64,000 bases of DNA, taken from contig CASDOZ010000001.1 in assembly GCA_949282265.1 (NCBI GenBank), forward strand, positions 124,001 through 188,000. Direction: 5' to 3'. Numbering within the stretch: position 1 is the stretch's first letter; each line of letters opens with the position of its first letter. The position numbers and the translations under genes were made by a program. Origin of the DNA: an uncultured Bacteroidales bacterium (GTDB lineage: Bacteria > Bacteroidota > Bacteroidia > Bacteroidales > Paludibacteraceae). Positions 1 to 64,000 of this stretch are shown here, piece after piece. Below the pieces are notes generated by a model. The model did no database searches. It saw nothing but the letters and a program-made list of their open reading frames with translations, and was not told the DNA's origin.

Positions 1-249
1 ACGCAGGAAATGCGCCAGACCGCATTCGACAACTGGGAAACAACCGACGACCACGGCATGCTTATCTACGGCATAGCACAAGACCAGAACGGCAAGAAAT
101 ATTTCATGGTCAAGAACTCGTGGGGCACGGACAATACCTACAAAGGGACTTGGTACGCCTCCGAAGCATTCGTGGCTTACAAAACCATGAACATTTTAGT
201 GCACAAGGATGCCATTCCGGAACATATCGCGCAGAAATTAGTGAAATAA
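1..249 (+). CDS. C1-family cysteine aminopeptidase (PepC/bleomycin hydrolase-like), 3' end only
   Basis: This is the C-terminal end of a papain-fold peptidase cut by the window edge. The frame is open from base 1 and stops at 247-249. Two hallmarks of the C1B (bleomycin hydrolase/PepC) group are visible: the catalytic His in DDHGMLIYG and the catalytic Asn in MVKNSWG. The nucleophilic Cys lies upstream, outside the window. Family members trim N-terminal residues from peptides. Localisation cannot be judged without the N-terminus. A strong hairpin follows the stop codon, so this is the last gene of its transcript. Confidence 0.85.
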   Translation, partial: TQEMRQTAFDNWETTDDHGMLIYGIAQDQNGKKYFMVKNSWGTDNTYKGTWYASEAFVAYKTMNILVHKDAIPEHIAQKLVK

Positions 250-272
250 ACCCGGACAAAACTGGTAACATA

Positions 273-313
273 AAGAGGACTGTTCCGCAACATACGGAAC
301 GATCCTCTTTTGT
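273..313 (+). terminator. Intrinsic terminator of the C1 peptidase gene
   Basis: AAGAGGA-CT-GTTCCG pairs with CGGAAC-GA-TCCTCTT across a 7-base loop, with a two-base internal mismatch, and is followed by TTTTGTTT. It lies 24 bases after the stop codon. Confidence 0.8.
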
Positions 314-394
314 TTGACGGCACAACAGCACGACGATGTCGGGAATGATAATGCTGTGGCGTTGGAACACAAACCGCGCATAATGCCACACAGG

Positions 395-416
395 ATTCCG
401 GCTCGGAGGCCGGAAT
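395..416. repeat. REP-like palindrome ATTCCGGC-N6-GCCGGAAT
   Basis: A perfect 8-base inverted repeat with loop TCGGAG is followed by GACA. Its architecture resembles short dispersed palindromes in other bacteria (for example Neisseria dRS3, ATTCCC-N8-GGGAAT). It overlaps the only plausible start codon of the 42-base repeat ORF. Copy number elsewhere in the genome is unknown. Confidence 0.55.
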
Positions 417-1014
417 GACATGCCAAGAAGCGGTTATCAAAACGCACAACGGTGCTTCAGCACGGACATTTGATGCAAGGCAGGCAAACCCATACACCAG
501 CAACCAAAATCAGGTAGCGAGGCCATCGTATACATACAACAGCGACCAAAACCACGTAGCGAGGCCGTCGTATCCATACAACGACAGCCAAAATCAGGTA
601 GCGAAGCCGTCGTATGCATACACCAGCGACCAAAACCGCGTAGCGAGGCCGTCGTATGCATACACCAGCAACCAAAATCAGGTAGCGAGGCCATCGTATA
701 CATACAACAGCGACCAAAACCACGTAGCGGAGCCGTCGTATGCATACAACAGCAACCAAAACCGCGTAGCGAGGCCGTCGTATACATACAACAGCGACCT
801 AAATCACGTAGCGAAGCCGTCGTATGCATACAACAGCAACCAAAACCACGTAGCGAGGCCGTCGTATGCATACAACAGCGACCAAAATCAAGTAGCGGAG
901 CCGTCGTATACATACAACAGCGACCAAAACCACGTAGCGAGGCCGGAATATCCATACGACGCTAACCAAAATCAAGTAGCGAAACAGGCAAATGGCATGG
1001 AAGGGCTGGTGTAA
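415..1014 (+). CDS. Possible 14-residue repeat protein (doubtful coding status)
   Basis: An open frame of 199 codons reads through the 42-base array and gives the 14-residue consensus QNxVAxPSYxYNSD, repeated 11 times. Variable positions are Q/H/R after QN, R/K/E after VA, and T/A/P between the tyrosines. Many differences change the amino acid. GGAGG lies five bases before the ATG, but SD and ATG both sit inside a REP-like palindrome, there is no signal peptide, and the short flanks look unlike a domain. Because the period is a multiple of three, other frames are open too, so openness is weak evidence. It could be a surface or adhesive repeat protein or simply a non-coding minisatellite. Confidence 0.3.
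   Translation: MTCQEAVIKTHNGASARTFDARQANPYTSNQNQVARPSYTYNSDQNHVARPSYPYNDSQNQVAKPSYAYTSDQNRVARPSYAYTSNQNQVARPSYTYNSDQNHVAEPSYAYNSNQNRVARPSYTYNSDLNHVAKPSYAYNSNQNHVARPSYAYNSDQNQVAEPSYTYNSDQNHVARPEYPYDANQNQVAKQANGMEGLV
484..985. repeat. 42-base tandem repeat array, 11 full units
   Basis: Units start at 505, 547, 589, 631, 673, 715, 757, 799, 841, 883 and 925, with partial units at both ends (about 487-504 and 967-985). A typical unit begins CAAAACCACGTAGCGAGGCC. Units differ by scattered substitutions but never by an insertion or deletion, so the 42-base period (14 codons) is exact and frames stay open on both strands. Confidence 0.95.
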
Positions 1015-1020
1015 CATAAC

Positions 1021-1054
1021 AAAAAAGCGGCCGTCCTTTCGCAAGGACAGCCGC
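1021..1054 (-). terminator. Terminator of the secreted protein gene at 1089-3122
   Basis: GCGGC-c-GTCCTT, loop TCGC, AAGGAC-a-GCCGC; read on the minus strand it is followed by TTTTTT (plus-strand A run at 1021-1026). Confidence 0.85.
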
Positions 1055-1088
1055 CATGAAAAGAAAAACATTATTTACCCTAAAAGTA

Positions 1089-3122
1089 TTACTTCGTAAT
1101 CTTCAAAACAGCATTGGCGGAGCGAACCAGATAAATGCCGTGAGGCATGGCGCTCATGTCAATATCACCAGCAGCAGTCTTCACGCAAACGCCGCTAACC
1201 GTGTAAACGGACAATTCCAGACCGGCAGCATTGCGGATTACCTGGCCATCGAACGAAACACCTTCCAAGGTTGCAGGATGGCAAAGACCAGTACCACTAC
1301 CTTTCGAAGTCGTAACATCAATAATATTCGATGCTTCCGAGTCGGTATAGCTTTCGGCTTTGGCAACTACACTGTAATGGTAAGTAGTTTCAGCTGTCAA
1401 ACCGGTAATAGCCTTGCTGGTTTCGGTAACAGTGAATGGAGAACCGGTGATAGGAGTTTGAACTTGTATTGTACTTGTATTTGTTTGGGTTACCGTTATA
1501 TCGTCCAAATAACCATTTGAATTGTTGTAAACACGAATTTCCAAATTTAATGCCGTAGCTCCAGCAGGAACTGTTGTACTGATAGTAGCTTCCGTCCATG
1601 CTCCTTTTACATTTGAATATTCTTGCACCTGAAGAGATGTGTCATCACTCCCTTCCCAGGTACACCATAAACGAAGACCATTACCTGTCATTGTTGGATC
1701 AAGGTAATACCAATAAGAAACAGTAATAGTTTCTCCGGGAGTTACATTATTAATGGTTTGGCGTAAATCTTTGGTTTTACTAGCACTAAAATACAGCGAT
1801 TGTGTGCCTGTATGTGCATTATCTGTACTCAATGAATAAGCATCCTCCGCAACCCAATTTTCAAGTCCGTTTTCAAAGCTGGAATTGGCAACACCAAATT
1901 CCACTGACTCTTCTGTCCAAACATTTAATTCATAGCTTGTCGCATTATCAACGGCAGCCCAATTGGCAACAAAACTATTCGGAGTGATACTTGTTGCTTC
2001 ATTGGCTACCGGAGTAGTCAAAACAGGTAATATCGTCTTGCTTACAAAATATGCAGGTCCACCTACTTGTGCTGTTCCACTATATGAAGCACGTGTACCA
2101 CGAATGGTAATAACATCACCTTCTGCAAGCCCCAAAGAAGCGAATGATTTGTCGTTGCTTATTTGCATGGTGGCTGTCAGGCCATAAACATAAACAGTTC
2201 CTGTTGCGTCTGTCAAATCAAAATTACCATAAGTCGTATTAGTAATATTACTCATTCTTCCTGTCAGTTCGTAGTAAACGTCTTCTGACTCAGAAGCTGC
2301 AAGAAAATCCTCAATCGTTGCTTGCTGGATAGTAAGTATTGTATAAGTTGCACTTGCTATGTTGCTTGATTCGCCACCTTTTATAGCAATTGCTTTCAAA
2401 GTCGTTGTTGTGGAAACCGGAATTGCACCTGAATATTCGGTTGATGTGGCTGTCGGATCATCTCCATTAGTTGTATAATAAATAGTAGCTCCTTCTGTAG
2501 CACATGTGATTTCTACATTTTGAGCTTCTGTGTATGTACCGGAAGAAAGAGAGAACTCAGGAGTAGCAACAGAAGAAGTGGTTGCGGCAAAAAGTTCTAC
2601 TTTTTCAACATCCATTCCTCGATTTGAAGTAGTTGTAGAAGACCAATTAAATTCCAATTTATAATAGGAATTTGCCGCCCAACTAGTTCCACTAGTCGGG
2701 ACAAAAGTCATAGCTGTTGCGACTGCAACATTAGAGACCTCATCCACAATAGTAGTAAAATTAGCATCGGAAGCAACTTTTAGGGTTATATTATCCATTG
2801 TAAAACTAGAACCACTCGCCGTGTTTATAGCAGTCAAGGTTATGGACGAAATTTCTGCATTGATAATAGGAGAAGTAAAAGAACTTGTTTTAACAGAGGC
2901 TGTACTTTTTCCTCCAACGCGTACATATGCCCAACCTGCATTATTATTCGCCGCACCATAAATACTCCATCCAGCATAGTCCCATGTATCTGTATAATTC
3001 GCATGACTTACACTTTTAGTAGTAAAATCAACAGAAGCATAAACTTCTTGCCCCCACGCATTTCCTCCTATCAGCAAAATTGCCGCCAATAGGGCACTTT
3101 TAAAGAAATAATTTGCTTTCAT
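1089..3122 (-). CDS. Secreted multidomain protein with chitobiase-like, OB-fold-like and type IX-like sorting domains
   Basis: A 677-residue exported protein with a clear signal peptide (ALLAAILLIGGNAWG, about residues 10-24). The order is: an N-terminal beta-rich domain; a chitobiase/hexosaminidase C-terminal-type repeat (about 190-260, GATIYYTTNGDDP); an OB-fold-like segment (about 265-365, ending GGPAYFVSK); a fibronectin-III-like stretch interrupted by a carbohydrate-binding-like beta sandwich (about 370-555); a second FnIII-like piece; and a C-terminal sorting tail (about 620-677) with GIYLVRSANAVLKITK. The tail resembles type A type IX secretion signals, so export to the cell surface is inferred. 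No catalytic motif is visible. It is a close paralogue of the next gene from the OB-fold segment onward. Confidence 0.75.
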   Translation of the reverse strand: MKANYFFKSALLAAILLIGGNAWGQEVYASVDFTTKSVSHANYTDTWDYAGWSIYGAANNNAGWAYVRVGGKSTASVKTSSFTSPIINAEISSITLTAINTASGSSFTMDNITLKVASDANFTTIVDEVSNVAVATAMTFVPTSGTSWAANSYYKLEFNWSSTTTSNRGMDVEKVELFAATTSSVATPEFSLSSGTYTEAQNVEITCATEGATIYYTTNGDDPTATSTEYSGAIPVSTTTTLKAIAIKGGESSNIASATYTILTIQQATIEDFLAASESEDVYYELTGRMSNITNTTYGNFDLTDATGTVYVYGLTATMQISNDKSFASLGLAEGDVITIRGTRASYSGTAQVGGPAYFVSKTILPVLTTPVANEATSITPNSFVANWAAVDNATSYELNVWTEESVEFGVANSSFENGLENWVAEDAYSLSTDNAHTGTQSLYFSASKTKDLRQTINNVTPGETITVSYWYYLDPTMTGNGLRLWCTWEGSDDTSLQVQEYSNVKGAWTEATISTTVPAGATALNLEIRVYNNSNGYLDDITVTQTNTSTIQVQTPITGSPFTVTETSKAITGLTAETTYHYSVVAKAESYTDSEASNIIDVTTSKGSGTGLCHPATLEGVSFDGQVIRNAAGLELSVYTVSGVCVKTAAGDIDMSAMPHGIYLVRSANAVLKITK

Positions 3123-3163
3123 AAAATAAAAATTAAGTTATAAAAAAGTTTTGTCTATTACTA

Positions 3164-3202
3164 TTTCCTTGCCCAACCCTATAATTGGGCTGAACAAGGA
3201 AA
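3164..3202 (-). terminator. Hairpin after the gene at 3215-4516
   Basis: TTTCCTT-GCCCAA pairs with TTGGGC-(TGAAC bulge)-AAGGAAA. The flanks are AT-rich but without a long T run, so strength is uncertain. Confidence 0.55.
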
Positions 3203-3214
3203 TTTAATTTACGT

Positions 3215-4516
3215 TTATTGTTTTACGATTTTCAAGGTTGCATTTTGTGCGCGCACGATATATATGCCTGCGGCCTCGTTACCCATATCGATATTGCCGT
3301 TTCCGCTGGCAACCAACGCACCTGTCAGGTTGTAAACCATAAGATTTTCTTTTGCAGGATTGTAAATGGTCTGGCCATCAAAACGGATGGATTCCAACGT
3401 ATTGTTAAATAAAGCATCTGTACCTGTTGTTTTAACAGTTATTGTATTTGACAAGTCAGAATCTTTGTAGCCATCAGCCTTTGCAATAACATTATAATAA
3501 TAAGTGGTTCCACTATTCAATCCCGTGACTTCCTTGCTTGTCCCTTCGGTCACAACAAAAGGAGCTCCTGCCACAGGAGTATCTTTTATACCCATTCCAT
3601 CCTGCACAACAGCGATATCATCTATATAACCGTTTGAATTTTTATATGCACGTATTTCCAATTTTAATGCAGTTGCTCCTTCTGGAACTGTTGTGGTAGC
3701 AGTTGCTTGTGTCCATGCGCCTTTGGTTTTGGCATATTCTTCTAGTTGGAGGGATGTGTCAGCACTCCCTTCCCAAGAGCACCATAAACGTGTGCCGTTT
3801 CCTGTGGTGGATTCATTCAAGTAGTACCAATAAGAAATAGTAATGGTTTTTCCAGGGGTTACATAATTAACGGTTTGGCGTAAATCCTGGGTATTAGTCG
3901 CATTAAAACTTAATGACTGCGTACCAGTATGTGCTTTTTCTGTACTTAGTGAATAGGCTGCTTCTGCGTACCAATCGTCAAGTCCATTTTCAAAACCGGG
4001 ATTTACTACACCAACTTCCACTTCTCCTTTTGACCAAACATTCAATTCGTAGCTTGCAGCGTTCTCAACAGCTTCCCAATTGGCGGTAAAACCAGTATTT
4101 TGTACTTCAGTAGCATCTATAGCAACGGGCGTAGATAAAACAGATGCCTCTACCTTACTTACGAAATATGCGGGTCCCCCCACTTGTGGATCTCCCTTAT
4201 ATGAAGCACGTGTACCACGAATCGTGATAATATCACCTTCAACAAGACCAATAGAAGCAAATGATTTGTCATTTTCGGTTTGTTGCGTTTTGGTTAATCC
4301 ATATACATAAACAGTTCCTGTTCCGTCTGTCAAATCAAAGTTTCCATAAGTAGTATTAGTAATATTACTCATTGTACCTGTCAATTCATAATAAACAGAC
4401 TCTGATTCAGAGGCAGCAAGAAATTCCGCAATGGTAGCCACTGTCTGTGCATTGGTAAAACCGAATGCGATCATAGCTGTAAACAAGCTAAGAAAAATTT
4501 TAGTAATCGTTTTCAT
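3215..4516 (-). CDS. Secreted OB-fold-like/FnIII protein with type IX-like sorting tail
   Basis: A 433-residue exported protein (signal peptide about residues 1-23, ending TNAQT). It is a shortened paralogue of the gene at 1089-3122: it keeps the OB-fold-like segment (YYELTGTMSNITNTTYGNFD, GGPAYFVSK), the FnIII-like region with the carbohydrate-binding-like insert (LRLWC/TRLWC type) and the sorting tail (GIYIVRAQNATLKIVKQ), but lacks the N-terminal domain and chitobiase-like repeat. Tandem duplication with domain loss or gain is the simplest explanation. No enzyme signature is visible; a substrate-binding or matrix role at the surface is inferred from the architecture only. Confidence 0.75.
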   Translation of the reverse strand: MKTITKIFLSLFTAMIAFGFTNAQTVATIAEFLAASESESVYYELTGTMSNITNTTYGNFDLTDGTGTVYVYGLTKTQQTENDKSFASIGLVEGDIITIRGTRASYKGDPQVGGPAYFVSKVEASVLSTPVAIDATEVQNTGFTANWEAVENAASYELNVWSKGEVEVGVVNPGFENGLDDWYAEAAYSLSTEKAHTGTQSLSFNATNTQDLRQTVNYVTPGKTITISYWYYLNESTTGNGTRLWCSWEGSADTSLQLEEYAKTKGAWTQATATTTVPEGATALKLEIRAYKNSNGYIDDIAVVQDGMGIKDTPVAGAPFVVTEGTSKEVTGLNSGTTYYYNVIAKADGYKDSDLSNTITVKTTGTDALFNNTLESIRFDGQTIYNPAKENLMVYNLTGALVASGNGNIDMGNEAAGIYIVRAQNATLKIVKQ

Positions 4517-4560
4517 TTTCGTGTTGATTTTAGATTGTTAGAAAAATAATAGTAATTTGA

Positions 4561-4582
4561 TTTCCCGGAGAACCGGGAGTTT
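4561..4582. terminator. Short hairpin between secreted-protein genes
   Basis: TTCCCGG-AGAA-CCGGGAG with TTTTT on the plus side. It lies just after the stop of the 4586-5497 minus-strand gene, but the T run is on the wrong side for that gene, so function is uncertain. Confidence 0.4.
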
Positions 4583-4585
4583 TTA

Positions 4586-5497
4586 TTAATCTTGTCTTTT
4601 TATAATTTTGATTGCTTGATTGTCAGTCCGCACGATATACATGCCGGCTGGCATGTCAGCCATATCTATGTCGGTTTTTGCCGTGGCCATGCGTACGCCG
4701 TTTATGGCAAACACGTTTACGGTTACACCTGCCGCATTGCGTATCACTTTCCCGTCAAAACTGATTTGCGCTTCCTGCATAACAGCCGGCAAGGCCGTGA
4801 GAGGTTCAGAAGCGGAATTTTTGGGGTTGGGAGCGGCCGTTTCAAAATCGTCGCCGATATTGCGCGTATAAGCATAACTGCCGTTTGCTATTTTGCGGGC
4901 TGCCGCTTTCGTAGCACTTGGATTTGTGGCAATGGGGCTGCCCCATACGGGCACGGCATCCTTGCCGAAAGGCACATAATCGGCCAGTTGCTCTTGCGCC
5001 CACAGGTCTGCAATGGAAATGTCGCCGTTTTCGCCGAAATCAAGTGCGGTCTGGTTGTTGCACAACATGACCTTGCCCGAAGTGCTTGACATGGCGCTTG
5101 TTCCTGTCGCATCCGGCGCCGGCAAAGCAACGCCAGTTTCACCGCCGGCCAATTGTACCAGATAATAGGCGTGCGGTTGGATGGTGCCCGTCAAGGCGGT
5201 AATGTCGCTTGCCGAAACGGTGCCTTTTCCGGCCTTGGCTTTATACTGTATGCTCCAGCCATCCAGCGCAACGGCCTCGGATGTCGTGTTGTAGAGCACT
5301 ACATAATCGTTGGTGTAAGGAGCATTGGAATTTCCGCCGCCTCCGTACACTTCGGTTATGATAACCCGGGGTGTTCCGGCTGGTTCGGCTTTCATATCCG
5401 GAGCCTCATTCTGGGCGGATATTGTGCCGGAGACAATGTTTGCGAATATCGCAGACAGAAAAACCAGTCCGGCTTTCAAGAAGTAGTTTTTTTCCAT
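4586..5497 (-). CDS. Secreted lamin-tail-domain protein with type IX-like sorting tail
   Basis: A 303-residue protein starting at MEKNYFLKAGL (ATG at 5497). The open frame extends further upstream, but that part reads as non-coding and the signal peptide (about residues 7-28) begins here. Residues about 43-200 look like a lamin-tail domain (RVIITEVYGGGGNS, NDYVVLYN, LDGWSIQY), a beta-sandwich found in many secreted Bacteroidetes proteins and often attached to nucleases or phosphatases. No enzyme domain is present. The C-terminus (QISFDGKVIRNAAG to the end) is nearly the same sorting tail as in the two downstream genes, so all three probably share one export route. Confidence 0.78.
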   Translation of the reverse strand: MEKNYFLKAGLVFLSAIFANIVSGTISAQNEAPDMKAEPAGTPRVIITEVYGGGGNSNAPYTNDYVVLYNTTSEAVALDGWSIQYKAKAGKGTVSASDITALTGTIQPHAYYLVQLAGGETGVALPAPDATGTSAMSSTSGKVMLCNNQTALDFGENGDISIADLWAQEQLADYVPFGKDAVPVWGSPIATNPSATKAAARKIANGSYAYTRNIGDDFETAAPNPKNSASEPLTALPAVMQEAQISFDGKVIRNAAGVTVNVFAINGVRMATAKTDIDMADMPAGMYIVRTDNQAIKIIKRQD

Positions 5498-5698
5498 AGG
5501 CAAAAAATTTGATGTCCAATATATGTTTGCGAATGCGGGTGCTTTTCTGTTCCGGTGCGAAGCTCCGGAACAAAACAGGGTACCCTGTTTTCCGCGTTCC
5601 ATAATCGGCTGCCTTTGCTTGCGAGGCCGGTTGGCTGCTGGTTATGGGCGGTAAATATATAAAAAACTTTTCAATAAATACAATATTTCGTACAAATT

Positions 5699-6517
5699 CT
5701 ATTCGAATTTCAGTTTCATGCAACCCAGATAGGCTCCGCTTTTGCCCATTTGCGCAATAATTACCGTGTCACCAGGCAGGTTGGGCACTTTTTCGTTGAC
5801 AACCATGGTGTGCGAGTGTCCGCCCACAATCACATCAATGTCCTTGCTGTTGCGTGCCAAGTCGAGGTCACATACCGGAGGTTCATCGTAGCCCAAATGC
5901 GACAGGCACACAACCAGGTCGCATTTTTCCGTATGTTTCAGGAAATCCGCCATGTCGTTGGCTGCCTTTACCGGCTCGCGATAGGTCAGGCCGGCATAGT
6001 TTTTTGCCATTGTCAGGCCGTTCAAATCGACCGTCAAGCCGATAATTCCTATTTTCAATCCTTGTTTTTTTACGATGCAGTATGGTTTTACCAATCCTTC
6101 GAGTGCGGTTCCCTTTACGTCATAGTTGGTGCAGACAATCGGGAATGTGGCTTGTTTCAGGATGACGGCCAGTGTGTCCACACCGTTGTCAAATTCATGG
6201 TTTCCGAGTGTGGCGGCATCGTAGCCCATTCTGTTCATGGCATCCACTTCGACACGGCCGTGATACAGGTTGAAGTAGGGTGTTCCCTGGCAGAAATCGC
6301 CGGCATCGACCAGCAGGACATTGTCCGTTTGGCGGTAACGCCCGATTATTTCCATCCGCCGCACATAGCCTCCCAGGTTTCCGTTGGTTCCCTTTGCATC
6401 GAGGGGTTCCACCTGGCTGTGTGTGTCGTTGGTGTGCAGAATGGTCAATTCCCTGCTGCGGGGCGTGCATGCAACCAGACCGGCAACCATACACACTGGC
6501 AAACATATCCGTTTCAT
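5699..6517 (-). CDS. 5'-nucleotidase N-terminal metallophosphatase domain, lipoprotein
   Basis: A stand-alone calcineurin-like metallophosphatase matching the N-terminal half of periplasmic 5'-nucleotidase/UshA enzymes. Metal motifs are present: ILHTNDTHS, VDAGDFCQG, TLGNHEFDNG, LSHLGYDEP and GGHSHT. The start at 6517 (MKRICLPVCMVAGLVAC) gives a compact lipoprotein signal with lipobox LVAC; earlier in-frame ATGs at 6529 and 6550 exist, and the latter overlaps mgsA. The substrate-binding C-terminal domain is encoded separately at 7021-7782, two genes upstream on the same strand. The pair presumably acts in the periplasm on nucleotides. Splitting of this enzyme is, as far as I know, common in Bacteroidetes. 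Confidence 0.88.
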   Translation of the reverse strand: MKRICLPVCMVAGLVACTPRSRELTILHTNDTHSQVEPLDAKGTNGNLGGYVRRMEIIGRYRQTDNVLLVDAGDFCQGTPYFNLYHGRVEVDAMNRMGYDAATLGNHEFDNGVDTLAVILKQATFPIVCTNYDVKGTALEGLVKPYCIVKKQGLKIGIIGLTVDLNGLTMAKNYAGLTYREPVKAANDMADFLKHTEKCDLVVCLSHLGYDEPPVCDLDLARNSKDIDVIVGGHSHTMVVNEKVPNLPGDTVIIAQMGKSGAYLGCMKLKFE

Positions 6518-6539
6518 AGCAAATGTCATTTTGGCGGGC

Positions 6540-6983
6540 TTAGCGTTCAAAATGAACGTATTTAGGTTCTTGCGGCACGTATGTCTCGTCGTCCCAAAGG
6601 GTGCTTGTTATCATCAGGTCGGCGCTGTAGCGGTTGCATGCAATGGGCACGTTGTGTATGCGGCACTGTCGGAGCAACATTTGTATGTCCGCTTCGTGTG
6701 GTTGCGGGTTCAGGTCGTCAATGAGGAATACGGCCAGGTCTATTTCGTGGCGCACAACCATGGCGGCAATTTCCGCATCTCCGCCTAACGGTCCGGAGTG
6801 CATGCATCGGATATTGAGGTTGAGGCCGCGTTCTTCAAATGCTTTTTTTATCAGGTTTCCGGTCGTACCGGTTCCAACAATGTTGTGTTGCGACAGCATC
6901 GGTGCATTGAACAAGGCCCATTCCACCATGTCTGCCTTGCGTTGGTCGTGTGCAACCAGGGCGATTGTCAGTTTACGTTTCAT
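6540..6983 (-). CDS. mgsA: Methylglyoxal synthase
   Basis: Converts dihydroxyacetone phosphate to methylglyoxal and phosphate, a bypass of lower glycolysis under phosphate limitation. At 147 residues it has family length. The signature GPLGGDAEIA (residues 64-73) carries the catalytic Asp69, and DDLNPQPHEADI carries the conserved His96; VGTGTTGNLI forms the phosphate-binding loop. It sits between the two halves of a split 5'-nucleotidase, 37 bases after one and 22 before the other, so the three genes probably form one transcript. A shared theme of phosphate release is an attractive inference, but nothing more. Confidence 0.95.
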   Translation of the reverse strand: MKRKLTIALVAHDQRKADMVEWALFNAPMLSQHNIVGTGTTGNLIKKAFEERGLNLNIRCMHSGPLGGDAEIAAMVVRHEIDLAVFLIDDLNPQPHEADIQMLLRQCRIHNVPIACNRYSADLMITSTLWDDETYVPQEPKYVHFER

Positions 6984-7020
6984 AGTTGTTTGTTTTTATG
7001 TCAAATATAGTCCTGTCCTG

Positions 7021-7782
7021 TTATAGAAAAACGGTCCGGCCATCGAGGGCTGCCGTCAGTTGCCGTCCGGCCGCTGTTTCCTGCCGCACAAAGTCAATGA
7101 AGATATCGCGTATTTTCATGCCTGTTTCCTGCCGCGATGTGTGGCGTGCCAGCGGCATCATGTTGTCATTGCCTCCGGCCAGATAATCGCTGGTGGCAAT
7201 GGTGTAATTTTGCTCCGGCCGTATGTTCCGGCCGTTTACGGTCATGTTTTGTGCTTTGCCATGCTTTATTTCGAGCCTCAGTCCGGACATGCCTTGTCCG
7301 CCTGCAGCGGCAAACAGATTGCACAGTTCCATCAATTCCGAACCGGGCAGGGTCAGGATGACGAGTTCGTTGTCGAAAGGCATCAGTTCATAAATCTTGC
7401 GCAAGGTGACAGGTCCGGCCGGAATGTCGCAACGCAGGCCTCCTACGTTGACTATGGCAACATCGGCTTCCTGCCCACCGCAATAGGGCCTGGCCGAAAG
7501 ACGCAACACGTCGCTTGCCCAGTTCGAGAGCGTGCTTTCCGGCTGTCCGACCGTCAGTGGTACTGCTGCGCAACCGATTACTGTGCTCATTTGCCGGTCC
7601 AGGTCAGATTTGACCGGTTCCAGGATGCGTATGTATGCCGAGTCGGATACATTGTCGTATGTGCTGTCGACAGGCATGGCCATGGAAACCGCCTGCATGG
7701 CCCGCTGGGGAGAACGGCTGCATGAAACAGCCAACAGGATCATCGGAATTATGCTGAAAATACTTGTACGAAATGTTAACAT
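7021..7782 (-). CDS. 5'-nucleotidase C-terminal (substrate-binding) domain, lipoprotein
   Basis: Residues about 60-240 match the C-terminal domain of 5'-nucleotidases, which binds the nucleoside base: STLSNWASDVLR, ADVAIVNVGGLRCDIP, LRKIYELMPFDNELV, YTIATSDYLAGGNDNM. I chose ATG 7782 (MLTFRTSIFSI), which leads straight into a lipoprotein signal with lipobox LLAVSC; the open frame extends 38 codons further with no coding character. A TACTTTTG box on the minus strand at 7806-7813 would place the transcript start just upstream. The catalytic domain is missing and is supplied by the gene at 5699-6517. Confidence 0.88.
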   Translation of the reverse strand: MLTFRTSIFSIIPMILLAVSCSRSPQRAMQAVSMAMPVDSTYDNVSDSAYIRILEPVKSDLDRQMSTVIGCAAVPLTVGQPESTLSNWASDVLRLSARPYCGGQEADVAIVNVGGLRCDIPAGPVTLRKIYELMPFDNELVILTLPGSELMELCNLFAAAGGQGMSGLRLEIKHGKAQNMTVNGRNIRPEQNYTIATSDYLAGGNDNMMPLARHTSRQETGMKIRDIFIDFVRQETAAGRQLTAALDGRTVFL

Positions 7783-7835
7783 ACACTCAATCCTTGAATA
7801 CGACACAAAAGTAGTAAAAACATGTGACAAATTTA

Positions 7836-7866
7836 TTGCACAACGTTTTAAAAAATAGTACTTTTG
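7836..7866 (+). promoter_or_regulatory. Promoter of the CoA transferase gene
   Basis: TTG at 7836-7838, 20 bases, then TACTTTTG at 7859-7866, matching the Bacteroidetes -33/-7 consensus. It predicts a leader of about 45 bases. Confidence 0.7.
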
Positions 7867-7916
7867 CAAACCCATTTGACTGACAAGAACATACAAGACA
7901 TATAAGTATTAGAAAA

Positions 7917-9404
7917 ATGAAAAATCAGTACAAATTCGTATCCGCCGAAGAAGCGGCGAGTTACATCCACGACGGCGATGTGGTCGGATTCAGCGGCTTT
8001 ACGCCCGCTGGTGCACCCAAAGTAGTTCCGACAGCCATTGCCGAACGCGCCAAAGCCCTGCATGCGGCAGGCCAGGAATTTAAAATCGGTATTTATACGG
8101 GAGCCTCCACCGGTGACTCGCTTGATGGCGAGCTGGCGCGCGCCAACGCTATTCTGTTCCGCACGCCTTACCAGTCGAACAAAGACTTGCGCAGCGTTCT
8201 GAACGCACAAGATGCCCACTATTTCGACATGCATCTGTCGCATCTGGCACAAGAACTGCGTTACGGTTTCCTGCCCAAACCAAAATTTGCCATAGTAGAA
8301 GCATGCCAAGTAACTGCCGATGGTGAAATAGTTCCAACTTCTGGCGTAGGTATCCTGCCAACCATTTGCAAAATGGCCGACCATATCATTATAGAATTAA
8401 ATCATGCCTGCCCTGAAACAATGCGCGGCATGCACGATATTTACGAACCGCTCGACCCGCCCTGCCGTGAAGCCATTCCGGTCTACCACGTTTCAGACCG
8501 CATTGGAAGCGATTGCGTGAAAGTCGATCCGGCCAAAATTTTGTGCATTGTCGAAACCAACCGCCCCAATGAAGTGGGAGGTTTCGCTCCGACCGATCCC
8601 GTAACGGAAAAAATCGGTGCCAACGTTGCCGCATTCCTGGAAACGGAAATGAAAGCAGGCCGTATTCCGTCCACGTTCCTGCCCATACAATCAGGCGTAG
8701 GCAATATAGCCAATGCCGTATTGGGCGCATTGGGCGAAAACCCACATATTCCGGCATTTGAAATGTACACCGAAGTGATACAGGATGCAGTCATCACCTT
8801 GATGAAAGAAGGGCGCGTGAAATATGCCAGCGGCTGCTCACTGACTGTTTCCGCTGAGAAACTGGACGAAATTTATGCCGATATCGATTTCTTCAAAAAA
8901 CACATCGTGTTGCGCCCACAAGAAATATCGAACAGCCCGGAAGTAGCCCGCCGCCTTGGCCTGATTACCATCAACACGGCACTCGAAGCGGACATCTTCG
9001 GCAATATCAACAGCACGCACGTGCTGGGCACCAAGATGATGAACGGCATAGGCGGCTCAGGCGACTTTACGCGTAACGCCTATATTTCCATCTTCACCAC
9101 GCCAAGCACGGCCAAAGGTGGTAAAATCAGTTCCATTGTACCCATGGTTTCACACCTTGACCACTCAGAACATTCCGTCAAAGTGCTGATTACTGAACAC
9201 GGCGTAGCAGACTTGCGCGGGAAATCACCTATCCAGCGTGCGGAAACTATTATCAATAATTGCGTTGCACCTGATTATAGGGATGCGTTGAAGACTTATT
9301 TGAAATCGGCACCCAAAGCACATACGCCCATGAATATCGACACATGTTTTGCCATGCACAAAGCATTTGCCGAAACTGGCGACATGCACAATGCCAAATT
9401 CTGA
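7917..9404 (+). CDS. Acetyl-CoA hydrolase/transferase family (probable succinate/propionate CoA transferase)
   Basis: A 495-residue class I CoA transferase of the acetyl-CoA hydrolase/transferase family. The catalytic Glu is in EMYTEVIQD (Glu286), which forms the glutamyl-CoA thioester. Also present are FSGFTPAGAPK near the N-terminus and the C-terminal block VLITEHGVADLRGKSP. In Bacteroidetes such enzymes move CoA between succinate, acetate and propionate in the succinate-propionate fermentation route, which is the likely cytoplasmic role here; exact acceptor choice cannot be read from sequence. It has its own promoter and a strong terminator, so it is monocistronic. Confidence 0.88.
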   Translation: MKNQYKFVSAEEAASYIHDGDVVGFSGFTPAGAPKVVPTAIAERAKALHAAGQEFKIGIYTGASTGDSLDGELARANAILFRTPYQSNKDLRSVLNAQDAHYFDMHLSHLAQELRYGFLPKPKFAIVEACQVTADGEIVPTSGVGILPTICKMADHIIIELNHACPETMRGMHDIYEPLDPPCREAIPVYHVSDRIGSDCVKVDPAKILCIVETNRPNEVGGFAPTDPVTEKIGANVAAFLETEMKAGRIPSTFLPIQSGVGNIANAVLGALGENPHIPAFEMYTEVIQDAVITLMKEGRVKYASGCSLTVSAEKLDEIYADIDFFKKHIVLRPQEISNSPEVARRLGLITINTALEADIFGNINSTHVLGTKMMNGIGGSGDFTRNAYISIFTTPSTAKGGKISSIVPMVSHLDHSEHSVKVLITEHGVADLRGKSPIQRAETIINNCVAPDYRDALKTYLKSAPKAHTPMNIDTCFAMHKAFAETGDMHNAKF

Positions 9405-9457
9405 TTGCCGCATAATTTTTTTTCAAAAACAAGTTCTTTTCATTTTTTTATAAACGG

Positions 9458-9500
9458 CGGAGGTGTGTCAAAATAAAAATCTGGCACACCTCCGTTTTTT
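9458..9500 (+). terminator. Terminator of the CoA transferase gene
   Basis: CGGAGGTGTG (9458-9467) pairs perfectly with CACACCTCCG (9485-9494), followed by six T. Confidence 0.9.
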
Positions 9501-9522
9501 ACCACACAAACAATGCTGAACC

Positions 9523-9963
9523 ATGAATCAATTTTTTAATGAATTCAAAGAATTTGCCATCAAAGGCAATGCCTTGGATATGGCCGTAGGTGTCATTATC
9601 GGCGGGGCATTCGGAAAAATCATTTCCTCCATCGTGAACGACATTATTATGCCGCCCATCGGTTGGCTTATTGGCGGAGTCAAGTTCTCCGATCTCAAGA
9701 TAACATTGCCTTCAGTAGAAATTGCCGGGTTGGAGGCCATGGAGCCTTCTACCATCAATTACGGGAATTTCATACAAACCGCTTTCGATTTTGTCATTAT
9801 TGCTTTTTGCGTGTTCCTAATGGTGCGTGGTCTGAACAGGCTGACCCGGAAAAAGAAAGAAAAACAGGCTACGATACCTCCACAACCGACCAACGAAGAA
9901 AAATTATTGACAGAAATACGTGATTTACTGGCAGCCAGACAAGGACAAGGAAAAGACATATAA
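9523..9963 (+). CDS. mscL: Large-conductance mechanosensitive channel MscL
   Basis: A 146-residue inner-membrane channel that opens under hypo-osmotic stress to release solutes. The N-terminal amphipathic helix (NQFFNEFKEFAIKGN), the first pore helix (DMAVGVIIGGAFGKIISSIV) and the loop NDIIMPPIG are classic. The second membrane helix is at about 83-103 (FVIIAFCVFLMVRGLN), followed by a cytoplasmic helix with basic RKKKEK and the EEKLLTEIRDLL bundle helix. Length and order match the family. It lies 22 bases after the preceding terminator and is closed by its own hairpin. Confidence 0.96.
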   Translation: MNQFFNEFKEFAIKGNALDMAVGVIIGGAFGKIISSIVNDIIMPPIGWLIGGVKFSDLKITLPSVEIAGLEAMEPSTINYGNFIQTAFDFVIIAFCVFLMVRGLNRLTRKKKEKQATIPPQPTNEEKLLTEIRDLLAARQGQGKDI

Positions 9964-9979
9964 AATTCCGTACAACAAA

Positions 9980-10019
9980 AAAAACGGTTATCCTAAAAAT
10001 TTACAAGATAACCGTTTTT
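9980..10019. terminator. Bidirectional terminator between mscL and the HU-LysM gene
   Basis: AAAAACGGTTATC pairs perfectly with GATAACCGTTTTT. A/T runs on both sides serve mscL (+) and the gene ending at 10036 (-). Confidence 0.9.
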
Positions 10020-10035
10020 CTATGTCAACGTATAA

Positions 10036-11241
10036 CTATTTTACATATTGCTCATGCAATTTGCGGGCATATTCCAGACATTCCGGATTATTGGTGTCTA
10101 TCAAAGCCGGATCTAATTTCGGAACCTTGACCGGCGTCCCGATCAGGACATGGTTCGGGTTCAGGATATAATCCTTGTTTGCTTCATAAATATATACCCA
10201 GAAATAAGGGGAACCATAGTATTTGGTGGACAACCATGCCAAACGGCTACCCGGTGTCAAACGTTCGGTCGTGATGAATTCCGTATAAATACGCGGCTGG
10301 TCGAAAATAGAAACTGGCGCAGGAGCAACCTCCGGCTCAACAACTATTTCTGTTTCTTGTTGCTTGTTCAAGTAGTTATCCGCCCACTGTTCAATTTTGT
10401 GCTGCAAGGCAAAATATAAAATCACCAATACACACACCACACCAATAATCACCCAACTTGCTACTTTCCAACCTCGGTTGGATTTTACAGGTTTCTTTGT
10501 GGCAGGTTTCTCTGCTGGCTGGGGATATACACTCCCGTTTTCTTTCAAATCGTTATCCATAATAATTTCTGTTTGTTGAGTTTTTTCTTGTCGATTGTTT
10601 TCTTCTGCAATATCCGTACCGCCTTTTTCCTGCGCGGGAGCAGCCGTAACCGCTGATTCCGGTTGCTTGTCCTCAACCGGTTCCACATTGCCGGATTCCA
10701 CATGCACCGGCTCATCTTGCGCCACAGGTTCCGGGATTCCTTCGGTTGTACCACCCGCTTCCGGCACATGTTCCGAAGCAGGCACTTCCACCTCCGGCTC
10801 GCGGCCAGCATCCAGTTCCTGGATATCGGCCAAAATATCTTTGATTTCTTCGGCCTGCATGTCCAATTTCTGCAACGGAATGTCTTCTGTTTTTTGCTGT
10901 TCGGGCAACTTGTCGCCATCCAAAACCACTGTTTCCAAATAAGCAAAAGGTTCGTTCACTTTTTCTTTCAAGAAATTTTCAGGCAAAAAAACCACTTTGT
11001 TGTAACCTTCTATCAAGATTTCCTCACCCGTATTGACATCAACACTTTTGCGCGGCTCGTTCCATTGCAAGCGGAATGTACCGAAATTGTTGATTTTCAC
11101 AGCACCATCGGCACGCAAGCCATCTTCTATGACAGCAAACAGTTTTTTCAAGAAACCATCAGCTACATTACGGCTCAATCCTGTTTTTTCGGCCACCAAC
11201 TGAACCAACTCGTTCATATTTGTCTTGTCCGCATTTTTCAT
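10036..11241 (-). CDS. HU-domain protein with acidic linker, membrane helix and LysM-like domain
   Basis: A 401-residue fusion. Residues about 8-92 are an HU/IHF-like DNA-binding fold (INNFGTFRLQW, GYNKVVFLPE). Residues about 105-245 are a long acidic, Pro/Glu-rich and probably disordered linker. A single membrane helix lies at 259-279 (ASWVIIGVVCVLVILYF), preceded by basic KKPVKSNR, which places the N-terminus in the cytoplasm. Residues about 328-375 look like LysM (TPGSRLAWLSTKYYGSP, LIGTPVKVPKL). The topology predicts DNA binding inside and peptidoglycan binding outside. It overlaps the upstream HU gene by 4 bases (ATGA). The function is inferred; I do not know a studied homologue. Confidence 0.82.
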   Translation of the reverse strand: MKNADKTNMNELVQLVAEKTGLSRNVADGFLKKLFAVIEDGLRADGAVKINNFGTFRLQWNEPRKSVDVNTGEEILIEGYNKVVFLPENFLKEKVNEPFAYLETVVLDGDKLPEQQKTEDIPLQKLDMQAEEIKDILADIQELDAGREPEVEVPASEHVPEAGGTTEGIPEPVAQDEPVHVESGNVEPVEDKQPESAVTAAPAQEKGGTDIAEENNRQEKTQQTEIIMDNDLKENGSVYPQPAEKPATKKPVKSNRGWKVASWVIIGVVCVLVILYFALQHKIEQWADNYLNKQQETEIVVEPEVAPAPVSIFDQPRIYTEFITTERLTPGSRLAWLSTKYYGSPYFWVYIYEANKDYILNPNHVLIGTPVKVPKLDPALIDTNNPECLEYARKLHEQYVK

Positions 11242-11522
11242 AACCGTACGTTTTTAAGTTTTTCTTTCAAAACCGGGCTTTGCTTGAAATTGAGCACTAA
11301 TTTTGGCGGAACAAGCATCCGTATGCCTGTTCCGGGATGCACGGAAATACGTTCATTTTTCTTGCGCACTTCCAGCGTTCCAAAACTTTGTACCGATACG
11401 ACTTTGTCTTCTCCCAACAAATCAATCATGGTGTCGATAGTGGCCTGTAACAAATCATCGACCTGCTTTTCCGGCAAACCGGTCTGTTGCTGCAAAGCTG
11501 CTGTCAAATCTTTATGTTTCAT
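11238..11522 (-). CDS. HU-family DNA-binding protein
   Basis: A 94-residue single HU/IHF-like domain with VVSVQSFGTLEVRKK, then HPGTGIRMLVPPKLVLNFKQSP, the beta-arm region in the usual position. It is close to standard HU length (about 90). Its stop overlaps the start of the HU-membrane-LysM gene by 4 bases, so the two are translationally coupled and could heterodimerise through their HU folds. It is divergent from general HU and is better seen as a partner of the fusion protein than as the bulk nucleoid protein. Confidence 0.82.
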   Translation of the reverse strand: MKHKDLTAALQQQTGLPEKQVDDLLQATIDTMIDLLGEDKVVSVQSFGTLEVRKKNERISVHPGTGIRMLVPPKLVLNFKQSPVLKEKLKNVRL

Positions 11523-11538
11523 AAGCTATACGGCTTAA

Positions 11539-13581
11539 TTAAAAAGTAGGCAATACGGAATAATCCTTGGAATAACGCAAGTGCTGCTCTACATAGCCTT
11601 CGGAATAATCAATCAGCACATCAACGATTTTCCCATCTTTGACTACCGGTTCATACACCGGATTCACAAAACCGGAATAAGGCGCCAGATGTAATTCGGC
11701 ATAACGCGCCAGGACTTCTTCATGCAATTCGGGATTTACCTGCACGGCATAGGTCTCAACCAACTGCTTGGCTGCTTCAAAATCACCTGTGGATTTTATG
11801 CGTTGTATTTCGGCAAGCAATTGCCCGAAAAGCGTGCGCAATTTTTCGTAATCGTTTACCACCAAATAGGTTTTCCCGTCACGTTTTCGCAATTCCATGA
11901 CTTTGTCGGCTGCACCTTTTTCAAGGCACCACTGGGCAATAAGCTGACGGTTGCGCATGTGCGATTCTTCAATGGTTTTCCCCTTTTCAATGCGTACCAA
12001 CTGGGTCATAGCACCGTTCATCATGTAATCGTAGTATTGCGCTTTATAGGCTTCCATGTCAGGCACAAGGCCAAGCTCCAGCAATTTCGGGTCAGCCACA
12101 TAGTACAAACCGAACAAATCCGCACGAGCTTCCTCAATAGTTGCCCCGTAGGCTTTCAGCGCATCGCCATCCACACCTGGCAGCAATTTGCCGGAACCGT
12201 GTCCCAGGCATTCGTGCAAGTCTGTATGCAGGTTATCGGTCAGATAACCGTACTTGTTGTGGCGGGCTATTTCCGTATCGCTCCACATGAATTCTTCCGC
12301 AAAACCATTGCCCAAAGCTGCCTGCGCATAGGCTTCCGTAATGTTTTCAATAGTTACGGACTTGGAACCATGGTCGTGGCGGATCCAGTTTGAATTGGGC
12401 AGGTTGATACCGATTGGAGTAGCCGGATAACAGTCCCCGCCCAAGATTGCGGCCGTAATCACTTTGGCCGTAACACCTTTGACATCAGTTTTCTTGAATT
12501 CTGGCGCTACCGGCGAATGATCTTCAAACCACTGTGCATTGGAACTGATTTTGACCGTCCGTTCCGTCGCTTCCAAATTCTTGAAATTCACCAACGATTC
12601 CCAACTTGCCTTCATGCCCAGCGGGTCACCATAGGTTTCCGTGAAACCGTTTACAAAATCGATGCGGGAATCCACATCATAAACCCATTTGATGCAATAT
12701 TCATCGAATTTTTCCAAATCGCCGGTTTTATTGAAAGCTATCAGCGTTTCTATGACTTCCTTCTGCTTGTCGTTTTCCGCAACGGCAGCAGCTTTTTCCA
12801 ACCAGCCGACCACACGTTCCAATGCTTCCGTGTACAAGCCACCGACCTTGTATGTCTTTTCTACCAACACGCCGTTTTCTTTCACCAATTTGGAATTCAA
12901 ACCATAGGAAACAGGCGTTTCATCGGTCAGGTCTTTCATGTTGTTATAAAATGCCTCCGCTTCGGCCTGGGTCACTCCTTCGTAATAATTGTTAGCCGAC
13001 GTTACAATCAAATCCACATCCGGTGCCTGGTTAGTGCGCTTGGCCAATACTGCCGGATCGAACATGACCGGCGTCAACTTCGCAATCAAGTCATCCGCAG
13101 TTTCTCCATCCTGCAAAGGCAGCAAGCCGGCATCAATGCTCCTAACTGCATCCGCAAAGAAACTTGCCGAAAAATCAGGTATGAATTTATCACCCGAATA
13201 ATGGTGGTGGATGCCGTTGGAAAACCAGACACGTTTCAAATATTTTTCCAAATTCAGGAAATCTTCCGATGACTTATCGCCCGGATAATTTTCATAAATA
13301 GCCTCCAACGTGCGCCGGATACACAAATTGTATTTGCAGTTTTGGTCATACAAAATATCGCGCCCTTCCAATGCCGCTTCTGTCAAATAGTATAACAACT
13401 CTTTTTGTTGCGGCGTCAACGACTCGAAGCCGGGAACACGATAACGCAAAATCTGCAAATCGTAAAATTTGTCTACCATATACTCAAAATTTTCTATCTC
13501 TGGTGTTTGCTGAGCCTGACGGTTGTCTTTACAAGCCACAAACGACGAGAACAATGCCATAAAAAATAAGATTCGTTTCAT
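11539..13581 (-). CDS. Dipeptidyl peptidase III (M49 family), lipoprotein
   Basis: A 680-residue zinc exopeptidase that removes dipeptides from peptide N-termini. The M49 signature HECLGH is at 456-461, with the second motif EEARAD at 483-488 (Glu484 as third zinc ligand). The 27-residue spacing matches bacterial rather than human enzymes, and HECLGH rather than HELLGH is the form I recall for Bacteroides DPP III. The signal MKRILFFMALFSSFVACKD has a lipobox (FVAC), so the protein is probably anchored in the envelope. Only 16 bases separate its stop from the HU gene, so it belongs to the cluster at 10036-15048. Confidence 0.93.
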   Translation of the reverse strand: MKRILFFMALFSSFVACKDNRQAQQTPEIENFEYMVDKFYDLQILRYRVPGFESLTPQQKELLYYLTEAALEGRDILYDQNCKYNLCIRRTLEAIYENYPGDKSSEDFLNLEKYLKRVWFSNGIHHHYSGDKFIPDFSASFFADAVRSIDAGLLPLQDGETADDLIAKLTPVMFDPAVLAKRTNQAPDVDLIVTSANNYYEGVTQAEAEAFYNNMKDLTDETPVSYGLNSKLVKENGVLVEKTYKVGGLYTEALERVVGWLEKAAAVAENDKQKEVIETLIAFNKTGDLEKFDEYCIKWVYDVDSRIDFVNGFTETYGDPLGMKASWESLVNFKNLEATERTVKISSNAQWFEDHSPVAPEFKKTDVKGVTAKVITAAILGGDCYPATPIGINLPNSNWIRHDHGSKSVTIENITEAYAQAALGNGFAEEFMWSDTEIARHNKYGYLTDNLHTDLHECLGHGSGKLLPGVDGDALKAYGATIEEARADLFGLYYVADPKLLELGLVPDMEAYKAQYYDYMMNGAMTQLVRIEKGKTIEESHMRNRQLIAQWCLEKGAADKVMELRKRDGKTYLVVNDYEKLRTLFGQLLAEIQRIKSTGDFEAAKQLVETYAVQVNPELHEEVLARYAELHLAPYSGFVNPVYEPVVKDGKIVDVLIDYSEGYVEQHLRYSKDYSVLPTF

Positions 13582-13588
13582 TTAAAAT

Positions 13589-14164
13589 TTATTTTGTAAA
13601 TAATCCCGATGGATAAACTCCAATTTCAATGGATGTTTTTTGTGACAGAATTTTTGCCGGAATACCTCCAACAATCACATTATCCGGTACCGATTTGTTG
13701 ACTACCGCGTTAGCACCTATCGCAACATTATTTCCGACAACTATATTACCATATATTTTTGCACCCGGGCCAATATATACATTATTCCCAATCTCCGGGA
13801 CACCGTTATAATCTCCGATAGAAGTTGAAGGATGTATCCGGCAGTTTGCTCCTATTTTGGCAGCCGGATTGACGACTATTGTCCCATAGTGCACAATACA
13901 CAGCCCCGGGCCGAATACATTTTTAGGTATTGAAAAACCTAAACGGGTAGCCAAACGATGGTTAAGGAACTCCAGAAAAAACCAATAAAGCCAGCAAAAA
14001 GGATTTTTCCGTTTCACATTATACAAATATTCGACCTTCCGCAGCCGCAATTGAAAACGTAAGCAATCCATCCACCAGTAATTGTAGAAAGAAATCTGTT
14101 CTAACTGATGAGCTTTTAAGTCTTGTTGGACATAATATTTATATGTGGCCTTATCAGTAATCAT
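13589..14164 (-). CDS. Hexapeptide-repeat acyltransferase (serine acetyltransferase-like)
   Basis: A 191-residue left-handed beta-helix transferase. Hexapeptide turns occur from about residue 85 on (IVVNPAAKIGANCRI, YIGPGAKIYGNIVVGNNVAIGANAVVNKSV), ending in VIVGGIPAKIL, typical of serine O-acetyltransferases and sugar acetyltransferases. The catalytic His is likely in CIVHYGTIV. I take ATG 14164; a TTG two codons earlier is also possible. The N-terminal helical part differs from CysE, and no cysteine genes are nearby, so a surface-polysaccharide acetyltransferase is equally likely. The start lies 2 bases after the stop of the nucleoside phosphorylase gene. Confidence 0.78.
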   Translation of the reverse strand: MITDKATYKYYVQQDLKAHQLEQISFYNYWWMDCLRFQLRLRKVEYLYNVKRKNPFCWLYWFFLEFLNHRLATRLGFSIPKNVFGPGLCIVHYGTIVVNPAAKIGANCRIHPSTSIGDYNGVPEIGNNVYIGPGAKIYGNIVVGNNVAIGANAVVNKSVPDNVIVGGIPAKILSQKTSIEIGVYPSGLFTK

Positions 14165-14166
14165 GC

Positions 14167-15048
14167 TCAAATCCGTTCCAAAACCGTTTCAATAAGTTTG
14201 CGGATATAGGGTTGGTAATCAGTGTTGGCCGATTCGATGCGCCGATTGGCAATCACGCAACAAACAGTCAGCGCTTTGTGTCCCATCAACTTTGAAAGGC
14301 CGGCAATGGCAGAACCTTCCATTTCGTAATTCGTGATTTTATGCCGGCCAAACTGGAACGTTTCCAGTTTTTCATTCATATCCGGATCGGCAACGGCACA
14401 ACGCAACACCCGTCCTTGCGGTCCGTAAAAACCGTTAGCGGAAATGGTGCATCCACGCAACATGTCCGTGCCGGCAATACGTTCCAACAAACCGGCATCA
14501 GCGCTCACCACATACGGAGAACCTGATTTCAAGTGCCATTTTAAATGTGCTTTCAGAGCCTCTTCAAAATCAGATTCGGAAACATCATCGCGTCCGGCAT
14601 AAAATGCCAAAACACCATCAAATCCAATTGATTTTTCAGAAGCGAGGAAACTGCCAAGCGGAATATCGGGCTGCATGGCACCGCATGTACCAATACGTAC
14701 CACGGTCAGGGAACGCAACTGCGCTTTCTCTGTCCTTGTAGGCAAATCAATATTCGCCAAAGCATCTAATTCGTTCATCACAATATCTATATTGTCCGTC
14801 CCAATGCCCGTAGAAAGGGCTGTAATACGTTTTCCGCGGTATTTCCCAGTCATCGTCCGAAACTCACGACTTGCAATATCACATTCAAGACTGCCTTCAT
14901 CAAAAAACGAGGCTACCAATGGCACACGGCCAGGATCGCCAACCAAAATAACACGGTCTGCAAGTTGCTCCGGCTTTACATGCAAATGGAAAATACTGCC
15001 ATCTGCATTTATAATCAATTGAGAGGCTGGAAATGTTTTCATAATCAT
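14167..15048 (-). CDS. Nucleoside phosphorylase (uridine phosphorylase-like)
   Basis: A 293-residue PNP/UDP phosphorylase-family enzyme that cleaves nucleosides with phosphate to base and pentose 1-phosphate. The phosphate-binding loop is VILVGDPGRVPLV, then ALSTGIGTDNIDIVMNEL, RIGTCGAMQPDIPLG, and the ribose-binding signature NYEMEGSAIAGL. Overall layout is closer to uridine phosphorylase than to DeoD; final specificity needs assay. A second in-frame ATG at 15042 is possible. A TATATTTG box on the minus strand at 15092-15099 suggests a leader of about 40 bases. It heads the run of five minus-strand genes down to 10036. Confidence 0.87.
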   Translation of the reverse strand: MIMKTFPASQLIINADGSIFHLHVKPEQLADRVILVGDPGRVPLVASFFDEGSLECDIASREFRTMTGKYRGKRITALSTGIGTDNIDIVMNELDALANIDLPTRTEKAQLRSLTVVRIGTCGAMQPDIPLGSFLASEKSIGFDGVLAFYAGRDDVSESDFEEALKAHLKWHLKSGSPYVVSADAGLLERIAGTDMLRGCTISANGFYGPQGRVLRCAVADPDMNEKLETFQFGRHKITNYEMEGSAIAGLSKLMGHKALTVCCVIANRRIESANTDYQPYIRKLIETVLERI

Positions 15049-15270
15049 GTTTTTTCAGGTAAAATAACGGCTATGCCGAATAATTAACGGGCAAATATAC
15101 AAAATTTCGGGTGTAATCCTAACAACCGGACAAAAAACATTGTATAAAAACAAACTATTGGGATTCTGGATGTGGATGGTAAGTCGTTTCTATCCTTATT
15201 TTTTCATCTGCCATTCCACTCATCCGCTTATTTGTTCGTATATTTGCCGGTAGGAAAATTAAGGAAAACC

Positions 15271-18200
15271 ATGCTTACCATTTACCAGGCATCTGCCGGC
15301 TCCGGCAAAACCTATACGCTGGCAAAACGATATATCAGCCTGCTATTGTCGCAACGGCAACCGCACGCACACAGAAGCATTCTGGCCGTAACATTCACAC
15401 ACAAGGCAACGAATGAAATGAAAAGCCGCATCATCAAAGAATTGCACGCTTTGGGTAACGGCGCGCCATCGGCTTACAGGCAGGATCTGATGCAGGAAAA
15501 CCATTGCAATGCGGCGGAAATAGACCGGCGCGCCCAAGAGGCATTAATTGATATTTTACAAGACTATCCGAGTTTTGCCATCAGTACTATCGACAGTTTT
15601 TTTCAACAAGTAGTCCGTTCATTCGCGCGTGAAATCGGCTTGCCTGGCTCATATAATGTTGGCTTGGATTCCAATGATTTGCTGGCGCAAGCCATCGACC
15701 AAATGTTTTTCGAGCTGGGCGAAACCAAAAACCAGACTTTGTTGCAATGGCTTACCTATTTTGCGGAGCACAATATCAATGAGGGGAAATCATGGAACCC
15801 GCAAAAAGAAATGGAAAATTTTGGAGCCGAAATTTTCAAGGAAAACTACCAGAACATTCTGGCTGCCACAAACAAGCAATTGCATGAAAAAGCATTCCTG
15901 GCCAATTACCAAAAAACGTTGAAAAACATCAGGACAACATTTGAACAGCAGGCCAAACAACTGGGAATAGAAGGTTTACAATTGATTCAAAAATATGGTC
16001 TGGAAACCTCATCCTTCAAGAATGGAAGCCGAAGCCCCATGAGACTGTTCGACAAACTGGCTGCCGGCGAAATATCCATACCCGGAGATAAATTCGTGGA
16101 ATACGCCACCGATGTGCAATCGTGTTACAAAACCTCCGACCCATCCAGTTTACAAAATACCATAATGGAACTGCACGCCAACGGACTCAGCCAGTTGATG
16201 CATCAAGTCATAGAATTGTTCGGCAAGGATTATAAAAATTACTTGTCTGCAAAAATCATTGCCGGCAACCTCGATGTGCTCGGCATTATGTCCGACTTGT
16301 CGGCTTACATACGCAAAGTGACCGAAGAACAAAACATCATGCCGCTGGCCGACACCCCCTTGTTGCTGCACCATATCATCGACGGCAGCGACACACCGTT
16401 CATATACGAAAAAATCGGCGTCCGCATCCGGCACTACATGATTGACGAATTTCAGGACACAAGTGCCATGCAATGGCAGAATTTCCGGCCTCTGATAGCC
16501 AACAGCGTTTCGGCACGCAACGAGAATCTGGTGGTAGGCGATGTCAAACAAAGCATTTACCGCTGGCGGAACTCCGACTGGACTTTGCTGGATAACATCG
16601 TTCCGAACGACAAGGCACTGGAACCGCGAATAGAAGTCCTGGACACGAACTGGCGCAGCAAGCGCGATATTGTGGAGTTCAACAACACATTGTTCCAGCA
16701 ATTGCCCGCAATGTTGCAAAACGAATTAGACGACGACTACGCGGCACGGCTGGCACATGCTTACGAAAATCTCGTGCAGCAACCGCACCAACAAGACAAT
16801 GGATACGTGCAAATCAGCTTCATTGAAAAAACGGACAAAGATTCCAAGTGGGAAGAAATAGCGCAGGACAAGCTGCTGGACGAAATCAGAAACGCACAGG
16901 AACGCGGGATCGCATTGCACGAAATGGCCATCCTGACACGTACCAGAGCCGAAGCGCAACGCATCACTCAATTCCTGCTTACGCAAAAAATCGCTGTCAT
17001 TTCATCCGAAGGAATGTTGGTAGCCAACTCACCGGCTGTGCGCTTCCTGACCGGAATATTATATATACTGGCCGATCCGTCCGATGCCATACACCGCACT
17101 ATCGTCAATTTTGAGTACGCGCGCGGCAAACGGAAACTGCCGTACAACGAAGCCATCCTCATGGCAACAACTACCGATGATCTGCTATTCAGCCAAGATG
17201 AACAAGAAAAGATAAAACAAATCAGCCACGCTCCCCTATTCGACATCGTGCAGCAAACTATCAGCCTTTTCAACGTTTATGAATGGGAAAACGCGGCCGT
17301 TTTCGTGCAGGCATTCTCGGATTATGTGTTCGACTACATTACCAACCAGACTTCCGACCTGCGCAATTTCATTGAATCTTGGGAAAAAGACCAGCAAAAA
17401 GCCACCATTGCCATGCCGGAAGTAAAGGATGCCATCCAAATAATGACCATCCACAAGGCCAAAGGACTGGAATTCAGAAATGTGTTCATCCCATTCTGCG
17501 AATGGAATACAGACAATCGTAACCGCGACACGCTGTGGTGCATACCTAATGTGGAACCGTTTGACCACCTGAGTCCCGTACCTGTGCCATATTCTTCACA
17601 ATTGCAGAACACTATTTTTGCAACAGAATATCAGGAGGAACGTATGCAGATCTATATCGACAACTTGAATATCTTGTATGTCGCCTTCACGCGGCCTGAA
17701 CAGGAATTATATGCCTTTTGCCCGAAGCCTTTAAAGAAGGATGAGAATTTGGGAAATAAACAGATATCACATTTGCTATGGAAATGCCTGTCGGCGGATA
17801 TAGACGAGCAAGGCAATTACCGGAAAGGTATCCAAAGCAAATGCAAAGAAGAAAACAAAGACAATATTCCGCCCGCGGATGACAAACTGCTAAAAAACCT
17901 GGACCGATACAGACATGGCGATACAGGCAAAACTGTCAAATTACGTGTAACATCGCCTGCCCGCACTTCCGATGAAGAACTATCGGAAGAAAACCGGTTG
18001 GATTTAGGTGTAGTCATGCACGAAATCCTGTGCAACATAAAACAACTATCGGATCAAGAAAAAGCCATCGAGGACATGGTGGACAACGGACGCATCAACC
18101 GGAACGAAGCTTGTATAGTACGCGGGCAATTGGCCAAATTCTGGCAGATGGAAGATACGGCCGAATGGTTCAGTACAAAATACCAAGTGCTTCATGAAGC

Positions 18201-18465
18201 GGAAATCCTGACACCCGAAGGTTCTGTTTATCGCCCCGACCGCCTAATGATAAACGGCAAAGAGGCCATTATCATCGATTACAAATTCGGCGATGTCAAG
18301 AGGCCGGAACATGTCCGCCAAGTCAGAACCTACATGCGCTTGGTTGAACAAATGGGTTATATGGTACGGGGCTATTTATATTATATTGAGCAAAACGAAC
18401 GTATCGAAGTCAGCAAAAACACAATCAACGGCACGCAGCAAAGTCTGTTCGGCGACAACCAATGA
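15271..18465 (+). CDS. UvrD-family helicase with C-terminal PD-(D/E)XK nuclease (AddA-like)
   Basis: A 1064-residue superfamily 1A helicase-nuclease for processing double-strand breaks. Walker A is right at the N-terminus (IYQASAGSGKTYTLA), with SILAVTFTHKATNEMKSRI, IDEFQDTSAMQW (motif II), GDVKQSIYRWR (motif III), IMTIHKAKGLEF (motif V) and LYVAFTRPEQEL (motif VI). The C-terminus has a RecB-like nuclease: GVVMHEIL, then YRPDRLMINGKEAIIIDYK. I start at ATG 15271 (MLTIYQ); a TATATTTG box at 15239-15246 lies inside the longer open frame and argues against earlier starts. An AddB partner, often adjacent in Bacteroidetes, is not in this window. Confidence 0.92.
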   Translation: MLTIYQASAGSGKTYTLAKRYISLLLSQRQPHAHRSILAVTFTHKATNEMKSRIIKELHALGNGAPSAYRQDLMQENHCNAAEIDRRAQEALIDILQDYPSFAISTIDSFFQQVVRSFAREIGLPGSYNVGLDSNDLLAQAIDQMFFELGETKNQTLLQWLTYFAEHNINEGKSWNPQKEMENFGAEIFKENYQNILAATNKQLHEKAFLANYQKTLKNIRTTFEQQAKQLGIEGLQLIQKYGLETSSFKNGSRSPMRLFDKLAAGEISIPGDKFVEYATDVQSCYKTSDPSSLQNTIMELHANGLSQLMHQVIELFGKDYKNYLSAKIIAGNLDVLGIMSDLSAYIRKVTEEQNIMPLADTPLLLHHIIDGSDTPFIYEKIGVRIRHYMIDEFQDTSAMQWQNFRPLIANSVSARNENLVVGDVKQSIYRWRNSDWTLLDNIVPNDKALEPRIEVLDTNWRSKRDIVEFNNTLFQQLPAMLQNELDDDYAARLAHAYENLVQQPHQQDNGYVQISFIEKTDKDSKWEEIAQDKLLDEIRNAQERGIALHEMAILTRTRAEAQRITQFLLTQKIAVISSEGMLVANSPAVRFLTGILYILADPSDAIHRTIVNFEYARGKRKLPYNEAILMATTTDDLLFSQDEQEKIKQISHAPLFDIVQQTISLFNVYEWENAAVFVQAFSDYVFDYITNQTSDLRNFIESWEKDQQKATIAMPEVKDAIQIMTIHKAKGLEFRNVFIPFCEWNTDNRNRDTLWCIPNVEPFDHLSPVPVPYSSQLQNTIFATEYQEERMQIYIDNLNILYVAFTRPEQELYAFCPKPLKKDENLGNKQISHLLWKCLSADIDEQGNYRKGIQSKCKEENKDNIPPADDKLLKNLDRYRHGDTGKTVKLRVTSPARTSDEELSEENRLDLGVVMHEILCNIKQLSDQEKAIEDMVDNGRINRNEACIVRGQLAKFWQMEDTAEWFSTKYQVLHEAEILTPEGSVYRPDRLMINGKEAIIIDYKFGDVKRPEHVRQVRTYMRLVEQMGYMVRGYLYYIEQNERIEVSKNTINGTQQSLFGDNQ

Positions 18466-18522
18466 ACCCATGCGGGTAACGCAAATGGACAACACAATGG
18501 CCGGACAGAAAACCAACCAGAA

Positions 18523-19479
18523 TCAGTTGAAATCAATAATATGATGGATGGAAATAATTCCTACGATCTGTTCTGACTGTGCTGATGCGGTAACTGCCAA
18601 AGTCGTGATATTGTTCACATCCATCACAGCCAGAGCCTCTGTCAGCATGGCCTCCTGGTCGATTTTCTTGAAACCGGGTGTCATGAAATCAGCCGCCTGC
18701 AAGTGCTTTACGTCATCGTACTTTTGAATGGCACGACGGATATCCCCATCGGTAATAATGCCGACGGCATGTTCCTGCCGGTCAAAAACAAGCGTGGTTC
18801 CCAAACGTTTGTTGCTGACTTCATAAATGATATCCTTGAATGGCGTGTCTTCATACACTTTGGGTAAATCTGCTGTCATGCGGTGCTTTACACGATTCAG
18901 CAACTGCCTGCCCAATGCTCCACCTGGATGATAGACGGCAAAATTTTCAGCTTTGAATTGCCGTTTTTCCATAAGGCAGATTGTCAGTGCATCGCCCATG
19001 ACCAATGCTGCAGTTGTTGAAGTAGTCGGTGCCAAGTTCAATGGGCAAGCCTCTTGTTCCACGCCAGTGTTGAGTACGACGGAAACTTCTTTGGCAAGCG
19101 GGGAAGCTGTATTTCCGGTCATGGCAATCAACGTACAACCAATATTTTTCAGCGGTGCAATCACATTCAGAATCTCAGCAGTGGCACCGCTATTGGAAAT
19201 CAGCATCACAATGTCCTTCCGCGCAATCATACCCAAATCACCGTGCATGGCTTCCGCGGCATTCACAAAAATGGCTTGCGTGCCAGTCGAAGCCAATGAA
19301 GAAGCAATTTTATGGCCAATGATACCTGTCTTTCCAATACCCATAATCACCAATTTACCTTGGCAGGCAAATATCATGTCCACCACACGGTCCATTTCGT
19401 CACCAATATGCGCGGCCACTTTCTCAAGTTCGGCAATTTCCGACCGGAATATTTCCTTACTGCGTTCCTTGTATGTCAT
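18523..19479 (-). CDS. kdsD: Arabinose-5-phosphate isomerase (KpsF/GutQ/KdsD family)
   Basis: Interconverts ribulose 5-phosphate and arabinose 5-phosphate, the first committed step to Kdo for lipopolysaccharide. A 318-residue protein with an N-terminal SIS domain (about 30-175: VIMGIGKTGIIGHK, HGDLGMI, LISNSGATAEIL) and a pair of CBS domains (about 205-318: GIITDGDIRRAI). The start overlaps the stop of the KdsA-KdsC fusion by 4 bases, so the three enzymatic steps of Kdo 8-phosphate formation and dephosphorylation are encoded by just two coupled genes. It acts in the cytoplasm. Confidence 0.94.
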   Translation of the reverse strand: MTYKERSKEIFRSEIAELEKVAAHIGDEMDRVVDMIFACQGKLVIMGIGKTGIIGHKIASSLASTGTQAIFVNAAEAMHGDLGMIARKDIVMLISNSGATAEILNVIAPLKNIGCTLIAMTGNTASPLAKEVSVVLNTGVEQEACPLNLAPTTSTTAALVMGDALTICLMEKRQFKAENFAVYHPGGALGRQLLNRVKHRMTADLPKVYEDTPFKDIIYEVSNKRLGTTLVFDRQEHAVGIITDGDIRRAIQKYDDVKHLQAADFMTPGFKKIDQEAMLTEALAVMDVNNITTLAVTASAQSEQIVGIISIHHIIDFN

Positions 19480-20846
19480 AATCTGCTTAAAATCATATCT
19501 GTAAATTCACGTACACAACCTTGCCCACCCTTTTTTGATAGCCGGATAATGTTTGGCAAAGCTTTCACTGAAGCAACGGCATCGGCCGGACAGGCCGCTA
19601 TACCCACAGCTGAAAGGATTTCCAGACAATTCACATCGTCGCCGACATAGGCAACCTCGGAAAGTGTGATGTTTTCCTGCGCACATATTTTGCGTACAGC
19701 CTCCAGCTTGCCTTCGTTACGCTGTCCTTGTACCCAATAGTCCAAATCCAGCTTTTTTGCCCGTTTTTCTACCAGATGCGTATTTTCAGAAGTTACGATA
19801 CCTGTCTTTATGCCACGTTTCCGCAACAATTGCATTCCCATTCCGTCGTGGGCATTGAATTTTTTCAATTCGTCTCCGCTTTCGGCATAATACATGCCAG
19901 CATCAGTCAGTACACCATCCACATCGGACAAAAAGAGTTTGATACCAAAGAAATCAGGTTGCGATATTTCCGGTGCATTAACAATCACAGGTTCAGATGC
20001 ATCCAAATCCCCAAAAGATTGCTTGACCAAATCATCGATAGCGATGGCTTGCGACAATATTTCCTTTACCTGCGACAAATACAGTTGGTTTGCCGCATCC
20101 GAAATGGCAACTTCCGGATTGGGATGCACTTCTGCAAAAATGGCATCCACACCGACTGCCAACGCTGCACGCATTAGATAGGGCACCATGGCACGGTTGC
20201 CACCCGTTGATGTGCCTTGTCCGCCTGGTTTCTGCACGGAATGTGTAGCATCGAAAACAACAGGATAGCCCAAACGGCGCATTTCTACCAAACCGGTCAT
20301 ATCCACCACCAAATTGTTGTAACCGAAAGTCGTACCACGTTCACATAGCAAAATCCGTTCATTGCCGGCATTACGCAACTTGTCAATGACATTCCGCATA
20401 TCCCAAGGCGCCAAGAACTGACCTTTTTTTACATTAACGGCTTTGCCTGTTTGAGCGGCAGCCACCAGCAAATCAGTCTGCCGGCAGAGGAAAGCTGGAA
20501 TCTGCAGAATATCCACAACCTCGGCCACAGGGGCACATTGCCATGCTTCATGGACATCGGTTAAAATAGGTAAACCGAACGTATCCTTGACTTCTTGTAA
20601 AATGCATAATCCCGCTTCCATGCCTACTCCACGCGCATTTTTAGAAGATGAGCGATTAGCCTTATCGAATGAAGCCTTGAAAACCAAGTCCACATCCAAT
20701 TCTGCACAGATTTCTTTCAACCTTGAAGCTGTTTCCAAGACCATTTCGCGGCTTTCGATAGCGCACGGACCTGCAAAAAAAGCAAACCGCCGGTTACCCC
20801 CGACGGCGAAATGCCCCTGAATATCCACTGTCCTTACCGGCTGCAT
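19476..20846 (-). CDS. kdsA-kdsC: Bifunctional Kdo-8-phosphate synthase/Kdo-8-phosphate phosphatase fusion
   Basis: A 456-residue fusion of two consecutive Kdo enzymes. Residues 1 to about 270 are KdsA, which condenses arabinose 5-phosphate with phosphoenolpyruvate: FFAGPCAIESR, FKASFDKANRSS, DVHEAWQC, DATHSVQKPGG, AEVHPNPE. Cys28 in AGPCAIES indicates the metal-dependent class (E. coli has Asn there). Residues about 298-456 are KdsC, a HAD phosphatase: FLSDVDGVLTDAG with the nucleophile Asp in 308-315, IVTSENTHLVEKRAKKL, KLEAVRKI, and YVGDDVNCLE. The frame is continuous across the junction near residues 275-297. These are normally separate genes. It lies 4 bases after the GH16-fold gene. Confidence 0.95.
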   Translation of the reverse strand: MQPVRTVDIQGHFAVGGNRRFAFFAGPCAIESREMVLETASRLKEICAELDVDLVFKASFDKANRSSSKNARGVGMEAGLCILQEVKDTFGLPILTDVHEAWQCAPVAEVVDILQIPAFLCRQTDLLVAAAQTGKAVNVKKGQFLAPWDMRNVIDKLRNAGNERILLCERGTTFGYNNLVVDMTGLVEMRRLGYPVVFDATHSVQKPGGQGTSTGGNRAMVPYLMRAALAVGVDAIFAEVHPNPEVAISDAANQLYLSQVKEILSQAIAIDDLVKQSFGDLDASEPVIVNAPEISQPDFFGIKLFLSDVDGVLTDAGMYYAESGDELKKFNAHDGMGMQLLRKRGIKTGIVTSENTHLVEKRAKKLDLDYWVQGQRNEGKLEAVRKICAQENITLSEVAYVGDDVNCLEILSAVGIAACPADAVASVKALPNIIRLSKKGGQGCVREFTDMILSRL

Positions 20847-20850
20847 ATTC

Positions 20851-22173
20851 TTATTGTTTAACGCTGTACACCCTTACCCAATCGACTTCCAGTACACCGG
20901 TCGTGCCTTTCTGCTTCTCTGAAATAAATGAATTGAAAGCCAGATACAATTGCTCGGTCGGGACATTGGCGGCCGTCCGGAATACTTCCACATTATTGAT
21001 GTACCAAACCAATTCCTTGGGTGTCCAAAGCAATGAATAAATATAAAATTTACTAGGATTAATACCAGTAACCACCGCTTGATCAAACAAACGCGCCGTT
21101 GCATTACCCACGGTTACATGTTTCCCATCGAAATGGAAAATATTAATCAAAGGCAATTTTTCATCACCGCCCAACCAGAAAGCATGATGCAATTTGCCTT
21201 TGCAACGAAGTTTGGCGCGGAACAAGCCATAAGTCTGCCGGAATGTTTCAGCCGTCTGCATCACGTCCGACGTATATTCAAACTCCTGCTCCACAAAGCC
21301 TTTCTTAACATTCCAAGCCGGTGCTAATACATGCTCTTTTTTTGTATGCAAAGTTAAATACCCATTTGATACAGACACATTATTTCCTGCATTATTAGCT
21401 TGTTTCTCATTGGCAAACGAATGATTACGGATCAACTTTGGATTTTTATAATAAAATCCAAAATTCCATCGCGACATAAGCAGGCTATTACCATTAAACA
21501 TGTCTTCGAATGACCTCTCAAAATGACTGAAAGGTTCAAAACGTGTCGGATTTGTTTTGTTATAAAATATAATGTCCGGATTTTTCTTCAATTGCTGGTA
21601 GCGCATGTCCATTTTATACTCTTCTGTTGTTTCCCAGCGCTTCGGGTTCGCCCAAAAAGCATTACGCTGCTCAAAATCAGGTGCAGAAACTTGCTCTTGT
21701 AACGCAAGATATTCCTTTTCAATAAAGGAATTATGATAGCGCATATATATTTTATAAGCCTTTGAATGTTCATATTTGCGCATTTGCTGTAATAACTCGG
21801 AATTTTTTACAGCTTTTCTATCCGAAAGTAAATTATATTGATCCGTTTTTTGAAATTCCAAAAAATTGGCTAATTCACCTGATTTTGATACTTCCAAATA
21901 CAATTTGAATGATTTTTTACTAATGATTTTATTGAATTTTTTCAGATTGCGGTATTCTTCCGTATCTTTATACTTACGGTTTAGCAAGGTTTCTTTCTTT
22001 TCCTGAAAACCAGCAGACTTTACAATTTGTTTCAAATCCTTGTATTCAGTCAATTCAAGTGATTTGCCGATACGTTCGTAACGCTGCATGGCTCTTTGCA
22101 ACAAAATTTCTTTTTTCTCAAGTTTGGTTGTTCTAATCAGGCTTCCAAACAGAATTTTCCAGAATAAATTCAT
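20851..22173 (-). CDS. GH16-fold protein with lost catalytic residues and N-terminal helical repeats
   Basis: A 440-residue protein. Residues about 30-200 are charged helical repeats of about 35 residues with recurring Tyr/Phe and Ser (TEYKDLKQIV, SEEYRNLKKF-like, SKAYKIYMRY, TEEYKMDMRY). Residues about 225-440 have the beta-jelly-roll pattern of glycoside hydrolase family 16: MSRWNFGFYYKNP, YGLFRAKLRC, HHAFWLGGDEKLP, YSLLWTPKELVWYINN, LYLAFNSF, VDWVRVY. The catalytic ExDxxE of GH16 should fall at 342-347 but reads LINIFH, so both Glu and the Asp are replaced. A binding role is inferred. No signal peptide is evident. It lies between a LOG-family gene and Kdo genes, which suggests an envelope-polysaccharide link. 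Confidence 0.7.
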   Translation of the reverse strand: MNLFWKILFGSLIRTTKLEKKEILLQRAMQRYERIGKSLELTEYKDLKQIVKSAGFQEKKETLLNRKYKDTEEYRNLKKFNKIISKKSFKLYLEVSKSGELANFLEFQKTDQYNLLSDRKAVKNSELLQQMRKYEHSKAYKIYMRYHNSFIEKEYLALQEQVSAPDFEQRNAFWANPKRWETTEEYKMDMRYQQLKKNPDIIFYNKTNPTRFEPFSHFERSFEDMFNGNSLLMSRWNFGFYYKNPKLIRNHSFANEKQANNAGNNVSVSNGYLTLHTKKEHVLAPAWNVKKGFVEQEFEYTSDVMQTAETFRQTYGLFRAKLRCKGKLHHAFWLGGDEKLPLINIFHFDGKHVTVGNATARLFDQAVVTGINPSKFYIYSLLWTPKELVWYINNVEVFRTAANVPTEQLYLAFNSFISEKQKGTTGVLEVDWVRVYSVKQ

Positions 22174-22185
22174 AAAACGATTTTA

Positions 22186-22734
22186 TTACAAGTTGATATT
22201 CAATGATTTCAATAATTCGATACACGACTCAATATCCACGCACACCAACGGTTTGTAATTTTCCATTTGCGGGATAAAACCTTCCAGTCGCATATGTTCG
22301 ACTTGTTTCAACAAAAGATCATAAAAACCATTGTAGTTCACCATGACCAACGGTTTTTTATGCTCGCCAACAGTACCAGATGCAACTACATCGAACAATT
22401 CGTCCATCGTTCCGTAACTGCCAGGCAACACAACAAACACATCGGCAAGCGATTTCATCAAGGCTTTCCGCTCATTCATTGTGTCCACAATATGCAATTC
22501 CGTGACGCAATCGGACTTCCGGCCGGCAGCCAAAATACGCTTCGGTACGACACCGACCACCGCACCGCCACATTCCGCCGCCCCTTCGGACACTTCGGAC
22601 ATCAAGCCGCCCGTCGCGCCGCCAAACAAGAGCGTGTGGCCGTTCCGGGCAATCCAACGTCCCAAGGTGCGGGCAAGCTCCTTGTATTGCACCGGAATGG
22701 AATTGCTGGCCGAACAATAAACGCAAATTTTCAT
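22186..22734 (-). CDS. LOG-family protein (TIGR00730 type)
   Basis: A 182-residue Rossmann-fold protein of the LOG family, whose studied members cleave nucleoside 5'-monophosphates to release the base (cytokinin riboside 5'-monophosphate phosphoribohydrolase). MKICVYCSASN, LLFGGATGGLMSEVSEGA and the motif region PGSYGTMDE (104-112) are present. The canonical motif is PGGxGTxxE, and here the second Gly is Ser. The bacterial substrate is unknown. It lies 63 bases after gyrB and 12 before the GH16-fold gene, so it is probably cotranscribed. Confidence 0.88.
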   Translation of the reverse strand: MKICVYCSASNSIPVQYKELARTLGRWIARNGHTLLFGGATGGLMSEVSEGAAECGGAVVGVVPKRILAAGRKSDCVTELHIVDTMNERKALMKSLADVFVVLPGSYGTMDELFDVVASGTVGEHKKPLVMVNYNGFYDLLLKQVEHMRLEGFIPQMENYKPLVCVDIESCIELLKSLNINL

Positions 22735-22797
22735 ACGCCCTGTAATATGATAAACCCGCCCCGGCTTTTCCTGCCCGGACGGATTGGATTCAATTAA

Positions 22798-24798
<2,001 letters not shown>

Positions 24799-24833
24799 TT
24801 ATGCAACTGATGCATCTTGACCATAAAATCAGA

Positions 24834-24864
24834 CAAATTTAAGAAAAATCGCTCATGCTGGCAA
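24834..24864 (-). promoter_or_regulatory. gyrB promoter
   Basis: On the minus strand, TTG (24864-24862), 20 bases, then TAAATTTG (24841-24834), a full match to the Bacteroidetes consensus. The predicted leader is about 70 bases. The rest of 24757-25100 is AT-rich, and I see no gene in it. Confidence 0.65.
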
Positions 24865-25108
24865 CAATATAATGTTAACTCAATGCTAAATTTTTGCTAA
24901 AATGCGAGCAGAAAGGCCAAAAACACCTTTTTCCCAAGTCTTATTAATTCTGTAAAATTTCCTTAATCGCATTTACGCGGCCAAAATGTCTCAAAATGCT
25001 TCAATGTATACCAGTTTATTTCACAAAATAAAATAGAACAAAAGACCAACGAATCGAAATATAAGTCAAAATCACTAAATATACTCAACAAAACAGAATG
25101 ATATACAC

Positions 25109-25116
25109 TACTTTTG
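25109..25116 (+). promoter_or_regulatory. -7 box of the CNNM/CorC-type gene
   Basis: TACTTTTG lies 24 bases before ATG 25140. No clear TTG is seen at -33. The box lies inside an upstream extension of the open frame and so supports the shorter start. Confidence 0.5.
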
Positions 25117-25139
25117 CATTTAACAATTTAACTTCATAT

Positions 25140-26417
25140 ATGAACGATTTACTCGCTATTATTATTCTCATTCTGTTGAATGGGATATTCGCCATGTCGG
25201 AAATGGCACTTATTTCAGCCAAAAAAGTCAAACTCCAAAAACAAAGCGACAAAGGTAACCGCTCCGCGCGTATTGCATTAAAACTCGCTGAACAACCCGA
25301 TAAATTCCTATCGACCATACAAATTGGAATCACGCTCATCGGTATATTGACCGGTATATTTTCAAGTGACATGCTGGCAAAAGATTTTGGAGACTTCCTG
25401 ATCTCCAAAGGATTGAAAGACTCTTATGCCTACCAATTGGCACAAGGGATTATCGTTGTCTGTGTTACTTACCTATCCATTGTATTGGGTGAATTGGTAC
25501 CCAAACGCATTGGTTTGAACATGGCTGACCGTGCTGCACGTACCGTTTCTATTCCCATGTACATATTGTCTATTATTGCTACACCTTTTGTCTGGATTTT
25601 GTCTAAAAGTACAGGGCTGTTGGTACGTTTGTTTGGATTGCAAGCTGAAGAAAATCAAGTAACCGAAGAAGAAATAAAAACTTTAATTGAAGAAGGTACG
25701 GCATCTGGTGTCGTACAAGAAGTGGAACAAGACATCGTAGAACGTACCTTTATGCTGGGCGACATGGATATCAAATCTATTATGACACGAAGGAAAGACA
25801 CTGTAAACTTAAAAGCAGACATGCCTTACGCTGAGGTAGCCCGTATCATTTCCGAAACACCTTTTGAAGTTTATCCTGTCGAAAATCCTGAAAATGGACA
25901 AATTATAGGTTCCATGTCATTAAAAAACTTTGCGGAGTTATCGCTGGATCAAACAAAATTTCCACGCGATGTAATGAACACACCTGTATTCTTCCCTGAA
26001 AACATGTCGGTTTACCGTGCTCTTGGCTCCATGAAAGAACGCAAGTTAAATCGCGCTTTTGTATGCGATGAATTTGGAATATTTGTCGGCATCATTACGT
26101 TGCGCGATATTCTGGAAGCTCTTGTTGGTACAGTATCAGACGATGCCAATCACAATGACATTATACAACACTCCGAAAACGAATGGTACGTGGATGGCCA
26201 ATGTCCTTTCCATGACTTCTTGCTTCACTTCGACATAGAAGATATCGATGCGGCACAATACAATACAATGAGCGGCCTTGTGCTTGACCAAATGGAACGT
26301 ATCCCAAAAGAAGGAGAATTCATCCACTGGCAAGGCTGGCGTATTGAAATAGCGGACATGGACGGCGTGCGCATAGACAAACTGCTTGTCCGCAAGGAAA
26401 ACGAACCAGAAGCCTGA
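25140..26417 (+). CDS. CNNM/CorC-type transmembrane protein with CBS pair (hemolysin-family)
   Basis: A 425-residue inner-membrane protein. An N-terminal DUF21/CNNM domain (about 1-180) has membrane helices at about 3-22, 60-85, 95-120 and 125-150 and the conserved stretches NGIFAMSEMALIS, STIQIGITLIGILTG and GELVPKRIGL. It is followed by a CBS pair (about 205-335: SIMTRRKDTVNL, ITLRDILEALVG) and a CorC/HlyC C-terminal domain (about 345-425: VLDQMERIPKEGE, VRIDKLLVRK). Homologues are linked to magnesium efflux and cobalt resistance; GldE in gliding bacteria has the same architecture. The label 'hemolysin' is historical. Confidence 0.88.
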   Translation: MNDLLAIIILILLNGIFAMSEMALISAKKVKLQKQSDKGNRSARIALKLAEQPDKFLSTIQIGITLIGILTGIFSSDMLAKDFGDFLISKGLKDSYAYQLAQGIIVVCVTYLSIVLGELVPKRIGLNMADRAARTVSIPMYILSIIATPFVWILSKSTGLLVRLFGLQAEENQVTEEEIKTLIEEGTASGVVQEVEQDIVERTFMLGDMDIKSIMTRRKDTVNLKADMPYAEVARIISETPFEVYPVENPENGQIIGSMSLKNFAELSLDQTKFPRDVMNTPVFFPENMSVYRALGSMKERKLNRAFVCDEFGIFVGIITLRDILEALVGTVSDDANHNDIIQHSENEWYVDGQCPFHDFLLHFDIEDIDAAQYNTMSGLVLDQMERIPKEGEFIHWQGWRIEIADMDGVRIDKLLVRKENEPEA

Positions 26418-26419
26418 TA

Positions 26420-28315
26420 TTATAGCTGGATATCAGGCAAGCAGGCATCACTAGGCATACGCCAATCGCCGCGGGGCGATAAGTTGATAGAACCGACTTT
26501 CGGCCCATCAGGCATACAGGAACGTTTGAACTGTTGTTGATAAAAACGGCGCATGAAGGTACGCAGCCATTTACCGATAATCTCATCCGTATACACACCG
26601 GCAAATGCCTGGCGAGCCATGAAGAAAATCTTTTCCGACGTAAAGCCGAAACGAATAAAATAATACAGAAAAAAGTCATGTAGTTCATAAGGCCCGACCA
26701 AATCTTCGGTCTTCTGGGCTATATTCCCTTTGTCATCAGCAGGGAGCAGCTCTGGACTGACAGGCGTATCAAGTATATCGAACAAAATGTGCCGTGAGGC
26801 GTCGTCTAACTGCATGGCAGCTGTCTGTACAAGATAACGTACCAAGGTTTTGGGCACACCTGCATTGACACCATACATGCTCATCTGATCACCGTTGTAA
26901 GTAGCCCAACCTAAGGCAAGCTCGGACAAATCACCGGTACCAACGACCAGGCCGTTCTGTTGGTTGGCTACATCCATTAATATCTGTGTACGCTCGCGTG
27001 CCTGCGTATTCTCATAAGTTACATCATGTTTGGAAGAGTCATGTCCGATGGCCTCAAAATGTTGCAAACAAGCTTCTTTAATAGATATTTCACGGCATGT
27101 AATGCCTAACGATTTCATCAAATCCACAGCGTTTCGATAAGTGCGTCCCGTGGTGCCGAAACCCGGCATGGTTATGCCCACCACACGTTTCCGGTCGTAA
27201 CCGAGAGCATCAGCCGTTTTGACGCTGACAAGCAAAGCCAACGTGGAATCCAATCCGCCCGAAATGCCAATAACCACAGTCTGCGCGTGCGTATGCCGCC
27301 ACCGTTTGGCAAGACCGGCCACTTGTATGCTGAAAATCTCGTTGCAACTCTGCTGCCTGTCGGCTTCACGGGGCACGAAAGGCTCACGCCCGAAAGTACG
27401 CCGCAGCGGCTTGTCTGCCGGAAGTTCCGGCATGTCCATTTCCACCGTGCGATAAATGCCTTGCCTGTCGGCAGAAAAATTTGTATTACGCATACGGTCA
27501 GCCGCGAGTCGCTCCACATCTATTTCATGCACAAGCAACCGCGAGTTTTCCACAAACCGTTCGCCCTCCGCAAGCAACGTACCGTTTTCAGCTATGAACG
27601 CACTGCCGCCGAACACCAGGTCGGTTGTCGATTCGCCGGTTCCGGCCGAAGCATATACATAACCGGCATGGCAACGCGCCGATAGCTGGCAAACCAGTTG
27701 CCGCCGGTAGGCATTTTTGCCAATGGCCTCGTTGCTGGCGGACAAGTTGAACAACAATTCCGCACCCTGTATGGCCAACTGGCTGGCCGGCGGAATGGGT
27801 GCCCACAAATCTTCACAAATTTCCACACCAAACGTGCATTGTGGCGTGCGGAACAACAAATCCGTGCCAAAAGGCACTTCATTACCCATAAAACGGACTG
27901 TCGTTTCAACTGCCGTACGACCGGGGACAAACCAACGTTTTTCATAAAACTCCCCGTTGTTCGGAATATGTGTTTTCGGTACAAAACCATGCACACGGCC
28001 ACCTTGCAAAACAGCCGCCACATTATAAAGCCGTCCGCCAACCGACAACGGCAAACCAACCACGACAACCGGAGACAAAGAAGCCGTATGACGGCACACC
28101 TGCTCCAAAGCAGCCAACGCATTGCGCTGCAAGCGCTGTGTGAAAAACAAATCAGCACAAGTATAGCCTGTCAGGCACAACTCAGGGAAACAAACCGCCT
28201 GCACACCAGCCGAAGATGCCTCAGAAATCAACGAACACACTTCCGCGGCATTAAAACTACAATCAGCCACCCGAATTTGCGGAGTTGCTGCTGCTACACG
28301 TATAAAACCGTACAT
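26420..28315 (-). CDS. nadE: Glutamine-hydrolysing NAD+ synthetase
   Basis: Final step of NAD synthesis: amidation of nicotinate adenine dinucleotide using glutamine and ATP. A 631-residue two-domain form. The N-terminal nitrilase-like glutaminase (about 1-290) has its triad in CFPELCLTGYTC (Glu), KTHIPNNGEFYEKR (Lys) and GVEICEDLW (Cys). The C-terminal synthetase has the P-loop VVIGISGGLDSTLALL, GTGDLSELALGWATYNGDQ and PKTLVRYL. It converges with the CNNM-type gene, with stops only 2 bases apart and no room for a separate terminator. NadA is 1.9 kb away on the same strand. Confidence 0.95.
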   Translation of the reverse strand: MYGFIRVAAATPQIRVADCSFNAAEVCSLISEASSAGVQAVCFPELCLTGYTCADLFFTQRLQRNALAALEQVCRHTASLSPVVVVGLPLSVGGRLYNVAAVLQGGRVHGFVPKTHIPNNGEFYEKRWFVPGRTAVETTVRFMGNEVPFGTDLLFRTPQCTFGVEICEDLWAPIPPASQLAIQGAELLFNLSASNEAIGKNAYRRQLVCQLSARCHAGYVYASAGTGESTTDLVFGGSAFIAENGTLLAEGERFVENSRLLVHEIDVERLAADRMRNTNFSADRQGIYRTVEMDMPELPADKPLRRTFGREPFVPREADRQQSCNEIFSIQVAGLAKRWRHTHAQTVVIGISGGLDSTLALLVSVKTADALGYDRKRVVGITMPGFGTTGRTYRNAVDLMKSLGITCREISIKEACLQHFEAIGHDSSKHDVTYENTQARERTQILMDVANQQNGLVVGTGDLSELALGWATYNGDQMSMYGVNAGVPKTLVRYLVQTAAMQLDDASRHILFDILDTPVSPELLPADDKGNIAQKTEDLVGPYELHDFFLYYFIRFGFTSEKIFFMARQAFAGVYTDEIIGKWLRTFMRRFYQQQFKRSCMPDGPKVGSINLSPRGDWRMPSDACLPDIQL

Positions 28316-28380
28316 ATTATATTGTATAAATTATCTGTCCAGCCCTTTAAAAACACGAATAAAAAATTAATCATGCAGGA

Positions 28381-28413
28381 TTTGCAAAGATAGCATTTTT
28401 TTTACTACTTTTG
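28381..28413 (+). promoter_or_regulatory. tRNA-Glu promoter
   Basis: TTTG (28381-28384), 21 bases, then TACTTTTG (28406-28413), about 30 bases before the tRNA. Confidence 0.7.
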
Positions 28414-28443
28414 CAGCCGGTTCGGATTAATCCGGACAAACAG

Positions 28444-28516
28444 GGTGCATTCGTCTAGTGGCCTAGGACGCTGGCCTCTCACGCCGGAAACCCGGGTTCG
28501 ATTCCCGGACGCACTA
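28444..28516 (+). tRNA. tRNA-Glu (anticodon CTC)
   Basis: A cloverleaf is readable by hand: D arm GTCTAGTGGCCTAGGAC, anticodon stem CTGGC/GCCGG with loop CTCTCAC (anticodon CTC at 28478-28480), T arm CCGGG-TTCGATT-CCCGG. The acceptor GGTGCAT pairs with ACGCACT except for an A-C mismatch at positions 6-67, plus a terminal G-T. The discriminator is A and CCA is not encoded. Confidence 0.9.
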
Positions 28517-28520
28517 CACA

Positions 28521-28557
28521 AAAGAAGATGGCTGTAAACCATCTTCTTTGCTTTTTA
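28521..28557. terminator. Terminator after tRNA-Glu
   Basis: AAAGAAGATGG (28521-28531) pairs perfectly with CCATCTTCTTT (28539-28549), then GCTTTTT. It may also serve the GH125 gene, which ends at 28610 on the other strand. Confidence 0.9.
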
Positions 28558-28609
28558 TAAACACAAGTATTGCTATTCAAACACACAATACTCTTTTTAT
28601 ATCAAAAAC

Positions 28610-30115
28610 TTACAGATTATTGAGCAAATCCAATTTGCCATCATCAATAAGTTTGATAATCAGCTCACCAAACAAACTGTTTTGCCAAGCAAACCAATGA
28701 CGGGTAAACACATTCGGGTTATCCTTATGGAATGATTCGTGCATAAATCCAGTACCGGCATCCGTTGTCATCAACATTTTCAAACAAAACCTGATTTCAT
28801 CATCATTTTGACTTGTAAACGCTTTCATCATAATGCTCATAGGCCAAACCATGTCATAACCAATATGCGGCCCGCCTATACCTTCACCTGCCTTGCCACG
28901 GAAAAAATACGGATTGTCCTCGCTCCACACGAAATCGCGCGTGTTCTGATAAATTGGATCATTAATATCGACTGCCTCCAAATAAGGCAACGCCAACAAA
29001 CTTGGTACATTAGCATCATCCATTAACAACTGATTACCAAAACCATCCACTTCGTATGCATAAATTTTGCCATATTTCGGATGATCGTATATGGCATATT
29101 TTTTCAATGCCTGCTCCACTTCATCGGCCAGTGCAGTACACTCATTAGCCATACTGGTTTCCCCATTTACGACAGACAATATTTCAGCAGCCTTGCGCAA
29201 CGAAACGACTGCAAAAAAATTGGATGGTATCAAAAATTGAAATATCGTAGCATCATCCGATGGACGGAAAGCAGATGCAATAAGTCCAACAGGCTTTACT
29301 GGATTACCCAAACCGCTATTTGACATAGTATCCATTTGTCTTTCCGTACGCCTCCTGAAAGTATAAGGACCATGCCCGTCTTTCTTCTGTTGTTCACGGA
29401 ATGTCTGTAGAATATTTCGCATGGCAGCCAACCATTCTTCTTGGAAAATACTTGCATCGCCAGTTATTTTCCAATACTGATAAGCCAGGCGCAAGGGATA
29501 GCACAACGAATCTATTTCCCATTTGCGTTCATGTAATTCCGGTTTCATGTCCGTAAGATCACTCATCCAATTATGCGCAGGGTTCGGATCATGCGGATCC
29601 AAAAAAGCATTGGCATACGGATCAAGGATAATGCAACGGAATTGACGTAAAATTGTACCACGCAACATTTTTCGCAAGGCTTCGTCTTGTGTGGCAAGCG
29701 GTACATAAGGCCATATCTGTGCACCCGAATCACGGAGCCACATTGCATGAATATCACCGGTATAAACTAACGTGTCGTCATCTCCATCTTCCAAAGTGTA
29801 GTAACGCACCGTTGTATCTACCGTATTTGGAAAGCAATTCTCAAACATCCAACGCAACTGCGGATTTGTCAGCATAGCCGAAATGCGCGCAATTTCATTC
29901 TCTATGGCCTGCGAAACAAACAAACGATCTGCTTCTGCCGGACGATTGGACACATATACACGGGCATTATCCTGTGGCAACACTATAGCATCAGCTTTAG
30001 CTGCATAATCAACTTGAAGCCTGTCTTTCTGATTATTACCACAACAAACAAATACAAAAACTACAAAACACGGCAAAATAAACCGTACAATATTTTTTCC
30101 TGCCATTTTTTTCAT
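28610..30115 (-). CDS. Glycoside hydrolase family 125 (exo-alpha-1,6-mannosidase), lipoprotein
   Basis: A 501-residue GH125 (DUF1237) enzyme. Characterised members are metal-independent exo-acting alpha-1,6-mannosidases on N-glycan or yeast mannan fragments. Recognisable blocks: VYTGDIHAMWLRDSGAQIWPY, DLTDMKPELHERKWEIDSLCYPLRLAYQYWK, LLMDDANVPSLLALPYL, GIGGPHIGYDMVWPMSIMM, HWFAWQNSLFGELI. The signal FVVFVFVCCGN gives a lipobox, so it is probably tethered in the envelope. No SusC/SusD pair or other mannan gene is nearby, so it stands outside a polysaccharide-utilisation locus here. Confidence 0.92.
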   Translation of the reverse strand: MKKMAGKNIVRFILPCFVVFVFVCCGNNQKDRLQVDYAAKADAIVLPQDNARVYVSNRPAEADRLFVSQAIENEIARISAMLTNPQLRWMFENCFPNTVDTTVRYYTLEDGDDDTLVYTGDIHAMWLRDSGAQIWPYVPLATQDEALRKMLRGTILRQFRCIILDPYANAFLDPHDPNPAHNWMSDLTDMKPELHERKWEIDSLCYPLRLAYQYWKITGDASIFQEEWLAAMRNILQTFREQQKKDGHGPYTFRRRTERQMDTMSNSGLGNPVKPVGLIASAFRPSDDATIFQFLIPSNFFAVVSLRKAAEILSVVNGETSMANECTALADEVEQALKKYAIYDHPKYGKIYAYEVDGFGNQLLMDDANVPSLLALPYLEAVDINDPIYQNTRDFVWSEDNPYFFRGKAGEGIGGPHIGYDMVWPMSIMMKAFTSQNDDEIRFCLKMLMTTDAGTGFMHESFHKDNPNVFTRHWFAWQNSLFGELIIKLIDDGKLDLLNNL

Positions 30116-30210
30116 ATCTATATTCCTAATTTGTATTTAGTATAGAAAATCTTTATATCGAAATGGGGTGACAATTTATCAATTGAAATATTTCTATTTA
30201 TCCTAATTTA

Positions 30211-31143
30211 TTATTTACTCAATTCCAACATCCGCAGAATAGGTTTCACAGCTTTTTCCCTTATTTTCTCATCTACATGAATTTCATTGGATTCATTTTT
30301 CAAGCAATCATATAACTTTTCAAGCGTATTCAAACGCATGAAATTACATTCATTACATGCACATGTACTATCGTTAGGTGGAACAGGAATAAAAGTTTTA
30401 GAAGGATTATTCTTGCGCATTTCATGTAAAATACCACTTTCAGTAGCTACTAAAAATTGATTGCATGTACTTTTTGTAGCAAAATTCAATAAAGCCTGCG
30501 TAGAACCTACAACATCAGCCAATTTTAAAATAACACTTTTACATTCAGGATGTGCCAGCACTTTTGCTTCCGGATATTCCTTTTTCAACTGCACTAATTT
30601 TTCAACCGAAAATTGTTCATGAACATGACATGCTCCGTTCCATAACAACATGTTCCTGTCTGTAATACTATTTATATAATTTCCAAGATTCCTGTCGGGT
30701 CCAAAAATTATTTTTTCATCTTTATCAAAAGTTTCCACTATATCTTTCGCATTCGTACTGGTTACTACCACATCGGTACAGGCTTTTACGGCAGCAGAAG
30801 TATTTACATACGATATGACTGTATAACCAGGATGCTGTTTTACAAAAAACTCAAATTCATCAGCCGGACAGCTGTCAGCTAATGAACAACCTGCATTCAA
30901 ATCGGGAACAAGCACTTTTTTATCTGGACAGAGAATTTTGGCAGTTTCTCCCATAAAATGGACACCGCAAAGTACAATTATGTCCGCCTGGGTCTTTGCT
31001 GCTTTTTGCGCTAAAGCCAGACTATCACCTATAACATCGGCTATGTCTTGAATATCAGAATTCTGGTAATAATGCGCCATGATGACAGCATTTTTTTCTT
31101 TCCGCAACCGGTTAATTTCAGAAATCAAAGTTTGTTTATCCAT
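30211..31143 (-). CDS. nadA: Quinolinate synthase
   Basis: Condenses iminoaspartate with dihydroxyacetone phosphate to quinolinate in de novo NAD synthesis, using a [4Fe-4S] cluster. A 310-residue protein with AHYYQNSDIQDIADVIGDSL (substrate site), and cluster cysteines probably Cys86 (NAGCSLADSC), Cys172 (WNGACHVHEQ) and one of the CACNEC group (261-266). Also FMGETAKIL and SYVNTSAAVKA. NadB and NadC are not in the window; NadE is upstream on the same strand beyond the tRNA and GH125 genes. Confidence 0.96.
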   Translation of the reverse strand: MDKQTLISEINRLRKEKNAVIMAHYYQNSDIQDIADVIGDSLALAQKAAKTQADIIVLCGVHFMGETAKILCPDKKVLVPDLNAGCSLADSCPADEFEFFVKQHPGYTVISYVNTSAAVKACTDVVVTSTNAKDIVETFDKDEKIIFGPDRNLGNYINSITDRNMLLWNGACHVHEQFSVEKLVQLKKEYPEAKVLAHPECKSVILKLADVVGSTQALLNFATKSTCNQFLVATESGILHEMRKNNPSKTFIPVPPNDSTCACNECNFMRLNTLEKLYDCLKNESNEIHVDEKIREKAVKPILRMLELSK

Positions 31144-31577
31144 AAATGAACAATTAGCGTTTCAACTGACAAATTATATTTATATTCTTTTTTCTTTAAA
31201 GGAAAAATTATGCTGAATATTATTGTTTGTTGATAAGGTTGATAAATTAAAGTATGAAAATTTGGATGTAATCGTTTTCAAGTTTGACTATCTTCTTTTC
31301 AACTGATAAAAAAATCATTTGTTTTTGATAATCAATGAATAATGAACTTTATGAACATACTGTTGAAAGTTGCAAAGTTAGAAAAAAAAAGAATATACAC
31401 AATGTTGGAATGGTATAAAAGCAGTTGATTTTTTCCATATAAAATAATGGGATGAAATTTTGTCATCTGGAAAAAAATTATAATTGGATTTTTGGCAGGA
31501 ATTCCAAAATAATAATATCAATTCTTTTTAGTGAGTTATCAACACTTTTCAACAGTAGAAATAAACATTTTTCTGTC
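31144..31577. other. AT-rich intergenic region, no gene seen
   Basis: Divergent spacer between nadA (-) and proA (+). It is rich in A and T runs, and no open frame with coding character or clear RNA structure stands out. It must contain the nadA promoter, but I could not place one with confidence. Confidence 0.5.
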
Positions 31578-31608
31578 TTTTGTTTTTCCATATTTATTTG
31601 CATCTTTG
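31578..31608 (+). promoter_or_regulatory. proA promoter
   Basis: TTTTG (31578-31582), 18 bases, then CATCTTTG (31601-31608), one base off TAnnTTTG. It predicts transcription from about 31614, inside a longer open frame, which supports a start at 31624 or 31633. Confidence 0.5.
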
Positions 31609-31632
31609 TACTGTGTTATTCAGATGACAATT

Positions 31633-32877
31633 ATGAAAAATCTTTTTGAAAATTCAGTAAAAGCATTCCGTAGTTTGAATTTGGTAGATAATTTTACTAT
31701 CAATAAAGTTTTAATGAAATTGGCCGATGAAGCTGAAAGCCAAATAGATGTTATTTTGGAAGCGAATAAGAAAGATCTGGCTGTCATGGATAGGGAAAAT
31801 CCTATGTATGACAGATTACTGCTTACCGCTGACCGTATAAAAAATATTGCTTCTGGTATCCGTAATGTAGCTTCTTTGTCTTCTCCGTTGGACAAGAAAT
31901 TGGAACAACGTACTTTGCCGAATGGAATGATATTGACTAAACGGAGTGTACCGTTTGGAGTAATAGGAATTATTTATGAAGCACGTCCGAATGTAACTTT
32001 TGATGTTTTCTCATTATGTATAAAAGCTGGAAGTGCTTGTATCTTGAAAGGGGGTACTGATGCATACAATTCCAATTGTTGTATAGTCCATATAATTCAA
32101 TCCGTGCTGGGAAAAGCAGGTTTGGATAAAAATATAATTACTTTGTTGCCGGCAGGTCGTGAAGCTACTACAGAATTGCTGAATGCGGTGAATTATGTTG
32201 ATCTTATTATTCCACGTGGAGGTAAAGGACTTATTAATTTTGTAAGGGAAAATTCCAAGGTACCGGTTATAGAAACGGGTGCTGGGATTTGCCATACTTA
32301 TTTTGATGAATTCGGTGATTTGGAAAAAGGGAAATTGATAGTGAATAATGCCAAAACAAGACGTGTAAGTGTATGCAATGCATTGGATTGTCTGATAATT
32401 CATGAAAAACGCTTGTCTGATTTGCCTGCCTTATGTGCACCTCTGGAAAAGAGTGGCGTTTTAATTTATGCTGATGACAAATCATATAATGAATTATCTA
32501 TAAATTACCCGTCTGGACTATTGCAACATGCTACGGAAGAAAGTTTCGGGACAGAATTTTTGTCTTATAAAATGGCTGTGAAAACAGTTTCTGATGTCCG
32601 TGAAGCCATAGACCATATTACACGTTTCGGTTCAAAGCATAGTGAATGTATCATCAGTGAATCCTCAGAGAATATAGCCTTGTTTGACAAGATGGTCGAT
32701 GCAGCCTGTGTTTATACAAACGTATCAACGGCTTTTACGGATGGAGCGCAATTTGGCATGGGTGCTGAAATAGGCATAAGTACCCAGAAAATGCACGCGC
32801 GTGGCCCAATGGCTTTGGCTGAAATAACTACTTACAAGTGGTTTATAAAAGGGAACGGACAAATAAGAAAACCCTGA
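31633..32877 (+). CDS. proA: Glutamate-5-semialdehyde dehydrogenase (gamma-glutamyl phosphate reductase)
   Basis: Second step of proline synthesis: NADPH-dependent reduction of gamma-glutamyl phosphate. A 414-residue aldehyde-dehydrogenase-fold protein: [53 protein letters not shown], and the catalytic Cys in [12 protein letters not shown]. The C-terminal [20 protein letters not shown] is diagnostic. I take MKNLFENS at 31633; ATG 31624 is nearly as good, while earlier starts lie before the predicted promoter box. The usual partner proB is not adjacent. Confidence 0.94.
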
Positions 32878-32896
32878 AAAAAATAGATGGATATAC

Positions 32897-32947
32897 AAAA
32901 AACAAATGTCATGGATTATGAACATAAATCCCATGGCATTTGTTTTT
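32897..32947. terminator. Bidirectional terminator between proA and tmRNA
   Basis: AAAAACAAATG-t-CATGG pairs with CCATG-g-CATTTGTTTTT. A and T runs on both sides serve proA (+) and ssrA (-). Confidence 0.85.
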
Positions 32948-32950
32948 ATG

Positions 32951-33344
32951 TGGAGCTGGAGGGAGTCGAACCCTCGTCCAAACAAGGAACAAACTTGCTT
33001 TCTACATGTTTATCTTCGCTTTGGTTTTCGTGTGCCGGCAAGACCGAAGCCACCAACCGACACCTTATCTTCTAATTTTTCATTCCTGTTTCGAAGCAAA
33101 CAGGAACTATTCCCGATTTGCTGCACCTCCGTTTCATAATGCCTCGGGAAGAGGGCTTATGGGAGATGTCCCGTTCCAGCACCTTGTGCCGGAATTAAGC
33201 TGATTTACTGTGATTCAATCAAGCAGCGAGAGCGTAATTTGTTTCGCCAGTTATAGTTTTGAGGTTCGAGATTAACGAGCTGTTACCACAGTGCTCGACA
33301 TGCTTACAAATCCATTCTACCTGCTGTCAAAACCAAACAGCCCC
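32951..33344 (-). ncRNA. ssrA: Transfer-messenger RNA (tmRNA)
   Basis: About 394 bases. The 5' end GGGGCTGTTTGGTTTTGACA (from 33344) and the 3' end with T arm GAGGGTTCGACTCCCTC and CAGCTCCA are diagnostic and pair to form the acceptor stem. The tag frame is at 33248-33222 and reads GETNYALAA, with stop TGA at 33221-33219, a Bacteroidetes-type tag. CCA is not encoded. The 5' end lies only 6 bases after the stop codon of rny, and I found no clear promoter between, so it may be cut from the rny transcript or use a promoter inside rny. It rescues stalled ribosomes with SmpB. Confidence 0.96.
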
Positions 33345-33350
33345 TACATT

Positions 33351-34880
33351 TTATTTTGCATAACTTATCGCCCGTGTTTCACGGATGACTGTTATCTTGA
33401 CTTGTCCCGGATAAGTCATTTCATCCTGTATTTTCTTTGCAATGTCAAACGAAAGCAATTCCGCTTCTTTATCATCTACTTTATCCGCTCCTACAATGAC
33501 ACGCAATTCACGGCCTGCCTGAATGGCATACGTTTTTATGACACCAGGATATGACAAAGCTAAGTTTTCCAAATCGTTCAAACGTTTGATATATGCTTCC
33601 ACTATTTCGCGGCGTGCACCCGGACGTGCTCCCGATATGGCATCACAAGCCTGTACGATAGGAGCCAGCAATGTTTCCATTTCCACTTCATCATGATGGG
33701 CACCTATTGCATTACAAATATCGGGTTTTTCCTTGTATTTTTCTGCCAATTGCATACCATAAATTGCGTGTGGCAATTCAGGTTCTTCATCTGGCACTTT
33801 GCCAATATCGTGTAATAATCCTGCCCGTTTGGCTTTTTTCGGGTTCAGTCCTAACTCGGATGCCATTGCGGCACATAAATTTGCTGTTTCACGGGCATGT
33901 TGTAACAAGTTTTGACCGTATGAAGAACGGTATTTCATACGACCGACCATACGGATAAGTTCCGGGTGAAGTCCATGTATGCCCAAATCAATGGTTGTGC
34001 GTTTACCGGTTTCGATAATTTCTTCTTCTACTTGTTTGCGCACTTTGTTTACTACTTCTTCTATGCGTGCCGGATGGATACGCCCATCTGTTACCAGTTG
34101 GTGCAGGGACAAACGTGCTATTTCACGGCGCACGGGGTCAAATGCCGAAAGCACGATGGCCTCTGGTGTGTCATCAACGATAATTTCCACGCCGGTAGCA
34201 GCTTCCAATGCACGGATATTTCGTCCTTCGCGTCCGATGATACGTCCCTTTACTTCGTCAGAATCTATGTGGAACACGGTAACGGAATTTTCTATGGCCG
34301 TTTCAGTAGCAATGCGCTGAATGGTTTGGATAACGATTTTTTTCGCTTCTTTGTTGGCGGTCATTTTCGCTTCTTCCATTACTTCGTTGATGTAAGCCAT
34401 GGCATTTGTTTTTGCCTCATCTTTGAGCGATTCCACCAACTGTTTTTTTGCTTCTGCTGCTGACAATCCAGAAATAGTTTCCAATTGGTCTTGGGCCTGT
34501 TTTTGCAATTTTTCCAGTTCTTTGTTCTTGTGTTCTATGGCTTGTATCTGGTTATCCAAGTTCTCGCGGATAGTGTTGACCTCATTCTGTGCGCGTTGCA
34601 ATTCGCTTTGCCGTTGGTTCAGTTGCAATTCACGTTGTTGTTGGCGTGCTTCTGTTTGTTGCAGTTTTGCTTTGCTATTTTGGACCATGTTTTCGTGTTC
34701 CATTTTCAAAGCAATGAACTTTTCTTTGGATTCTATGATTTTATTTTTCTTGATAAGTTCTGCTTCTGCCTCTGCTTCTTTGATTTTATTCTTTCCGATT
34801 GCATTCAAAAGAATCAAACATCCACCAGCCCCGACAATGAAAGCTGCAACGGAAATTAGTATGATAAATATTGTTTCCAT
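33351..34880 (-). CDS. rny: Ribonuclease Y
   Basis: A membrane-anchored endoribonuclease that starts mRNA decay. The 509-residue layout is canonical: N-terminal membrane helix (about 4-26), long coiled coil rich in Lys/Glu/Gln (about 30-175), KH domain ([15 protein letters not shown], about 215-230), and HD domain with the metal motif [12 protein letters not shown] and [13 protein letters not shown]. The C-terminal [16 protein letters not shown] is also typical. A terminator separates it from zapA upstream. It is immediately followed by ssrA. Confidence 0.96.
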
Positions 34881-34907
34881 AATAATATATTTTTGTTTAT
34901 TGTGTTC

Positions 34908-34963
34908 ATAAAAAGCAAAATACGCATTCGCAAATCTTATTTCAAGAGAAATGCGTATGCGTA
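34908..34963 (-). terminator. Terminator of the zapA transcript
   Basis: TACGCAT at 34921-34927 pairs with ATGCGTA at 34957-34963, with further inner pairing (CGCA/TGCG, TCT/AGA) separated by symmetric mismatches. On the minus strand it is followed by TTTTGCTTTTT. Confidence 0.75.
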
Positions 34964-35005
34964 AACCAATAAATGCTGCCTGTCTAAGTCTGGAATAAGT
35001 ACTGC

Positions 35006-35290
35006 TTACAGCAGTTGATCTATTTGTTCTTCCAACTCTTCTATCTTTTGGGCCAAAGGATTTATATTTTCAACTTTTTGCTGGCGATTAATCGCTACGG
35101 CAATTTGAAACGCAGTCAACAACCAAAGTTCTACAACGGATTTGTCAGGGTATCTCTGATTCAGTTTGTTGTAAATGTCTTTAATGTCCTTTTCTGCATT
35201 CCGATAAATTTCCTCATCTTTTCTGGCAATATGCAACCGAATTGGATAACCATCGATACGCATATTTATGTTGAACTTTTCATCATCCAT
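35006..35290 (-). CDS. zapA: Cell division protein ZapA
   Basis: A 94-residue FtsZ-ring-associated protein. The N-terminal half ([27 protein letters not shown]) forms the globular part, followed by a long helix ([19 protein letters not shown], then [16 protein letters not shown]) and a coiled-coil tail. I take ATG 35290; the open frame extends 11 codons upstream over the previous gene's end. It lies 8 bases downstream of a small coiled-coil gene, a pairing I recall as conserved in Bacteroidetes. Confidence 0.85.
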
Positions 35291-35298
35291 AAGCTCAT

Positions 35299-35592
35299 CT
35301 ATTCTGTCAGCAGAGCAATGCACTTATCAATTTCGCGCACCATTTTGCCTAACTGGTCTTTGACTATCATTTTTTCTTCCTCGGTCGTAGCCAAAGTGTT
35401 CGCCATGCGTAAATGGTTGCATTTTTCTTGGAGTTCTATAATGGATTTGTGTGTTTGCATCAGTTCGTTTTTCAAATTTGTAACTTCAACCGCCAACTTC
35501 TCATTTTCATTTTTCAAGGATTTGTAATTGGCAATCAAATGTTTCAATTTTGATTCGAACCGAACGGCAAGTTTCTCATACTTGTTATCCAT
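35299..35592 (-). CDS. Small coiled-coil protein upstream of ZapA (ZapB-like in form)
   Basis: A 97-residue, highly charged protein that is almost entirely predicted coiled coil (KLAVRFESKLKHLIANYKSLKNE and on, with leucine heptads through about residue 75). There is no signal peptide or membrane segment. Position directly upstream of zapA suggests a division-related partner, like ZapB in form, but homology to ZapB is not demonstrable by eye. A TATTTTTG box on the minus strand at 35611-35618 probably promotes the pair. Confidence 0.7.
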   Translation of the reverse strand: MDNKYEKLAVRFESKLKHLIANYKSLKNENEKLAVEVTNLKNELMQTHKSIIELQEKCNHLRMANTLATTEEEKMIVKDQLGKMVREIDKCIALLTE

Positions 35593-35717
35593 AATAACTC
35601 AAAGACCACACAAAAATAGTATAACAAATCCAGATATGAAAATAAATGCGATTTTTTATAACTTATTTTCAATTGCGGGCAGAAAAAGTCTTGGCAATTC
35701 CAGTCGGGAAAAATAAT

Positions 35718-36770
35718 TTATTCCGATATTTTTTGCGCAATTTCCATGAAGAACCTGCTTGCCGGATGGTCCGTTTGCATGGCGATGGGCAGGCCATCGT
35801 CGCCTCCTTCCCGTATGCTTTGCACAAGCGGGATTTGCCCCAACAGCGGCACGTTCAGTTCTTCTGCCAGGTTTTTCCCGCCATCTTTTCCGAATATGTA
35901 ATATTTGTTCTGGGGCAATTCGGCAGGTGTGAACCATGCCATGTTTTCTATAATGCCTAAAACAGGGACGTTGATTTTCGGGTTTTGGAACATGTTTACG
36001 CCTTTCCGGGCATCGGCCAGAGCTACGGGTTGCGGTGTGGTTACGACTATCGCGCCAGTCAAGTCCACGGTTTGCACCAATGTGAGGTGGATATCGCTTG
36101 TTCCGGGCGGAAGGTCAATCAGGAAATAATCCAATTCACCCCAGTTTCCTTCATTTATCAGCTGTTTCAAGGCGTTGCTGGCAATTCCCCCGCGCCAAAT
36201 CAGGGCATTTTCCGGATCAACGAAAAAACCAATGGACAGCATTTTAACGTCGTATTTTTGCAGGGGTTCTATCAGTTCCTTGCCTTCCACGGGCGCGAGT
36301 ATGGGACGGAAGTCTTCTTCGGCAAACATTTTTGGCATACTCGGGCCGTGGATGTCGGCATCCAGCAGGCCGACTTTGTAGCCGAGTTGCGCCAAGGCAA
36401 TTGCCAGGTTGCAGGCGACAGTCGATTTGCCAACCCCACCCTTGCCGGATGAAACGGCTATGATGTTTTTTACGCTTTTCAGTGGTTTTTCTTCAACCGG
36501 TTGCGGTTGTTCCTTGCGGTATTTTATCCGGATGTTTCCTTTGATTTCGGCCGTTTCACCGGCATAGGCCAAAACAGCTTGTTCGGCAGCCCGCACGACA
36601 GATTTCTGGAAAGGGTCGTTTTGTTTGTCGAAAATAAGTGAAAAACTGATTTTGTTGCCATCAATGCGTATGTCGTCTTCAAGCATTCCGCTTTCTACAA
36701 TGTCCTTGCCAGTACCCGGATAGCGCACATGGCGCAAGGCATCAATAATTAATTGAGGATAAAAAGCCAT
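35718..36770 (-). CDS. mrp: Mrp/NBP35-family iron-sulfur carrier ATPase
   Basis: A P-loop ATPase that assembles or carries [4Fe-4S] clusters. A 350-residue protein from ATG 36770 (MAFYPQLIIDALRHV). The N-terminal MIP18-like domain (1-90) is followed by the deviant Walker A VSSGKGGVGKSTVACNLA, LLDADIHGPSMPKM and LIDLPPGTSDIHLTL. The CxxC cluster motif of classical ApbC is not evident in the C-terminal part (the region after GIIENMAWF reads TPAELPQNKYYIFG), so cluster binding may differ. A CAAAAGTA (minus TACTTTTG) box lies at 36893-36900. Confidence 0.87.
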   Translation of the reverse strand: MAFYPQLIIDALRHVRYPGTGKDIVESGMLEDDIRIDGNKISFSLIFDKQNDPFQKSVVRAAEQAVLAYAGETAEIKGNIRIKYRKEQPQPVEEKPLKSVKNIIAVSSGKGGVGKSTVACNLAIALAQLGYKVGLLDADIHGPSMPKMFAEEDFRPILAPVEGKELIEPLQKYDVKMLSIGFFVDPENALIWRGGIASNALKQLINEGNWGELDYFLIDLPPGTSDIHLTLVQTVDLTGAIVVTTPQPVALADARKGVNMFQNPKINVPVLGIIENMAWFTPAELPQNKYYIFGKDGGKNLAEELNVPLLGQIPLVQSIREGGDDGLPIAMQTDHPASRFFMEIAQKISE

Positions 36771-36949
36771 GATAATCCAAATTTTGAAAATTAACCATAT
36801 TCCCTTCCAAATGCTATTGGCAAAAGGAATCCATGTGTGAAAATCTGCAAGGAAGTTATATTCCACGGGGTTTTCCCTACAAATTCCATGTACAAAAGTA
36901 CGGATAATTGCCGGAATAGAGAAATTCCTTTATGTTCGGGAAATTTTGT

Positions 36950-37690
36950 TTAGTGGATTTTTTCCAATTTGCTTGTGTAATTGTCGCGCTCTATTTCCAC
37001 ATCAGGTTCAATAAACGTATCGAGCGGTTGCAATGCAAATTTTATATATTTGATGTTCAAGCCGCGGCTGAGCCATAATTGTTCGTAAAAAGTCTTGAGC
37101 GACAAGATGTTGTCAGCACAATCCGAATGGTATAAATCATCGCTGCAAAACAAGACCGGGTAACCGTTGGCTTTCACCATCTCGCAGGTGTATGTGAACA
37201 TGAAATTGCTGTCGGTTTTCAAATGTATTATGCCTTCCGGTTTCAGGAAACGCTGGTATCGGCGCATGAAATTGGTGGAAGTGAGGCGTTTGTTCACTTT
37301 TTTCATTTGCGGATCCGGGAAAGTAAGCCATATTTCGCTGACCTCGTTTTCAGCAAAAAACAAGTCAGTGATTTCAATGTTAGTGCGCAAGAATGCAGCG
37401 TTGGCAAGGTTCATTGCCAACGCTTGTTTGGCTCCGCTCCAAATACGTGCGCCTTTTATGTCGATGCCGATGAAATTTTTGTCCGGATAGAGCTGTGCCA
37501 AGCCGACGGTATATTCTCCTTTTCCGCACCCCAGCTCCAAGACAATCGGGTTGTCGTTGTGGAAAACCTGCCTGGCCCAGTTGCCTTTCAGTCCGTTTTG
37601 TTTCCCTGTTTCTATGTCTTTGGCCGGAAATTGGTAAACATTCGGGAATGTTTCCATTTCGGCAAATTTGGCTAATTTGTTTTTTCCCAC
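36950..37690 (-). CDS. trmB: tRNA (guanine-N7-)-methyltransferase
   Basis: Methylates G46 in the tRNA variable loop using S-adenosylmethionine. A 246-residue Rossmann methyltransferase with the SAM motif [15 protein letters not shown], the acidic [12 protein letters not shown], and the family signature [19 protein letters not shown] containing the catalytic Asp. It sits 26 bases after gldH, within the holB-ricT-gldH-trmB run. Confidence 0.95.
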
Positions 37691-37716
37691 GATAGTTTTT
37701 TTTGAGAACGAGCCGG

Positions 37717-38184
37717 TTATTTGTTTTTTTCGATAGACATTCCTATGTCGTTAATCCCTGTCAGCGTGTCTTCACGCATACCTTGGAAAATGCGGTAAGT
37801 GTATTCTCCGCTTCTTGGGAAACGGGTGTTTTGTTCATACAGGACAGGCATTTCCAATATGCTTCCTATGCCGTTTCCCAACCATCGTCCACGCTGGTCG
37901 GACAAGTAGCATTCAATCGTGTCGGACACTATGGTGTTATCAGGCAATTTCTTATCAATAAAAAGCCACAGGTTCTGGTACGGGTAGTTTTTACGGTGCC
38001 TTATATAAAGCAGGACATTGTAAGTACTGGTTGTATCTGTTGCGATGAAAGTAAATTCTGCCGGATTGGCTACTTCCCAGCCATGGACAGGTATGGTTTT
38101 TACGTCAGAAAACGCTATGCTGTTTTTACATGCCGGACATGCCAACATCAGTATGATTCCGGTTATCCAATGTATCGGTTTCAT
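37717..38184 (-). CDS. gldH: Gliding motility-associated lipoprotein GldH
   Basis: A 155-residue lipoprotein (signal [13 protein letters not shown], lipobox around Cys19). The body matches Gld[49 protein letters not shown] and the C-terminal [20 protein letters not shown]. GldH is needed for gliding in Flavobacterium but is also kept in many non-gliding Bacteroidetes, where its role is less clear. The start overlaps the stop of ricT by 4 bases. Confidence 0.9.
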
Positions 38185-39326
38185 GATGGTTGTTCTTCGC
38201 CTTTGTTCGTATTTGTTTTCTTTTTGTTGTTCCGTTTGCGTTTGGAACGGCTTTTTTTCTTGTCAAAGCGGGTCAGGTCATCTTGTCCTACAACATTTTT
38301 GTAGTCGATTCCGCTTGGTGCGACGGTATTTTTTTGCGTACTCAGGCCGACTGGTTTTTCTCCGCGTTTGTTCATGGCAATGATTTCTTTTGCCCGCTCG
38401 GAACTGATGGTTACCAGATTCGCCGGCATATTCGGTGCGGTCGAATACGTTAGTTCATTTTTGAGCGTATCCGTTTTGAAATGGTAGTATGTGCCATCTT
38501 GTGTTTCCAGTTGGGTGTCCCGACGCGGGAAATCCTTTTGGGCATCCAGATAGGTGTCCAGCTCATAGTTCATGCAGCATTTCAGTTTGGCGCATTGTCC
38601 GGCCAGTTTTTGCGGGTTAAGCGACATGTCCTGGATGCGCGCAGCGCTTGTTGCCACGGAGCAGAAACTTGACATCCAGGTTGTGCAACACATTTCGCGT
38701 CCGCATGGTCCGATTCCGCCAATGCGTCCGGCTTCCTGGCGTGCGCCTATCTGTTTCATTTCTATGCGGACGCGGAAAGTCTCGGCCAGCACCTTGATTA
38801 GTTGCCTGAAATCGACGCGTTCGTCGGCTATATAGTAAAATATGGCTTTGTTGCCGTCGCCTTGATATTCCACATCACCGATTTTCATTTTCAATCCCAG
38901 ATTGTTGGCAAGCTGCCGGGCACGGATCATGGTGTCCTGCTCTTTTGCCTTGGCTTCTTTCCATTTCTGCAAATCGGCCTCTTTGGCTATGCGGTATATC
39001 TTGCGTATTTCGTAACGGTTTGTGTCGATATGGTTTTTTTTCATTTGAAGCGGCACAAGTTTGCCGGTCAATGTCACTTCACCCACATCGTGGCCGGGGT
39101 TGGCTTCCACTGTGACGATAACGCCTTTTTCCAGGGGCAAATGTTCGCTGTTCAAGAAATAGCCCTTGCGTGTGTTTTTGAACTGCACTTCTACAAGGTC
39201 AGTTTCTTTTACGGTTTCCGGCAAGTCGCACATCCAGTCCGTGACACTCAATTTGAGTGCGGTGTTCCTGCAATATCCTTTTTTATTTATTTGGCATCTG
39301 CCGTCGTTCAGTGTGAAATCGTTCAT
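38181..39326 (-). CDS. ricT: PSP1-domain protein, RicT type
   Basis: A 381-residue PSP1-domain protein. In Bacillus, RicT (YaaT) forms an iron-sulfur complex with YlbF and YmcA that steers RNase Y. PSP1 region about 45-235, with the Cys-rich block GPCGREMCCTTWMSSF and AGQCAKLKCCMNYE, likely cluster ligands. The C-terminus (after about 340) is a lysine-rich tail. Interestingly, rny lies about 3.3 kb downstream on the same strand. It lies 13 bases after holB and is coupled to gldH. Confidence 0.9.
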   Translation of the reverse strand: MNDFTLNDGRCQINKKGYCRNTALKLSVTDWMCDLPETVKETDLVEVQFKNTRKGYFLNSEHLPLEKGVIVTVEANPGHDVGEVTLTGKLVPLQMKKNHIDTNRYEIRKIYRIAKEADLQKWKEAKAKEQDTMIRARQLANNLGLKMKIGDVEYQGDGNKAIFYYIADERVDFRQLIKVLAETFRVRIEMKQIGARQEAGRIGGIGPCGREMCCTTWMSSFCSVATSAARIQDMSLNPQKLAGQCAKLKCCMNYELDTYLDAQKDFPRRDTQLETQDGTYYHFKTDTLKNELTYSTAPNMPANLVTISSERAKEIIAMNKRGEKPVGLSTQKNTVAPSGIDYKNVVGQDDLTRFDKKKSRSKRKRNNKKKTNTNKGEEQPS

Positions 39327-39339
39327 AATGAAAATAAGT

Positions 39340-40494
39340 TTATCTTTTCAGCAACATAATAATTTTCAGAGAAATATCGAAGAAAACCATTTTTGCGTTC
39401 GTATTTTGTTCTATCTGTTTTTCAGCAACCTCCAGTTCGTTCATCAAATCTTCCACATTGCGTTCGTTAATGAATGCGGCAAATTTTTGTGAGAACTGTT
39501 CTTCGTCGCTTGTCATGTAATTCAATGCCGGCTGATGCACGTTGTATATAAAATTTTCGCGTACAAGCCGTTGTGAGTATTGTAAAAAATATTTTTGGCG
39601 TTCGCGGCCTACTCCGCTGGCGGCCATGTCCTCGCTCCATTTCCGCAGGCTCATCAAGGCGGCATAATCGCGCTTGTTTCCGACCAGCCATGCCCACCGC
39701 ATAAGTTGCACGAAACGTTCAAAATTAAGCCTGTTTTCATCGTCGTTTTCTTCGAGCCGAAGGGCGTTCAAATAGCTTCCGTTGGCTATATGTGCCAGAT
39801 TTTCAGCCGCTTCTTGGGCTAGGGAAACGTTGTGTGTGCACAATGCTGCGGCTATTTCATTTTGTTCTATACGTGGCACATTTATGCGTTGCGTCCGCGA
39901 CAGAATGGTAGCCAGCAGGTTTTCCGGCTGGTTGCTGACCAGCAAGAAGACTGTTTTTTCGGGAGGTTCTTCCAAAATTTTCAGCAACTTGTTGGCACAA
40001 ACCGGATTCATTTTTTCTGGCAGCCAGATAATCATGACCTTGTATTCCGATTCATAAGTTTTCAAGCTCAATTTACGCAGGATTTCCGAGCTTTCGTTGG
40101 CATAAATGGTGCCGGACTTGCTGTCCGCGCCAATGAAACCGTACCATTCGTTTTCGCTGAAATATTTTTTTTCCAAAATGATTTTACGGAAATCGGCGCC
40201 GAAGTCATCGCACACGACTGATTTGGAATCGCCCGGTTTTACAATCGGGAACACAAAATGCAGGTCGGGATGTTGCAATTTGGCGTATTTGATGCACGAA
40301 GGGCATTGTCCGCATGAATCGGTTTCCGTACGGTTCGTGCATGAAATATATTGCGCATAGGCAATGGCTAATTGCAGTTTTCCGACACCGGCCGGCCCGC
40401 AAAGCAGTTGCGCGTGCGGAATCCGTTGTTCGCACACGGTTTGTATCAGCCTTTTTTTGATGGTTTCTTGCCCTATGATATCGGAAAATTTCAT
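39340..40494 (-). CDS. holB: DNA polymerase III delta' subunit (HolB-type clamp-loader ATPase)
   Basis: A 384-residue AAA+ clamp-loader subunit. MKFSDIIGQETIKKRLIQTV, HAQLLCGPAGVGKLQLAIAYA (degenerate Walker A ending GKL rather than GKT/S, as expected for a non-hydrolysing delta'), zinc-finger CGQCPSCIKYA, and sensor region LLVSNQPENLLATILSRTQRI. The open frame extends 33 codons upstream from a TTG, but a TATCTTTG box ends 6 bases before ATG 40494, so translation must begin here, on a nearly leaderless message. Confidence 0.9.
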   Translation of the reverse strand: MKFSDIIGQETIKKRLIQTVCEQRIPHAQLLCGPAGVGKLQLAIAYAQYISCTNRTETDSCGQCPSCIKYAKLQHPDLHFVFPIVKPGDSKSVVCDDFGADFRKIILEKKYFSENEWYGFIGADSKSGTIYANESSEILRKLSLKTYESEYKVMIIWLPEKMNPVCANKLLKILEEPPEKTVFLLVSNQPENLLATILSRTQRINVPRIEQNEIAAALCTHNVSLAQEAAENLAHIANGSYLNALRLEENDDENRLNFERFVQLMRWAWLVGNKRDYAALMSLRKWSEDMAASGVGRERQKYFLQYSQRLVRENFIYNVHQPALNYMTSDEEQFSQKFAAFINERNVEDLMNELEVAEKQIEQNTNAKMVFFDISLKIIMLLKR

Positions 40495-40500
40495 ATTTTG

Positions 40501-40508
40501 CAAAGATA
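40501..40508 (-). promoter_or_regulatory. -7 box directly before holB
   Basis: TATCTTTG on the minus strand ends six bases before the ATG at 40494. No convincing -33 TTG is visible at normal spacing. If used, the mRNA is leaderless or nearly so. Confidence 0.5.
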
Positions 40509-40816
40509 CAAAAACTCGCCTAAATACGGATAAATTCAAAAAGAATAATGCAAATGATTGATAATTAATCAAATTACAGCCTGTGCATTTCAAGGAATCT
40601 GGAGAAAAGCAGTTGCCGGCATACAGGGATTTAAAAATCTGGTATTTATGCTGAATGTAAAATTATTCCGTTGGATACTGTAAAATTTCCGGGATGTCGG
40701 TAACTTTGTTGTGGAAACAAGTCTGTGGTTTTATTGAAAAAGAATACGGAAAAAATTTTGGCTATGTATAGTTTTCGGGTCGCTTTGTGGTCTAACAAGT
40801 AAAAACAGCATGTGAA
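40509..40816. other. Spacer upstream of the ECF sigma gene
   Basis: No coding region is seen. TAACTTTG at 40701-40708 could be a -7 box for the sigma gene, with the nearest TTG (40671-40673) spaced too far to be convincing. Confidence 0.35.
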
Positions 40817-41299
40817 ATGAATGCGAAAGAACAACAATTCACAAATATCATCCGGGAGCATGAGCGGACTATCTATACCGTCTGCTATATGTTTTCGAGC
40901 AATACGGACGAGGTGAACGACCTCTATCAGGACATTCTCGTCCGCTTGTGGCAAGGCTTCGATACCTTTGAGGGGAAGAGCGATATCCGAACGTGGATCT
41001 ATCGCGTTAGCCTGAACTATTGCATCAACTTCAGTAAACGGCAGAAGAAGCAGCGCGAACGACTGGACTTAGGCACGGGTTTTCCTTCGGAAGGGAGAAG
41101 TCTTGAAAAAAATTTGCAGATAAAGCAGCTTTATAAGCGGATCAATGCATTGGGACTGGTGGACAGAAGCGTGGTTCTGTTGTGGCTCGAAGGCCTGAGC
41201 TACGACGAAATCGGCGCTATCCTGGGTATTTCTGTCAAGAATGTCTCGTTCAAGCTGGTCCGCATCAAGGAACAACTCAAAAAAATGTCTAACATTTAA
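40817..41299 (+). CDS. ECF-type RNA polymerase sigma factor
   Basis: A 160-residue sigma-70-family factor with only regions 2 and 4. Region 2: TVCYMFSSNTDEVNDLYQDILVRLWQ, then FEGKSDIRTWIYRVSLN. Region 4: SVVLLWLEGLSYDEIGAILGISVKNVSFKLVRIKEQL, a clear helix-turn-helix. It directs polymerase to a small regulon, probably in response to an envelope signal. The gene 12 bases downstream encodes a membrane protein, the usual position of an anti-sigma factor, though no zinc anti-sigma or FecR motif is present. Confidence 0.9.
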   Translation: MNAKEQQFTNIIREHERTIYTVCYMFSSNTDEVNDLYQDILVRLWQGFDTFEGKSDIRTWIYRVSLNYCINFSKRQKKQRERLDLGTGFPSEGRSLEKNLQIKQLYKRINALGLVDRSVVLLWLEGLSYDEIGAILGISVKNVSFKLVRIKEQLKKMSNI

Positions 41300-41311
41300 C
41301 AAACGAATCGT

Positions 41312-41893
41312 ATGGAAATTAATATCGAAAAAGAAATTCAGGCACTGAAATCGGAGTATAACGTGTTTAAGGAAGGGCTGGAAAAGCAGGAAACGCTGAA
41401 CGAAAAGTTCTTCAAGTCGCTGAGGAAACGGCCCGCGATGGCCATCAACAAGGAAATCAGGGATCGAATATTGGGTGATGTCGTGACGATACCCACGATT
41501 ATTGTGATTTGTATTCATATAGACTGGTCCTTGCTGTTTGGCATATTAGTGTCGTTGTGGGCTTTGGTTGATTTGGGTATTACCCTGTGGGTCAGCCGCA
41601 AGCTGGGCATGAACCATCTGCTGGACGACGATGTGCGGACGGTTACAGGCAAGATTGCTGGTTATCGCAAATTCTATGCGGGATCGCTCATTGCCGCCAT
41701 AGTTCCCGTGACTGCCATGTTCACTTATATTTTTATGCGGCTGTATGCCCAAGCGGATAACGCTACTGCTGTACGACTTATCACTATTTCGGGCATTATT
41801 TCCATCACTGTTGCCATTGTGATAACCCTGTGGCAATATAAAAAACATGTGAGAAGGTGCAGGGAACTGCTAGAGCAGTTTGAGGAAAAGTAG
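41312..41893 (+). CDS. Four-helix membrane protein next to the ECF sigma factor (possible anti-sigma partner)
   Basis: A 193-residue protein that I do not recognise. The N-terminal 50 residues are charged and helical (IEKEIQALKSEYNVFKEGLEKQE), then membrane segments at about 57-72, 73-95, 123-143 and 155-176, ending in a basic-acidic tail. With its cytoplasmic N-terminal helix, position right behind a sigma gene and the tight 12-base gap, it could sequester the sigma factor, but that is inference from context. Confidence 0.6.
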   Translation: MEINIEKEIQALKSEYNVFKEGLEKQETLNEKFFKSLRKRPAMAINKEIRDRILGDVVTIPTIIVICIHIDWSLLFGILVSLWALVDLGITLWVSRKLGMNHLLDDDVRTVTGKIAGYRKFYAGSLIAAIVPVTAMFTYIFMRLYAQADNATAVRLITISGIISITVAIVITLWQYKKHVRRCRELLEQFEEK

Positions 41894-41921
41894 TTAATTT
41901 ATAAGTTTTTCATGGACAGTT

Positions 41922-42230
41922 GTGGGCATCATCGGCAAGAACGTCCGCAACTGTCTTCAATCCATGAAGCGTCTCGACGAACCGATAGAAGTTACTATCG
42001 AAAGGTATGTTATCGGTTATCTGGTCTTCTGGCATATTGCCTATATTGATAAAGAAAAGATGGACAGATGTGACGATGAAAAGGTCATCGAATTTAAACG
42101 GAAGAAACTGGAGGAATACATCACCTCGCATCCTCCTATTGCTACTTTGCCGAAGTTCTACATTGTGTTTCTAAATCAGCCTCATATTGGCTGCGATACC
42201 CACGGCCTCAGTGATGTTTTCTGCACGTAG
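41922..42230 (+). pseudogene. Gene remnant reading into a LuxR-tail repeat
   Basis: An open frame from GTG 41922 (no good ATG) with protein-like composition in its first 83 codons (VIGYLVFWHIAYIDKEKMD, FKRKKLEEYITSHPP), then running antisense through the 74-base LuxR-tail repeat, where it ends. The natural C-terminus is therefore probably lost at about 42171. I do not recognise the family. It may be the 5' part of a gene cut when the adjacent module arrived. Confidence 0.45.
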
Positions 42231-42248
42231 TTTCTCGACGAGTTTCTT
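42171..42248 (-). repeat. Direct repeat copy A: LuxR-type regulator tail
   Basis: Bases 42175-42248 match 44916-44989 at 71 of 74 positions, in the same orientation. On the minus strand it encodes the last helices of a LuxR/GerE domain (KKLVEKLRAENITEAVGIAA) and a stop TAG. Upstream (42249-42415) the similarity ends and no gene is seen apart from a 27-codon open frame at 42314-42397 without support. Confidence 0.9.
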
Positions 42249-42415
42249 TGTTACACTACCGATTACTTTTTTTTAATTTACAATGCCTGCACTACTAATA
42301 TAACTTAAAATAAATGAAACACTCAACAATTGTCTCACATTGGAAAATAGAGAATCTTCTGCAAGACAACAATAATTTGGCCGTATTTAAAACATAAATC
42401 AGCAATAGAGAAATT

Positions 42416-43669
42416 TTAGTGTAACATTATAGAATCACCATCTTGCATAGGAGTAACCGACCATTGATTGCAGAATAGTTTAGCAAATATTTCCGGTGCA
42501 TCAGTATGCATAGGAATTATAGCTTTGGGAGAAAGCTGCGTGAAGAGATTCTGAAGGCTTTCCATGTCACAGTGTCCACTGGTATGTCTATATAAATATC
42601 CTTTTCCGAGTGATGTTGCAAGATGTCCGTTATATGATGGTGATGATGGGTTATTTACATATCCATTCCACATAGAGAGATAGAATTGTTTAGGCTCACC
42701 TGGCAAGTTATTAACAAGATGGTCCAGTCGTGGATTACTTCTGGCTATCAATACATATCCTTTTTCTTTAAGAAAATCAATAAACTTATCACTGACAAGA
42801 TACTTGCCTATATTATTTTTGTCATACATTAAAACCAACGGTTTATATTTCCCATAATTATAGAGTTCGGCCTCTGACCAAATATGATTATTGCTGACAA
42901 TCGTATCCATGATATGCTTTTGATAAGAGTCCACTATAAAAGGGAGTTTGGTTCGCAATGCCGCATGATACAGTGAGAACAAGCGGTCAATATTAGTTGA
43001 GGACAAATATACAATGTTGAATTTATGCTGCTGGAAATCTTTCTCAAACTGTTGTTGTAATTCATGCTCTGTTTGTAAGGTTGCTTCTGAACGCTTTACA
43101 TTTGTTCCCTCGCAAACCACATAATCAACCTTTCCTATGAATTTATCAATTACATCAGGTAATTTTTTGCCGCGGAATCCGTGTGTGCGAAAATCACCAG
43201 TATGAAATACCTTAATCTCATTAGTCTCAATCTTGAAAGCGTAGGCATCAAAAGCAGAGTGGTCTATGTTTATTGGTGTTATTTTGAACAAACCAAATTC
43301 AAAAGCTTTACCGGCTTCAAAAGGAACTGTTTTCTCAAGACGCTTAAGTAAATTAGAATGTTTACTGTCAGCATATTTCAGTTGATTTGATGTTATCTTT
43401 TGAATCTCAAGACTTAAATTACCCATAAAAACAGGAACGTCATTGGGAATCTGATGAATGTTACCTATATGGTCGCCATGATAGTGAGTGATAAGTACAG
43501 CACTTTTTGAAGTATCTCCTTTTGTCAGTCCGTCAATGTTGAGTGGTTCGGGTGCAGGCATACCTGGTAACTGTTCGCCGAAATCGACAAACAGTCGCCA
43601 ACCTTTATGCTCATACTCTGTTACTGAGCCACCAATCTGATTTGCTCCGCGATGGATAGTTATTTTCAC
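42416..43669 (-). CDS. RNase J-like beta-CASP metallo-hydrolase
   Basis: A 417-residue metallo-beta-lactamase-fold protein. N-terminal GANQIGGSVTEYEHKGWRLF is RNase J-like. Zinc motifs: Asp29 (FVDFGEQ), THYHGDH (61-67), His137 (NIDHSAFDAY), Asp159 (HTGDF). Beta-CASP motifs: Glu187 (CEGTN), His362/366 (RHTSGH) and His388 (IPMHTD). Together these indicate a zinc nuclease, probably on RNA. It is shorter than RNase J (about 550) and lacks its C-terminal domain. Its start overlaps the stop of the PD-(D/E)XK-like gene by 4 bases. The region is more AT-rich than its neighbours and flanked by a direct repeat, which suggests acquisition. It could be a defence or RNA-quality module. Confidence 0.85.
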   Translation of the reverse strand: MKITIHRGANQIGGSVTEYEHKGWRLFVDFGEQLPGMPAPEPLNIDGLTKGDTSKSAVLITHYHGDHIGNIHQIPNDVPVFMGNLSLEIQKITSNQLKYADSKHSNLLKRLEKTVPFEAGKAFEFGLFKITPINIDHSAFDAYAFKIETNEIKVFHTGDFRTHGFRGKKLPDVIDKFIGKVDYVVCEGTNVKRSEATLQTEHELQQQFEKDFQQHKFNIVYLSSTNIDRLFSLYHAALRTKLPFIVDSYQKHIMDTIVSNNHIWSEAELYNYGKYKPLVLMYDKNNIGKYLVSDKFIDFLKEKGYVLIARSNPRLDHLVNNLPGEPKQFYLSMWNGYVNNPSSPSYNGHLATSLGKGYLYRHTSGHCDMESLQNLFTQLSPKAIIPMHTDAPEIFAKLFCNQWSVTPMQDGDSIMLH

Positions 43670-44688
43670 ATTCTAAGTTGATTTGGATAAGTTCCAAAAA
43701 ATATAAATGTTTCATCCTTTTGGAATGCTTCATTATCATAATATAATGAGTGACAATGAAGAATAACGTCAAGTCCTTTTAATGGTATGTTAACATTACA
43801 AAATTCCTCTGTCGTTCCTTTAGGCATAATAGTCACAACATCAATGTCTAATGTCTTTGGCATTTCTTTAATTACACGAATCTGTTTTTTTTCACCTATT
43901 ACTCTTAAAGGCCTTCCCATAAAGAAATCCCACCAATGCTGACCTGATTTGCTCCGAAGTAAGTGTGCGATAAAAATGGCATACGTTATAGCCTGTCCCA
44001 TGGCCATTTTTTGACTTTCTGCCGGTTTATTTTCGTCTTTAACCTCCATTACACAGATACGTGAATCACCTTCGATCGATTTTACACGTGCCAGAATATC
44101 AATGCCTCCCCCCTTATCTGTGTATTTCGGGTAATGCGTACTTGCCTTGAGCGGCGTTGGCATCTGGAAAAATAGTTTATAAAGTCTGATTGGTTGAATA
44201 TAACAAAGGGCTTTTTCTTTACTTGACCTTTTACTGAATTCTTTTAGAAGACAGTTCTCAACACGATGTTCCTCGCTTTTAGGATATTTTCTATCAGTAA
44301 CATTGAATTCAGTAGTAAACTTTAAAGATTCCTTTTTGAAAAAACTTCGGAAGTTACTCGCTTCTATGCTATCCCAATTTATTTTTTTGCGGAAATCAAA
44401 ATTGAAATACTTTTGGTTTGTTTCTGATTTAGGACAAAGCAACACTTCTTTAGTTGCAGTTTCCAAAACCGTTGCTATACTTTGACCTCTAAAACGTAAA
44501 TCATAAGATTTTCCTTTTCTCCCTATTGAGCTATATAAGGATAAACCTTCTGGCTTTCTAAAAGAACGCACTTCTATTTGAGCGCTGTTGTTGGCAATGT
44601 TTTGAATGTATCGCTGATATTGTTCCTCCCATTTGTTATTTTCTGCAAGCAAGTCTGTTGTGAATTGAATAATCTGATTTATTTCCAT
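43666..44688 (-). CDS. PD-(D/E)XK nuclease-like protein, first gene of two-gene module
   Basis: A 340-residue protein of no family I can name. The segment GGGIDILARV (Asp197) followed by RICVMEVKDE (Glu215, Lys217) and GQAITYAI (Gln232, Tyr236) fits the D-ExK-QxxxY pattern of restriction-like nuclease folds. The N-terminal 180 residues are unassigned, with many Lys and aromatic residues (KYFNFDFRKKINW, FRSFFKKESLKF), perhaps a nucleic-acid-binding part. No methylase or specificity gene is near. It is coupled to the beta-CASP gene by a 4-base overlap, which suggests the two products work together. Confidence 0.65.
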   Translation of the reverse strand: MEINQIIQFTTDLLAENNKWEEQYQRYIQNIANNSAQIEVRSFRKPEGLSLYSSIGRKGKSYDLRFRGQSIATVLETATKEVLLCPKSETNQKYFNFDFRKKINWDSIEASNFRSFFKKESLKFTTEFNVTDRKYPKSEEHRVENCLLKEFSKRSSKEKALCYIQPIRLYKLFFQMPTPLKASTHYPKYTDKGGGIDILARVKSIEGDSRICVMEVKDENKPAESQKMAMGQAITYAIFIAHLLRSKSGQHWWDFFMGRPLRVIGEKKQIRVIKEMPKTLDIDVVTIMPKGTTEEFCNVNIPLKGLDVILHCHSLYYDNEAFQKDETFIFFGTYPNQLRM

Positions 44689-44776
44689 ATATTTGTATTT
44701 TTTAGGTTATTCATTCAAGCCTTTTGAGGATTATTTACAAGTTCCGTCCTAGTATGCATTTAAAGAAGCGTGGCGG

Positions 44777-44829
44777 AAATTATTGTCTAAAAGTAATACT
44801 TTTTTTTCGTTATGCCAAATTATTGTCTA
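44777..44829. repeat. Two 13-base direct repeats upstream of the nuclease module
   Basis: AAATTATTGTCTA occurs at 44777-44789 and 44817-44829, 40 bases apart (about four helical turns), 90-140 bases before the start of the module's first gene. It could be an operator for a dimeric regulator; chance in AT-rich DNA is not excluded. Confidence 0.45.
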
Positions 44830-44911
44830 TTTTTCATTAATTATCGATCAATCTCCTAATCCGGATAATAAATGTATCTCCATTTAAGTTGAATGTGTAT
44901 TATTGATGTTG

Positions 44912-45088
44912 TTATATCAGCTTCAGATTGGCTGCGATGCCCACGGCCTCAGTGATGTTTTCTGCACGTAGTTTCTCGACGAGTTTCTTCTTGTGAAATT
45001 TGACGGTATTGGCATCTATAAAGAGAGTTTCTCCAATCTCCGTATTCATTTGTTTCTTGTCTACAAAGTTAGAAAAATCTGTCTGATT
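44912..45088 (-). pseudogene. LuxR-family regulator remnant (C-terminal HTH only), contains direct repeat copy B
   Basis: The minus-strand frame encodes NTEIGETLFIDANTVKFHKK, KLVEKLRAENITEAVGIAAN and a stop TAA, the GerE/LuxR helix-turn-helix. An in-frame stop lies at 45091-45089 and no start codon or sensor domain precedes it, so only about 50 residues of a regulator remain. Its tail (44916-44989) repeats 42175-42248. The missing 5' part would lie where the metF promoter region now is. Confidence 0.8.
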
Positions 45089-45227
45089 TTAATTGCCAAG
45101 GCATTTACTTTCCGCGTTATTTGTCATTGATTATGGAAATCTTGTACAAATCTTTGTAAATCAAACAAATATGTGACAAATATGGTGAAAAGCCGCAAAT
45201 GCGGCGGCTTATTAACAAAAAAATGCG

Positions 45228-45235
45228 TACTTTTG
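45228..45235 (+). promoter_or_regulatory. -7 box upstream of metF
   Basis: TACTTTTG, with no clear -33 TTG. A GC-rich hairpin (AAGCCGC, loop, GCGGCTT, 45190-45210) lies just upstream. Predicted leader is about 57 bases. I looked for SAM riboswitch features and saw none. Confidence 0.45.
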
Positions 45236-45298
45236 TCCGCATATAAATCTTGCTTAGGTTCTTTAAACCGGACCTTGGAATTTGCCAAATATTTGGAT

Positions 45299-46249
45299 AT
45301 GAGTATAGTAGAAAAGATAAAATCATCCGCTTCCACGACATTTTCGTTTGAATTGCTTCCTCCCCTGAAAGGCAAGGGAATGGATTCGGTCATACGGACA
45401 ATAGATGCCTTGCGCGAATTTGACCCGAAATACATCAACATTACAACCCATCGCAGCGAAATGGTTTACAAGCCGACGGAAAGCGGTTTGTACAAATGTG
45501 TGCCGGAACGTCATCGGCCCGGAACCGTAGCTGTCGCGGCGGCCATCCAGCATAAATATGGCATTCCGGTGGTTCCGCATATTCTGTGCAGCGGTTTTAC
45601 GCGCGAGGAAACGGAATATGTGCTGATTGATTTGCAGTTTCTGGGTATAACCGATTTGTTGCTGCTGCGTGGCGACAAAGGCAAGCATGAAAAAACTTTT
45701 GTATCGTTGGGAAACACGCATGCTACGGATTTGCAGGAACAAGTGAATCGGTTCAACGAAGGTTTTTTCCAGGATGGTACGCCCATGGCGGGAAACATCG
45801 GGCAGAAATTCAGCTATGGCATGGCCTGCTATCCGGAAAAGCATGAAGAAGCGCCAAACATGGAGTCGGATTTGTTTTATGCCAAACAAAAGGTAGATGC
45901 CGGTGCGGAATATTTGGTTACGCAAATGTTCTTTGATAACCGGAAATATTTCGATTTTGTGGACAAATGCCGCGAAACAGGCATTACCGTGCCGATTATT
46001 CCCGGGCTTAAACCGCTTACGCTGATGAACCAGCTTACGGTTTTGCCGAAAATCTTCCACACGGACATACCGGAGGCATTTGCCATCGAGTTGCGCAAAT
46101 GCAAGACAGATGCCGAAGTTGTCGAGGTGGGTGTCGAATGGCTGACGGAGCAAGCAAGGGAACTGATTTCCAGAGGTGCGCCGAGCCTTCATTTTTATAC
46201 ATTAATGGCAACGCAGAGCGTGAAACGTGTTGCGCAGGCTGTATTTTGA
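45299..46249 (+). CDS. metF: Methylenetetrahydrofolate reductase
   Basis: Reduces 5,10-methylenetetrahydrofolate to 5-methyltetrahydrofolate for methionine synthesis; an FAD-containing TIM barrel. A 316-residue protein with FSFELLPPLKGKG, YINITTHRS, PHILCSGFTREE, LLLLRGDKG, GAEYLVTQMFFDN and PIIPGLKPLT. I take ATG 45299 (MSIVEKIKSS); the open frame extends 42 codons upstream through the promoter region without coding character. The C-terminus PSLHFYTLMAT is typical. Confidence 0.95.
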   Translation: MSIVEKIKSSASTTFSFELLPPLKGKGMDSVIRTIDALREFDPKYINITTHRSEMVYKPTESGLYKCVPERHRPGTVAVAAAIQHKYGIPVVPHILCSGFTREETEYVLIDLQFLGITDLLLLRGDKGKHEKTFVSLGNTHATDLQEQVNRFNEGFFQDGTPMAGNIGQKFSYGMACYPEKHEEAPNMESDLFYAKQKVDAGAEYLVTQMFFDNRKYFDFVDKCRETGITVPIIPGLKPLTLMNQLTVLPKIFHTDIPEAFAIELRKCKTDAEVVEVGVEWLTEQARELISRGAPSLHFYTLMATQSVKRVAQAVF

Positions 46250-46295
46250 TTTTTGAATTATGTTCCGTTCGTGAGGACGGGAAAATCCATTGATT

Positions 46296-46526
46296 ATGCA
46301 TTTGTTATTTTCCATATTGTTCCTGCTCCTGCTGCTGTTTTTCTTTATTTTCATCGTGGCAGGTATATTTGGCATATTCCGTTCCCTGTTTACCGGCAAC
46401 CGGCAGAAGAATGCTGTCCGCAAGACGACTGTTTCGCAGGAACCTGTCCGCCGCCGTGAAAAGTTCTTCAAGGAGGATGAAGGCGAATATGTGGACTATG
46501 AAGAAATAGACAAGGATGCCGAGTAA
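46296..46526 (+). CDS. Small membrane protein (DUF4834-like)
   Basis: A 76-residue protein: one strongly hydrophobic N-terminal helix (residues about 2-28, LLFSILFLLLLLFFFIFIV), a basic stretch (GNRQKNAVRKTTV) and an acidic tail (EDEGEYVDYEEIDKDAE). This matches a small family of unknown function that I recall from Bacteroidetes as DUF4834. ATG 46296 is preferred over upstream TTG/ATT codons. It follows metF by 46 bases and may be cotranscribed. Confidence 0.7.
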   Translation: MHLLFSILFLLLLLFFFIFIVAGIFGIFRSLFTGNRQKNAVRKTTVSQEPVRRREKFFKEDEGEYVDYEEIDKDAE

Positions 46527-46585
46527 AACGACATTTTGTCAGAAATTCAGCCAAAAAATTCCATTTATACGAGAAAAAGTGTCAT

Positions 46586-46618
46586 TTTGTCATAAAAATG
46601 CTTGTTGCATGTAATTTG
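46586..46618 (+). promoter_or_regulatory. Possible Hsp20 promoter
   Basis: TTTG (46586-46589), 22 bases, then TAATTTG (46612-46618), one base short of the consensus. The gene also has a strong AGGAGG at 46689-46694, eight bases before the ATG, which is unusual in this phylum. Confidence 0.45.
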
Positions 46619-46702
46619 CAAAAGCGGGTGTCGAAGACGGTTCTGAAAAGGGTCGTATTCAAAAAATAGAAATGTTGAACTTAATTATAGGAGGATTTAA
46701 CT

Positions 46703-47131
46703 ATGACACTCGCAAGAAGAAATCAAAATTGGTTACCGTCGATTTTCAATGACTTTTTCGACAATGATTGGATGGAACGTACCAGTGCTACCGCGCCAGC
46801 TATCAACGTAAAGGAATCGAAAGATGAATATTTGATTGAAGTTGCTGCTCCTGGCATGACGAAGGATGATTTCAATGTACACATTGAAGGAGATGATGCG
46901 TTGGTTATCTGCATGGAAAAGAAGAATGAAAGCAAAGAAGAGAAAAAAGAAACCCGTTTCTTACGTCGCGAATTTTCTTATTCTCAATTCCAACAAACGA
47001 TGATTTTGCCGGATGATGTGGATAAGGAAAAAATCGAAGCCAAAATGGAGAATGGCGTTTTGCATATCAATTTGCCGAAATTGTCAGTTGAACAACAGCA
47101 GAAAGCAAAACGTGTTATATCGATTAACTAA
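46703..47131 (+). CDS. Small heat-shock protein, Hsp20/alpha-crystallin family
   Basis: An ATP-independent chaperone that binds unfolding proteins. A 142-residue protein with the alpha-crystallin domain at about 30-130: PAINVKESKDEYLIEVAAPG, TRFLRREFSYSQFQQTMILP, and the conserved ENGVLHINLPK (A-x-x-x-n-G-v-L motif). The I-x-I tail is represented by RVISIN. The strong Shine-Dalgarno and tight terminator suggest high, regulated expression. No heat-shock inverted repeat (CIRCE) is present. Confidence 0.95.
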   Translation: MTLARRNQNWLPSIFNDFFDNDWMERTSATAPAINVKESKDEYLIEVAAPGMTKDDFNVHIEGDDALVICMEKKNESKEEKKETRFLRREFSYSQFQQTMILPDDVDKEKIEAKMENGVLHINLPKLSVEQQQKAKRVISIN

Positions 47132-47158
47132 TCGATTACAGGTAACTGATATAGCGAA

Positions 47159-47187
47159 GGATACCCCGCGCGGGGTATCCTTTTTTT
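47159..47187 (+). terminator. Hsp20 terminator
   Basis: A fully palindromic stem, GGATACCCCGC/GCGGGGTATCC, is followed by seven T. Confidence 0.92.
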
Positions 47188-47266
47188 GTATATGGGCATT
47201 GGGCGGCATTTGAAAAAATGTTTATAATTTTCCTTTTTCAAATTAGCATGGCAGTTTTAATTCCAT

Positions 47267-47274
47267 TAATTTTG
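47267..47274 (+). promoter_or_regulatory. -7 box directly before the HU-SPOR gene
   Basis: TAATTTTG ends five bases before ATG 47280, so the transcript would start at or next to the start codon. The -33 element is weak. Confidence 0.5.
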
Positions 47275-47279
47275 CAGCC

Positions 47280-48191
47280 ATGGAATTGTTGGTGACATAT
47301 ATTGAAAAATTATTGATAGAGCACGATTGTGTCGTCGTGCCGGATTTGGGTGGTTTTGTGCTGCAGCACGAACCGGCGCAAATCCAGGAAGGCCGCATTA
47401 TTCCCCCCCATGCAACGATAGGATTTAACAGCAAACTGACCCATGCGGATGGTTTGTTGGTGTCGGAATATGCCGTGGCCAATGACATGTCTTACCGTCA
47501 GGCGGCAGTCTGTGTGCAACATGCGGTAGCGCGTTTGCAGGCAACTTTGCAGCAGGAGGGCATTGTGCGTTTAGGACGTTTGGGCACTTTGGCGGCCAAC
47601 GCCGATGGCATTCTGGATTTTATGCCTGGCGACAATTCTTTCTTGCCCGACAATTTTGGTTTGGCACCTTTGTATTTCAAACCGCTTCCGGTGACGCGCC
47701 ACCGTCAAATTACACTTTCTGTTCCTTTGCGTCCGATGTGGTACAAATATGCGGCAGCCTGTGCATTGGCGGTGTTTTTAATGGTTTCGCCTAAAATGAA
47801 AGAAACTGCAACACTTGATTATGCCGGACTGAATCCGGTGAATTGGTCTGTTGTGCTTGCAGAAAAAGAGAGAGCTGAACAGGCTGAACGGGAAGCCGCT
47901 ATTGCCGACAGCATTTTTCAAGCGGAATGTACAGAAACACAAGAAGTTTTACATCAAGAACGGGATAAATACCATATCATTGTAGCAGCTTTGGAGAAGC
48001 AGGCTGCGAATGATTATTGTATGTCGTTGCTTGATGAGGGCTTTCCGTGCGCACATACTTTTCCGTTCAAGAATGGTTTGTATTATGTTGCTGTGCAGTC
48101 TTTCCAGTCTAAAAGAGAGGCGTTGAAGGAAATGCAGCAGCTCCGCAGGACCAATCCGAAGCATGACCGCGCTTGGGTGTTGTGCCAATAA
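47280..48191 (+). CDS. HU-fold (CCDC81-like) protein with membrane helix and SPOR domain
   Basis: A 303-residue protein. Residues 1 to about 55 (LVTYIEKLLIEHDCVVVPDLGGF) and about 60-135 (SYRQAAVCVQHAVARLQATL, IVRLGRLGTL, DNFGLAPLYF) match the paired HU-like domains called HU-CCDC81 in Bacteroidetes. A membrane helix lies at about 155-171, then a charged helix (EKERAEQAEREAAI), and a C-terminal SPOR domain at about 228-303 (KYHIIVAALE, LYYVAVQSFQSKREALKEMQQLR), which binds denuded glycan at division sites. Topology mirrors the HU-LysM protein at 10036-11241. A role linking nucleoid and septum is inference. Confidence 0.82.
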   Translation: MELLVTYIEKLLIEHDCVVVPDLGGFVLQHEPAQIQEGRIIPPHATIGFNSKLTHADGLLVSEYAVANDMSYRQAAVCVQHAVARLQATLQQEGIVRLGRLGTLAANADGILDFMPGDNSFLPDNFGLAPLYFKPLPVTRHRQITLSVPLRPMWYKYAAACALAVFLMVSPKMKETATLDYAGLNPVNWSVVLAEKERAEQAEREAAIADSIFQAECTETQEVLHQERDKYHIIVAALEKQAANDYCMSLLDEGFPCAHTFPFKNGLYYVAVQSFQSKREALKEMQQLRRTNPKHDRAWVLCQ

Positions 48192-48212
48192 TTCCTTATG
48201 AAGAAGTTCAAG

Positions 48213-48237
48213 ATTTGACAAATTTTATTTGTCAAAT
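48213..48237. repeat. Perfect 11-base inverted repeat
   Basis: ATTTGACAAAT, loop TTT, ATTTGTCAAAT, 22 bases after the HU-SPOR stop. It may be an AT-rich terminator or an operator. Confidence 0.65.
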
Positions 48238-48314
48238 AATTCGTTTTATGTGGTTTTTATAATGTTTTATGTCTGTTTTGGTAAATAATGTTTGACACAA
48301 TATTATACCAATAA

Positions 48315-49259
48315 TTATCTTTTCTCTCCCAAGTATTGGAGATACGGCTCAATGTAACGTTTGCGTTTTTCTTCAAACAGATCGTTGATAGTTACCATAA
48401 TGCCGGTTTCATAAATGTCACCGAACTCCTTGTTTGCGCATGATTTGAAAGTTTTCATGGTGGAGCTTATGCCGATATAGGCGCTCATCATGGGCGGAAT
48501 GGTTTCGTTGAATTTGCGTACTTCCCGTTGCAGGATTTTATAGTTTTCAAATTGGTCTGTTCCGGAAAAAATCCGGTCGGCAATCCGGTGTGATTCAGCC
48601 GATAATTCCAGCGCAATTTTGGGTCTGGCCAAATCCATGTTATCAGGAAAAAAGCGTTCCAGGAAGATATAAATCAGGTCGCGGGCAATTGGGTTGTACG
48701 TGTTATACATGGTTACCTTGCCTATCAAATAAGAGGTTTGGTACTGGTAAACGATTGCGCCGATAGCATCCCACAAATTGTCGAGCGCAAACAGGCTTTT
48801 AGCACCCATTTCCTGGGTCTGGTAATGTGGTTGCACGAATGCTCGCCCGAGTTCAATGGTATGCGGCAAATAGTTTTTGATGAAATTTTCGGAATAGTCG
48901 AACAGCGATTCTGTGGCCAAATGCGGTTGTCCGTTGTCTTGTATGACGACATCGCGGCCATCTATATAGCGGTATCCGCCTATGATTTCTTCGGCTTCTG
49001 GATTCCATACAATAAGTTGGTGGTATGGTTTTTCCATAAAATCAAATTCGTCTGTGTCGGTCGCGTTTCCACTGCCGCCGCCGCTGTTCCGGTACGAAAG
49101 TTCGCGCAGTCGCCCTATTTCCTGCATCACATGGGGTGCTTCGTGCGCTGTGATGTCATAAATAAGGTTGTGCGCCTTGTTGGTTGGACGCACCATGTGG
49201 TTTCCAGTAAGTTCTTGTTTGAGCAAGGAACGGTCAACAGGAGCAATTATGTCAGTCAT
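48315..49259 (-). CDS. GNAT-fold N-acyltransferase (OlsB/GlsB-like)
   Basis: A 314-residue protein of the ornithine-lipid-type acyltransferase family. Conserved features: RLRELSYRNSGGGSGNATDTDEFD near the N-terminus, HQLIVWNPEAEEIIGGYRYI, and TIELGRAFVQPHYQ. In Bacteroides the homologue GlsB N-acylates glycine with a 3-hydroxy fatty acid in glycine/flavolipid synthesis. Its usual neighbour GlsA, an O-acyltransferase, is not present here, so the assignment is moderate. It stands alone, flanked by an inverted repeat on one side. Confidence 0.65.
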   Translation of the reverse strand: MTDIIAPVDRSLLKQELTGNHMVRPTNKAHNLIYDITAHEAPHVMQEIGRLRELSYRNSGGGSGNATDTDEFDFMEKPYHQLIVWNPEAEEIIGGYRYIDGRDVVIQDNGQPHLATESLFDYSENFIKNYLPHTIELGRAFVQPHYQTQEMGAKSLFALDNLWDAIGAIVYQYQTSYLIGKVTMYNTYNPIARDLIYIFLERFFPDNMDLARPKIALELSAESHRIADRIFSGTDQFENYKILQREVRKFNETIPPMMSAYIGISSTMKTFKSCANKEFGDIYETGIMVTINDLFEEKRKRYIEPYLQYLGEKR

Positions 49260-49361
49260 TGTTATCTAAATTCTGTTGTGTGTTATGAATAGCAGCACAA
49301 AGATAGATGTTTTTTGACAGAATTGTCCCGATTGGGCCAAAATTGTGGGTTGAGGGAAAAC

Positions 49362-49391
49362 GAAACGAGGCCGGAATTTCATTCCAACCTC
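49362..49391 (-). terminator. Terminator of the 49428-50664 lipoprotein pair
   Basis: GAGG-cc-GGAAT, loop TTC, ATTCC-aa-CCTC; on the minus strand followed by GTTTCGTTTTC. Confidence 0.6.
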
Positions 49392-49427
49392 ATTAAGTTT
49401 GCATACGTATTTTCTTGTATGGTTTGT

Positions 49428-49934
49428 TTATTCATTGGATATTTCCGGTTCGCCGGACCAGTCCATCGTTACCTGTTTGCCATTGTCGAGTGTTCCTTCA
49501 AAATGGAAAGTGTAGTAGTTGCCGTTGCGTTCCACGTTCAAGGTTTCATATCCGAACGACCATACATCTTCCGTAGGAAATGCAACTAATTCATCCCAAT
49601 AATCACCCTCGTAATGATAAGTTCCGGCCGGCAAAAAATCGCTTGCCTCCGACAAAGGAATTTGCAGATACATGATGAAACCGCTTCCCGGGTCATCGGC
49701 AAAATCGTTTGTTTCCTGATCCCAATTAATCCCTTCCGTAGGAATTGTCAGATTGACAAGGCATTTATAATCCGAGCTATTTTGAATCTCCATATAAACG
49801 TTGTCCACTTTGTAGTCTTGCCCATCGTAATTTAATATTCCCTTGGCATTTGTCGTGTCTTCCTTGTCGCAGGCGCAAAATATGCACAGGCATATAGCCA
49901 AAATAGTTGTTTTTAGTAGTGATATTGTTTTCAT
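49428..49934 (-). CDS. Hypothetical lipoprotein
   Basis: A 168-residue protein from ATG 49934, with a lipoprotein signal (LAICLCIFCACDKED, lipobox FCAC). The body is beta-rich and acidic with repeated aromatic turns (GTYHYEGDYWDELVAF, GNYYTFHFEGTLDNGKQVTMDW), like small Bacteroidetes surface lipoproteins. I do not recognise a family. The start lies 1 base after the stop of the next lipoprotein gene, and the two share an almost identical signal peptide ending CDKEDTT. Confidence 0.7.
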   Translation of the reverse strand: MKTISLLKTTILAICLCIFCACDKEDTTNAKGILNYDGQDYKVDNVYMEIQNSSDYKCLVNLTIPTEGINWDQETNDFADDPGSGFIMYLQIPLSEASDFLPAGTYHYEGDYWDELVAFPTEDVWSFGYETLNVERNGNYYTFHFEGTLDNGKQVTMDWSGEPEISNE

Positions 49935-49935
49935 A

Positions 49936-50664
49936 TTATGATATGGCTTGTATATTGGTAAATTCTTTCCAATCTTCTGCTGTTTTATATGCATCTACAG
50001 ATTCTTGTGGCACGTAGACTGGTAGGGACAGATCGACTTGGTATGAAAACGCATCATTTGCTTTCGGGGGTATAATGGCCAATACTGTTATTTCTGCCAG
50101 TTTGGAACAACCATAAAATGTGGAAGAACCTATACTTGTTACGCCACTACCAATGACAATTTTTTCCATGGCAGTACATTGGGCAAATGTTCCGCCTTCT
50201 ATAACAGTAACGCTATTAGGTACAGTAATCTCTTTGAGTGAGAAGCAAAAACAAAATGCTTCACTCTCTATATATGTTACGCTATTAGGAATGTTAATGC
50301 TTTCAAGTGAAATGCAATGATCAAATGCAACACTTCCTATATGTGTTACGCTGTTGGCTATGGAAATATTTGTAGCTTTTTCACAGCCTCCAAATGCCCA
50401 TTCTCCAATGCGTGTTATGCCATTTTCGATAACTATGTTTTTAATTTCTGTTCTGTATTCATTCCATGGGTGGCTATAATCATTTTCACCATCAAAACTA
50501 TAATCAGGCATAGAACCTTTTCCCGATATAATAAGAGTAGCAGATGATGGGTCATATGTCCAATTGAAACCTTGTCCATTTATTGTTGTGTCTTCCTTGT
50601 CGCAGGCGCAGAATATGCACAGGAATGCTATGCATATCATTATTTTTGTTATGATCTTTTTCAT
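49936..50664 (-). CDS. BspA-type leucine-rich repeat lipoprotein
   Basis: A 242-residue lipoprotein (signal ICIAFLCIFCACDKED, lipobox FCAC). After a short linker with GKGSMPDYSF, it contains about six BspA-like (LRR_5) repeats of 23 residues: TRIGEWAFGGCEKATNISI, VTHIGSVAFDHCISLESINI, YIESEAFCFCFSLKEITV, VIEGGTFAQCTAMEKIVI, SIGSSTFYGCSKLAEITV. It ends in a cap with PVYVPQESVDAYKTAEDWKEF. Such proteins mediate adhesion in some oral Bacteroidales; the role here is unknown. The start is ATG 50664. Confidence 0.85.
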   Translation of the reverse strand: MKKIITKIMICIAFLCIFCACDKEDTTINGQGFNWTYDPSSATLIISGKGSMPDYSFDGENDYSHPWNEYRTEIKNIVIENGITRIGEWAFGGCEKATNISIANSVTHIGSVAFDHCISLESINIPNSVTYIESEAFCFCFSLKEITVPNSVTVIEGGTFAQCTAMEKIVIGSGVTSIGSSTFYGCSKLAEITVLAIIPPKANDAFSYQVDLSLPVYVPQESVDAYKTAEDWKEFTNIQAIS

Positions 50665-50692
50665 ATACACAGAATTATGGGAATTGTTTAAT

Positions 50693-50732
50693 CATACATG
50701 CCATTCCATGTTCGGGCGGAATGGCATGTATG
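50693..50732. terminator. Strong hairpin between 50764 and 50664 genes
   Basis: CATACATGCCATTCC pairs perfectly (15 bases) with GGAATGGCATGTATG. The T-rich flank is on the plus side, so it is a weak fit as a minus-strand terminator despite its position. Confidence 0.6.
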
Positions 50733-50763
50733 GATTTTCATTTTTTATATCACCTAAAAAGCA

Positions 50764-51603
50764 TTAGAAGTTTATTCCCAACGAAACTCCGGCTACCGGT
50801 GTCCGTACGGTGCCGGTGTTGATGGTGGAAAGATAGGGGTACAAGTGCATGTCGATGGATGAAGACATGTTGCGCATATCCTGGTTGTACATGTTTTTTA
50901 CCTTGGCCACGCGCACGCCATCTACAATAGCACAAATGTCCACTGTAAGCAAGGAAACCGAGCCGGCAATGGCAAATATGCTGCCAAGTATTGGATAATC
51001 ATACAGCAGTCCTGTTCCTACTCCCATAACGACACCGCTTATGATTGTTCCGCCCAGATAACCGCATCCGCGTCCTACTTCACCGCAAATCATCTGTCCC
51101 AAACCAGGAATAATCCATGAGCATACGCCTCCTAATGCAGGGCTATATTTGTCGCCCGGCTGTGGAATATAGGCCGATGGTTCATAAAAGTTTTTGTAGT
51201 GTTTGTAGCGCATACCAGGATAAACTTTTCCAGCAGTTCCGTAGTCCATTGGCCTACCGTAATTATTGCCGTAAGCAGCAGGTTGTTGCTGTGCGTTGTA
51301 ATTGGCTTGGGTCATGGTTTGTTGTTGCTGGGGAACATAGTTGTTGGTGGGAGCGGTGGCCGGCTGTTGGTTGAATACTTCGTTCGTGCCGTTCTCATAG
51401 CGTACCATCAACACTTCGCTTTTTGAAATGACAAAAGTCGGTCCGTCTTGGTTGTCGAAACGTTTGTACTTGATTTCGTTCTGGTTCACTTCCGTGATTT
51501 TGGCTTTGATGTCTTCGCCATCACGTTTCGTAATTAAGTCCTGGGCTTGCACACATACAGTGAAAGCAAGCAGCATTGTTAATGCAGAAATGATTTTTTT
51601 CAT
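50764..51603 (-). CDS. Exported protein: conserved N-terminal module plus hydrophobic C-terminal half
   Basis: A 279-residue protein with a signal peptide (MLLAFTVCVQAQ). Residues about 22-70 form a small beta-rich module (ITKRDGEDIKAKI, EVNQNEIKYKRFDN, FVISKSEVLMVRYENG) shared with the next gene. A Gln/Asn/Pro-rich linker follows (about 78-115), then a C-terminal half with Gly-rich hydrophobic segments (GGVCSWIIPGLGQMICGE, GYLGGTIISGVVMGVGTGLL, IFAIAGSVSLLTVDICAIV), probably membrane-embedded. The function is unknown. Confidence 0.7.
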   Translation of the reverse strand: MKKIISALTMLLAFTVCVQAQDLITKRDGEDIKAKITEVNQNEIKYKRFDNQDGPTFVISKSEVLMVRYENGTNEVFNQQPATAPTNNYVPQQQQTMTQANYNAQQQPAAYGNNYGRPMDYGTAGKVYPGMRYKHYKNFYEPSAYIPQPGDKYSPALGGVCSWIIPGLGQMICGEVGRGCGYLGGTIISGVVMGVGTGLLYDYPILGSIFAIAGSVSLLTVDICAIVDGVRVAKVKNMYNQDMRNMSSSIDMHLYPYLSTINTGTVRTPVAGVSLGINF

Positions 51604-51679
51604 ACTGTCTTAAAAATAAATTGTTAGTAAATAGAAAAATGAAATGAAAAAGGTTTTGTGTTATGTTGAATTTGTTGTT

Positions 51680-52771
51680 TTAGAAGTTATATCCTGCCTG
51701 GATGGCGAAGTTGCCGTTGTAAAGATTTCCCCAACCGTTGCCCCATTCTTTCTCAAGAAGCATGTTGACACATCCCAAGTCGTATTGTATGCCAACATAG
51801 AAACCGCCCGATATAGTTAGGCCTGCGCCGAAGCACCAGCCGAAGTCGAAACGTTTCGCTCCGAAATGATATTCATCTTCTTTTGACTCTCCGAAAAACT
51901 TATATTTATCTTTCTCATGCTCTTCGTTTCCAGCACTGTCTGTATAATCTTCAATGTCCACTTCTTTGCCACCAAGCCCGATTGCCAGATATGGACCCGT
52001 ATTTAATTGCACTTGTAGTGATTTGGTTACGTTTGCACGGAAAGATGCTAATATCGGTACTTGCAAATAGAAAGGACGGTATATTTCTTTATAAGAGGCA
52101 CTATATTCTATTTCATATAGTGTTTCGCTTTCTTTTGCTACAAATCTTGCCCCACGTGTTGTAAAATACAATCCCGGCTGGATATAAAAACCGTAGGTAA
52201 CAGGGATATCTACTATTGCGCCAATTTGGAAGCCAGGACGAGTTTTGAATTTGGCAGAATTATCTCCGTCCATTTCATCTATATAAGAGTTTACAAATGT
52301 TCCTCTGAAACTTGACAAGTTAAATCCGGCACGGATGCCATAGCTGATGGAAGCATTGGGGTCTTTGCGGAACATGTTGCGCATTTCCCCCGCGAAAGTG
52401 CCATCTGGCTGGGCGGTGTTGTTCCGTGGCTGCGCTGCCGGCTGTTGGTAGGCTTGTTGTTGGGCCGGTTGATACGTTTGTTGTTGCCGTGGTTGGGTGG
52501 CGGGTTGCTGTTGTACGACTGGCTGTTGCGGCGTAGTGTTGAACAGGTCTTTGCTCCCATCGGCATACCTTACCATCAATACTTCGCTTTTGGAGATGGT
52601 GAAGGTTGGACCATCGGGATTGTTACTGCGTTTGTACTTGATTTCATTCTGGTTTACTTCCAGAATTTTGGCTTGGATGTCTTCACCGTCGTGTTTGGTA
52701 ATCACATCCTGTGCCTGCATGAAAACAGTGCTCGTGAGTAGGAAGAGCAACGAATAAAACAGTTTTTTCAT
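51680..52771 (-). CDS. Outer-membrane beta-barrel protein (PorT-like fold) with the same N-terminal module
   Basis: A 363-residue protein with a signal peptide (SLLFLLTSTVFMQAQ). Residues about 22-70 repeat the module of the neighbouring gene (ITKHDGEDIQAKI, EVNQNEIKYKRSNN). A Gln/Pro-rich linker (about 80-120) leads to a C-terminal eight-strand-type barrel (about 140-363): YGIRAGFNLSSF, FYIQPGLYFTTRG, LQVPILASFRAN, LNTGPYLAIGLGGKEV, FGAGLTISGGFYVGIQYDLG, ending in GNFAIQAGYNF with the terminal Phe needed for barrel assembly. It is probably an outer-membrane sensor or binding protein. Confidence 0.78.
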   Translation of the reverse strand: MKKLFYSLLFLLTSTVFMQAQDVITKHDGEDIQAKILEVNQNEIKYKRSNNPDGPTFTISKSEVLMVRYADGSKDLFNTTPQQPVVQQQPATQPRQQQTYQPAQQQAYQQPAAQPRNNTAQPDGTFAGEMRNMFRKDPNASISYGIRAGFNLSSFRGTFVNSYIDEMDGDNSAKFKTRPGFQIGAIVDIPVTYGFYIQPGLYFTTRGARFVAKESETLYEIEYSASYKEIYRPFYLQVPILASFRANVTKSLQVQLNTGPYLAIGLGGKEVDIEDYTDSAGNEEHEKDKYKFFGESKEDEYHFGAKRFDFGWCFGAGLTISGGFYVGIQYDLGCVNMLLEKEWGNGWGNLYNGNFAIQAGYNF

Positions 52772-53158
52772 ATTGTTTTATTTATTGCCCGGCAGACTCC
52801 CGAACCGGACGATTTTTTAAATAATAATTTATCCAGAGATATATAAAAAGAAAGCGCGGGAGTCTGTACCTGTTACTCGTCCCGCAACTCGAGGCCTTCG
52901 CATTGCCCACCACAGTAGAACGAGCAACGCAGAAGCCCACGCCGATATGTGTATATATACATACGCATACAGTATGCCAAAAGCATACTGCTATTTATAA
53001 ACATATCCCGTAAGCATCTACTGTTGCCCTGTTCTTTGACTGTGATCTGAAAAGTTGCGAAGTTTTCGAGTTGCCAAAGACAAAGCGTCAAGTAAACGCC
53101 TTTCTTCATATATGTTATCCCACCCTACCTCCTTATCATAGGTAAGGATTCGGCATGG
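52772..53158 (-). other. Long 5' leader of the beta-barrel gene, with hairpins and a small ORF
   Basis: A minus-strand promoter at 53165-53200 would make a leader of nearly 390 bases. It contains a perfect hairpin CAGTATGC-N5-GCATACTG (52970-52990), a strong AAGGAGGT followed 18 bases later by ATG 53109, and a 78-codon open frame (53109-52873, MKKGVYLTLCLWQLENFATF at its start) without recognisable domains. It may be a structured regulatory RNA, a leader peptide or a dispersed repeat. Confidence 0.45.
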
Positions 53159-53164
53159 GCGTTG

Positions 53165-53200
53165 CAAAAGTACATAAAAAAAATGTTTTTTGTGCAAAAA
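53165..53200 (-). promoter_or_regulatory. Promoter of the leader/beta-barrel transcript
   Basis: On the minus strand, TTTTTG (53200-53195), 22 bases, then TACTTTTG (53172-53165). Confidence 0.55.
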
Positions 53201-53353
53201 TTGGATAGAAATCTTTGTTTTTTGTGTTTTCTGGTATTTAAACAATGGGTTTCATACTCCCGATAGATATGCTAATGGGAAAATGAAGTATTGCCGGATT
53301 GACACGATTGTCATATAAAAAGTTGAGATCCGGTAATTTTATCTTTGAAAAAA

Positions 53354-53385
53354 TTTGCAGGGAATTTGCGTAAGTATTATCTTTG
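53354..53385 (+). promoter_or_regulatory. tRNA-His promoter
   Basis: TTTG (53354-53357), 20 bases, TATCTTTG (53378-53385): a full consensus match 11 bases before the tRNA. A second TATCTTTG at 53340-53347 lacks a partner. Confidence 0.8.
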
Positions 53386-53396
53386 CAGCGCAAAAC

Positions 53397-53471
53397 GGTG
53401 GATATAGCTCAGTTGGTTAGAGCGACGGATTGTGGTTCCGTAGGTCGTGGGTTCGAGCCCCATTTTCCACC
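53397..53471 (+). tRNA. tRNA-His (anticodon GTG)
   Basis: The G-1 residue typical of tRNA-His is encoded. Acceptor GTGGATA/TTTCCAC has one T-T mismatch (6-67); D arm GCTCAGTTGGTTAGAGC; anticodon stem ACGGA/TCCGT with loop TTGTGGT; T arm GTGGG-TTCGAGC-CCCAT. Discriminator C73 pairs with G-1. CCA is not encoded. Confidence 0.92.
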
Positions 53472-53474
53472 CTT

Positions 53475-53511
53475 AAAAACGAGAGTTAATCAAACGACAA
53501 CTCTCGTTTTT
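53475..53511. terminator. Terminator after tRNA-His
   Basis: AAAAACGAGAGTT pairs perfectly with AACTCTCGTTTTT; it can also serve the gene ending at 53550 on the minus strand. Confidence 0.9.
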
Positions 53512-53549
53512 AATTTTTCTTGTATAGAAGTTTTACTCTTGAAATAGTT

Positions 53550-54158
53550 TTATAATTGTCCCATTCCCTGTCTGACCAGTTCTGGTTCATCGCCAGTACA
53601 ATCAATAATCGTGCTTGGCGTGATGTTCCCTATTCCGGCATCGATTATAATGTCCACGGTATCACCGTATTTTTCCTCCATCAGTTCCGGATCGGTCATG
53701 TATTCAATGTCATCACTCAGGTCTGCACGTAACGACGCGGTCATAAGAGGTGTTCCATAGTTCTCAATGATTTGCATTGGAACAGGATGGTTGGGTATCC
53801 GTACGCCTACTGTTTTCCGGTTGTTGCGAAAAAGCTTGGGCAGGCGGCTGTTGCCTTCCAGTATGAAAGTGTAGGGACCTGGCAAATACTGTTTCAATAT
53901 TTTATACGTGTCATCGGAAAACAGCGTATATTCACGTATCTGCGCGATATTCCCGCACACGATGGAAAGCATAGGGTGTTTCAGATCTTTGTTACGCAAC
54001 ATGCAAATACGCTCCACGGCTTTCCGGTTGTTTGCATCACAGCCGAATGCATATACGGAATCAGTTGGATAAATGATAATGCCTCCCTCACGGAAAGTAC
54101 GGACGATCATGTCCATATCTTTGGGCGTCAGTTGATTGTTGTAGATTTTGAGCAACAT
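53550..54158 (-). CDS. Sua5/YciO/YrdC-family protein (threonylcarbamoyl-AMP synthase-like)
   Basis: A 202-residue YrdC-fold protein. True TsaC enzymes make threonylcarbamoyl-AMP for the t6A37 tRNA modification. Seen here: GGIIIYPTDSVYAFGCDANN, KDLKHPMLSIVC, LPGPYTFILEGN, RKTVGVRIPNHPVP, PLMTASLR and STIIDCTGDEPELVRQGMG. PTDSVYAFG (rather than PTETVYGLG) and KHPMLSIVC suggest the YciO branch, whose role is less settled. It lies 5 bases after the protease gene, in a four-gene run from mpl. Confidence 0.85.
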   Translation of the reverse strand: MLLKIYNNQLTPKDMDMIVRTFREGGIIIYPTDSVYAFGCDANNRKAVERICMLRNKDLKHPMLSIVCGNIAQIREYTLFSDDTYKILKQYLPGPYTFILEGNSRLPKLFRNNRKTVGVRIPNHPVPMQIIENYGTPLMTASLRADLSDDIEYMTDPELMEEKYGDTVDIIIDAGIGNITPSTIIDCTGDEPELVRQGMGQL

Positions 54159-54163
54159 GCTTT

Positions 54164-55783
54164 CTAATTTGTCGGTTCTATGATATTTCCATGCAATGAT
54201 TCGACGGTACGGATAGCTTCAAGCACCATGGTGTCATCTTGGAAAAAGACTGGATAGAATCCTTCATCATCCAATATGTTGCGGATGATATAGGCTTGTA
54301 TGCTTTTTTTCAACCATTTTTCCGAAATGGCTATTTCCTGTCGGTTGGGCTTGATGCCTTTTTCCGCTGCAAATGCAACGAATTGGGATAATAAATCTTG
54401 CTTATCCAGATAGGTTTGCATTTCTTGCCATGTTTTTATTTTGTTCAGTTCTTCCCTATGCTTGTCCGTATAGCGGAATGCGAACTGATAGGTGTAGGCA
54501 TAATTGGTGACTTGCATCAGATAAGGCGTGTAACCGGCAGTATCGCGTGGAACGAACACATCGGGCGTTATGCCGCCTCCGCCGTAAACGGTACGGCCGT
54601 TGGTGGTCTGGTAATGTGTCGAGTCGGCAATCTGTATGCTGTCCTGGTTGATGAACTCCCCGTGTGTGTAGCGGTTTATCAAATCCATTTCGTATTCTTC
54701 ACCTTTGCCCATTTCATAGGGTTTTTGGATGCAGCGTCCTGCCGGAGTATAGTAGCGTGCGACTGTCAGCCGTATGGCGGAACCATCGGAAAATGGGAGT
54801 TGCTGCTGTACGAGGCCTTTCCCGAACGAACGCCGGCCGACAATAAGTCCGCGGTCGTTGTCTTGCATGGCTCCGGCGAAAATCTCGCTCGCTGAGGCGG
54901 AAAATTCGTCTATGAGGACAACCAAAGGTACTTGCTGGAAGCTGCCTATGCCGTTTGCGCGTGCTTCAAAACGTGGATATGATTTTCCTTCAGAATAGAC
55001 GATAAGCTTTCCGGCCGGTAAAAATTCGTTGGCCATATTTATGGCTTGGTCCATGTAGCCTCCGGTGTTTTCGCGCAGGTCGATGATATAGCGTTCAGCG
55101 CCGGAATTACGTAGGCTGGCCAGTGCGTTCAGAAATTCGGAATAGGTTGTTTCGCCAAATTTGCTGATGCGGATAAGCCCGGTTTCGGGTGTTACCATGT
55201 AGGCTATATCTACCGATTTTACAGGAATGTCCCCGCGCGTAATTGTGTATTCGAGTATTTCGGGCGTGCCGTTCCGCTTTACGCCGATTTTTACATCAGT
55301 CCCTTTCGGGCCACGCAAGGTATGCATCACTTTTTCGTTGTTGATGGTCTTGCCTGTGAATGCGGAATCGTTCACGGTTACGATGCGGTCTCCTGCCATT
55401 AAGCCTACTTTTTGGCTCGGCCCTCCGCTGATGACGCTGATAATCATAATCGTGTCGTTCTGGATATTGAATTGTACGCCGATTCCGCTGAAACTTCCCG
55501 TCAGTTCGCTGTTGACTATTTCCAGGTCTTCCAGCGGGATATAGGCTGAATGCGGATCCAATTTGCTGACAAAGTCGGTCATGATTTCTTCGGTCAGTTC
55601 TTGTACATCCAATGTATCTACATAGTTTTGGTCGGCGTATTGCAACAGTTCGTCTATTTTGCTGTGCGATTTTCCAATTTTGGCAATCACGGACATGTCG
55701 GCGCGACGGGCAATCAGGTTGCCGGCCAATAGCCCAATGATAAGCGAGAAAGTGATAATCAGGGGTGTCTTTAAGTATTTCAT
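54164..55783 (-). CDS. C-terminal processing peptidase (S41 family)
   Basis: A 539-residue membrane-anchored serine protease. N-terminal membrane segment at about 8-24 (LIITFSLIIGLLAGNLIA). PDZ domain at about 90-180 (GIGVQFNIQNDTIMI, GLMAGDRIVTVNDSAF). Catalytic core: RYIDLRENTGGYMDQAINMAN, FSASASEIFAGAMQDN with the nucleophile Ser, and VGRRSFGKGLVQQ with the general-base Lys. A C-terminal helical part follows. It probably processes or degrades periplasmic proteins. It overlaps the deaminase gene by 4 bases. Confidence 0.93.
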   Translation of the reverse strand: MKYLKTPLIITFSLIIGLLAGNLIARRADMSVIAKIGKSHSKIDELLQYADQNYVDTLDVQELTEEIMTDFVSKLDPHSAYIPLEDLEIVNSELTGSFSGIGVQFNIQNDTIMIISVISGGPSQKVGLMAGDRIVTVNDSAFTGKTINNEKVMHTLRGPKGTDVKIGVKRNGTPEILEYTITRGDIPVKSVDIAYMVTPETGLIRISKFGETTYSEFLNALASLRNSGAERYIIDLRENTGGYMDQAINMANEFLPAGKLIVYSEGKSYPRFEARANGIGSFQQVPLVVLIDEFSASASEIFAGAMQDNDRGLIVGRRSFGKGLVQQQLPFSDGSAIRLTVARYYTPAGRCIQKPYEMGKGEEYEMDLINRYTHGEFINQDSIQIADSTHYQTTNGRTVYGGGGITPDVFVPRDTAGYTPYLMQVTNYAYTYQFAFRYTDKHREELNKIKTWQEMQTYLDKQDLLSQFVAFAAEKGIKPNRQEIAISEKWLKKSIQAYIIRNILDDEGFYPVFFQDDTMVLEAIRTVESLHGNIIEPTN

Positions 55784-56217
55784 GCGTCTAATGTGCTATC
55801 TAAGAATATAACTTCGATTCCGGCGCGTTCGAGCAATTCCACGCCATCCATAATGCGGTATTTTTCGCCGTATACGACCCGTTTTATACCGGCCTGGATA
55901 ATCAGTTTTGAACATTCCATGCAAGGCGAGGCGGTTACGTACAATGTGGCTCCATCGCTGCTGTTGTGCGAGCGGGCTATTTTGGTTATCGCATTGGCTT
56001 CTGCATGGAGCACGTATGGTTTGGACACGTTGTTTTCGTCTTCGCATATATTTTCGAAACCTGATGGCGTCCCGTTGTATCCATCGGAAATAATCATTTG
56101 GTTTTTTACAAGCAAGGCGCCTACTTTGCGTCGTTCACAATAGGAATTTTCTGCCCAAATACGTGCCATGCGCATGTAGCGTTGGTCCAATTTCAGTTGT
56201 TTGTCTGTTTTGTCCAT
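55780..56217 (-). CDS. Deoxycytidylate (dCMP) deaminase
   Basis: A 145-residue zinc deaminase that converts dCMP to dUMP for thymidylate synthesis. Zinc and catalytic motifs: HAEANAITKIA (His and Glu) and SPCMECSKLIIQAGI (two Cys). N-terminal YMRMARIWAENSYCERRKVGALLV and IISDGYNGTPSGF are typical of the ComEB/dCMP deaminase group. I take ATG 56217 (MDKTDKQ); an earlier start at 56244 would run over the end of mpl. Confidence 0.92.
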   Translation of the reverse strand: MDKTDKQLKLDQRYMRMARIWAENSYCERRKVGALLVKNQMIISDGYNGTPSGFENICEDENNVSKPYVLHAEANAITKIARSHNSSDGATLYVTASPCMECSKLIIQAGIKRVVYGEKYRIMDGVELLERAGIEVIFLDSTLDA

Positions 56218-56233
56218 GATATGCCGTTTTTTA

Positions 56234-57613
56234 TTATTTGTCACTTGTTTTGCTTAAAAGTTCTTTGGCAAAAGCCTTGATGTCTATGCCGTCGAAATTT
56301 CCGGAAGTCATCATGAGCAATGCTGTATTTGTATAATCTATGTTACGTAGTGTCTGCTGCAACTTTGCAGAATCGGTAAATACTTGCAGGTTGGGTTTTC
56401 CGAATGCTTGCTGGATGTCGGATGTGGCAATGGGGGCCAACCGTTTGTGCTTAATGACTTCCGGATTGAAATAAACGAAAGCCATGTCGGCCTCATCCAT
56501 GCAGGAGCGGTATTGTGGCAAAAAATCAGCCGTCAGGCTGCTGAATGTATGCAGTTCCATGCAAGCGACCAGCTTGCGTTGCGGGTATTGGTTACGTACG
56601 GCCGAAACAGTCGCTTTCAGTTTGGATGGCGAGTGGGCAAAATCCTTGAATGCAATGCTGTTTTTTGTTTCATATATTTTCTCTAATCGGTTGCTCGCGC
56701 CAGTAAAATCGGCTATGGCATGGTAGAAATCATGTTCAGAAACGCCCAACAGCGAACATGCCAAGCGTGCGGCCTGCAAGTTTTGCAGGTTGTGGTTGCC
56801 GAATATTTTCAACGTGATTTCTTCATTGCCGGACAATATGCAGGTTATTCCATCCTTGATTTCCGCTGCGGGCGTATTATACGGATGTTTCCCTATGTCA
56901 GACCTCAATTGACCGGCTATTTTGCATAATTCCGGGTCGCCTTCAAAGTAGATGAGATGGCCTTCCGGCTCAATCAGGTCAGTGAAAATTCTGAATTGCT
57001 CGACATACTTCTCGAAAGTCGGGAACACGTTGATATGGTCCCACGCAATGCCGGTCAGTATCGCAATGTCCGGTTTGTAGAGATGGAACTTGGAACGCGG
57101 ATCCAATGGCGATGTGAGGTACTCATCGCCTTCAAAAACAGCAATTTTGGCATTGTGGCTCAAGTGGACCATGTTTTCAAAGCCTTCTATTTGTGCGCCG
57201 ACCATGTAGTCGGCTTCAATTCCCATTTTGTTCAGCACATACAGAATCATGGCTGTTGTGGTCGTTTTGCCATGGCTTCCACCTACTACAACCCGAACCT
57301 TGTCACGTGTCTGTTCGTACAGGTATTCGGGAAAAGAATAAATCTTCAGGCCAAGTTCCTGTGCGCGCAACAACTCCGGATTGTCTTTGGTAGCATGCAT
57401 GCCGACAATGACGGCATCCAAATCGGGCGTTATTTTTTCCGGAAACCAGCCCGCTTTTTCCGGTAACAGTCCTTTGCGTGCCAGCCGTGAGCGTGATGGT
57501 TCAAAAATTTCGTCATCCGAACCGGTTATCTGGTAATCTTTCTTTTCTGCGACGGCCAATGCCAAATTGTGCATGGCGGCACCTCCTATGGCGATAAAAT
57601 GGATTTTTTTCAT
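56234..57613 (-). CDS. mpl: UDP-N-acetylmuramate:L-alanyl-gamma-D-glutamyl-diaminopimelate ligase
   Basis: A Mur-ligase-family enzyme that attaches recycled murein tripeptide to UDP-MurNAc. A 459-residue protein with MKKIHFIAIGGAAMHNLALA at the N-terminus (Mpl form, GGAAM), P-loop VVVGGSHGKTTTTAMIL, AVFEGDEYLTSPLDPRSKF, GIAWDHINVF, GNHNLQNLQAARLAC and FKDFAHSPSKLKATVSAV. Mpl rather than MurC is indicated by GDEYLTSPLD and DFAHSPSK. It heads the run mpl, deaminase, protease, Sua5-like. Confidence 0.92.
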   Translation of the reverse strand: MKKIHFIAIGGAAMHNLALAVAEKKDYQITGSDDEIFEPSRSRLARKGLLPEKAGWFPEKITPDLDAVIVGMHATKDNPELLRAQELGLKIYSFPEYLYEQTRDKVRVVVGGSHGKTTTTAMILYVLNKMGIEADYMVGAQIEGFENMVHLSHNAKIAVFEGDEYLTSPLDPRSKFHLYKPDIAILTGIAWDHINVFPTFEKYVEQFRIFTDLIEPEGHLIYFEGDPELCKIAGQLRSDIGKHPYNTPAAEIKDGITCILSGNEEITLKIFGNHNLQNLQAARLACSLLGVSEHDFYHAIADFTGASNRLEKIYETKNSIAFKDFAHSPSKLKATVSAVRNQYPQRKLVACMELHTFSSLTADFLPQYRSCMDEADMAFVYFNPEVIKHKRLAPIATSDIQQAFGKPNLQVFTDSAKLQQTLRNIDYTNTALLMMTSGNFDGIDIKAFAKELLSKTSDK

Positions 57614-57663
57614 GTATGTAAAGCCTATGGAACAACTGCTGCAAATATACTAAAAAAGGCATA

Positions 57664-57703
57664 AAAAAATCCCCTCCGGTTCTTTATGGCCGAGGGGATT
57701 TTC
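57664..57703 (-). terminator. secDF terminator
   Basis: AAATCCCCTC-GGCC on the minus strand pairs with its partner GGAGGGGATTT, then TTTTTTT. Confidence 0.9.
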
Positions 57704-57738
57704 TTGCTTTTACAAAAATTATTGTGTTGTACTTTGAA

Positions 57739-60700
57739 TTATTTCTTTTCAACGCTTTCCTCTTCCTTTTTCAGTTTATTTTTCAAACTGTCATAAGCAA
57801 GTGGTACAGCCACGAACAAGGTCGAATAGGTTCCTAAAACAACACCGAGCAACATGGCGAATACGAATCCGCGGATAGTTTCGCCGCCGAAGCAGAAGAT
57901 GGCAATCAATACAACAAACGTACTCATTGAAGTACTGAAAGTACGGCTCAATGTTTGGTTCAATGAATCATTTATGGTTTGTTTCCGGTCGCGTTTCGGA
58001 TATAAAGATACGTTTTCGCGGATACGGTCGAAAATAACCACCGTGTCGTTTACGGAATAACCGATAATGGTCAATATGGCTGCAATAAACGACTGGTCAA
58101 TTTCCATGGAGAATGGCATTACGCGCCACAGCAAGGCGTACATACCTAAAATGATAATCGTATCATGTACCAAGGAGGCTAATGTGCCGAGCGAGAAGGC
58201 TACGTTCCTGAATCGGATAAAGATATACAAGCCCATGGCAATCAACGAGAATATGATAGCCCAAACGGCAGCTGTCTTAATGTCATCTGCAATGGTCGGG
58301 CCGACTTTCTGCGAACTCTGGATATAAACGTCCTTGAATTGTTCGAGGGTTACGTCCTCGCCGATTTTTTCTTTCAGGCCCTTGTACAAACGTGCTTCGA
58401 TTTCGTCATCAATAGTATCGGAGTGGTCATCGATACCGAATTTGGTAGAAACGCGCACTTGTTCATCTGAACCGATGGTAATTACTTGTACATTGACACC
58501 GTCAAACTCATCTTCCAATAATTGGCGTATTTCTTCTGTTTCAACCGGTTCTTGGAAACGGATAATATAATTACGGCCACCGCTGAAGTCAATACCATAG
58601 TTCAAATTTCCAAAGAATTGTGGAATCAAACCTATGATACTAAATATGATTAAAATGGAAGATATGATATAACCGACTTTACGTTTTCCAATGAAATCAA
58701 TGTTCAAATTCTGGAACCAATTCTTGGTTACATTGGTAGTGAAAGGTAGTTCCTTGGCATTTTTTCGGTTAGCATAATTTTCCAGCAACAAGCGTGTCAG
58801 GAATACACCGGTTATAAATGATGTAATCAAACCAATAATCAATGTAACGGCAAAACCTTTAATAGGCCCTGTTCCGAATATAGCCAATACAATACCCGTA
58901 ATCATGGTTGTCAAATTGGCATCCACAATTGCGGAAATAGCGTTGCTATAACCATCAACGATAGCCTTTTTCATGTTTTTACCAGCATTCATTTCCTCAC
59001 GGATACGTTCGTAGATAAGTACGTTTGTATCTACGGCCATACCTAAAGTCAACACAATACCAGCAATACCAGGTAAAGTCAATACGGCAGAGAATGATGC
59101 CAAGATACCCAATAAGAAGAATACGTTAGCGAACAAGGCCGTATCAGCAATCAAACCAGGTATGAGTCCATAATAAAGCATCATGTAAATCAGTACGAGG
59201 CAGAATGCGATGACAAATGAAATCAGACCGCTTGTGATAGCTTCTTGGCCGAGCGATGGGCCGACAATATCTTCCTGTACGATACGTGCGGGAGCCGGCA
59301 TTTTACCGGAGTTCAACGTGTTGGCCAAGTCTTTGGCTTCTTCTACAGTGAAATTTCCGCTGATTTCCGAGCGTCCGCCAGTGATTTCGCTTCTTACGGT
59401 TGGGAACGAATATACGTAACCATCCAAAACTACCGCAATGGATTTACCGATATTGTCTTTTGTCAGACGTGCCCATACTTTCGCGCCTTCTGCGTTCATG
59501 GTCATGTCGACTTTTGCATAGCTGGATGTTTGTGAGAAGTCGGCACGGGCATTGGTTATAACGCCTCCTTCCAGAGGAGCACGGCCATCGCGGTTACTTA
59601 CTTTGATAGCAATCAGTTGATAGTAAGTTTCGTTTGCGTCAATGGCTTTTACTGTCCACATCAAACGCAAATCGCGCGGCAATATTTCCTTTACTTGTTT
59701 GGTTGCGAAGAAAGCGTTTACTTTGGCAGTGTCGTTATAGTGTACGGTACCTACGACCGGGCCGGCATAAGGACGTCCGCTTTGGTCAACGCTCAATTGC
59801 ATAACAGAAAACAATGGGTTTTCTTTTTCCCATGCCAGACGGGCTGCCTCATTGTCTGTATCAGTATCTTCTGTCGTCCCTAATTGTGCTGCCAAACTAT
59901 CAACCGTAGTGGTTATGTCTTCTGTTGTGTTTGCTATATTGTCATCTGCTGCTACTTCTTTTTCAGCTTCGGTAGTGTTTTCAGCATTTTCAGTTGCTTC
60001 CTGCATGGAGGCCAGAATGCTGTTTGCTTGTACAACATTGTTGAAAATCTCACTTAATTCATAGGTTTCCCAAAATTCCAGATTGGCGGTTCCCTGCAAA
60101 AGTTTGCGGACACGTTCTGGTTCTTTTATCCCAGGCAGCTCAATCAGGATACGGCCGGCTTGATCCAATTTCTGTATATTGGGTTGTACAACGCCGAAGC
60201 GGTCAATACGCATACGCAATACATTGAATGAGTTGTCTATGGCACTCTCAATTTCTTCTCTCAGCACTTTTACGACTTCATCGTTTGTCGAGTTCAATGA
60301 GATTTTATCTTTCAATTCGAATGTGCTGAAAATAGTTGCCAATTGGGCCTGTGGATCTATTTCGGAGTATGCTTGCACAAAGAGTGTCAAAAAGTCAGTC
60401 TGTCCTTTTTGCTGCCGTTCTGATGCCAATTCCAATGCTTTATTGAAATTTTCTGTGGTATTGTAGCCGGAAAGTGCCCGCAAAATATCTTCTACGGATA
60501 TTTCCAATGTTACGTTCATACCTCCTTTTAGGTCAAGACCTAAATTGATTTCTTTCTCGCGGCATTCTTTCAGGGTGTACCAGTTGAAATACACGTTTTT
60601 CCCTGAAATGGAATCCAGATAATAATACTCTTTTGCTTTGTCTCCGTTGGCGTATTCTTTAGCTTTTCTGTTGTAATATGAAGTAACAACGCTAAACGAT

Positions 60701-60765
60701 AAATAAAACAAACATACCAACGTAAGTGCTACAGCCAGAATTCTGACAAGTCCTTTGTTTTGCAT
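57739..60765 (-). CDS. secDF: Protein translocase SecD-SecF fusion
   Basis: A 1008-residue inner-membrane protein that uses the proton gradient to complete Sec export. SecD part: NLGLDLKGGMNVTLEIS (residues about 73-90), RIDRFGVVQPNIQKL, GRILIELPGIKEPERV, GQEAITSGLISFVIAF, LGMAVDTNVLIYERIREEM. SecF part from about residue 690: NYGIDFSGGRNYIIRFQ, SVNDTVVIFDRIRENV, LSRTFSTSMSTFVVLIAIF. About 12 membrane helices are expected. An unusual acidic Thr/Glu-rich insert lies at about 250-312 in the periplasmic domain. A TATATTTG box on the minus strand is at 60839-60846. Confidence 0.96.
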   Translation of the reverse strand: MQNKGLVRILAVALTLVCLFYLSFSVVTSYYNRKAKEYANGDKAKEYYYLDSISGKNVYFNWYTLKECREKEINLGLDLKGGMNVTLEISVEDILRALSGYNTTENFNKALELASERQQKGQTDFLTLFVQAYSEIDPQAQLATIFSTFELKDKISLNSTNDEVVKVLREEIESAIDNSFNVLRMRIDRFGVVQPNIQKLDQAGRILIELPGIKEPERVRKLLQGTANLEFWETYELSEIFNNVVQANSILASMQEATENAENTTEAEKEVAADDNIANTTEDITTTVDSLAAQLGTTEDTDTDNEAARLAWEKENPLFSVMQLSVDQSGRPYAGPVVGTVHYNDTAKVNAFFATKQVKEILPRDLRLMWTVKAIDANETYYQLIAIKVSNRDGRAPLEGGVITNARADFSQTSSYAKVDMTMNAEGAKVWARLTKDNIGKSIAVVLDGYVYSFPTVRSEITGGRSEISGNFTVEEAKDLANTLNSGKMPAPARIVQEDIVGPSLGQEAITSGLISFVIAFCLVLIYMMLYYGLIPGLIADTALFANVFFLLGILASFSAVLTLPGIAGIVLTLGMAVDTNVLIYERIREEMNAGKNMKKAIVDGYSNAISAIVDANLTTMITGIVLAIFGTGPIKGFAVTLIIGLITSFITGVFLTRLLLENYANRKNAKELPFTTNVTKNWFQNLNIDFIGKRKVGYIISSILIIFSIIGLIPQFFGNLNYGIDFSGGRNYIIRFQEPVETEEIRQLLEDEFDGVNVQVITIGSDEQVRVSTKFGIDDHSDTIDDEIEARLYKGLKEKIGEDVTLEQFKDVYIQSSQKVGPTIADDIKTAAVWAIIFSLIAMGLYIFIRFRNVAFSLGTLASLVHDTIIILGMYALLWRVMPFSMEIDQSFIAAILTIIGYSVNDTVVIFDRIRENVSLYPKRDRKQTINDSLNQTLSRTFSTSMSTFVVLIAIFCFGGETIRGFVFAMLLGVVLGTYSTLFVAVPLAYDSLKNKLKKEEESVEKK

Positions 60766-61190
60766 TTTTGATCGTTATTTTAAAGTTAAATTTAATTTTG
60801 CGACAATGCTTTTTCAGTATTCCTTCTGAAAAAGCGTGCAAATATAGTGTTTTTTTTCCGAAAAACAGGTAATTCCAAAAAAATGAGTGGAATTGCACGC
60901 TCGGTTATGCGTTACGATTCGTTTTTCTCGAAAGCAATGACAACGATTATTTTAAGGTTTTGAAATACGGACATGCGAATTACATAGTTTTCTATGTATT
61001 GGACACTTTATAATAATTGTGTTTTTTTGAGTTGTAATACTTTGATTATTAGTTGTTTTATTGTCAAGCTCAGATGTTGGGAATTTTGATTTTTTTGTGT
61101 AGCGATGTCTAAATGTTGCTTTGGAGTTTGATGTGGAATTGAACTTGTTTTGATAGGTTAATAATTATTGTATTGTTTCAAAATGCATTG
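60766..61190. other. Intergenic spacer, no gene seen
   Basis: AT-rich spacer upstream of secDF holding its probable -7 box (60839-60846). I see no coding region or RNA structure beyond that. Confidence 0.5.
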
Positions 61191-61226
61191 AAAAAATCCG
61201 ATATACGGGAAAGCACATCGGATTTT
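61191..61226 (-). terminator. miaB terminator
   Basis: AAAATCCGAT (61193-61202) pairs perfectly with ATCGGATTTT (61217-61226); on the minus strand followed by a T run. Confidence 0.88.
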
Positions 61227-61262
61227 ATGATTAATAAGCTGTTTAAAACAGGCTTGGTCTGT

Positions 61263-62582
61263 TTATTCCACCACCTCCCCTTTCAGTGTGGCGGCTGTGG
61301 CTTCGTTTATTCGGACTTGTATGGTTTCTCCTATTTTGCGGTCTTGCCGTGGGAAAATTACAACCTTGTTTTGCGAGTTGCGCCCATACAATTCTTCGCG
61401 GCTGCGTTTGGAAAATCCTTCGACCAGAACCTCCGTGATTTTTCCGATATCACGTTGGTTGCTTTTGTAAGAAAGCTCGTTTTGCAGGGTTATGATCTCG
61501 TTTAACCGGCGGAGCTTGGTGTCTTCGTCGATATTATCCGGTAGATGTTTTGCGGCATACGTCCCTGGCCGTTCTGAATACTTGAAATTAAAAGACATGT
61601 CGAAGCCTACTTCCCGCATGAGCGATAATGTTTCTTGATGGTCTTCTTCCGTTTCATCGTGAAAGCCGCAAAAAATGTCGGTACCTATGCTTGCATCCGG
61701 CAATATACGTTTTATGGCGGCGATACGATCCAGATACCATTCACGGGTATATTTTCTATTCATGGCTTTCAGTATTTTGTTGCTGCCGCTTTGTACGGGG
61801 AGATGGATAAATTTGCATAAATTCTTGTGTGCGGCAATGACCTCCAGTGTACGGTCGCTCATGTCTTTCGGATGCGATGTGGTGAAACGTATACGCATAT
61901 CCGGTACATCATTGGCGACAATTTCCAATAGATCGGGGAATTCCACAACTTGCCCGCTTTGTTCATAACGATAGGAATTTACATTTTGCCCAAGCAAGGT
62001 GGCTTCTTTGAAGCCGCGTTGTTGCAGATCGTGTAATTCATTCAAAATGCTTGTTACATCACGGCTGCGTTCCCTGCCGCGTGTGTAGGGAACAATGCAA
62101 TATGAACAGAAGTTGTTGCAGCCCCGCATGATGGATACGAAACCGGAAATACTTTTTCCGATGCGGCGCGGAATGATATCCTTATACGTTTCCGTCGTGG
62201 ATAATTCAATATTGATGGCTTTCTCTCCCCTTTCCACGCTGCCAATCAGGTGCGGAATGTCTAAATAAGCATCTGGACCTACTACAAAATCAACACCATG
62301 TTCAGTTATTAGACTGTCTTTGATACGTTCTGCCATGCAACCGATGACCCCGATATGCAAATGTTTGTTTTTTTTCTTTTGCGATTGGAGGAATTTTAGC
62401 CGTTGGATGACTTTCTGCTCGGCGTTGTCCCTGATTGAACATGTGTTGATGATTGCAATATTAGCTTCCGCAAGTTCTTCGGTCAAGTTAAAACCTGCTG
62501 TTTGCATAATGGCGGCGACCACTTCGCTGTCTGCCACATTCATTTGGCAGCCGTATGTTTCTATGTAAAACTTTGAGTCCAT
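61263..62582 (-). CDS. miaB: tRNA-2-methylthio-N6-dimethylallyladenosine synthase
   Basis: A radical-SAM methylthiotransferase acting on i6A37 of tRNAs. A 439-residue protein: N-terminal UPF0004 domain with cluster cysteines Cys12 (YGCQMNV), Cys48 (NTCSIRD) and Cys82 (IGCMAER); radical-SAM CxxxCxxC at Cys155, Cys159 and Cys162 (RGCNNFCSYC); LGQNVNSYRYE; FTTSHPKDMSD; LPVQSGSNKILKAMNRKYTREWY; and a C-terminal TRAM domain. A TATTTTTG box on the minus strand at 62605-62612 lies just upstream. Confidence 0.96.
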   Translation of the reverse strand: MDSKFYIETYGCQMNVADSEVVAAIMQTAGFNLTEELAEANIAIINTCSIRDNAEQKVIQRLKFLQSQKKKNKHLHIGVIGCMAERIKDSLITEHGVDFVVGPDAYLDIPHLIGSVERGEKAINIELSTTETYKDIIPRRIGKSISGFVSIMRGCNNFCSYCIVPYTRGRERSRDVTSILNELHDLQQRGFKEATLLGQNVNSYRYEQSGQVVEFPDLLEIVANDVPDMRIRFTTSHPKDMSDRTLEVIAAHKNLCKFIHLPVQSGSNKILKAMNRKYTREWYLDRIAAIKRILPDASIGTDIFCGFHDETEEDHQETLSLMREVGFDMSFNFKYSERPGTYAAKHLPDNIDEDTKLRRLNEIITLQNELSYKSNQRDIGKITEVLVEGFSKRSREELYGRNSQNKVVIFPRQDRKIGETIQVRINEATAATLKGEVVE

Positions 62583-62862
62583 TTGTTTAGCATAAAATTA
62601 CCGGCAAAAATACGAAATTATCATTTGGAAAAGCGTTTCTTCATTTGTTTTCGCTCGTTTTAATTTTTACATGCAGTTATGGCAATGATTTTATTTTCTT
62701 AAAATAAACTGATTTATCTTAGGCATGAGTAATGTTTCCTATGCTTGTTTGCATGTTTTATATTGTTAATAATCAACTGTTTATATGATAAACACATCAT
62801 ATATATTTAAATTATTGAAACGAAAAGCTGGGAATTTAAAACAAAAAAATGTTGTAGACTAT

Positions 62863-62893
62863 TTTGTTGTATCAAATAAATATCCTACCTTTG
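62863..62893 (+). promoter_or_regulatory. Strong consensus promoter of a short transcript
   Basis: TTTG (62863-62866), exactly 19 bases, TACCTTTG (62886-62893). 62613-62862 upstream shows nothing else. Confidence 0.75.
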
Positions 62894-62899
62894 CCGATG

Positions 62900-62998
62900 T
62901 AAAAAATAGATAAATTTTTCATAGTTAAGGTTTAGGTTAATTTGGCGACGGGTAGCTGGGAAGTTACTCGTTGTTTTCTTTTTGCTTTTTTAGGAATC
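62900..62998 (+). ncRNA. Putative small RNA or attenuated leader
   Basis: A segment of about 95-100 bases lies between a consensus promoter (62863-62893) and a strong hairpin with a T tract (62944-62998). It contains no meaningful open frame. Its first half is unstructured and A/T-rich. A second promoter downstream (63003-63036) can serve the next gene by itself, so this transcript may be independent. I do not recognise an RNA family. Confidence 0.5.
62944..62998 (+). terminator. Terminator of the putative small RNA
   Basis: ACGGGTAGCT (62948-62957), loop GGGA, AGTTACTCGT (62962-62971): ten pairs with two G-U, extended outward by GGC/TGT wobble pairs, followed by TTTTCTTTTTGCTTTTTT. Confidence 0.75.
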
Positions 62999-63002
62999 AT
63001 TC

Positions 63003-63036
63003 TTGTGATGAATGTCAAATGAAAATCTTATCTTTG
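63003..63036 (+). promoter_or_regulatory. Proximal promoter of the small membrane protein gene
   Basis: TATCTTTG at 63029-63036, a perfect -7 box, with TTG at 63003-63005 (23-base spacing, slightly long). It predicts a leader of about 20 bases. Confidence 0.5.
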
Positions 63037-63061
63037 CTTATTGGAATTTTGCTAACGAATA

Positions 63062-63511
63062 ATGGATAATTTAGGCGATTATATTTATTTAGTCCTTTTG
63101 GTGATTGCCGGTTTGACCAGTTTATTGGGCAAGCGCAAGAAATCGGAAGCAAGGAAGCAACGACCGGTTGTTTTGTCCGAAAAGAGCTGGGAAGAGCGAA
63201 TGCGTGATTTGAGCAGAAAGCCAATAGCCAAAGATGAAGAACCGGAAGAAACGGGCACTATGGTGGAGCCGGAGGAGTTTGAATATAAAATGCCGGAAAA
63301 GGAGGTTATACCGGCTGTTTCCAAGGTTGCCCCGAAAGAGAGCATATTGCAGCCTACACAAATACATATTGTGCCGACCTCTTCCAAGCTTCAATCTCAA
63401 CTGTTGGCAGAAACGGAAGAGTTGCTAACGGATGAGTGTTGGACCATGGCAACAGTGGAAGATGCGCGTCGTGCATTTGTATATAGTGAGATATTCAATA
63501 GAAAGTATTAA
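63062..63511 (+). CDS. Hypothetical membrane-anchored protein upstream of greA
   Basis: A 149-residue protein that I do not recognise. A short hydrophobic N-terminal helix (residues 5-23, GDYIYLVLLVIAGLTSLLG) is followed by a basic stop-transfer (KRKKSEARKQR), an acidic Pro/Glu-rich middle, and a helical C-terminus (AETEELLTDECWTMATVEDARRAFVYSEIFNRKY). The bulk is probably cytoplasmic. The last motif, DARRAFVYSEIFNRKY, resembles the end of other small Bacteroidetes anchored proteins. Confidence 0.65.
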   Translation: MDNLGDYIYLVLLVIAGLTSLLGKRKKSEARKQRPVVLSEKSWEERMRDLSRKPIAKDEEPEETGTMVEPEEFEYKMPEKEVIPAVSKVAPKESILQPTQIHIVPTSSKLQSQLLAETEELLTDECWTMATVEDARRAFVYSEIFNRKY

Positions 63512-63542
63512 GGCAAATTATTTTTATTTGCTGACTAGCATA

Positions 63543-63587
63543 AAGAATTTGAGCAGGAGTTTCGCACGTCGAAATTCTTGTTGTTTT
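63543..63587 (+). terminator. Probable terminator before greA
   Basis: AAGAATTT (63543-63550) pairs with AAATTCTT (63572-63579), then GTTGTTTTT. The loop is long, so strength is moderate. Confidence 0.5.
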
Positions 63588-63642
63588 TATGGTAAAGTAG
63601 AAAACAAAATAAACAAAAGATATAATTTTAATTTTAGGAATT

Positions 63643-64000
63643 ATGGCAGTAACTTATATGACCGAAGAAGGTTATAAAAAATTGATGGATGAATTGAACG
63701 AGCTGGAAACGGTTCAACGTCCGGCTATTTCTAAACAGATTGCAGAGGCACGTGACAAAGGCGATTTGAGTGAGAATGCAGAGTATGATGCGGCGAAGGA
63801 AGCTCAAGGTATGTTGGAAATGAAAATCGCTTTGCTGAAGGATACAATTGCATCCGTGCGGCTAATTGATGAATCAAAAATCAGTACGGATGAAGTGCAG
63901 ATTTTGACCCGCGTAAAAATCAAGAACGTCAAAAACGGGCAAATCATGTCGTACATGATTGTTTCTGAAAGTGAGGCTAATTTCAAAGAGGGAAAACTTT
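63643..64000 (+). CDS. greA: Transcription elongation factor GreA, 5' part
   Basis: Rescues backtracked RNA polymerase by stimulating transcript cleavage. 119 codons are visible before the window ends. MAVTYMTEEGYKKLMDELNE and the coiled-coil tip ARDKGDLSENAEYDAAKEAQ carry the acidic Asp/Glu residues that reach the polymerase active site. The C-terminal FKBP-like domain begins at about residue 80 and is cut by the window edge. Confidence 0.95.
   Translation, partial: MAVTYMTEEGYKKLMDELNELETVQRPAISKQIAEARDKGDLSENAEYDAAKEAQGMLEMKIALLKDTIASVRLIDESKISTDEVQILTRVKIKNVKNGQIMSYMIVSESEANFKEGKL

Follow-up and report, generated by a model that had tools for sequence, protein, structure and literature searches.

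A beta-CASP metallo-beta-lactamase with exchangeable PD-(D/E)XK-like partners: a candidate modular two-nuclease defense system

Among the described systems closest to the locus analyzed here, type VII CRISPR-Cas includes Cas14, a beta-CASP nuclease that serves immunity (available part of PMC12669027), and the HamM-type trypsin–MBL pairs of Hachiman, AVAST, Lamassu, and DRT join a metallo-beta-lactamase (MBL) to a second enzyme and are exchanged between contexts (available part of PMC12799240). In a 64-kb stretch of DNA (hereafter the window), an earlier note had pointed to two adjacent genes, one PD-(D/E)XK-like and one RNase J-like beta-CASP MBL, for which its author knew of no described system; this agrees with the best-ranked papers in the literature and with PADLOC, Pfam, and NCBIfam.

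The window locus and its two genes

Both genes lie on the minus strand, and their 4-nt overlap is borne out by the ORF coordinates (44688–43666 and 43669–42416). The locus comprises the following features:

43666..44688, minus strand: P0002, 340 aa, the PD-(D/E)XK-like partner and swappable component, with D197, E215-x-K217, Q232, and Y236, and E140/E144 upstream of them
42416..43669, minus strand: P0001, 417 aa, GTG start, a predicted RNase J-like beta-CASP MBL nuclease and the constant component, with motif C histidine H388
43666..43669, minus strand: 4-nt overlap GTGA, coupling P0002 and P0001
42166..42248, minus strand: LuxR-tail repeat, downstream copy
44907..44989, minus strand: LuxR-tail repeat, upstream copy, within a truncated LuxR-type 3' end that extends to about 45049 (by eye)
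40842..45049, no strand: variable segment, present in the window genome and replaced by 71 bases in a same-genus genome (G001), with flanks 94–95% identical

Around the window locus lie sigma factor and metF genes as well as replication-related ones (holB-like, by eye), and the putatively truncated gene at 41922–42230 had no match in Pfam. GC content is 35.0% between the repeats and 43.5% across the window, which upholds the earlier description of an AT-rich block; because comparable dips to about 35% occur elsewhere in the window (e.g., 50250–50749), composition alone is weak evidence.

P0001 carries the MBL motifs and beta-CASP motifs A, B, and C, as had been proposed, and matches Lactamase_B_2 (4e-12) and RMMBL (3.6e-5) in Pfam, both above cut-offs, which places it in the beta-CASP MBL superfamily. 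Across 98 MBL rows, residues H62, H64, D66, H67, H137, D159, E187, H366, and H388 were unchanged wherever aligned (each in 97 or 98 rows), and the full catalytic set was present in 96 rows, the remaining two being incomplete. Under the rule that separates histidine from valine at motif C (available part of PMC3095777), the histidine of P0001 favors an RNA substrate for this predicted nuclease. Scores fell below curated cut-offs for the RNase J models of NCBIfam (TIGR00649, 55.3 bits vs 400; NF047419, 45.5 bits vs 820), and no PADLOC-DB v2 model matched P0001 significantly; LmuA from the same database matched one of 14 MBLs at 0.00047. One scan of representative genomes returned at least 573 relatives of the core MBL gene at E 1e-3, possibly including other beta-CASP proteins. 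An extra C-terminal domain is found on 14 MBLs; its identification as a metallophosphoesterase was rejected, as it clusters apart from these enzymes, and the single example scanned (from L034) had no match in Pfam.

The restriction-nuclease-type residues proposed for the first gene are likewise present: D197, E215, K217, Q232, and Y236 were invariant in all eight aligned homologues of its class, P0002 itself counted. The D...(D/E)xK pattern is thus conserved in 8/8, and profiles could be aligned to those of other partner classes, with weak links among classes that superimpose D and ExK (P 0.0012–0.0033). Profile support for the fold was weak (HHsuite probability 10–20%): P0002 matched no Pfam or NCBIfam family at E up to 1, matched GajB alone in PADLOC-DB v2 (E 0.017, not significant), and a PDB search with the class to which it belongs gave nothing sensible. 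For alignment A3, in which 26 members selected from the largest linked group are combined (21 from class 0, 4 from class 1, and 1 from class 9), the sole PDB match up to E 10 was ST1444 (E 0.2), aligned on D...ExK. Both TRAPPC3, the sole PDB match of alignment A7 (E 0.28), and the sub-threshold Pfam matches of partner genes were taken as chance. Together, the motifs and these weak profiles suggest that P0002 is a PD-(D/E)XK-like nuclease.

Systematic pairing and partner exchange across genomes

P0002 was found in the window's own genome only, among 101 genomes comprising this genome and its relatives. Since P0002 as the only query gave no match beyond that genome when relatives, 395 genomes of the phylum, plasmids, phages, and viral contigs were searched, the MBL was taken as bait. 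The 99 loci gathered with the MBL alone derive mostly from Bacteroidota and Clostridia, and also from proteobacterial plasmids and viral contigs; L004 (same place as L018) and L022/L008 (G436, where a contig end cuts the MBL) were left out. A PD-(D/E)XK-like gene lies within two genes of the MBL in 83 of the 99, usually directly upstream, a count that covers 98 loci plus one (L033) without a neighbor of 120 aa or more. Partners were assigned by considering the upstream gene first, with metallophosphoesterases, WYL genes, and two small clusters excluded. Of 65 partners lying directly upstream (the window's pair counted), 36 share the 4-nt overlap, gene order varies among loci, and one locus (L064) fuses MBL and partner into a 720-aa ORF with no stop. 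No partner was recognized in the other 16 loci, which counts against a defense role; where there was room on both sides, 8/77 loci were partnerless, or 9/78 counting L033.

A regular expression for D...ExK was matched by 57 of 69 genes of at least 150 aa ending between −40 and +20 of the MBL start, and by 52 of the 60 among them that measure 230–420 aa, vs 32 of 326 other ORFs of 230–420 aa from the same loci. The corresponding Fisher value (1e-33 for 57/69 vs 32/326) is inflated because the loci are related and the expression was written after the partners were known. In the reverse test, partner profiles built from MBL-adjacent partners, with the MBL itself not used, found 14 loci, 11 of them with an adjacent MBL (including the already known G451) and 3 without. 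The joint search advised in the earlier note yielded linkage both ways (83/99 from the MBL, 11/14 from the partner profiles), and the pairing of the MBL with a PD-(D/E)XK-like gene is systematic. That these are functionally unrelated genes brought together by chance on an AT-rich insertion, as could be imagined from the variable locus and the absence of P0002 from the rest of the 101 genomes, is already contradicted by this two-way linkage and, given the recurring overlap and the fusion as well, is highly improbable.

Partners fall into 18 classes, with 36 class changes on a quick MBL tree (minimum 17; L096 left out, its MBL being interrupted or short), compared to a mean of 46.4 (range 42–48) when partner classes were shuffled. 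The observed number is below every shuffle: partner classes cluster to some extent on the tree, so that exchange, though frequent, is not unrestricted. Among locus pairs with MBLs >80% identical, 24 of 54 differ in partner class, and some MBLs that are 90–93% identical adjoin partners without detectable similarity. The MBL is conserved while its partner gets exchanged, and such natural swaps, with near-identical cores and unrelated partners, would, if the defense reading is true, provide ready-made experiments on immune-nuclease specificity.

An overlapping gene pair in which one member stays the same while its counterpart is exchanged also fits the main alternative, a toxin–antitoxin-like arrangement in which the PD-(D/E)XK proteins would be exchangeable nuclease toxins and the MBL their constant neutralizer. 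The patchy distribution, plasmids included, is in line with this, and hyperpromiscuity has a precedent (available part of PMC10440598). However, the MBL keeps its catalytic residues in 96/98 rows, although an antitoxin that acts by binding could do without them, and gene order is variable. To our knowledge, the hyperpromiscuous (Panacea-like) antitoxins known so far are non-enzymes, which also speaks against a toxin–antitoxin arrangement, and we consider it unlikely.

Genomic context and mobility

For family scans of nearby genes, 119 of 340 were drawn and 114 scanned, five that resembled partner or module genes being dropped by hand; context was compared against other ORFs taken from these loci and against WYL genes searched for in relatives, and the PADLOC scan of neighbor genes had no control set. 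A WYL gene lies within 4 kb upstream in 21 of 70 loci. Individual loci are surrounded by Tn3/TniB/TniQ genes (L011) or sit among DUF262 (L009) or methylase/Eco57I/GIY-YIG genes (L015). PDC-S49 occurs next to L099 as well, where it was traced to a KAP-NTPase-type neighbor and not to a module partner. At the window locus, neither a WYL nor a metallophosphoesterase gene adjoins the pair, which, together with the neighbors named above, counts against a defense role.

MBL exonucleases and metallophosphoesterases form clusters linked to DNA ligase, and these provide the model for another alternative, a module that would serve mobile elements in DNA end processing or repair and have no immune role. 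In its favor, a metallophosphoesterase adjoins the MBL in 16 loci, Pfam Metallophos is matched by 17 of 53 downstream genes, and some loci lie near replication or repair genes. NCBIfam holds a model for the ligase-associated exonuclease, but it is not among the NCBIfam matches of P0001. Motif C, moreover, carries histidine rather than valine (rule in the available part of PMC3095777), and exchange of partners fits conflict better than housekeeping. WYL genes also appear enriched, with 30 in 1.21 Mb of loci vs 60 matches in about 118.8 Mb from 41 genomes, counts obtained by different methods and in different taxa. Taken together, we regard an end-processing module as improbable.

The 74-base direct repeat described earlier was confirmed at exactly 71/74 matching bases and lengthens to 83 bases at 93% identity, ungapped; its reading as a LuxR tail comes from its translation, by eye only. 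In six relatives of P0002's partner class (class member L140 left out), no bracketing repeat of ≥30 bases was found, and the repeat was therefore rejected as the module's own mobility signal, which it does not look like. An empty site had been anticipated in relatives, and the only same-genus genome returned, G001, does lack 4.2 kb at the window locus. However, the absent segment (40842–45049) is wider than the repeat-bracketed block and traces of both its ends persist in G001, so that a deletion there is as possible as an insertion in the window genome. MBL relatives occupy many unrelated contexts, plasmids included, and not the single conserved, vertically inherited position that would have argued against a mobile module. 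What stands of that proposal is a horizontally scattered nuclease pair, with anti-phage activity and RNA targeting as its putative roles.

A candidate defense system and its described relatives

Linkage, fusion, swapping, invariant residues, and context genes support a reading in terms of defense, and we hold it slightly more probable than otherwise that the pair represents an undescribed modular two-nuclease defense system, with a constant beta-CASP MBL and an interchangeable PD-(D/E)XK partner, whose function and substrates we infer from sequence. In such a system, variable regions of the partner would recognize some feature of invading nucleic acid, which the partner would then cut, roles suggested by its conserved D...ExK core and by partner exchange. 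The RNase J/beta-CASP-like MBL may next degrade from the exposed ends or cleave associated RNA and, at some loci, the metallophosphoesterase could complete end processing while the WYL regulator would control expression. More tentatively, and with the odds somewhat against it, the pair may exemplify a widespread immune class in which plug-in PD-(D/E)XK specificity nucleases on a constant beta-CASP RNase core would allow targets to be changed through one gene and would couple DNA cutting and RNA decay in one complex. If true, a modular nuclease pair would be added to the bacterial defense repertoire.

Of the known proteins, RNase J and EF2904 share MBL and beta-CASP motifs with the P0001 family, whose profile hits PDB entry 2az4 at 4.5e-39 and the RNase J entry 7pcr at 1.8e-30. 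Unlike them, the family is about 410 aa long, patchy, and accompanied by a PD-(D/E)XK-like gene ≤2 genes away in 83/99 loci, and P0001 scores far under what the RNase J model requires (55 bits vs 400). The family profile also matches Cas14 (9.2e-16); however, P0001 is about 190 aa shorter than this 609-aa chain and thus too short to accommodate the Cas10-like domain at the C-terminus of Cas14. In type VII loci, cas5 and cas7 adjoin Cas14, usually together with a CRISPR array; neither cas5 nor cas7 was seen in annotated plasmid neighbors or among the first 25 families listed. HamM-type pairs similarly combine an MBL nuclease with a second enzyme and are exchanged across contexts, but their MBLs, as far as the available part of the source describes them, are similar to the ComEC nuclease and have a trypsin-like protease as their partner, whereas a beta-CASP protein pairs here with PD-(D/E)XK, and no trypsin-like family was among those listed near MBL loci. 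Finally, the Panacea toxin–antitoxin network resembles the present system in joining a constant component to swapped partners (available part of PMC10440598), from which it differs in that the constant component here is apparently an active metallo-nuclease.

Linkage of the two genes

The two open reading frames, with their 4-nt overlap and nuclease motifs, were recovered as the earlier note had described them, as were the repeat and the AT-rich block at the module.

Module genes in the window
43666..44688, minus strand: P0002, a 340-aa putative PD-(D/E)XK-like protein (the swappable partner)
42416..43669, minus strand: P0001, a 417-aa nuclease (the constant component)

P0001 is a beta-CASP metallo-beta-lactamase (MBL), with relatives in 6 of 395 phylum genomes (E 1e-10, own genome included), 33 plasmid records (14 with 80% cover), and five viral contigs, along with at least 573 in genome contigs at E 1e-3 (the top 80 were carried forward). 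P0002 had no match in Pfam or NCBIfam at E values up to 1, and matched GajB alone in PADLOC (E 0.017).

We analyzed 99 loci around MBL relatives: besides the window itself, 80 came from genome contigs, 9 from plasmids, 5 from viral contigs, and 4 from genomes. Four plasmid records label the MBL-adjacent gene "hypothetical protein". A D...hydrophobic-ExK expression, composed after partners had been inspected, matched 57 of 69 genes of ≥150 aa ending between −40 and +20 of the MBL start and 52 of the 60 with 230–420 aa, against 32 of 326 other ORFs of that size in the same loci. Co-occurrence within two genes extended to 83 of 99 loci; this and the counts below depend on the motif, since partners were recognized by it or by homology to motif-bearing genes. 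The partner was directly upstream in 65, directly downstream in 11, and the second gene in 7 (counted on 98 loci; L033 makes 99). Six of the 16 partnerless loci had <600 bases available upstream, and where ≥1.2 kb was present on both sides a partner was found in 69 of 77 loci (69 of 78 adding L033), counts that are not independent because the loci are related.

When profiles of the partner alignment with P0002 (A2) and of another (A3, for which 26 proteins were picked from the largest linked group), themselves derived from MBL-adjacent genes, were searched without the MBL, they detected 10 loci among 395 class genomes and 4 besides the window among 393 order genomes. An MBL was adjacent in 11 of these 14, one of which (G451) was previously known; the exceptions were L142 (stop-interrupted partner), L147, and L151 (weakest hit).

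Separately, a small gene family without the D...ExK motif lies beside the MBL in four proteobacterial plasmid loci (L013, L015, L016, and L017), with 134–194 aa upstream and 124 aa downstream (L016); L013 and L015 carry the partner downstream of the MBL. Fourteen MBLs of ~610–635 aa bear an extra C-terminal domain of ~200 aa (L024, L032, L034, L036, L037, L039, L040, L043, L044, L046, L051, L054, L063, and L065), with no Pfam match in L034, the sole example scanned. By eye, stand-alone proteins at L018 6841–7884 and L068 loosely resemble this domain; BLAST gave no such link.

Partner exchange and genomic site

Single-linkage clustering of blastp matches (1e-15, 70% cover) sorted the partners into 18 classes. 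A quick MBL tree of 98 rows, of which 82 had a class label, required at least 36 class changes, compared to a minimum of 17 and to 42–48 with shuffled labels, indicating that exchange is frequent and partly clumped by descent. Partner class differed in 24 of 54 locus pairs with MBLs >80% identical, and BLAST at E 1 gave no match between the partners in L041/L061 (MBLs 93% identical) or in L025/L032, L047/L050, and L090/L091/L098 (90–91%). The five members of P0002's class present on the tree (window, L048, L051, L056, and L065) were scattered across it, and the window row had an end branch of 0.51 (median 0.18).

The module occupies a variable site. The search returned a single genome of the same genus, G001, in which flanks corresponding to window 39300–40841 and 45050–47194 are 94–95% identical and separated by 71 bases. 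It lacks 40842–45049, a stretch that in the window takes in the module and a LuxR remnant as well as an unknown ORF, a small ORF of membrane-like composition, and the greater part of an ECF sigma gene. P0002 was not found in the 100 other genomes searched. The comparison with relatives proposed in the earlier note revealed a variable site, yet not a clean empty one: the sigma ORF's initial 25 bases survive in G001, making deletion there as likely as insertion in the window genome. At and inside this 4.2-kb segment, 40817–41893 holds the ECF sigma factor (Pfam) and a 193-aa ORF that may encode a membrane-bound sigma regulator and gave no above-cut-off Pfam match.

Probable nuclease identity and neighboring genes

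Residues E115, E140, D161, E177, and K179 were invariant in A3, as were D197, E215, K217, Q232, and Y236 in P0002's class (8 of 8). Profile comparisons among partner alignments A3, A7, and A8 aligned the D...ExK cores (A7–A3 P 0.0012, A7–A8 P 0.0033, A8–A3 P 0.0031), which is suggestive of a PD-(D/E)XK-like nuclease, HHsuite probabilities being only 10–20%. Against the PDB up to E 10, A3 matched only ST1444 (E 0.2), a Holliday-junction-resolvase relative, exactly on D...ExK; P0002's class gave zero matches, or one judged chance. For the MBL, motif C was histidine in 97 of 97 rows having the residue, whereas DNA-processing beta-CASP enzymes have valine at that position, as stated in PMC3095777, so that RNA would be the better guess for its substrate.

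Metallophosphoesterase families matched 17 of 53 downstream genes. WYL genes (30 across 29 loci, 1.21 Mb, jackhmmer; ≤4 kb upstream in 21 of 70 loci) were ~50-fold more frequent per base than in a background of 60 Pfam-model matches in ~118.8 Mb from 41 genomes, with methods and taxa differing between the two counts. Among the matches listed (25 of 116 families) in an uncontrolled PADLOC search (1e-10) of 114 sampled neighbors were WYL (7), Cas3c (5), type IIG and III restriction-modification, SoFic, IetA, and candidate families. Two DUF262 genes adjoin the module in L009, and methylase/Eco57I/GIY-YIG genes in L015. In L047 (7654–8004) and L050 (3937–4278), where the partner is the second gene from the MBL, a mini sigma-70 gene intervenes, possibly marking a regulatory variant; it resembles MzaA, the two members that match MzaA having been assigned to these loci from their sequences. 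The window locus has no metallophosphoesterase, WYL, mini-sigma, or other such extra genes. On Cereibacter plasmid pORIO1 (L011), a partner–MBL–metallophosphoesterase unit is flanked by Tn3 transposase and TniB/TniQ genes.

Role and relation to known systems

Taken together, partner and MBL very probably form a real, conserved, modular two-gene unit. Defense is its likeliest role, towards which we lean with modest confidence. Tentatively, and with some doubt, we propose that the partner might recognize and cut invading nucleic acid, which the MBL would then degrade from its ends, or cleave associated RNA. No description of the beta-CASP MBL and PD-(D/E)XK pairing appeared among the listed titles and abstract openings of the open-access literature, where several listings gave the best 15–25 of far larger sets. 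Among solved structures, the P0001 family profile is nearest to EF2904 (2az4) and RNase J, with CPSF73-type proteins and Cas14 as more distant matches.
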